The notes below the pieces were generated by a model. The model ran no database searches, was not told where the DNA came from, and saw nothing but the letters and a program-made list of their open reading frames with translations. Position numbers and translations under genes: made by a program. Positions 1 to 33,706 of a stretch of 33,706 nt of DNA are shown here, piece by piece. How positions within the stretch are numbered: position 1 is the first letter of the stretch; each line of letters begins with the position of its first letter. The stretch spans positions 1-33,706 of the forward strand of contig JADGQF010000014.1 in the NCBI GenBank assembly GCA_017882045.1, in the 5' to 3' direction. This DNA comes from Anaerolineales bacterium (GTDB lineage: Bacteria; Chloroflexota; Anaerolineae; CG2-30-64-16).

Positions 1-600
1 GGCATAGCTCGGCAAGGACACCAATTGCAGTCGCTCATGCGTCTGGAGCCACTGCTGCACCGCCTTGCTGGTGTGAATGCTGCCGTTGTCGACCAAGACG
101 TAGAGGCGGTCATCCGGATAGGCCGTCAGCAAACTCGTCAGCGCCGCAATGAACTCAACCGAGCGCTTGCGGTCGGTCAAGCGGTAGTGCCAGACGCCCG
201 TGCGCAGATTGACCGTGCCGAAGATCGGCCGCTTGCGGTTTTGGCCGGGCGTCAGCACCCTGGGTTGCTCGCCCCGGCGATGCCAGGTAGCCCGCAAGAC
301 CGGCAACAGCATCATGTCGCACTCGTCCTCGGCCAGGATGATCGCGGTAGGATCGGCCAGGATCTCGATCAGATGTGCCACTTTGGCATCCTCGGCCGGG
401 TCACGGCGCTGGGGCAAGATCAATTTGGGTCGTCCCCACACGAAGTCCGCCAGCGGCAACGCCCGCCGTAGCGTCGAACGGCTGACGCGGATCCTGAAGC
501 GTTGCCGCAGATGACGCAGCAAGCCCCCGACCGTCCAGCCCGGTTCGGGATAGCCAAAGTTCGCCGGGGGTTGGCCGGTCTGCGCCTGCACGATGGCTAC
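1..600 (-). CDS. IS630-family transposase, DDE catalytic part (partial, -1 frame)
   Basis: Translating the minus strand in the frame whose codons begin at 600 gives an open frame to the window edge (200 codons). It includes ANFGYPEPGWTVGGLLRHL, the first catalytic Asp in IILAEDECDMML and the second in LYVLVDNGSIHTSKAV, both diagnostic of IS630/Tc1-mariner transposases. The third acidic residue must lie beyond position 1. The frame has no start codon of its own near its beginning and is closed upstream by a TGA at 639-637, so it is expressed only by a frameshift from the helix-turn-helix frame, or the element is dead. No run of A or other classical slippery heptamer is visible in the 40-bp overlap. 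Confidence 0.7.
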
Positions 601-875
601 AGGCGGGGCTCGTTGGGCGGACGTCCGCTGCGCGGCTCATCGTACAACCCGGCCACACCCTGCTGGAGGTAGCGTTCCAGCCAGGGGTAGACCGCTTGCG
701 CCGAGTAGCCCAGCAATGCGCCAATCTCGGGCACGCTCTTGCCCTGGTCACTCAACAGCACGAAATGAGCACGCTCGGAAATGCGCCCAATGGCTTCCCG
801 GGCCAGCCGGCGCAGTTCCTGGCGCGGCTCATCGCTTAACTCGATGCGTATCTCGATCGGTCGTCCAGTCTTCAT
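597..875 (-). CDS. IS630-family transposase, N-terminal helix-turn-helix part
   Basis: This 92-residue frame carries the DNA-binding half of an IS630-type transposase. The segment ISERAHFVLLSDQGKSVPEI followed by GALLGYSAQAVYPWLERY is the typical homeodomain-like helix-turn-helix, and GLYDEPRSGRPP is the usual linker leading to the catalytic domain. The frame stops with TAG at 599-597, where an intact transposase would continue. Reading the last G of the CTG codon twice (a -1 shift, or restoring one lost G) joins it smoothly to the catalytic frame as EPRL-VAIVQAQTGQPP. The ATG at 875 is the only good start; no strong Shine-Dalgarno sequence precedes it. Confidence 0.75.
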   Translation of the reverse strand: MKTGRPIEIRIELSDEPRQELRRLAREAIGRISERAHFVLLSDQGKSVPEIGALLGYSAQAVYPWLERYLQQGVAGLYDEPRSGRPPNEPRL

Positions 876-907
876 GCGGCAAGCTTATCCGCTGGCCGAC
901 CTTTTTT

Positions 908-930
908 AAGTAACTTCTGACCAGTTACTT
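908..930. repeat. 8-bp inverted repeat, candidate IS630 end
   Basis: AAGTAACT at 908-915 is matched by AGTTACTT at 923-930 with a 7-base spacer, directly upstream of the transposase start. The site sits where the outer end of the element is expected. Whether it is the terminal repeat or only a subterminal binding site cannot be decided from one end. Confidence 0.45.
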
Positions 931-1040
931 AGTATAAGCGGGCACCAATATGTAGCTAAATCTGCCGACGACTTATGGGGTAGCACCAACAAGCCATAGG
1001 CCGAAGCGTTCGCGACGTATTATCAGGGCAGAACGAGAGA

Positions 1041-1068
1041 GGCCGGATGAGACAATGCTCATCCGGCC
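1041..1068. terminator. Perfect 11-bp hairpin downstream of nrdJ
   Basis: GGCCGGATGAG at 1041-1051 pairs with CTCATCCGGCC at 1058-1068 around a 6-base loop. It lies about 145 bp beyond the nrdJ stop and could end the nrdR-nrdJ transcript. There is no U-run on either side, so it is not a textbook intrinsic terminator; it may equally be a small repeat. Confidence 0.35.
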
Positions 1069-1119
1069 GGTTAGTTCGATCATCCCAAGCACCTGGCCTG
1101 GGTCCAACCACGAGTTTGG

Positions 1120-1204
1120 CTCAATATCCGCGGAATAGTCGCCTCAATACTCACGGAATGGCCGCTCAATATTCGCGGAACAGCGCTCAATACTCGTGGA
1201 TCGT
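1120..1204. repeat. Four degenerate 21-23 bp tandem repeats (IS21-end-like)
   Basis: Four units begin with CTCAATA at 1120, 1143, 1165 and 1186, each followed by a variant of TTCGCGGAATAG. Unit spacing is 23, 22 and 21 bp. From memory, multiple terminal repeats of this kind, with GGCTCAATA and CGGAAT cores, are found at the ends of IS21-family elements, where the transposase binds. No istA or istB gene is present in the window, so this would be an orphan end left by a deletion or imprecise loss. The array lies immediately downstream of the nrdJ stop. Confidence 0.5.
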
Positions 1205-1213
1205 GACTAGCTC

Positions 1214-3940
1214 CTAGCACTCGCTGTACCCGCACACGTAGCACTTACGGCAGCCCTCGGTCGGGATGAAGGTGGCCTGGCCGCAATCCGGACAGAGGTC
1301 CCCGATGGGCCGGTCGTTGATGGGCAGGGCAAGTTGCTCGGCCGGAGGCTCGGCGGTGCGCGGCGCAGGCGGCGCGGCGGGCGGCTGACCGTCGACGTAG
1401 CTGCCGTAGCCGTTGTCGGCCGGCGCTTCGTCGTTCTCTTCGTCAGGATCGGGCTCGTATTCGTTGCGGAGGTGCTCGCGCAACACCTGCGCGACGGCAT
1501 CGGGCAACGAGCGGACGCGCTTGGCGCCGAAGCCAAGCGTGCGTCCGCCGCCGATGCCGGCCATCTGGTCGATAACTTGTTTGAGCCGCTCCACGGTATC
1601 CAGTGGCGAGGGCAGGCGCAGGATCAGCGAGATCAGACGCCCCACCGCCTCCGAGACGGCCGCTACGTCGCTGCCCGCCTTGCCGACGTTGAGGAAGACC
1701 TCGAACGGTTTGTCGTCGCCGTTGACGTTGACGGTGACGAAAGCCGTGCCGAGTGGCGTTTCCTTGCGGTAGGTGACGCCGTGCAGCGCGGCGGGGCGCG
1801 GGCGCTTGACGGGCGGGAGCGGAGGCAGCGCAGCGGATGCAGGCGCGTGTGGCGCGACCGGCTGTGGCAATAGCGTCGTTCCGGCCCCGGCCGGGCTCGC
1901 CGGCGCCTTCTCCGTTATTGAGGTGGAGGTGTTGCCGTTCGCAGCCATGGCGGCCGAACTCGGCTGAGTGCTGGCGTGCGCCCCCGTGCCGTTCCCTTGG
2001 CCGGCCGTCTCTTTCCCTGCCTTCTCATCGGCTCCCTTGCTAGATTTCTGCTCCGCGGTCGCCCTGGTCTCCAGCACAACTTCCTGGCGGCTGCCGGTGA
2101 CGTAGACCGTCAGGCCCTTGCAGCCCAGGCGCCAGGCCAACTCGTAAGCCCGCTTGACGTCGTCAACGGTTGCCGTGGACGGGAAATTGGCCGTCTTAGA
2201 AATCGAGTTGTCGACAAACGCCTGGATCGCGGCCTGCATGCGGACGTGCTCTTCGGCGCTGATGTCCTGCGCAACGACGAAGACGTGGCGGATTTCGGGC
2301 GGCACCTGGCTGACGTCCTGGCAACTGCCGGTCAGGCTGACTTGCTCGCTGATCGCATCGCGCGCGGCCTTGTCCAGGCCGGCGCGCTCGAGGGCAGCCT
2401 CGAAAAGCGGGCTGGTATAGGTGAGCTTGAGGTCGCGGCCGCCATCTTTCACCGTGCGGGTGTAGGCCAGGGCGAAGACCGGCTCGCAGCCGTAACCTTC
2501 GCAGCCCGCCACCGTGCCGATGGTTCCGGTGGGCGCCACGGTGGTCTGGGCGGCGTTGCGGATGCCGTACTGCTTGATCCCCGCGATGACGGCAGCCCAG
2601 TCGAGGGCCGGCCGTCCCCAGTCGTGAGTGAAGGGCGCCAACGGGACCGGCGGCTGCCACTTGAGGTCCTGAGGATCGTAGATGCTGCCCTTTATCGCCG
2701 GGAAGGGACCGCGCTCGCGCGCCAGCTCGATGCTGGTGACCATCGAGTGGCAGCGGACGAACTCGGTCACCTGGGCGGCCAGCTCCTGGCCCTCCGCTGA
2801 GCCGTAGCGCACTCCCACCTGGTACATCAGGTCACCCAGGCCCATGATGCCGAGGCCAATCCGCCGGCAGCGCTGGGCGGCCTCGGCCAACTGCGGTACA
2901 GAAGGGACATACTTGTTGGCGTCCACCACGTTGTCCAGGAAGCGGGTACAGGCCACCGCGCTCTCACACAGTTTCTGCCAGTCGACGTGCCCATCTGCGG
3001 TGATGTGCTGTGCCAGGTTAATCGAGCCAAGACAGCAGTTCTCGCCGGGACCTAAAAACTGCTCGCCGCAGGGGTTTGTTGCTTCCAGCTCATAGAGGTG
3101 TGGCACGGGGTTGGCGCGATTGGCCGCATCCAGGAACAGGGCGCCCGGCTCGCCGTTGTGGTGGGCATAGGTGACCATCTTGTCGAACAGGTCGCGCGCG
3201 CGGACCGTCCGCCACACCGAGCCGTCACGCGGGTTGACCAGCGGAAAGTCTCCGTCGGACTCGACGGCCTGCATGAAGGCATCTGTTATGCCGACCGAAA
3301 TGTTGAAGTTGCTGATCTGCCCTTCGCGCGCCTTACAGGTGATGAACTCTTCGATGTCCGGATGGTCGACGCGCAGCACTCCCATGTTGGCGCCGCGCCT
3401 GGTCCCCCCCTGGGCCACCTCGCCGAAAGCCGCGTCGTAGACACGCAAAAATCCCACCGGGCCGCTGGCAACGCCGGCGCTCTTGCCGACCATGTCATCC
3501 TTCGGGCGCAGGCGCGAGAATGAAAAGCCGTTGCCGCCGCCTGTCTGTTGGATCAGCGCGGCGTCGCGCAGGGTCTGAAAGATACCGTCCGCCTCCTTGC
3601 CCAGGTCGTCCGAGATGGCCAGCACAAAGCAAGCCGCTAACTGGCCGAGCGGGGTGCCGGCGCCGGTGAAGGTTGGAGAGTTGGGGAAAAAGCGCAGGCT
3701 CGTCAGTAGACCGTAGAAAGATTCCTCAGTGCTGGCTACGTCATAGCCATAGGCAGCGTCGGGCTGGGCCACTGTGTGCGCGACCCGGCGAAACATACCT
3801 TCGATGTTCTCAACCGGTTTGCCTTCCGGGCCCCGGCGCAGGTAACGCTTTTCCAATACTTTGCGGCCGTTTTGAGAGATCTGAATCTCGGCCGGCGGCC
3901 GGATGGCCGGCTGGAATGGTTTGACGGCGTGGTCGATCAT
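1214..3940 (-). CDS. nrdJ: Adenosylcobalamin-dependent ribonucleotide reductase (class II)
   Basis: Reduces ribonucleotides to deoxyribonucleotides using a B12-derived radical, independent of oxygen, in the cytoplasm. Visible family marks are the N-terminal redox Cys in [13 protein letters not shown] (about residue 104), FSFSRLRP, the [11 protein letters not shown] loop, and the catalytic NPCGEQ near residues 289-294 followed by [10 protein letters not shown]. Residues about 630-725 are a low-complexity Ala/Pro/Ser linker, followed by a TSCPD-type domain ([20 protein letters not shown]) and a C-terminal Cys cluster ([17 protein letters not shown]) that should act as the swinging thiol tail and zinc-like ribbon. 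I chose the ATG at 3940 because GGAGAGG stands 8 bases upstream; a GTG 30 bases further up is less likely. The stop is TAG. No intein is present. It lies downstream of nrdR and is probably in the same transcript. Confidence 0.95.
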
Positions 3941-4118
3941 GAGTGAAACCTCTCCAATCAGCAAATACACAAATCAGCAGACCCAACAAATGGCAGCTCG
4001 GCTAATCTGCGATCGGCGCGCAGCGATGGGGCGAGCAGCATCGGTTATCGAGCGCCGGCGCTTCGGTGCGGTGGCAGCCGGCACGGCAGGTCGCTAACTG
4101 ACCGTCGCCGGCCGTTGC

Positions 4119-4568
4119 TCAGCGGTGTTCGGCCATCAGGCGCACCAGCTCGCGCTGGAGCGCCTCGACGTCTGCCAGTTCCATGTAGACGATGGCAAAA
4201 CGAATATAGGCCAGGGGGTCCAGCTCCTTGAGTTTCTCGAGCACCATCTGCCCGATGACATCGCTTTTGACCTCGGCCCGGCCAAGGCTGAAAAGGTACT
4301 CCTCGATCTGGCCGACAACCCGCTCGATGTCGGCCATCGCGATGGGCCGCTTGGCGCAGGCGATCCGTACGCCCTGTAGAAGCTTGTTACGATCGAAAGG
4401 CTCGCGCCGGCTGTCGCGCTTTACAATCAGCAGCGCTTCCGAGATCTGCTCGTAAGTCGTGAAGCGCTTGCGACAAGCCTGGCACTCGCGACGCCGGCGG
4501 ATGGACTCGGCGGTGGCGCGAGTGTCGACCACCCGAGAATCGGGATGACCACAGTAAGGACAAAGCAT
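4119..4568 (-). CDS. nrdR: Transcriptional repressor NrdR
   Basis: 149 residues, the usual family size. The N-terminal zinc ribbon shows CPYCG at residues 3-7 and ECQACRKRFTTYE near 28-40, and the ATP-cone domain follows from about residue 46 (LLIVKRDSRREPFDRNKLLQG to YLFSLGRAEVKSDVIG). NrdR senses ATP/dATP and represses ribonucleotide reductase genes by binding paired NrdR boxes. The gene lies directly upstream of nrdJ on the same strand, 178 bp away, which fits regulation of the neighbour and of itself. ATG at 4568 has an AAGGTAA-like ribosome site about 8 bases upstream. The 178-bp gap to nrdJ holds a small TTCG-loop hairpin but no recognised gene. Confidence 0.97.
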   Translation of the reverse strand: MLCPYCGHPDSRVVDTRATAESIRRRRECQACRKRFTTYEQISEALLIVKRDSRREPFDRNKLLQGVRIACAKRPIAMADIERVVGQIEEYLFSLGRAEVKSDVIGQMVLEKLKELDPLAYIRFAIVYMELADVEALQRELVRLMAEHR

Positions 4569-4724
4569 GGCAGAATTACCTTACCCTGTTGGCCGGGATC
4601 ACAGACCCGAGGCGCCATAGATCAGTGAACGGCCCGGACGTGCTGGTATTATGCCGGCTACGGCGAGGCGGTATCGGCGGCTGCCGGCAAGCTCTCATCT
4701 CCGCGTCGCGTGCTTCAGTCCATG

Positions 4725-4771
4725 CTACTACAGGTAGTATACAAGGCCCGAGCAAGTACTATATGTAGGGG
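4725..4771 (-). promoter_or_regulatory. Pair of NrdR boxes upstream of nrdR-nrdJ
   Basis: Two 16-bp sites at 4725-4740 (CTACTACAGGTAGTAT) and 4756-4771 (GTACTATATGTAGGGG) each match the NrdR-box consensus acaCwAtATaTwGtgt at 11 of 16 positions, including the core CWA...TWG. Their starts are 31 bp apart, three helical turns, which is the known spacing of functional NrdR box pairs. They lie about 155 bp upstream of nrdR. TATAGT and TATACT on the minus strand inside the boxes could be -10 elements, so bound NrdR would block the promoter; no convincing -35 was found. Confidence 0.75.
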
Positions 4772-4864
4772 AGCCACCGGTCATCGGAGTTTACCACAAG
4801 AATCGGGGGTTGGCAAGGGGGAAAAACGTTTCGCCTGAGGAACTTTAAGGTTGGAGCATCAACC

Positions 4865-4903
4865 ACCTCTCAGGTGGGCCTGTTCGTTGCCCACCCGCGA
4901 GGT
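4865..4903. repeat. Hairpin repeat, copy 1, between nrdR and ftsZ
   Basis: ACCTCTCAGGTGGGC at 4865-4879 pairs with 4889-4903 at 13 of 15 positions. The left arm and part of the loop are nearly identical to the second copy at 4962-5006, so these are two units of one repeat about 97 bp apart. The rest of the gap (4569-4724 and 4772-4864) holds only the NrdR boxes and no gene I can support. Confidence 0.6.
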
Positions 4904-4961
4904 AATGAACGCGAACCACGTCCAACGTGCGCTAAGGCTCGTTGGCCACGCATATAAGCTC

Positions 4962-5006
4962 AATACCTCTCAGGTGGGCCTGCTCCTTGCTGACCTGAGA
5001 GGTATT
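4962..5006. repeat. Perfect 14-bp hairpin repeat, copy 2, just after ftsZ
   Basis: AATACCTCTCAGGT at 4962-4975 is perfectly matched by ACCTGAGAGGTATT at 4993-5006, with a 17-base loop. It begins 12 bp beyond the ftsZ tail stop codon, where the end of the dcw transcript is expected, and may help to terminate or protect it. No U-run follows on the minus strand. It shares CCTCTCAGGTGGGCCTG with copy 1. Confidence 0.65.
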
Positions 5007-5017
5007 AGAGCACGATT

Positions 5018-5260
5018 TCAGCGGGCTCGGCGCAGAAAGGCCGGGATATCCAGGTCGTCCCGGTCGAAGGTGCGCTTCGGGAACTCGATGGTCTTGGCCT
5101 CGTCGGGGGCCGGAACCTTCTGTTCTTTGATCGCCTCGAAGCCCGTGGCGATGACCGTGATGCGGATCTCGTCCTTCAGCTCCGGATCGATGACCGCACC
5201 GAAGATGATGTTGGCATCGGGGTCGGCAGTGCGGCGGATGATCTCCGCAGCCTCGTTGAA
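5018..5260 (-). pseudogene. ftsZ: Severed C-terminal part of ftsZ, behind an in-frame amber codon
   Basis: Reading on in the ftsZ frame past the TAG at 5263-5261 gives 80 further sense codons. They begin [20 protein letters not shown] and run through [20 protein letters not shown] to the conserved tail [12 protein letters not shown], ending with TGA at 5020-5018. This is exactly the missing end of FtsZ: the last strands of the GTPase fold's C-terminal domain and the peptide that binds FtsA and other membrane partners. There is no start codon or ribosome site to express it separately. Nothing else in this stretch is degraded, so the stop is either very recent or an error. Confidence 0.85.
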
Positions 5261-6100
5261 CTAGTACAGGCTGAGGTCCGGACCACCGGTGATATTGAAT
5301 AGAATACCCTGGGCGCCCTCGATGCTGACGTCGAGCAGCGCGCTATGGATGGCCTGCTCGGCCGCGTTCTGCGCGCGGTTGTCGCCGCTGGCCCGGCCAA
5401 TCGCCATCAGCGCCGAGCCACCCTCGTTCATGATGCTGCGTACATCGGCGAAGTCCAGGTTGATCAGACCCGGGATGGTGATCAGCTCGGAGATGCCCTG
5501 GATGCCCTGGCGCAACACGTCATCGGCCATGCTGAAAGCTTGTTGGATGCTGGCTTTCTTGTCGACCACCTGCAACAGACGGTCGTTCGGAATAACGATG
5601 AGCGTATCCACGCCCTCGCGCAGCCGGGCAATGCCTTCGTCGGCCACCTTGCGGCGCCTGGCGCCTTCGAACGTGAAGGGCTTGGTGACGACGCCGATGG
5701 TCAGGGCGCCGGTCTCCTTGGCCAGCTTTGCCACCACCGGGGCCGCGCCGGTCCCTGTGCCACCGCCCATACCCGCGGTCACGAAGACCATGTCGGCGCC
5801 TTTGAGCAGGGCTTTGATCTCCTCAGACGACTCCTCGGCTGCCTTCTCGCCCGTCTCGGGGTGACCACCCGAGCCGAGGCCCTTGGTCAGCTTGTCGCCG
5901 ATGCGCAGGCGTTGCGGGGACTGCGCCAGCATCAGCGCCTGCGCGTCGGTGTTCACGGAGATAAACTCGACGCCCTGGATGCCTCCCTCGATCATGCGGT
6001 TGACTGCATTCGAACCGCCGCCGCCAATTCCCAACACCTTGATCTGGGCGGGGTTCTCTACATAGGCTGTCTGCGGTGCTCTAGAATTCATCTTGGCCAT
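5261..6100 (-). CDS. ftsZ: Cell division GTPase FtsZ, truncated by an amber stop
   Basis: FtsZ polymerises into the ring that directs septum building. The GTPase core is complete: [14 protein letters not shown] near residues 25-37, the tubulin signature [12 protein letters not shown] at 110-121, NDRLL, and the T7 loop with [11 protein letters not shown] that completes the active site of the next subunit. After GGPDLSLY (residue 279) a TAG replaces the usual Glu codon (GAG) of the E-x-NEAAEII segment; the frame then continues intact to 5018, giving 360 codons in all. As read, the protein lacks the last strands of its C-terminal domain and the partner-binding tail and should not work alone. ATG at 6100 follows GAGAGGATAGGAA; ftsA ends 29 bp upstream. 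Confidence 0.93.
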
Positions 6101-6129
6101 TTCCTATCCTCTCGTTGAGGGATCATTCG

Positions 6130-7362
6130 CTAAGCCGATACGGGTAGCAAAGCGCGTAGCCACTTCATGACACGCTCCAGGAAACGCGATGTGGGCGGGG
6201 GCGCAACACGGTGTACAGTGCCCCGCCGCAAACCCCAAAGTAACAGACCGACCGCGGTCGCGTAATCTGGACTGGTCACGTCTACGACCGACGTAATGGT
6301 GTTGCTGGGCCGGCCAACACGCACCGGCCACTGTAACCGGGCCCGGCTCAGATCGGCCAGGCCTGACAATTGGGCCACGCCGCCGGTCAGCACGATCCCG
6401 GCTGGCAGCAGGCCATCGTACCCACTTCGCTTGACCTCGCGCAAGATAAGGTCCACCAGCTCTTCAGCGCGCGCATTGAGGATCTCTGCCAGCAGGCGGC
6501 AGCTGACAGTCTGCTGTCCTTCCTGCCCAAAGGCTCCGCTGCGCACCTCGGCGTCGACAGGTACCTGCTGCGGAAGAACGTGGCCGAACTGGATCATGAG
6601 CGCTTCCGCCTTGTTGTAGGGCATGCGCAGCCCCAACGCCACATCCTTGACAAAGTGCTCCCCTGCCAGGTCCATCACCACAGTGTGCCAGGGAGCGCCG
6701 TCCAGGTAAATGGCCACGTCGGACGTGCCGCCGCCAATGTCCACCAGCGCCACGCCGAGTTGGCGCTCGTCATCGGTCAGCACTGCTTCAGCGGAGGCCA
6801 ACGGCTGCAGGACCAGGTCGTCGATAACCACCCCGTTGCCTTGCACGCAGTTGACCAGATTGGTCACGGCTGAGGTCGCGCCTGTTACTATGCTCGCGTC
6901 CACCTCTAACCGGTAGCCGAACATCCCTACGGGGTTCTGGATGCCCTTCTGGTCGTCGACGCAGAAAGTGCGCGGCACCGCATGGATGATCTCCCGGTTA
7001 TGGGGCAGGGCAATGTTGCGTGCCTGCTCCAGCGCGCGCTGGACGTCCTCTTTGGTGATTTTGCGGCCCGTGGTGCGCCCGACCGCGACCACCCCTTTGC
7101 TGCCAATGGCATTGATATGGCTGCCGGCGATGCCGACATAGGCCGTTTGCAGGGTTTGGCCGGCGGATTGCTCGGCCTGGTCAATGGCCCGGCCAATCGC
7201 TGCGGTGGCATCGGCAGTATTGATGACCACGCCACGACGCAATCCCTGCGCGGGCGTGCGACCGGCGCCAATGATGCGCAGGTTGTTCTGGTCGTCTATC
7301 GTGCCGATCAGCGCCACGACCTTTGTGGTGCCGACGTCGATGCCACAAATCAGCTCGCTCAC
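6130..7362 (-). CDS. ftsA: Cell division protein FtsA (actin-like membrane anchor of FtsZ)
   Basis: 410 residues. FtsA binds the FtsZ tail, polymerises with ATP and holds the ring to the membrane. Actin-fold phosphate loops are clear: CGIDVGTTKVVALIG at residues 6-20 and VDIGGGTSDVAIY near 207-219, with the adenosine motif ILTGGVAQLSG around residue 330. Residues 394-410 (FLERVMKWLRALLPVSA) form the amphipathic membrane-targeting helix. The start is GTG at 7362, supported by GAGG five bases upstream; the stop is TAG, which shows that TAG is an ordinary stop in this genome. It lies 64 bp after ftsQ and 29 bp before ftsZ. Confidence 0.96.
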   Translation of the reverse strand: MSELICGIDVGTTKVVALIGTIDDQNNLRIIGAGRTPAQGLRRGVVINTADATAAIGRAIDQAEQSAGQTLQTAYVGIAGSHINAIGSKGVVAVGRTTGRKITKEDVQRALEQARNIALPHNREIIHAVPRTFCVDDQKGIQNPVGMFGYRLEVDASIVTGATSAVTNLVNCVQGNGVVIDDLVLQPLASAEAVLTDDERQLGVALVDIGGGTSDVAIYLDGAPWHTVVMDLAGEHFVKDVALGLRMPYNKAEALMIQFGHVLPQQVPVDAEVRSGAFGQEGQQTVSCRLLAEILNARAEELVDLILREVKRSGYDGLLPAGIVLTGGVAQLSGLADLSRARLQWPVRVGRPSNTITSVVDVTSPDYATAVGLLLWGLRRGTVHRVAPPPTSRFLERVMKWLRALLPVSA

Positions 7363-7426
7363 GTTAGCCTCAGCTTCACTAGGTTATCAGTCACATAAAG
7401 CGCCGACCGCAGAAGGATGATCTGCC

Positions 7427-8338
7427 TCAACGCAGGTAGGCATTGCCGTCCACACGCAGGTCCACCACTTTGGGCGCGGTCTTGCGTGAGGCAAGAGGGC
7501 CCTGCACGGCCTGCAGCAGATCCAACTTGGCCGCGATGTTGCCCTGGTTGCCCAGGTAGACCGTGAAACCGCCAGGCGATCGGAAAGTCAAACCCTCCTG
7601 TGCCCCAAAATCGACACTGGTGAGGTCGGGCAGCCGGGCGTGGAGCGCCCGGACGTCCGCCAGTACCTGTAATCGCAGCCCGCCGTGTCCGTTGCTCGTC
7701 GCGCCTTCTGTGTCGATCAGTAGCAGCGGCGGTTCGCTTCCCACCTGTGGCAACGGCGTGCCGTCAGCGGCAAACCAGGTGGTCGTGCTGATCGTTTGCA
7801 CGGCTACCAACGGCTCGCGTTCCTGAACCTCAATCGTGACTTTGTTAGGCAGCGCCATGCTCACGTGAGCATCGGCGATGCCGGGCAAATCTTTCACCTG
7901 ACCGGCGGCCTGGTTGGGCCGGATCCAGAAGATGTGCTGCTTGTCGACATGGCTGGCCGCATAGATCTGATCGGCCGGCACCCGCTGGTTGCCACGTATC
8001 TCCGCCGAATAGACATAAAACTGGTCACGGGTGAAAAACTGCAGCAACCCAAAGATCAGGACCACCACGAGCGGCAGCAGAACGAGACGGCGCCAGGGCA
8101 CGTGTACGGGCGCGCGCCGGGCAGCGGCCGCCTTAGAAGTTTTCGGGCGCGACCGTCGCTCCGCAAGGCTGCTCTCCATTTGGCTGAGGCGGGCGCGCAG
8201 GCTCACCGGCTGGTTAGTGTGCACCCTTCTGCGCCTGCGAGGCGGCGGCTGCTTCCACTGCGGTTGCTGCGCGCCTTCGGCCGGCTTGGCAGATTTGGTT
8301 TTGGCTCGTCGTTTGTCTGGCATAACGTCACCGGTCAT
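7427..8338 (-). CDS. ftsQ: Cell division protein FtsQ/DivIB
   Basis: 303 residues with the FtsQ layout: a long basic cytoplasmic tail (residues 1-83, including PPRRRRRVH), a single membrane helix (about 85-102, LVLLPLVVVLIFGLLQFF), then a POTRA domain (about 107-175, YVYSAEIRGNQRVPADQIY to NKVTIEVQEREPLVAV) and a beta domain outside the membrane. FtsQ links FtsL and FtsI/W to the ring. Position between ddl and ftsA is classical. Two starts are possible: ATG at 8338 without a clear ribosome site, or ATG at 8323, preceded by GGTGA; the second would give 298 residues. The low sequence conservation of the family means the context carries much of the call. Confidence 0.88.
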   Translation of the reverse strand: MTGDVMPDKRRAKTKSAKPAEGAQQPQWKQPPPRRRRRVHTNQPVSLRARLSQMESSLAERRSRPKTSKAAAARRAPVHVPWRRLVLLPLVVVLIFGLLQFFTRDQFYVYSAEIRGNQRVPADQIYAASHVDKQHIFWIRPNQAAGQVKDLPGIADAHVSMALPNKVTIEVQEREPLVAVQTISTTTWFAADGTPLPQVGSEPPLLLIDTEGATSNGHGGLRLQVLADVRALHARLPDLTSVDFGAQEGLTFRSPGGFTVYLGNQGNIAAKLDLLQAVQGPLASRKTAPKVVDLRVDGNAYLR

Positions 8339-8341
8339 TCT

Positions 8342-8370
8342 GCTAGCGCTAGCTCACGCTTGTCGCGTGA
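8342..8370. repeat. Small palindromes in the ddl-ftsQ gap
   Basis: A perfect 12-bp palindrome GCTAGCGCTAGC at 8342-8353 is followed at once by a hairpin, TCACGC (8354-8359) with GCGTGA (8365-8370). It lies just upstream of ftsQ. The TCACG core is shared with hairpins in the murB-ddl and ftsI-murF gaps. Function unknown. Confidence 0.4.
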
Positions 8371-8394
8371 CTGGGCTTTGTATTGAAAGACACG

Positions 8395-9501
8395 TCATTT
8401 AAGGAGCGGCGTGTTGTCGTAGGCGACCTGCGAGCGAGAGCGGTCGGCGTGACGCTCCAGGGCCAAATCGATCAGGCGATCCACCAGTTCGGGATACGGG
8501 ATACCACTCGCCTCCCACAGCTTCGGGTACATGCTGATGGCCGTGAAGCCGGGCATGGTGTTGATCTCGTTCAGGAACACCTGACCCGTGCCACCGTCCA
8601 GCAGAAAGTCAACCCGGGCCAGCCCCGAGCAGTCGATAGCCAGGAAGGCTCGCACGGCCAGCTCGCGCACCCGGGAAGCCAGCGCGGCCGGGATCGGCGC
8701 CGGGATGAGCAGCTTGGAATCGCCGTCCAAATACTTGGCGGCATAGTCATAAAACTCGCGGTCCGGCACGACTTCGCCGGGCACGGATGCGATCGGGTCG
8801 TCGTTACCCAACACGCTGCATTCGATCTCGCGCGCCCGGGGGACGGCTTGCTCGACCAGTAGCTTTCGGTCGTAGCGGGCCGCCTCCGCCAGGGCGTCGC
8901 GCAGTTCGGCACAGTCATGCGCCTTGCTGATGCCGATGCTCGAACCCAGGTTGGCCGGCTTGACGAACAACGGATAGGGCAAAAGGCCCTCAATCCGCGC
9001 GATGGCCGCTGCCGGGTCCGCTTCCCAGTCCTTGCGTTTGACTGCCAGGTACGGCGTCTGGGGCAGGTTCCGGGCGGCAAACGCATCCTTTGCCGCTAGC
9101 TTGTCCATACCGAGCGCGCTGGCGAGCACTCCGCTGCCCACATAAGGGATACCAGCGATTTCCAGCAGACCCTGAATGGTGCCATCCTCGCCAAACGGAC
9201 CGTGCAAGACCGGGAAAATGACGTCCAACGGTGGGAAGGCCGCGCCCGTCGCACCCGGCACCAGTTCGCGGCCGGTATTGTCTGGAATCACTTGTTCGGC
9301 GGCGCCGTCCCCGCCGCGCAGCAGCCGCGCCAGCGGGTCGCCGTTCAGCAGCCAGCGGCCGCTCTGGGTGATGCCCAGGGGCGCCACGTCATATTTATCC
9401 CGGTCGAGCGCAGCCATGATCGAGCGAGCCGAAGCCAGCGAAACCTGGTGTTCGCCTGAACGGCCGCCGAAGATCACGCCGACACGCAGTTTGCGTTTCA
9501 T
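8395..9501 (-). CDS. ddl: D-alanine--D-alanine ligase
   Basis: About 368 residues, ATP-grasp enzyme that joins two D-Ala for MurF. The N-terminal domain starts [20 protein letters not shown], the family signature. The ATP-binding and catalytic parts show [15 protein letters not shown], the [10 protein letters not shown] strand, and the end motif [20 protein letters not shown], which holds the Mg-binding Glu and Asn. I chose the ATG at 9501; a TTG two codons upstream (9507) is also in frame. It is 61 bp after murB and 56 bp before ftsQ. Ddl is often found here in dcw clusters. Confidence 0.95.
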
Positions 9502-9522
9502 GTGCAAATTGTCTCTAGTAAC

Positions 9523-9554
9523 TCACGTGGCCGGTTATGTTTGCCGGCACGTGA
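9523..9554. repeat. Hairpin in the murB-ddl gap
   Basis: TCACGTGGCCGG (9523-9534) pairs with CCGGCACGTGA (9544-9554) with one bulged G and a 9-base loop. It fills most of the 61-bp space between murB and ddl. It may partly end the transcript or protect an RNA end; no U-run follows on the minus strand. Confidence 0.5.
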
Positions 9555-9562
9555 TTGCCTTT

Positions 9563-10612
9563 CTAAGGATTCAATCGGCTGTAGGGCGGGTGGTCAGGCC
9601 AGTCGCCCAAGAAAAGGATCTCGGGGATCAGTTCCACCCCGAACTGCTGGTAAACTCGCTCACGCATCAGGTTGATGAGCGCCAGGACATCGGCGGCGCA
9701 GGCCGTGCCGGTGTTGACGATGAAGTTGGCGTGGCGAGGCGAGATCTGCGCCCCACCGATCTGGTGTCCCTTGAGACCGGCGGCTTCGACCAGGCGGCCC
9801 GCGTGGTCGCCGGGCGGGTTGCGAAAGACGCTGCCGGCGCTGGGCTCAACCGGCTGGGTGGCGCGCCGCCGGGCCAGGTACGTCTCAGCCCGCGCCGCGA
9901 TCGCGCTCGCGTCGCCCGCTTCCAGGTCGAAGCCCGCCCGCAGGACTACGGGCGCCGGCCCACTGCCGGCTGGGGCCGCCAGCTCGCGTTTCAGCAAGCT
10001 GGTGCGGTACGCGTACTGCAGCTCCGCCGCCGTCCGGTAATGCTGCCCCTGGCCGGGATAGGCCACCAGCGCCCAGGCCAGGTTAGCGGCGATGTCGCAG
10101 CCATGCGCGCCGGCGTTGCCGATTACCGTTCCACCGACAGTGCCGGGCACGCTCACCGCCCACTCCAGCCCCGTGAGGCCTTGCCGGATGGTCCAACGTG
10201 CCAGGCCGGCCAACGCGGCTCCTGAATCGGCGATGACCTGCGGGGCCTGCGCCCTGCCGGGAGCACCGGCCGGAGGCTCTCCCAATCGCATCTCACGGCA
10301 GCCGTTGCCGATCACCAGGCCGCGCACCCCCGCATCGGCGATCAGCACATTGCTGCCGCCACCCAGGACCGTGAACGGGACACTGCGCCCAGCCGCCAGT
10401 TCCAGCAACGCCTCCAACAGAGCGGTGCTGTCCGCCGCTGCATAGAGATCGGCCGGTCCGCCGATGCGGAAGGTAGTATGGCGGGCCAGCGGCTCGTCCG
10501 GGAGCGGTTTGGCGCCGAGGCTCGTCGCGGCCACGGCGAAGTCCTCAAGTGCAGCCCGGCCCGCGCCGGACCGCTCAAAGCCAGGAGTTGGCGCCAGTCG
10601 ATCTGCGCTCAT
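9563..10612 (-). CDS. murB: UDP-N-acetylenolpyruvoylglucosamine reductase
   Basis: 349 residues. MurB uses NADPH and FAD to make UDP-MurNAc, the second step of peptidoglycan precursor synthesis. Family marks are the N-terminal [13 protein letters not shown] (residues 45-57), the FAD-binding [12 protein letters not shown] and [28 protein letters not shown], and [10 protein letters not shown] with the catalytic Ser, followed by [20 protein letters not shown]. The start ATG (10612-10610) overlaps the murC stop as ATGA, a mark of translational coupling. The first 35 residues are poorly conserved. Confidence 0.96.
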
Positions 10613-12018
10613 GGTTGCACCCCGCTCTCGCGCTCGTGCAGCGCGGCGAGAAGCAATTGGCCGACCTGGTTGCCGTCGCCGGCGCTGAGGGTGATGACGA
10701 TGTCCTCTGGCTCGACGTGCTCCAGCAAATACTGAGTGGCGGCCATGATGCTGCCGGCGTAGCGGGCGCCAGGGTGATCCATGCGTTCGAGCACCAGGCG
10801 GCTGTGCATGCCCAGGTCCTTCTTCTCGCGCGCGGGATAGATATCCAGCAGCAACACCTGGTCGGCGTCGTCAAAACTGTGGGCGAACTCCTCGAGCAAC
10901 GCATGGGTGCGGCTGTACGTGTGCGGCTGAAAGATCGCCCAGACCCGGCGCGTCCCGAAACGCAGCCGGGCAGCGGCCAGGGTGGCCATAATCTCGGTTG
11001 GGTGATGGCCGTAGTCGTCGATGACCGTCACACCCGCCGCCTCGCCGATCACTTCAAAGCGCCGGCCTGTGCCGCGGAAGTCGCGTAAGGCGCGTGCGGC
11101 ACGCGCCGGCGAAATGCCGAACCACTCGGCGACGGCCAGGGCGGCCAACGCGTTGCGCACGTTGTGCCTTCCGGGCACCGACAGGGAAAGCCGTGCCACT
11201 TCCTTGCCGGCACGCCAGATGCCGGCGTCCAGGCCACCCAGCGGGTTTGGCGTCAGGGAACGGGCCTGATAATGGGCCTCTGGCGAAAGGCCGTAGGTGT
11301 GAATGGTCACGCCGGGCTGCGCCGCGTCGCGTAGCGCCATGGCGCCGGCATCGTCGGCACAGAGCACCAGGTGACCGTGAGCCGGTAGTTGCCCGACAAA
11401 GGTACGGAAGGCATCGGCGAACGCCTTCGGCGACGGGTAGCAGTCGACGTGATCCCATTCGACGTTGGTGACAACCGCGCTTTCGAGGATGAGACCCAGG
11501 AACATGCGGTCGTATTCATCCGCTTCGATCACGAATGGTCCCTGCCCGGCTCGCGCCGAGATAAGCGTGCTGGGCATGCCCTCGCCCGGTCCGACCGTAA
11601 GCCGCCCGCCGATGATAAAGCTCGGGTCGTAGCCCAGGCGCCAGAGGATGATTGCGATCATGCTCGTGGTCGTCGTCTTGCCATGGGCGCCGGCCACGCC
11701 GACGCCGTGCCGGTCGGCCATGAATTGGCCGAGGAAATCAGCTCGTTTGACCACCCGGATGCCGGCCGCGCGCGCGGCTACGACTTCCGGGTTGTCGGCG
11801 CGGACGGCGGACGAGATCAGCACCAGGTCCGCCCCGGTTATGTTTTCGGCGCGATGACCACTATAGATGGTCGCGCCCTGAGCAGCCAGTTCGGCGGTCA
11901 CTTCGTTGGGCCGCTGGTCGGAGCCTGAAACGACATACCCCATCTCCAGCAACAACGTGGCGATGGCCGATAAACCGGTCCCTGCGATACCGACCAAGTG
12001 AATGTGGGTCTGCGTCAT
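10609..12018 (-). CDS. murC: UDP-N-acetylmuramate--L-alanine ligase
   Basis: 469 residues. Adds the first amino acid, L-Ala, to UDP-MurNAc in the cytoplasm. The Mur ligase layout is complete: the Rossmann-like substrate domain from residue 5 (HIHLVGIAGTGLSAIA), the ATP loop GVAGAHGKTTTTSM at 107-120, VIEADEYDRMFL, NVEWDHVDCY, GRHNVRNALAALA, and the C-terminal VIDDYGHHPTEIMATL. The ATG at 12018 follows directly on the TAA of the upstream membrane gene with no gap, so both are surely co-transcribed. It overlaps murB by four bases. Confidence 0.97.
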   Translation of the reverse strand: MTQTHIHLVGIAGTGLSAIATLLLEMGYVVSGSDQRPNEVTAELAAQGATIYSGHRAENITGADLVLISSAVRADNPEVVAARAAGIRVVKRADFLGQFMADRHGVGVAGAHGKTTTTSMIAIILWRLGYDPSFIIGGRLTVGPGEGMPSTLISARAGQGPFVIEADEYDRMFLGLILESAVVTNVEWDHVDCYPSPKAFADAFRTFVGQLPAHGHLVLCADDAGAMALRDAAQPGVTIHTYGLSPEAHYQARSLTPNPLGGLDAGIWRAGKEVARLSLSVPGRHNVRNALAALAVAEWFGISPARAARALRDFRGTGRRFEVIGEAAGVTVIDDYGHHPTEIMATLAAARLRFGTRRVWAIFQPHTYSRTHALLEEFAHSFDDADQVLLLDIYPAREKKDLGMHSRLVLERMDHPGARYAGSIMAATQYLLEHVEPEDIVITLSAGDGNQVGQLLLAALHERESGVQP

Positions 12019-12537
12019 TTACTTCCAAACCCTCACGATCATCATAATTACCACCAGCGCAATCAAATAGCGCCAGTCCAGGATCTCCGGCGGCAGTAAC
12101 TTAGAGAACGCGAGATACAGGTTGTCGTAATTGCCGCTTACTTGGATCAAGGGCCAATTGGCCTGGGCCAGGTAATACCAGATGCTGCCGGCAAACAACC
12201 AGCCATTGAGCAACCCGGCCAACAAGCCCAACGTCCCGCTGGAACCCGCCGTGGGGAAGGTTAGCGTCTCGCCCTGGTAACTGATGAAAGCGACTACGAC
12301 CACAAACAGCGAGTAAATGATCGCTCGCGCGGTCAACTGCGCCCCCGGGTCCGGTCCGGCAACGAAGCCCAGGACTTTGTCGCGCGCACCGGCCGCCAGA
12401 TGATCGATCAACTGCAGGATCAGCAGTGCGATCAGCAGCATGACCGTCTCGCCGATCTCTCGGCTGAAGCCACGCACCACGCCGACAAGGCCGAAGATCA
12501 CGATGATGATCAGGAAGACGATCTCAACGGGTGCCAT
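12019..12537 (-). CDS. CvpA-like integral membrane protein, second of a pair
   Basis: 172 residues with about four membrane helices: residues 4-22, 30-46, 72-88 and 155-170, plus a shorter hydrophobic stretch near 100-118. The N-terminal VEIVFLIIIVIFGLVGVVRG followed by FSREIGE resembles the CvpA family opening (helix, G-x-x-RG-F-x-RE). A central GLLAGLLNGWLFAGSIWYYL is closely echoed in the upstream gene (GFVFGLLNGYLPGAYLL), so the two look like distant paralogues and may form a heteromer. It starts inside the end of that gene (14-bp overlap) and abuts murC. Its role is unknown; its position inside the dcw cluster suggests envelope or division work. Family assignment is by eye only. Confidence 0.7.
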   Translation of the reverse strand: MAPVEIVFLIIIVIFGLVGVVRGFSREIGETVMLLIALLILQLIDHLAAGARDKVLGFVAGPDPGAQLTARAIIYSLFVVVVAFISYQGETLTFPTAGSSGTLGLLAGLLNGWLFAGSIWYYLAQANWPLIQVSGNYDNLYLAFSKLLPPEILDWRYLIALVVIMMIVRVWK

Positions 12538-13219
12538 TGCGGCCCGATCTCCCTGCTCGCCGGCTGCCGCCGAGAAGCGCTATCAGGATGAACACGGCGA
12601 TGATGACCATCACGACCAGGGCCAGTGTCGTCTCGCTGGCGCTTTGAATGCTGCTGACCAGTTGCCCGATCACGTTGGTGTTAGAGGCCGGCAAGTACGG
12701 AACGGGACCGGCCTGCAGTTCCTGATTGATGCCGAAAGGCAGCGGCAGTAGAGACGCGTTGGCCGGAAATATCGAGTCGAGCAGATATGCTCCCGGCAAA
12801 TAACCGTTGAGCAGGCCAAAGACAAAGCCCCAGCCAGACGTCGGGCCACGCAGTCGGAAACGCTCGCTGCGCCCGAGCCAGATGGCAATCAGGATCAAGG
12901 CCAGCAGGATCAGCAGCAGTGCAGGCCCGGGCGAATTCGGGTCGGCCAGCCGCGGCGAACCGATTTTCTGAAGGATCGCGTTGATCGCCGCCGATCTGTC
13001 GGCGGAACTCAAAGCCTGAAGACCGCCGTTCAGCACAAACAGGATGCCGATGTAGAATCCGTTGATCAGGCTGGCCAGTGAGCCGCCCGCGCGCGAGATC
13101 AGCAGCAGGCCGAAGAGGATCACCACCGTCAGGAAGATGGTGGCCCTCGCGCCGTGCAGATAGCCGATGATGGCGAAAGCGGCCATGATGATGGCCAGGA
13201 AGATCAACGTGACAAGCAT
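12524..13219 (-). CDS. CvpA-like integral membrane protein, first of a pair
   Basis: 231 residues with hydrophobic segments at about 3-22, 28-46, 54-68, 100-117, 130-150 and 198-216, and a basic cytoplasmic end (SRRAGRSGRNGTR). The opening MLVTLIFLAIIMAAFAIIGY followed by LHGARATI has the same helix-G-x-x-x-G pattern as the downstream gene and CvpA proteins. A GFVFGLLNGYLPGAYLL segment matches the partner. A Pro-rich extracytoplasmic loop lies between about 150 and 185. ATG at 13219 has GAGGA four bases upstream. It sits between murG and the second copy, where most dcw clusters have murC directly. Function not known. Confidence 0.7.
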   Translation of the reverse strand: MLVTLIFLAIIMAAFAIIGYLHGARATIFLTVVILFGLLLISRAGGSLASLINGFYIGILFVLNGGLQALSSADRSAAINAILQKIGSPRLADPNSPGPALLLILLALILIAIWLGRSERFRLRGPTSGWGFVFGLLNGYLPGAYLLDSIFPANASLLPLPFGINQELQAGPVPYLPASNTNVIGQLVSSIQSASETTLALVVMVIIAVFILIALLGGSRRAGRSGRNGTR

Positions 13220-13300
13220 ACCGTCCTCAAAGTGTGATGCGTGCCCGAAAGCGTCAAATACGCATGGCGCAGCGCCGGCAGACTCAGCTCTCGAACACTG

Positions 13301-14539
13301 TTACCCGCCGGCCAGCCCTTTGCGTCCCGCCAGGCGTTCAAGCTCCCCCGCGATGTTGAGCGCGGCGTCCGGACGGGCGAGAGCAGCGGCGGCGCAGCCC
13401 AGCGCGGCCAGCCTGGCAGGATCGTCCAGCAAGCCCAGGATCGTCGGGCCTAGATCGGTAGCCAGGCGGCCGTCCTCCAGCACCAGCGCTGCCGAACGCT
13501 CGGCCAGATAAGCGGCATTGGCTTCCTGGTGCTGCCCGGCGTACGGATAGGGCACCAGGATGCTGGCCAGGCCGACCGCCGGGAACTCCCCCAGTGTCGA
13601 CGCGCCCGCCCGAGCTACTACAAGGTCGGCCGCGGCTAGCGCCTGCACCATCTCGTCGTGCAGGTAAGCGAAGGCATGGTACCGCCCTCCCAGCGTAGGC
13701 GGCAGTGCGGCTGCAGCCTGCGAGACTTGCGGCCAGTCCAACTGTCCGCTGATGTGCACGACCTGGCAGCGTGGCAACAGATCCGGCAGCACGTCGAGCA
13801 GCGCCCGATTGATGCTGCGCGCGCCCCGGCTGCCGCCGAATACCAACAAGACCGGCAGGTCCGCCGCCAGGCCGAGAGCGAAACGGGCTGTGTTTTTATC
13901 GGTCTGTAAAAGTTCCGGACGGACCGGGTAACCGGTCACCACTGCCTTGCGCCCGAAGTAGCGTGCGACCTCGGGAAAAGAGACTGCGACTCGGGTCGCC
14001 AGCCGGGCGGTCAGGCGGACCGCCAGGCCGGGCGTCAGGTCCGGCAGGTAAATCACCAGCGGCACGTGTGCTCGCCAGGCTGCCCAGGCGACCGGGACGG
14101 TGACGTAGCCGCCGGTGATCAGCGCCACATCGGGCCGATAGTCACGCAGGAGGGCGGCGCACTGCCGGGCGCCCCGCGCCATGCGGGCCAGGTTACGCAG
14201 GATCTGGCAGGGCGCTTGCCCTCGGATCTGTCCGGTCTCTACCGGGCTAAATGGGATGCCGGCCCTTGCAGCCAGCGTCTCCTCGATGCCGCCCGGCTCG
14301 CCGATGTAGCGCCACTGCGCTGAGTCGACCGGCGCGTAGCCCGTACCTGCGCTTTCTGCCGCGCCGTCCGGGCGGCCTTTAGCGGCGAAAGAGGCCGAGC
14401 CGTTTCCTTCTGGCGGTTCGCTTCCTCGGTTTTTGGTCGGCGGGTAACGGCCGGCTACCTGTCGCTGCAGCGCGCTGACTACCGCCAGAAGCGGCACTAC
14501 GTGGCCCGCCGTGCCTCCACCCGAAAAGAAAACTTGCAT
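13301..14539 (-). CDS. murG: Lipid II synthase MurG (GlcNAc transferase) with an insertion
   Basis: 412 residues; the family is usually near 360. MurG transfers GlcNAc to lipid I at the inner membrane face, making lipid II. The N-terminal glycine loop FFSGGGTAGHVVPLLAV is at residues 4-20, GGYVTVPVAWAAW and the donor-site GGSRGARSINRAL lie further on, and AGASTLGEFPAVGLASILVP with PYAGQHQEANA binds UDP-GlcNAc. About 45 extra residues (30-75: Gly/Pro/Ser-rich) stand between the first helix and WRYIGEPGGIE. I chose ATG at 14539, right before the conserved loop; an upstream in-frame start at 14608 would add 23 unconserved residues. The first 54 codons overlap the end of ftsW in another frame. 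Confidence 0.95.
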   Translation of the reverse strand: MQVFFSGGGTAGHVVPLLAVVSALQRQVAGRYPPTKNRGSEPPEGNGSASFAAKGRPDGAAESAGTGYAPVDSAQWRYIGEPGGIEETLAARAGIPFSPVETGQIRGQAPCQILRNLARMARGARQCAALLRDYRPDVALITGGYVTVPVAWAAWRAHVPLVIYLPDLTPGLAVRLTARLATRVAVSFPEVARYFGRKAVVTGYPVRPELLQTDKNTARFALGLAADLPVLLVFGGSRGARSINRALLDVLPDLLPRCQVVHISGQLDWPQVSQAAAALPPTLGGRYHAFAYLHDEMVQALAAADLVVARAGASTLGEFPAVGLASILVPYPYAGQHQEANAAYLAERSAALVLEDGRLATDLGPTILGLLDDPARLAALGCAAAALARPDAALNIAGELERLAGRKGLAGG

Positions 14540-15818
14540 AACCTGACGCCCTCTGCCGAGAAGCTCGCGATATGTTGAGCAGCAAGCCGATCGAGGCCAG
14601 GCAGGCAACCATAGCCGAGCCTCCGTAACTCATGAAAGGCAATGGCACGCCGGTGGCGGGGATCAGCGCTAACGAAGTGCCGATATGGATCAAGGCCTGC
14701 AGGACCAACCAGACGGTTACACCGATCGCCGCGAGGCTGCCAAACTGATCGGGCGCCTTGAGCGCGATGCCCAGCCCACGATAGGCGAGCAGCGCATACA
14801 AGATCACGACGCCCAGTGTGCCAATGAAATTGAGGTCCGCGCCGATGTTCGCGAACAGGTAATCGCTCCAGAGCAGCGGAACGCGCGTCTTGCCGATTAT
14901 GTTCAATGCGTTCGTGCCGATCCCGCCGCCGCGCTTGATGATTTCCATGGCCTGCGCCGCGACATATGGCGCCTTGGTCGGATCGTTCAAATAGGCCCAC
15001 CAGTCTTGGATGCGATGGGCGCCGTAGCCCCAGCGCCACATAAGGAGCGCCAGGACCCCGACCGCGATGAACCCGGTGAAGGCCAATTGCTTGGCGCTGC
15101 CTCCGCCGACGAAGAACATGGTGACCCCCGTCACCAGGATGATGATCGTGGTACTGAAGCTGTGTTCCAGGACGATCAATCCGGCGATGATGCCCATCAG
15201 CACAGCGAAGGGGAACAGGCCGCCCTGGACCTCTGCTAGCTGGTTTCGCTTGGACGCAACCCAGGCCGCCACGTAGATTACCACCGCAAGCTTGGCGATT
15301 TCGCTCGGCTGGACAGAGCCGTGGAACAGGGTGCGTCTGGCGCCCAGGAGCTCCTCCCCGACGAACAGCACCGCGACCAGGAGAGCAACCGTCACGAGCA
15401 TGATGGGGATGGCCAGGCGTCGCCACCAATTGTAAGGGATGAGCACCATGATTACCAGAACGACCAGTCCGGCGCCGATGATGCCGATCTGCGTCGTGAA
15501 ATAGTGGGTACCGTAAAGAGCCAGCGAGGCGCTGTAAACCATGGCCAGTCCAAGGACCATCAGGGTCGCGACGATGCCGATGAGCGGATAGTCGAGCGCG
15601 CCCGTCGCCGAACGATCGGTCGCGACCGTTTCGACGGTAGGTGTGGCAAGCCGAGGCGCCGGGCGCGGGGCAGAGGGTCGGTCGTTGGACGCCGGTCCAG
15701 GCCGCCGTTTGCTGGACTGGGATTGGACAGCAACCACTGCCGCGCGGCGGACGGCCGGCCGTCGCGCGGTCGCGATCCTGGTCCGCCCGTCTGTCTCGCG
15801 CCTGCCGAAAGCGATCAT
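14379..15818 (-). CDS. ftsW: Septal peptidoglycan polymerase FtsW (SEDS family)
   Basis: 479 residues. FtsW polymerises lipid II into glycan at the division site together with FtsI. A basic, Pro/Ala-rich N-terminal tail (1-75) precedes about ten membrane helices starting with YPLIGIVATLMVLGLAMVYS. SEDS marks include SVQPSEIAKLAVVIYVAAW, the large outside loop with WSDYLFANIGADLNFIGTLG, ATGVPLPFMSYGGSAMVACL and the final LLLNISR. About 55 unusual residues follow the last helix, ending in a strongly basic tail (RKRTARRKRLGLFRR), and these are encoded on top of the murG start (161 bp shared). ATG at 15818 overlaps the murD stop as ATGA. The gene could in principle be RodA-like, but the dcw position supports FtsW. 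Confidence 0.94.
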   Translation of the reverse strand: MIAFGRRETDGRTRIATARRPAVRRAAVVAVQSQSSKRRPGPASNDRPSAPRPAPRLATPTVETVATDRSATGALDYPLIGIVATLMVLGLAMVYSASLALYGTHYFTTQIGIIGAGLVVLVIMVLIPYNWWRRLAIPIMLVTVALLVAVLFVGEELLGARRTLFHGSVQPSEIAKLAVVIYVAAWVASKRNQLAEVQGGLFPFAVLMGIIAGLIVLEHSFSTTIIILVTGVTMFFVGGGSAKQLAFTGFIAVGVLALLMWRWGYGAHRIQDWWAYLNDPTKAPYVAAQAMEIIKRGGGIGTNALNIIGKTRVPLLWSDYLFANIGADLNFIGTLGVVILYALLAYRGLGIALKAPDQFGSLAAIGVTVWLVLQALIHIGTSLALIPATGVPLPFMSYGGSAMVACLASIGLLLNISRASRQRASGYASFLFGWRHGGPRSAASGGSQRAAATGSRPLPADQKPRKRTARRKRLGLFRR

Positions 15819-17272
15819 GGCAACGCCTCCACCAACTGCCGGAAATGCTGCCCGCGCGCGGCAAAGTCCTGGTAAGCGTCAAAGCTTGTCCCGCCGGGGG
15901 ACAGGAGCACGACGTCGCCGGGCCGCCCGATCCGTTCGGCGACCGACACCGCCTGTTCGAGATCCGCGCAGCGGGTCACGGCGAGCTCTTCGCCGGACAC
16001 GCTGTGGCTCCGAGCAGTCAGCGCACCGGCTATCAGCTCGGCAGCCTCGCCGAAGAGCACCACCTGGCGGGCCCTCTGTCCGGCAATGGCGGCAAATTCC
16101 TCCCACGGAAGGTGCTTATCCCGGCCGCCGGCGAGCAAGATGACCGGCTCGACAAAGGACTGCAAGGCGGCGATGGCACGCTCCGGAGTGGTGGCGATCG
16201 AGTCGTTTACCCACAGCACCCCGGCACGCTCTCGGACGACTTCCAGACGATGTTCCACGCCCCCAAAGCTCGTCGCTACGCCGGCCATTGCCGCCACATC
16301 CGCGCCCGCCGCGCCCGCCAGGCAGCAGGCGGCGAGGATGTTCGCCACATTGTGCCGGCCGCGCAAACGGATATCGCTCGTGCGGCAGATCCTGGCGTCC
16401 GGCAGCCCTAACCTGCGCCATACCAGCACGTCGCCGGACAGGAAGGCGCCAGAGGCGACTTCCCCCATCAGGCTGAAGCCCAGGCAGGTCGCGCGCAGGG
16501 GATAGTACACTCCCGCCTGGCCCGAGCCTTCCACGACCTGGCAGCGGCCACTTAGCAGCCAGGGTCCGGTGTAAGCGTCGTCGGCATTCAAGACGCAAAT
16601 GTCGCCTGGCTCCTGGAAACGCAGAATGTTGGCCTTGGCCGCCGCGTAGTGGCTCATCGACGGATGGCGGTCCAGGTGGTTCGGCGTGATGTTCAGGATT
16701 GCTGCGATCGCCGGGCTATGGGCGAATAGCTCCAACTGGAAGCTGGAAAGCTCCATGACCGCCTTATCGCCGGGCCCGAAAGTGGCCAGCCGGTCGATCA
16801 GGGGCACGCCGATGTTGCCGCCGACCTGAACGGTAAAGCCCGCGGCCTGCAGCATCAGCCCGACCAGCGTGGTTGTCGTCGTTTTGCCGGCTGATCCAGT
16901 GATGCCGATGATCGGCACCGGACAGTGCCGCAGGGTCAACTCGCCGTCGTTGCTGAGCTGGATACGGCGCTGCGCAGCGGCCTGCACGATAGGCAGGTCC
17001 GGTGAGACGCCGCCGCTCAGGCAAAGCAGATCGGTATGGTCGAGCATGGCCGGCGGGTGACCGCCAAACACAAAGTCGGGCGCCGGCTGTCCTTGTTGGG
17101 CGGCGTATTCCAACATCTCACGGCGCGCCTCGGCCAGCTCCTCGGCCGAACGCCGGTCACTGAAGGTTACCCGGGCGCCGGCCGCGATGAAGAAGCGACC
17201 GAGGGCCAGGCCCTGGCGCGCCATGCCCAGGATCGTTACCTTCAAGCCTGCGTAGTCCCTGCGCGCTTTCAT
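15815..17272 (-). CDS. murD: UDP-N-acetylmuramoyl-L-alanine--D-glutamate ligase
   Basis: 485 residues. Adds D-Glu to UDP-MurNAc-L-Ala. Domain 1 begins LKVTILGMARQGLALGRFF; the ATP loop GITGSAGKTTTTT is at residues 123-135; VMELSSFQLE, NITPNHLDRHPSM, GRHNVANILAACCLAG and SIATTPERAIAAL with LLAGGRDKHLPW follow in order, and LSPGGTSFDAYQDFAARG closes the protein. An in-frame region extends upstream to 17428, but the real start is the ATG at 17272, which overlaps the stop of the preceding gene as ATGA. It is coupled to ftsW in the same way at its end. Confidence 0.97.
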   Translation of the reverse strand: MKARRDYAGLKVTILGMARQGLALGRFFIAAGARVTFSDRRSAEELAEARREMLEYAAQQGQPAPDFVFGGHPPAMLDHTDLLCLSGGVSPDLPIVQAAAQRRIQLSNDGELTLRHCPVPIIGITGSAGKTTTTTLVGLMLQAAGFTVQVGGNIGVPLIDRLATFGPGDKAVMELSSFQLELFAHSPAIAAILNITPNHLDRHPSMSHYAAAKANILRFQEPGDICVLNADDAYTGPWLLSGRCQVVEGSGQAGVYYPLRATCLGFSLMGEVASGAFLSGDVLVWRRLGLPDARICRTSDIRLRGRHNVANILAACCLAGAAGADVAAMAGVATSFGGVEHRLEVVRERAGVLWVNDSIATTPERAIAALQSFVEPVILLAGGRDKHLPWEEFAAIAGQRARQVVLFGEAAELIAGALTARSHSVSGEELAVTRCADLEQAVSVAERIGRPGDVVLLSPGGTSFDAYQDFAARGQHFRQLVEALP

Positions 17273-17754
17273 AAGACCACCCATGCGTTCGGCCAGTGCG
17301 CCTGCCAACGTTCGGTCAGAGCTGCCGCGGCATCGACGGCTGCAGCGCCGTCCACCGTCCAGTTGCGGTAGCTGATCTGTACGGCTGTCCCACCCTCGAT
17401 CAGCGTGCCGTCGGCGGCGGACGCCCACGGTAGGTCCTCGAGCTCGACGACCAGCACGTGTACGCGCCCCTGTTCGGCTGCCAGAGGCTCGCTCGCTGCG
17501 GCAAGTGTGTCGCAGACGTCGCAGGCGGCCCGGTAGGCGATCTGCAGGGCGGCTGTCTGGTCACCCCCGGCGAGAGCACGGTTCATCTCCGCACCCAGCG
17601 AATCGCTGAGTGGGACCAGGGTGCGCCTCAGCAGGCTCTCGTGCACCAGCTCCAAGCGGGGCTCTGCGTGGTCGGGAGCATGGCGCGCGCCCGGTACGCC
17701 GGAGACCTCGTCTGGCGGCGGGAGAAGAGCCTGGAAGTACGTCACTTGGTCCAC
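17269..17754 (-). CDS. Unknown 161-residue protein between mraY and murD
   Basis: I do not recognise this protein. It starts with GTG at 17754, which has a GAGG ribosome site four bases upstream and leaves 11 bp after the mraY stop; the open frame runs further up only by overlapping mraY. No signal peptide or membrane helix is visible. Residues about 30-95 look helical and acidic (HESLLRRTLVPLSDSLGAEM, TAALQIAYRAACDVCDTLAA), then comes a beta-like stretch (GRVHVLVVELEDLPW, GGTAVQISYRNWTVDG) and a last helix ending HWPNAWVVL. Its ATGA overlap with murD and tight packing argue that it is a genuine gene of the operon, probably soluble and cytoplasmic. Its task cannot be read from the sequence. 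Confidence 0.7.
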   Translation of the reverse strand: MDQVTYFQALLPPPDEVSGVPGARHAPDHAEPRLELVHESLLRRTLVPLSDSLGAEMNRALAGGDQTAALQIAYRAACDVCDTLAAASEPLAAEQGRVHVLVVELEDLPWASAADGTLIEGGTAVQISYRNWTVDGAAAVDAAAALTERWQAHWPNAWVVL

Positions 17755-17765
17755 GTTACCTCGAT

Positions 17766-18818
17766 TTAGAGCAAGGCCAACGCGATGCCCAACATGCCGG
17801 CCAGGATCGCGATCAGGAAGAAACGTTGTGAGACGTGCGTCTCTGACCAGCCGAGCAATTCGAAATGGTAATGCAACGGCGCCATCTTGAAGATGCGCTT
17901 GCCCTTGCCGGTACGTCGCTTGGTCCACTTGAAGTAGCCCACTTGCAGGACGTCCGACAGCGCCTCGGCCACGAAGACTGCGCCCACGATCGGCAGCAGC
18001 AGCCACTGGCCGGTCATCAGGGCGACCGCGGCCAATGTCGCGCCCAGCGCCAACGCGCCGGTGTCGCCCATGAACAGAGCGGCGGGATACGAGTTATACC
18101 ACAGAAAGGCGAACAGCGCGCCCACCATGGTAAAACAAAACGACATCAGCGGGTATTGGCCCTGCAGATAGGCGATTACGCCATACGCCGCGAAAGCGAC
18201 TGCGGTCGTTGAACCGGCCAGACCGTCCAGGCCATCCGTCAGGTTAACTGCGTTCGACTCGGCGATGATGATGAACATCGCCATGGGAATGTAGATCAGT
18301 CCGAGGTTGATCTTGTCTTTGATCCCGGGCACGGCCACGCTGTGCAGGCCCAGAAAATAGTAGAGGCCAAGCGCAGCCGCCAGGGCAAGGACGAACTGAT
18401 AGGAGGCCTTGATTTTGGCCAACAAGCCCTGGCCGTCGCCGCGCTTGCCGCGGATGCCGGCCACATCGTCAATCGCGCCGAGGTAGCCGAAGGCCACCAG
18501 AACCAGCAGCGGCACCAGGATGGATTTGCCTATCAGCGGGCTGCCCTCCGAGAACTTAAACAGTTTCAGCATCGCCTTGCCCCAGCCCACTCCGCTCAGC
18601 AAGTTGGCAAGGTTAAGCACCACAGTGACCAGGAAGACCGGGACGAGTATCATGATACCGCCCATCGTCGGCGTGCCCATCTTGGTCTGGTGCCCACCCG
18701 GCTCCTCGATATGGATCTGCTTGCCCATCCGGCGGCGTTTGAGCTCGTTGATGAGCGGACGGCCCCAGATAACGGCCAGCAGGAAGGATATCGAGGCGAG
18801 CGTCAGCGCAAAAGACAT
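17766..18818 (-). CDS. mraY: Phospho-N-acetylmuramoyl-pentapeptide-transferase MraY
   Basis: 350 residues, ten or so membrane helices. MraY moves phospho-MurNAc-pentapeptide to undecaprenyl phosphate, making lipid I. Marks are the TKMGTPTMGGIMIL stretch (45-58), the Asp pair in GAIDDVAG (117-118), NAVNLTDGLDGLAGS (189-203), SYPAALFMGDTGALALG around 250 with the catalytic Asp of GDTG, and the C-terminal PLHYHFELLGWSE. The usual HHH motif reads HYH (316-318), a small departure. The DD-x-x-K lysine is also not in its usual place. I chose ATG at 18818, with AGGAAG five bases upstream, over an ATG 18 bases earlier that lacks one. Confidence 0.95.
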   Translation of the reverse strand: MSFALTLASISFLLAVIWGRPLINELKRRRMGKQIHIEEPGGHQTKMGTPTMGGIMILVPVFLVTVVLNLANLLSGVGWGKAMLKLFKFSEGSPLIGKSILVPLLVLVAFGYLGAIDDVAGIRGKRGDGQGLLAKIKASYQFVLALAAALGLYYFLGLHSVAVPGIKDKINLGLIYIPMAMFIIIAESNAVNLTDGLDGLAGSTTAVAFAAYGVIAYLQGQYPLMSFCFTMVGALFAFLWYNSYPAALFMGDTGALALGATLAAVALMTGQWLLLPIVGAVFVAEALSDVLQVGYFKWTKRRTGKGKRIFKMAPLHYHFELLGWSETHVSQRFFLIAILAGMLGIALALL

Positions 18819-18848
18819 GGGTGCTTCCTGGAACATGGTTTCAAGCTT

Positions 18849-20474
18849 TCATTCCTGCGATCGAGCAAGTGCATCGACTATGTTCTCCATTGACAGGTCA
18901 CGGGAGCCTTTGATGAGGACAATGTCTCCCGGCTGGATCAAGCCCTGCAGCAAGGCCAGGGCGTCCTCGTTATTGTCGACCGCGTAAACGTCAGCGGCAT
19001 CCATCTCATCGGCCAGGGCCTCATCGGCGATCCAATGGGCGCGCTTGCCGACCGTGATCAGCTTGCCGCGCGCCCGTTCGTGAACCCGGGCCGCTGCCTC
19101 GGCGGAGGGGTGGTGCGGGCCCTTGTCCGCCTCAGCGCCGGCAGCATGGGCAGCCGGGGTAAGAATCTCAGCCGCTCGGCCGCCGACGACACGGTGGCCC
19201 TCTTCTTCGTACTTGCCAAGCTCGAGCATGTCGCCGAGCACCACCACGCAGCGATGCTCTGAGTTGGCGATGTCGTCCAGGAGGTTAAGCGCGGCCAGCA
19301 TCGAAACCGGGCTGGCATTGTAGGTGTCGTCGATCAGCGTTGAATCGCGCAGCCCACGCGTCACCATCAAACGGAGCTGGCCTCGGACTTCCTGCAAGCC
19401 GGTGATGATCTCCGTCCAACTGAGGCCCTCGACCAGGCCTACGGCAGCGCCGCGCAGGGCAGTATGCACGCTGTGGCGGCCGAGCAGCGGCAGATGAACG
19501 TAGATTTGCTCGTCTTTGTAGTGCAGGCGGAAGCGAATGCCCTCCAACCCCTCGCTACTGACCTGGTCGGCCCACAGGTCGCTGTCCGAACTCAGCCCGT
19601 ACGTGAAGACGCGTGCACGTGTCTGCGCCGACATGGCCCGCACATGCGGGTCGTCGGCATTCAGGATCGCCACACCGCCTTCTTCGGCCGGCGGCAAGGC
19701 TCGGACTAACTCGGACTTCGCCTCCGCGATACGCTCGATGCTGCCCAGTCGCTCGAGGTGGGTTGGTCCCACGTTGGTTACCACCCCGATGCGCGGCCGG
19801 GCGATCTCGCACAGCCGGTTGATCTCGCCCAGGGTGTACATGCCCATCTCGAGGACAGCGCGTTGATGCTCGGGCGTCAGGCGCAGGAGCGTCAGCGGCA
19901 GGCCGATCTCATTGTTGAGATTGCCCTCGCTGCGCAACGTGCTGTAGCGCTTTTCCAGGACATTGGCCACCGTCTCTTTGCTGGTCGTCTTGCCGACGCT
20001 GCCCGTGATGCCGATCACCGTGACAGGCAGTTGCGCGCGCCAGAAGGCAGCCAGGTTGTGCAACGCCTGCAGGCTATCCGGCGCGACGAACACATAGGGC
20101 GTCCGAGCGCCGGCCCCGCCGAGGACGAGGGGACGCGGGGACGCGGCCTGCTCCTCGCCGCGTCCCCGCGTCCCCTCGTCCTCGCTCGGGAGGCTGCGCT
20201 CGAGGATCGTCCCGTCCTGAAGAATGAAGGTGGCGGCGAGGCCGGGAATCTCCCGGGCCTGCGGCCCGGCAATGGCGGCGACCGCGCCGCGCGCAAAGGC
20301 GTCGGCCAGGTACAGGCTGCCGTCGGTCTTCTCGCCGCGCAGTGCCACAAACAAGCTCCCGGACTGCGCCTTACGCGAATCGACCACGGCATCGCGCAGG
20401 GCCACGTTGGCTAATTCGGTAGGCGCCTCGAGGTGACCCAGGAGCGCCTGCCAGACGTGAGAAAGCGTAAGCAT
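18849..20474 (-). CDS. murF: UDP-MurNAc-tripeptide--D-alanyl-D-alanine ligase with in-frame palindrome
   Basis: 541 residues, longer than the usual 450-470. MurF adds D-Ala-D-Ala, the last cytoplasmic step. Domain 1 shows DSRKAQSGSLFVALRGEKTDG; the ATP loop GITGSVGKTTSKET is at 157-170; NLNNEIGLPLTLL, EMGMYTLGEI, NVGPTHLERLGS, GRHSVHTALRGAAVGL and DDTYNASPVSMLAALNLL follow. Residues 98-120, Arg/Gly/Glu-rich, are encoded by a perfect long palindrome (20120-20184) inserted between LQDGTI and the conserved YVFVAPDSLQAL. A second extra stretch near 440-470 (AHAAGAEADKGPHHPSAEAA) lies in the C-terminal domain. ATG at 20474. It stands 30 bp before mraY; murE, normally the upstream partner, is absent. 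Confidence 0.95.
   Translation of the reverse strand: MLTLSHVWQALLGHLEAPTELANVALRDAVVDSRKAQSGSLFVALRGEKTDGSLYLADAFARGAVAAIAGPQAREIPGLAATFILQDGTILERSLPSEDEGTRGRGEEQAASPRPLVLGGAGARTPYVFVAPDSLQALHNLAAFWRAQLPVTVIGITGSVGKTTSKETVANVLEKRYSTLRSEGNLNNEIGLPLTLLRLTPEHQRAVLEMGMYTLGEINRLCEIARPRIGVVTNVGPTHLERLGSIERIAEAKSELVRALPPAEEGGVAILNADDPHVRAMSAQTRARVFTYGLSSDSDLWADQVSSEGLEGIRFRLHYKDEQIYVHLPLLGRHSVHTALRGAAVGLVEGLSWTEIITGLQEVRGQLRLMVTRGLRDSTLIDDTYNASPVSMLAALNLLDDIANSEHRCVVVLGDMLELGKYEEEGHRVVGGRAAEILTPAAHAAGAEADKGPHHPSAEAAARVHERARGKLITVGKRAHWIADEALADEMDAADVYAVDNNEDALALLQGLIQPGDIVLIKGSRDLSMENIVDALARSQE
20120..20184. repeat. Perfect 27-bp-arm palindrome inside murF
   Basis: The arm at 20120-20146, a GGGGACGCGG-type sequence, is the exact reverse complement of 20158-20184; the loop is the 11 bases 20147-20157. 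All 27 positions pair. It keeps the murF frame and encodes about 22 residues (codons 98-119) that have no counterpart in the family as I know it. No second copy occurs in this window. It looks like a mobile palindromic repeat that inserted into coding DNA. Confidence 0.9.
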
Positions 20475-20500
20475 GATTTGCCTGTCTCGTCACGGTGCGT

Positions 20501-20563
20501 ATTCGTGATACGTGAGGGGTGATGCGCTACTGGCAGTTGATTCCGCGTCACCTTCTCACGAAT
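20501..20563. repeat. Two-step hairpin in the ftsI-murF gap
   Basis: ATTCGTGA (20501-20508) pairs with TCACGAAT (20556-20563), and inside it GGTGATGCG pairs with CGCGTCACC at eight of nine positions. The structure fills most of the 104-bp space between ftsI and murF. It resembles an extragenic palindromic repeat; no U-run follows on the minus strand. Confidence 0.55.
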
Positions 20564-20578
20564 CATGCAGCCGCCCGT

Positions 20579-22378
20579 TCAGTTTGGACTGATCCCCAAT
20601 ATCCTGACCGTTTCGCTCGCAACCTTCGCAAACACCGGGACAGCCACTTGCTCGGCCCAGCGAGACTTCAGCGGCTTATCCAGCTTCACCATGATCACCA
20701 ACTGCGGGTTGTCGGCCGGCAGGAACCCGATGAAACTGGTGATGCTGGTGCTCAAGACGTAGCCCTGCGGCGTTGGGATTTCGGCGGTACCCGTTTTCCC
20801 GGCAACCTTATAGCCCGGCAGGAAGTTTGCATACGACGAGCTGCTAACGTCGTAAACCATCATGTCTTTCATCTTCTGGGCGGTGTCGGGCTTTATCGGC
20901 CGGCCGATGATGTGCGGACTCACGTAATAGACTAGCCCGTCTTGTACCATTGCCCGCACCACGTGCGGTTGCAGCAGTACCCCTCCGTTGGCGATCGCAG
21001 CTACCGCATTGATCATCTGAACCGGCGTCACCGAAATACCCTGGCCGAAGGAGTTGGTGGCCTCGTCGAACGGGCTCCAATCGCTCTGGCCGCGCTCTTT
21101 AACGATGCCTGCGCTCTCGTTTTTCAGGTCCAGTTCGGTCAACTTACTGAAGCCAAAGCGACGTAGGTAGCTATAGAAGACCTCCGGGCCCATGTCCAGG
21201 CTCATACGCGCTGAAACGACGTTAATCGAATGCGCCAGGGCCTGTGTCGCAGTCACGCGGCCATACTTCATGTTCTGCGCGTTGTGGATCGTTTGTCCAT
21301 TCACCGTCAGCGCGCCGGTATCTTCAAAGACCGTCTCAGGCGTGATGCGACCGGAATCCAGGGCAGCGGACATGGTGACGACCTTGAAAACAGAGCCAGG
21401 CTCGTACACCTCGCTGACCGCTGAGTTGACCCAGGTCTTCGGTTCCACGTCGGAATACTGATTGGGATCGAAGGTGGGATAGATTGCCAGAGCGTAGATA
21501 CCGCCTGTGCGCGGGTCCATCACGATGATCGTGCCGCTCTCGGCCTGATAGTCGTCAAGAGACTGGCGTAGGATCCTTTCTACCACGTATTGTAAAGGTG
21601 CGTCAAGATACAGAACCAGGTCGTGGTTCGCCGGCGATGGCAGGTAGAGCTTCCAGGCGTCGGGCAGAGGCATCGCGGTGCCGGACAAGCTATTGGCCGG
21701 CCAGTTGCCGTCGGTGCGCAGCCAGTCGTCATAACTCGCTTCGACGCCATAGACTCCCTCGCGGCCGGAGTTGACGAACCCGAGCAGGTGCGCCCCGAGA
21801 CTCCCTTGAGGATACGCTCGCTCGCGCACCCAATCGCACCAGACCAGCCCTGGCTGCTTCAGTTTGCGGCCTATCTGAGTGCGAACTGCGTCGCACTGTG
21901 CGTCCGTCGCGCTGTGTTCGAGCGCCACCAGCGGCTGATTGGCCGGAAGCTTCTCCGCCAGGGTGTCCAGCGGCTGGTCGAAGATCTTGGTTAAGCTGAC
22001 AACTACGGTTTGGCCTACGGATGAGCTATAGATGTCCGAAGGGCGGGCCCACACCACCTGCCGGAAATCGTCGGTTGCCAACAACAGCCCGTTGCGATCG
22101 ACGATATGCCCACGCGCGGGCTCGACTGCAAGAGTGGGCACGGGCGCCGCCAGCTTAGTGGTCCGATTGATCGGTAGCTGCCACTGCGCCAGGCGAAACA
22201 TCACGACGAGCATGAGAATGACAAAGACCGCAATCGGCAACCACAGCCGCTGGCCCACGGTGTGGAGGTGGTCGGGCGCCGTTCGAGTCTCTTCACCCTG
22301 TTCGCCGCTGCCGTCCATGCCGGGCGCATCCTCGGCTGCCGGCAGCGGGGCCGTCTGTGTGTAGCGTTTCCATTCCAT
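20579..22378 (-). CDS. ftsI: Septal transpeptidase FtsI (class B penicillin-binding protein)
   Basis: 599 residues. Cross-links new peptidoglycan at the septum with FtsW. A cytoplasmic tail (1-45) leads to one membrane helix (about 46-63). The dimerisation domain begins PARGHIVDRNGLLLATD (88-104). The transpeptidase domain holds all three penicillin-binding motifs: SVFK with the nucleophile Ser329, SIN at 384-386, and KTG at 528-530 in VAGKTGTAEIP. No PASTA domains follow, so it is the short form. ATG at 22378 has GGTGA about seven bases upstream. It lies directly after the ftsL-like gene and is the expected division PBP; a Spo-type or elongation PBP is less likely here. Confidence 0.94.
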   Translation of the reverse strand: MEWKRYTQTAPLPAAEDAPGMDGSGEQGEETRTAPDHLHTVGQRLWLPIAVFVILMLVVMFRLAQWQLPINRTTKLAAPVPTLAVEPARGHIVDRNGLLLATDDFRQVVWARPSDIYSSSVGQTVVVSLTKIFDQPLDTLAEKLPANQPLVALEHSATDAQCDAVRTQIGRKLKQPGLVWCDWVRERAYPQGSLGAHLLGFVNSGREGVYGVEASYDDWLRTDGNWPANSLSGTAMPLPDAWKLYLPSPANHDLVLYLDAPLQYVVERILRQSLDDYQAESGTIIVMDPRTGGIYALAIYPTFDPNQYSDVEPKTWVNSAVSEVYEPGSVFKVVTMSAALDSGRITPETVFEDTGALTVNGQTIHNAQNMKYGRVTATQALAHSINVVSARMSLDMGPEVFYSYLRRFGFSKLTELDLKNESAGIVKERGQSDWSPFDEATNSFGQGISVTPVQMINAVAAIANGGVLLQPHVVRAMVQDGLVYYVSPHIIGRPIKPDTAQKMKDMMVYDVSSSSYANFLPGYKVAGKTGTAEIPTPQGYVLSTSITSFIGFLPADNPQLVIMVKLDKPLKSRWAEQVAVPVFAKVASETVRILGISPN

Positions 22379-22501
22379 AAGCGTTCACCCATTGACGATA
22401 ACGGCCGGTCGTCAGGCGGCCAACCGTTGGTAGGGCTTCTCCATCGGGCTCAAACTCCAGGCCCTCCGGGCGGGCCAGGCGACGCGCTGTAAAGCGGACG
22501 C

Positions 22502-22948
22502 TCAGGGGAGGGCCGGCTGCGCAAGACCAGATTCCCCACCTGTGTTGGCCGGCGCGGCCGAACCGGGCGCCGCGACGAACACGGGAGTTGCGGCGGGCAC
22601 CATTCCCCGTGCCCTGGCCGCCTGCTCGATCTCGCCCGGCGCGTTCTGGGCAGCGACTTGCCCGGCCAATTGCGCGTTCGTATGCTCGAGAACCGTGGCC
22701 GTGACCTTCATATCATCGATCTGGTACGTTATGTTGGCCACCGTGCTCAACTGTGACAGGTAGATGTACATCAGGCCGAAGGCAAAGAGCAGCACCAGCA
22801 AGAAGCGCAGCAACGGCGTGACCGAGCTGCTCCACGTGCCGGCTAACCCGCGTCCGGGCGCAAGCAGGGTGGGGACCTGCGACGCACTTTGCTCATGCCC
22901 CGGTGCAATGGAGGGTGCCCGAGCAACATGACGGCTTATCTTGGCCAT
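22502..22948 (-). CDS. ftsL: FtsL-like bitopic division protein
   Basis: 148 residues. A 45-residue cytoplasmic segment, one membrane helix (about 46-64, LLRFLLVLLFAFGLMYIYL) and a short outside coiled coil (about 70-110, VANITYQIDDMKVTATVLEH then TNAQLAGQV) ending near ARARGMVPA match the FtsL/DivIC plan. A Pro/Ala-rich tail follows. FtsL bridges FtsQ and the FtsW-FtsI pair. The sequence is weakly conserved, so the call rests on topology, the PGEIEQAARARGM motif and the place between rsmH and ftsI. ATG at 22948 has GGAGCAGG just upstream. A 123-bp gap separates it from ftsI. Confidence 0.82.
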   Translation of the reverse strand: MAKISRHVARAPSIAPGHEQSASQVPTLLAPGRGLAGTWSSSVTPLLRFLLVLLFAFGLMYIYLSQLSTVANITYQIDDMKVTATVLEHTNAQLAGQVAAQNAPGEIEQAARARGMVPAATPVFVAAPGSAAPANTGGESGLAQPALP

Positions 22949-22971
22949 GGTACCTGCTCCCTAAAGATGAA

Positions 22972-22987
22972 CGCGCAAGGTTGCGCG
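22972..22987. repeat. 16-bp palindrome upstream of ftsL
   Basis: CGCGCAA at 22972-22978 and TTGCGCG at 22981-22987 are perfect inverted repeats around GG, 23-39 bp upstream of the ftsL start codon. It could be a regulator site or a leader hairpin. No regulator can be named. Confidence 0.5.
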
Positions 22988-23042
22988 CAGGCGAAGGCTA
23001 CCAACAATGACGCACTATGTGAGATACTCCCATGTCAAGGCT

Positions 23043-23113
23043 GGGCGGCCGATGAGAGGCGAGCAGCTGGGCCCTTTGGTGGACGCTTGGCCGCCCTGAT
23101 GTGGGGCTGCTCG
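23043..23113. other. Interleaved inverted repeats, possible pseudoknot RNA
   Basis: Two 8-bp inverted repeats cross each other: GGGCGGCC (23043-23050) with GGCCGCCC (23089-23096), and CGAGCAGC (23060-23067) with GCTGCTCG (23106-23113). The linkers are 9, 21 and 9 bases, a symmetric H-type pseudoknot layout. It lies in the 256-bp gap between rsmH and ftsL, on the transcribed minus strand about 95-165 bases upstream of the ftsL start. No known riboswitch or ribozyme consensus was recognised. Chance pairing in GC-rich DNA cannot be excluded. Confidence 0.4.
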
Positions 23114-23156
23114 TTTTAGGATACGGACGCAGGAACATATCTCTCGTACGCATTTT

Positions 23157-23171
23157 AATATACCCTATATT
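23157..23171 (-). promoter_or_regulatory. AT-rich palindrome, possible promoter/operator after rsmH
   Basis: AATATA (23157-23162) and TATATT (23166-23171) flank CCC in an unusually AT-rich island just downstream of rsmH. On the minus strand it reads TATATT, a possible -10, with TTTGTG 17 bases upstream as a weak -35. It may provide an internal promoter for ftsL onwards. The evidence is slight. Confidence 0.3.
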
Positions 23172-23204
23172 CGTCAAAACACAAATAGCACAGGACCGTG
23201 GTCA

Positions 23205-24242
23205 TCAATAATCGCCCTTTTTAATGGTTGTCTCGAGTCGTTCCGCCACGCGCAGCTTAGCACTACGGCTGCGCGCATTGCTGGCTATCTCAGCCTCGGT
23301 AGGCTGGATCGGCTTGCGTGTCACAGCCCGCAAAATAGCGTGATGGCCGCATTGGCACACCGGTAGTTCAGGCGGGCAGATGCAGTCACGCGTCTCGTGC
23401 TGGATGAACTGCTTCACGATCCGGTCCTCCAACGAATGGAACGTGATGACGGCGAAGCGGCCGCCGGGGGCCAGCAGATCTACCATCTGCGGCAACGTCT
23501 CCGCGAGGGCCTTTAGCTCGTCATTCACCGCGATGCGCAAGGCCTGGAAGGTCCGGGTTGCCGGATGGATCCGCTGTCCGGCACGATGCCCGCCCAGCGC
23601 ACGCGCTACCACTTCCGCCAGTTCGCCGGTAGTGTTGAGGGGCCGGGCCTCCACGATCGCCCGTGCAATGCGCCGTGAGTGGATTTCCTCGCCGAACTGG
23701 TATGTAATGTTGGCAATGTCCTCCTGTGACCATTCGTTGACGATCTCGCCGGCTGTAAGCGGCGCTGCCGGGTCCATGCGCATGTCCAGCGGTCCTTCGT
23801 TCCGAAAGCTGAAGCCTCGCCCGGCTTCCGCCAACTGGTAAGACGAGAGGCCGAGGTCGAGGAGGATGGCGTGAACCGATCCAGCCTTGAGCCCATGAGC
23901 GGCCGCTACTTCAGCCAGCCGGGCGAAGCTGGCCTGCACCAGGTCGATTCGGCCGGCATAAGGAGCGAGCCGTTCGGCGGCACGCTCTACCGCAGAGGGA
24001 TCCAGGTCCAGGCCAAGCAACTTGCCTGTTGGAGCCGTCGCGGTCAACATCGCCTCGGCATGACCGGCGCCACCCAATGTGCCATCGATGCACGTCGCAT
24101 CGGGGAATAGCGCCAGGCCGGCGATAACTTCCGCCGGCATAACCGGAGTGTGCCCGGTCAGAGTACCAGGCCGCTCTTCGCCAACAACTCGTCTGTGACT
24201 GCGCTCCGTTCGGTGCGCACGATCCTTTGGCTTTCTTGCCAT
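23205..24242 (-). CDS. rsmH: 16S rRNA (cytosine1402-N4)-methyltransferase
   Basis: 345 residues; older name mraW. Methylates C1402 in the ribosomal P site using SAM. Motifs: [14 protein letters not shown] near the start, the SAM loop [16 protein letters not shown] (51-66), [44 protein letters not shown], and [18 protein letters not shown] Cys/His-rich stretch follows ([15 protein letters not shown]). The ATG at 24242 lies inside mraZ, giving an 85-bp overlap; no other usual start exists before the conserved HTPVM, except ATG at 24140 within it. The 256-bp gap after this gene is the largest inside the cluster. Confidence 0.96.
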
Positions 24243-24604
24243 TGTTCCAGGCCCCAGATCTCTAGGTGATCGACCATGCCGATGATCACCACGTTTGTAT
24301 CGAGGCCGGCGTCCCGGCGCAAAGAAGGCTGGATCAGGATGCGGCCCTGTTTGTCAACCGGGCAATCGTCCGCGGCGAGCACCATGCGAGTAAGATCGCG
24401 TACGGCACGTAAGGCCTGGTTTTGTCCGGAGAGGATCTCGGCAATCCGCTGCCAGGCTGCGATGGAGGACACATTGATCTGGCCGTCCATGGCATACCAG
24501 ATTTTCACCGGGTCGCCCAATGCCTCGCGATAACGGGCGGGCAACGAGACACGGTTCTTCTCGTCCAGTGTATATTCGAAGCGGCCTGAAAATAACGGTC
24601 CCAT
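24158..24604 (-). CDS. mraZ: Transcriptional regulator MraZ
   Basis: 148 residues with two AbrB-like swapped-hairpin repeats: [16 protein letters not shown] near residues 14-29 and [18 protein letters not shown] near 83-100. MraZ forms a ring-shaped oligomer that binds TGGG direct repeats and represses its own dcw operon. It is the first gene of the minus-strand cluster, with its promoter and three 10-bp-spaced operator repeats directly upstream. ATG at 24604. Its end overlaps rsmH by 85 bp. Confidence 0.97.
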
Positions 24605-24647
24605 CGCTGGCTTGCCTGATCGTAGAGGACGTAAAATAGGGTTGGCT

Positions 24648-24672
24648 TCCCACCCCTCCCCACCTGGTGCCA
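24648..24672 (-). promoter_or_regulatory. MraZ operator: three 10-bp-spaced TGGG-type repeats
   Basis: On the minus strand TGGCA (24672-24668), TGGGG (24662-24658) and TGGGA (24652-24648) follow at exact 10-bp steps. This is the known MraZ box pattern, TGGGN with 5-base spacers. The repeats lie at and just after the predicted transcription start, so bound MraZ would block the promoter. Confidence 0.75.
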
Positions 24673-24700
24673 GTATAAGCCACGCGCGGGATGTTGTAAA
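24672..24700 (-). promoter_or_regulatory. Sigma-70-type promoter of mraZ and the dcw operon
   Basis: On the minus strand TTTACA (24700-24695) and TATACT (24677-24672) are separated by exactly 17 bases. Transcription should begin near 24665, giving a leader of about 60 bases before mraZ. The MraZ repeats overlap the start region. Confidence 0.75.
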
Positions 24701-24815
24701 GCCCCGATAACCGAAAAACGCGAAAATTTAAGGTTCCAATTCGATAGGAAGTCTCACATTTGCGAAGGCCTTATCTCTCCTATTATTATGCGGCTAATTT
24801 TCCCTTAATTGGTAC

Positions 24816-24844
24816 TTGACAAGAGTTCGCATTGGTGGTATTAT
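24816..24844 (+). promoter_or_regulatory. Strong sigma-70-type promoter of rpoB-rpoC
   Basis: TTGACA (24816-24821), a 17-base spacer and TATTAT (24839-24844) make a near-consensus promoter. An AT-rich stretch upstream (AATTTTCCCTTAATT) may act as an UP element. Transcription should start near 24851, leaving a leader of about 134 bases. The region 24701-24815 between this and the mraZ promoter is AT-rich and holds no gene. Confidence 0.8.
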
Positions 24845-24932
24845 CCTTGCTTGCTGTCCGTTAACCCACATCTAGCCATGGCAAATTGACCATCTCAATA
24901 TCCTCAGGTTCTCAACGACCGAGAAATTTAGC

Positions 24933-24963
24933 CCAAGTCATATATGACTTGGCTTTTTGCTTT
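24933..24963 (+). terminator. Terminator-like hairpin in the rpoB leader
   Basis: CCAAGTCATATATGACTTGG (24933-24952) is a perfect palindrome, 8-bp stem with a 4-base loop, followed by CTTTTTGCTTT. It looks like an intrinsic terminator lying between the rpoB promoter and its ribosome site, so it may attenuate transcription and release a leader RNA of about 105 bases. A weak TTCTC/GAGAA stem lies upstream; no clear antiterminator was found. Confidence 0.7.
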
Positions 24964-24968
24964 GCATG

Positions 24969-24976
24969 AAGGAGAG
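24969..24976 (+). promoter_or_regulatory. Ribosome binding site of rpoB
   Basis: AAGGAGAG lies 8 bases before the ATG at 24985 and only a few bases beyond the terminator-like hairpin. It fixes the start at the first of two nearby ATG codons. Confidence 0.8.
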
Positions 24977-24984
24977 AACACTTC

Positions 24985-29028
<4,044 letters not shown>

Positions 29029-29031
29029 ACC

Positions 29032-33675
<4,644 letters not shown>

Positions 33676-33706
33676 AGCAACTGGTAGCAGAACGTAGGCC
33701 GCGCCG

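Follow-up and report, generated by a model that had tools for sequence, protein, structure and literature searches.

The window analysed here, a stretch of 33,706 nucleotides (contig C112), belongs to a draft genome of an Anaerolineales bacterium that comprises 4.85 Mb in 462 contigs and is 99.3% complete and 6.1% contaminated. It contains ftsZ in a division and cell-wall (dcw) cluster together with ftsA, ftsQ, ddl, murB, murC, murG, ftsW, murD, mraY, murF, a PBP gene, ftsL, mraW, and mraZ, all of which are open frames. The genes rpoB and rpoC lie further along from this cluster and are open as well. The gene names in the cluster were taken from the sequences, with family models checked for ftsZ, ftsA, rpoB, and rpoC only. 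The following features are central to the analysis:

5018..6100, minus strand: ftsZ frame, 361 codons including the stop codon, with one interruption (translation and TIGR00065)
5261..5263, minus strand: in-frame TAG, codon 280, where Glu is invariant (GAA or GAG in 109/109 relatives)
5258..5260, minus strand: aberrant neighboring codon TTC (Phe); the residue is Val in 96 relatives, Ile in 8, Ala in 4, and Leu in 1
5018..5257, minus strand: remainder of the frame downstream of both aberrant codons, with a C-terminal sequence normal for FtsZ (FtsZ_C positions 54-95; no unseen residues at conserved columns)
5245..5276, no strand assigned: imperfect inverted repeat with 9-base arms (5245-5253 and 5268-5276) and both changed bases in the loop
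6130..7362, minus strand: ftsA, intact, with a TAG stop codon (Pfam FtsA and SHS2_FTSA)

Translation of the minus strand from 6100 down to 5018 gave one frame whose only internal stop is a TAG (codon 280), preceded by GGPDLSLY and followed by FNEAAEII. Past this codon, the frame continues into the conserved tail [12 protein letters not shown]. The TAG is thereby confirmed to be truly present in the assembled sequence, and the translation bears out the sequence-only reading, which had described an in-frame TAG at 5261-5263 with an intact remaining frame that reaches the tail. The best match to TIGR00065 scored 455.6 bits, against a curated cut-off of 295.2, when read through the one internal TAG. 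A frame that runs uninterrupted over the GTPase and C-terminal domains was not found, as the TAG interrupts it at codon 280. In the Pfam search, both halves matched FtsZ_C, the upstream half at profile positions 1-51 and the downstream half at 54-95, so that the break falls within this domain, between positions 51 and 54. A codon scan detected no in-frame ATG, GTG, or TTG downstream of the TAG.

The closest named relatives of this FtsZ come from Chloroflexota metagenome-assembled genomes of the Caldilineaceae and Anaerolineales type. With the FtsZ proteins of Chloroflexota and other bacteria (TIGR00065; PF00091 and PF12327; PDB 2vam), it shares the GTPase and C-terminal domains, the conserved tail ending [10 protein letters not shown], and the adjacent ftsA in the dcw cluster. 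It differs from them at two adjacent positions, with a TAG in place of the invariant Glu and a Phe codon in place of the next, aliphatic residue.

This second aberrant codon modifies the initial picture. The sequence-only reading had assumed a single G-to-T change from GAG to TAG; the GAG-to-TAG difference is indeed seen, but the next codon is also changed, from GTC to TTC. The DNA of the window reads TAC TAG TTC AAC, as compared to mostly TAC GAG GTC AAC in genomes of the same family, which corresponds to two G-to-T differences on the coding strand, at window positions 5263 and 5260 and thus three bases apart. In a comparison of 109 FtsZ sequences, all had Glu at the column of the TAG and all had V, I, A, or L at the next column. 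The TAG and the Phe are the only residues of this FtsZ that are unseen in the relatives at well-conserved columns, and changes incompatible with the family are hence clustered in two adjacent codons and absent from the rest of the protein. Elsewhere in the window, unseen residues were found at 7 of 1468 well-conserved columns (about 0.5%) of nrdR, ftsA, rpoB, and rpoC, and from this rate we put the chance of an independent anomaly in a neighboring codon at about 1%.

Only a single match to TIGR00065 was detected in the assembled genome. A second ftsZ that relaxes selection on this copy, which had been considered previously, is therefore excluded for the assembled genome. As ftsZ is a single-copy gene and the neighboring dcw genes are open, nothing points to a relaxation of selection on division.

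Several other elements of the window were observed alongside. Directly past the ftsZ stop codon, there is a perfect 14-base inverted repeat with a 17-base loop (4962-5006), and a related 40-base copy with 85% identity lies 100 bases away (4865-4904). An 18-mer common to both is found nowhere else in the genome, and the two repeats are possibly transcription terminators. Inside the dcw cluster, 12524-13219 on the minus strand encodes a predicted hydrophobic protein of 231 amino acids without a Pfam match, beside a CvpA-like protein, and a 245-amino-acid frame at 17269-18006 (minus strand), also without a Pfam match, overlaps the mraY and murD frames. At the end of the window (1-875, minus strand), a helix-turn-helix start resembling an IS630-type transposase is cut by the window border; it looks like an IS630-type transposase with a likely continuation in another frame, either frameshifted or using programmed frameshifting.

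Across 60 relatives, no internal stop was found in the other ftsZ copies, once a flag in one genome (G048) had been set aside. The TAG in that genome was rejected as a shared feature, as it sits upstream of the start codon. An ftsZ match was missing in 2 of the 60 relatives (G013 and G053), both of which are drafts. G053 is about 94% complete without an ftsZ match, and a relative of the same family (G018) has one; the missing gene in G053 may be an assembly gap. We also searched for internal nonsense codons beyond ftsZ, and no other convincing one was found in 74 non-overlapping tblastn alignments against relatives, which covered about 28,700 codons of a 0.9 Mb sample. This indicates that neither decay nor recoding is general in this genome. 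The stops that initially appeared inside alignments were mostly in antisense or shadow frames, and filtering left, besides the one in ftsZ, stops that lay upstream of a start codon, at the end of an alignment, or in poor alignments of low complexity. In another relative (G039, L328), rpoC has an internal TAG in a stretch that contains ambiguous bases; this genome is a single contig, rated 77% complete. This TAG is probably assembly noise and exemplifies how such stops arise in assemblies.

As to the question of whether the cell can decode TAG, no tRNA with a CUA anticodon was found among 41 distinct tRNAs, using an anticodon-arm pattern, an Rfam covariance model, and ARAGORN on the gapped draft genome, in which some expected tRNAs were not found. 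Three pattern matches for a suppressor tRNA were discarded, since one was inside a tRNA-Gln(ttg) gene and two were at loci without an ARAGORN tRNA. Release factor 1 is intact (prfA, 532 bits), and the only match to pyrrolysyl-tRNA synthetase (PylS) had 24 bits, below the cut-off of 178. Moreover, nrdJ, ftsA, and murB terminate in TAG, and no other convincing in-frame TAG, as would recur in many genes upon reassignment, was found in the approximately 28,700 aligned codons. The argument against reassignment that had been drawn from the TAG ends of nrdJ and ftsA thus holds and is strengthened by the intact RF1 and the use of TAG at the end of other genes. The amber suppressor tRNA that had been proposed as an option finds no support in the tRNA search. 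With the stop-codon reassignments surveyed in PMC8629427, our case has in common that an in-frame stop codon is present in a conserved gene. It differs from them in being confined to one codon of one gene, with RF1 present, without a cognate tRNA, and with TAG terminating genes elsewhere. The same survey reports that false stop-codon inferences were caused by contamination and erroneous alignment.

The local sequence context of the two changed bases was analyzed as well. They lie in the loop of the imperfect inverted repeat, and the single-strand DNA fold of 5235-5290 has an energy of -12.5 kcal/mol, which is better than that of shuffled sequences (z -2.97). On the coding strand, a GGTGGT motif is found just upstream of the changed bases. 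Clustered Illumina miscalls have been linked to inverted repeats and GGC/GGT motifs (PMC3622629), and the position of the changed bases in a repeat loop near GGT resembles these short-read miscalls, although that context applies to Illumina, which may not be the platform of this assembly. Because chance alone often produces inverted repeats of this size, we regard the context as a weak lead. No template for the two changes was detected in the genome: 11- and 12-mers spanning both of them did not recur in 0.9 Mb, and one 10-mer was found once elsewhere.

Taken together, the TAG is probably a local read or assembly-consensus error and not new biology. This is the most likely explanation because a second, equally odd change lies directly adjacent and because nothing was found in the genome that could read through the TAG. 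The coding-strand G would have been read as T at 5263 and at 5260, either by miscalling or from erroneous or low-coverage reads, and the organism's own ftsZ at this locus is probably ordinary and intact. While the two differences are directly visible, we infer both the errors at these positions and a role of the inverted-repeat loop in favoring miscalls. In line with a consensus error, two of the differences that FtsZ could tolerate least are in neighboring codons of an otherwise normal protein, and the genome was assembled as a fragmented draft, 6.1% contaminated. On the other hand, no general error rate was seen in the remainder of the window, which is clean, and a real multi-nucleotide mutation would have the same appearance. 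Such a mutation is the basis of the main alternative, which we consider possible but rather unlikely, namely a real nonsense allele that arose in a recent double G-to-T event and reached a composite consensus from a minor strain or a dying subpopulation. Clustered changes can also come from single mutation events, the remaining ftsZ frame is undamaged as after a very recent change, and the bin is mixed, with the contamination given above. The product would be a 279-residue FtsZ, truncated within the C-terminal domain and without the FtsA-binding tail. It would not be expected to function; the allele would probably be lethal or restricted to a minor strain. However, a lethal allele ought not to dominate the consensus, no second ftsZ is present that could relax selection, and both changes hit strongly conserved positions. 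The second adjacent G-to-T difference makes a local error the better explanation. Of the four options originally proposed, sequencing or assembly error and a nonsense allele are the two that remain.

Readthrough, a split protein, and gene loss are improbable even when taken jointly. Decoding of the TAG as an amino acid, by a suppressor tRNA that escaped detection or by near-cognate reading, would fit the intact and normal FtsZ-like downstream frame, and a tRNA could be unassembled in a gapped genome in which some expected tRNAs were not found. It is nevertheless very improbable in view of the 41 tRNAs without a CUA anticodon, the intact RF1, the lack of a PylS match above the cut-off, the TAG ends of other genes in the window, and the lack of another convincing in-frame TAG in the compared genes, and it leaves the neighboring Phe unexplained. 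Production of FtsZ as two separate, associating polypeptides could be imagined because the break lies inside the C-terminal domain family and the Pfam model recognizes each piece separately, but there is no start codon after the TAG, the break is within a domain and not between domains, and such a split is seen in no relative, which makes this extremely improbable. The same holds for the view that a loss of FtsZ-based division in this lineage has left ftsZ as a pseudogene: the two draft relatives without an ftsZ match would be in agreement with it, but ftsZ shows no further decay, and it is accompanied by an intact ftsA and by open frames for the remaining dcw genes.

A real and decoded TAG would mean that an essential division gene depends on amber readthrough, which would be a rare case. 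It is very unlikely that the TAG is real in the only ftsZ and that a working FtsZ is still made, be it via an amber-decoding tRNA missed in our searches, near-cognate readthrough, or two polypeptides. The finding mainly calls for caution: where an essential gene from a draft metagenome bin shows a single in-frame stop, the neighboring codons and the decoding genes should be checked first, before the stop is called recoding or gene loss.

Follow-up and report, generated by a model that had tools for sequence, protein, structure and literature searches.

In the present study, the perfect palindrome within murF of this Anaerolineales genome was found to belong to a family of octamer arrays in Chloroflexota that form hairpins and have entered conserved proteins repeatedly. 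We consider it probable, with roughly two chances in three, that a hairpin of the octamer family was inserted in frame and near-neutrally into a tolerant loop of MurF, and that its arms are kept perfect by copying at the DNA level or by recent origin. Several lines of evidence bear on this reading. First, the palindrome at 20120-20184 reported in an earlier note was confirmed in frame in murF within the window (the whole stretch of 33,706 nucleotides analysed here), although its arms measure 28 bp and not 27 bp as given there. The left arm (20120-20147; CGAGGACGAGGGGACGCGGGGACGCGGC) and the right arm (20157-20184), which is its exact reverse complement, are 100% complementary and enclose a 9-nt loop (20148-20156; CTGCTCCTC), none of these features being assigned to a strand. 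This core is nested through weaker outer pairing in a longer hairpin at 20104-20202, whose length of 99 bp is divisible by 3 and whose outer closing arms, likewise unstranded, are CGAGCGC at 20104-20110 and its partner GCGCTCG at 20196-20202. The palindrome has a predicted RNA folding energy of -79.4 kcal/mol, which corresponds to z = -8.6 relative to dinucleotide shuffles. When the window and 477 kb of contigs sampled from the same genome were searched for perfect inverted repeats with loops of up to 100 nt, none was longer, the runners-up being 23 bp. Tandem Repeats Finder reported period 8 in both arms, each of which contains three octamers, the left arm consisting of GAGGACGA GGGGACGC GGGGACGC and GGC; therefore, the element is two octamer arrays facing each other and not a unique palindrome, a make-up that had escaped remark in the earlier note. 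The G-rich arm, by reading, has just two runs of at least three G, short of the four G tracts of the quadruplex criterion of Rehm et al. The variants of GGRGACRC that were tested are stop-free in all six frames, but this was rejected as a special property of the octamer, as about 64% of random octamers at equal GC content share it. Elsewhere in the window, a tandem array with a unit of 21-23 bp in 3.8 copies is located at 1119-1200, and two 40-nt copies, 85% alike and 100 bp apart, are located at 4865-5006, the second copy having a perfect 14-bp inverted repeat (AATACCTCTCAGGT) at its borders and no Rfam match. Searches of the window and of six related murF loci gave no Rfam match, and no tRNA-like structure was found.

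Second, the host gene has an unusually long joint and is intact. The murF reading frame (18849-20474, minus strand, 541 aa) gives a TIGR01143 match above the cut-off with the insert included, and is flanked, by eye, by a downstream mraY-like reading frame in a dcw cluster context (17766-18836, minus strand) and an upstream reading frame resembling a penicillin-binding protein or FtsI (20579-22378, minus strand). The frame is open on both sides of the palindrome, which is inserted in frame on the minus strand and whose core encodes residues 97-119 approximately. These residues belong to a variable joint of MurF that lies between GAVAAI and DSLQAL (residues 62-131; 20082-20291, minus strand), with the insert in its 3' part. 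The joint comprises 70 residues here, against 39-50 residues in eight sister genera that belong to the host's family (that of G004 counted by eye from its sequence), and the net gain is therefore 20-31 residues. Across approximately 100 Chloroflexota MurFs, a survey in which a few genes were dropped by the motif filter, the span between GA[VI]AAI and DSLxAL covers 28-59 residues, so that the joint examined here is the longest. Neither the palindrome nor its peptide is present in any of the eight sister-genus MurFs, and residues 97-119 are without counterpart in the sister genera or in about 100 other aligned MurFs. The alignment proposed in the earlier note, to see whether residues 98-120 are unique to the lineage, thus shows no counterpart elsewhere, and the observation that the note had named as refuting an inserted repeat, the same residues in diverse MurFs lacking a palindrome, was not made among the approximately 100 Chloroflexota proteins aligned. 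In an AlphaFold model (mean pLDDT 88.2, pTM 0.84, alignment of 23 sequences), the insert is predicted to form a disordered loop between beta strands 89-92 and 126-129, with pLDDT below 50 at residues 108-120, while the rest of the model agrees with solved MurF structures. A second insertion of about 31 residues (TPAAHAAGAEADKGPHHPSAEAAARVHERAR) is located in the C-terminal domain (19071-19163); this insertion has no repeat structure, is not present in any sister MurF inspected, and coincides with a drop in AlphaFold confidence.

Third, octamer arrays are dispersed among related bacteria. Using three consecutive GGRGACRC units with one mismatch permitted, 25 matches were observed in G006, 23 in G004 and 6 in G009, all sister genera, whereas the reversed-pattern control gave no match in any genome of the host's family; head-to-tail octamer units are thus dispersed in related genomes above chance (at most 25 against 0). 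Across the phylum, the exact octamer pattern is patchy, occurring in 9 of 400 genomes with 120 matches in G342 and 85 in G221, and the reversed-pattern controls for the octamer searches in the family and the phylum remained at or near zero. A pattern of two facing arrays gave 52 forward matches in G221, some of them overlapping, two in G006, and one each in G376 and the present genome (control, 0). Inverted pairs constitute a sizeable minority of the array loci, and their convergent arrangement is that of the short tandem dispersed repeat class. Recurrence of the arm sequence, which had been proposed as a check on the palindrome, was accordingly seen as dispersed arrays in the sister genera and the phylum, but the present genome holds no second copy and no other octamer array, murF being the single locus. 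What defines the family is the octamer unit and not a fixed 65-bp element. Dozens of octamer hairpins are found at L315-L327 of G221 and G376, and several of those inspected have common TTCACCACGG...CCGTGGTGAA-like ends and unrelated loops.

Fourth, arrays are carried in frame by at least ten other conserved genes of related bacteria, as determined by reading the arrays in context and testing the array-bearing reading frames against Pfam and NCBIfam. In-frame arrays arranged as inverted pairs were observed in AroA, an HdrD/TfrB-like iron-sulfur protein, NRPS adenylation domains (with a family search on one of two) and the NAD(P)H-hydrate epimerase of G047, and in-frame arrays were also observed in HemA, ArgJ, a nucleotide-sugar (UDP-sugar) dehydrogenase, an ADP-forming acyl-CoA ligase, a Wzx-like flippase and PolA, in the last case between the 5'-3' and 3'-5' exonuclease domains. 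AroA and ArgJ each give a single full-length family match spanning the array, as does the TIGR01035 match of HemA. In phmmer comparisons with solved structures, the array of AroA corresponds to extra residues relative to the solved homologue, and the match of the nucleotide-sugar dehydrogenase is broken in two at its array. These in-frame arrays in many conserved genes support the tolerance of coding insertion suggested in the earlier note. Between FVPDPF and RLYRTGDL, two different NRPS adenylation domains of G006 (L188 and L189) carry a near-identical inverted octamer pair, perhaps through gene conversion. The inter-domain linker of polA in G006 (L185) contains an octamer array followed, a few residues on, by an iterated peptide NLPIYQST, which comes from a different repeat.

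Fifth, in one other Chloroflexota genome (G221), the two arms of a hairpin tend to agree with each other. Among the 36 hairpins listed for G221, within-locus arm agreement at variable positions was 0.81 compared with 0.53 after shuffling, and a value as high was obtained in 0 of 5000 partner shuffles. In 19 of these 36 hairpins the arms are identical at the variable positions over the outer 16 nt, and the loops are unrelated from locus to locus. Because the arms match within loci and the loops differ, the arms thus copy each other or originate together. Template switching at hairpins is known to generate and repair perfect stems (PMC8794818) and is known in Escherichia coli (PMC7202029), and the homogenisation of arms within a locus that it would produce is observed both in the perfect arms of murF and in the concordance of G221. 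We propose the following sequence of events. An array of the form (GGRGACRC)n opposed by a reverse-complement copy of itself would have entered the coding region of murF in the ancestry of this genome, insertion being the probable direction of change. The insert may have survived because its landing site was a solvent-exposed, length-variable and tolerant loop that joins two beta strands in domain 1 of MurF, and because its net length preserved the reading frame. MurF would thereby have gained a disordered loop with 20-31 extra residues, presumably at little cost to the cell. The perfect arms could then be due to DNA copying between arms, by template switching at a hairpin or quasipalindrome as the DNA is replicated, or to recent origin; as far as the pattern goes, template switching appears to be the best-supported route. 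The observations on which this explanation draws are the palindrome, its octamers, its absence from sister MurFs, the intact frame, the in-frame relatives and the arm concordance of G221.

A different explanation is that selection maintains the hairpin as an RNA element of the murF mRNA, acting for instance in ribosome pausing between MurF domains or in regulation of the dcw operon, with analogous stems kept at the joint elsewhere. We regard this explanation as unlikely for the present element, despite the fact that several unrelated lineages show fold-back or iterated sequence at the same joint. When 104 MurF genes were scored, tandem arrays with a period of 6-9 and a score of at least 12 were observed in five joints (G003 being counted twice) and none in the remainder of the gene, which is nearly ten times longer than the joint, and inverted repeats scoring at least 13 were observed in four joints and none outside. 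About four lineages other than the present one carry heptamer arrays unrelated to the octamer, namely GCGGATT/AATCCAA in G003, GATTGCC and GAAATTC in G005, GGGGTTA/TAACCCC in G027 and GTTGCTG/CCAGCAA in G033. The arms flank the first strand of the joint in the heptamer lineages, and both are in the second loop here. In G003 (L048) and G005 (L050), heptamer arrays fill the joint with its length almost unchanged, as if the repeats had replaced loop sequence rather than lengthened the loop. The explanation is further favoured by two other families (f39 and f122; loci L061, L109, L113, L135, L153, L154, L162, L166, L179 and L284-L302), in which a 14-bp stem lies inside the reading frame at the joint; 9 of its 14 pairs show double changes, and its covariation is 0.495 compared with 0.220 +/- 0.024 after shuffling and at most 0.22 in slid controls. 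In these families, a 17-mer of the joint (GTCGCCGGGTTRCAACC) is nearly invariant despite near-saturated synonymous sites, whereas identical-residue codons elsewhere agree about half the time; in 11 genes of f39, seven of 13 fully identical codons are in the joint (columns 132, 133 and 149-153). Against the RNA explanation, 85 other Chloroflexota joints, from lineages without obvious repeats, showed no excess structure (mean z -0.19, like the rest of the gene), so that RNA structure was rejected as a general property of the MurF joint and its fold-back and repeat content is lineage-specific. Moreover, the murF insert is carried by one genome only, and the covariance model of the stem has no match in this genome or window. 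Of 16 genomes searched, 10 gave a single match to the model, each of them belonging to f39 or f122, and the other six gave none; Rfam gave no match for the stem. The 17-mer was rejected as a dispersed repeat, as each genome has only a single copy of the modelled element, located in murF. For this stem, an unexpected lead, there are two readings: an RNA element located within the murF frame, or a stem upheld by template switching together with selection on the 17-mer. More broadly, it is conceivable, and we suggest it only tentatively, that fold-back nucleic acid repeatedly docks at the Chloroflexota MurF joint (octamer, heptamers and covarying stem), where inserted iterated hairpins might provide raw material to be kept as coding-embedded cis-acting RNA or DNA elements in an essential gene.

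Movement of the element as a REP/BIME- or MITE-type non-autonomous transposon, mobilised by a transposase such as RAYT, is quite improbable. The element is palindromic, its kind is dispersed in relatives, and the common ends of several G221 elements would also suit a transposon. However, a fixed transposed unit would have a common loop, and since the loops of G221 differ, arm copying fits better than transposition; array length also varies freely. The Y1 transposase (PF01797) does not track the arrays and is missing from the present genome, from the array-richest genome G342, and from G191 and G376, so that RAYT was rejected as the carrier. A fixed mobile element in this genome was rejected, as no other copy exists. 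The whole murF element is an inverted repeat, and no clear target-site duplication was seen by eye in the flanks. A search for a phage or plasmid source gave nothing of note. A fold-back chimera arising in assembly or amplification is very improbable, despite a draft in 462 contigs, a contamination estimate of 6% and a single observation, because the arm is not copied from the adjoining murF, matches the octamer of the sister genera, and leaves the frame open on both sides. The joint is variable in length across Chloroflexota, but an old MurF feature with codons palindromic by chance is scarcely credible given the missing counterparts of residues 97-119 and a perfect 28-bp complementarity far above the rest of the genome sample.

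A review of bacterial MITEs considered RPE-like protein evolution by in-frame repeat insertion conceivable outside Rickettsia (PMC10969869). Chloroflexota is an unrelated phylum in which such insertion can be counted, through a defined octamer, many conserved enzymes of known structure, and sister genera with and without inserts. The octamer hairpin also makes a simple mechanistic prediction, that arms match within a locus and loops do not, and octamer insertion offers a natural route for enzymes to acquire disordered loops. Furthermore, work on the murF palindrome has led to a covarying structure hidden in murF of two other families.

Compared with known systems, the murF element acts like the Rickettsia palindromic elements (RPEs) but is not one of them, and its closest counterparts are the heptameric tandem-repeat families. 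The suggestion of the earlier note, an unrelated, GC-rich and RPE-like Chloroflexota repeat family that tolerates coding insertion, is supported with respect to behaviour. RPEs are palindromic DNA found in frame in unrelated conserved genes, whose protein products tolerate it (PMC10969869), and octamer arrays are similarly in frame in murF here and in AroA, HemA, PolA, ArgJ and others in sister genera. However, RPEs form families of about 150 bp with a conserved encoded peptide, whereas an 8-bp, GC-rich tandem unit of variable length with locus-specific loops is found in Chloroflexota; the element here measures 65-99 bp, the arrays of its relatives vary in length, frame and peptide, and the present genome has a single locus rather than multiple copies. 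REP/BIME sequences with RAYT are also short, dispersed palindromes, but they are extragenic and carry a tagged single motif, whereas the octamer arrays are uncorrelated with the Y1 transposase. Perfect inverted repeats in functional coding sequence have been described in Nematomorpha mitochondria (PMC6649704), and are shared by the murF element; template switching can generate and repair perfect stems (PMC8794818). Both arms encode conserved protein in Nematomorpha, whereas the arms here are an added loop of iterated octamers. The TAACTGA heptamers of Beggiatoaceae are dispersed tandem units with a patchy phylogenetic distribution and occasional copies within reading frames (PMC4679880), as are the octamer arrays, but they are mostly located just upstream of start codons, are almost only direct repeats, and contain stops in one orientation. 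Finally, the G-rich heptamers GGGNATC of Xanthomonas and Nostoc are dispersed short tandem units of non-triplet length, with 70 and 75 convergent inverted pairs in two Xanthomonas genomes (PMC4692102), and resemble the octamer arrays in both respects; the period is 7 there and 8 here, and the matching of arms within loci is shown here in one genome.
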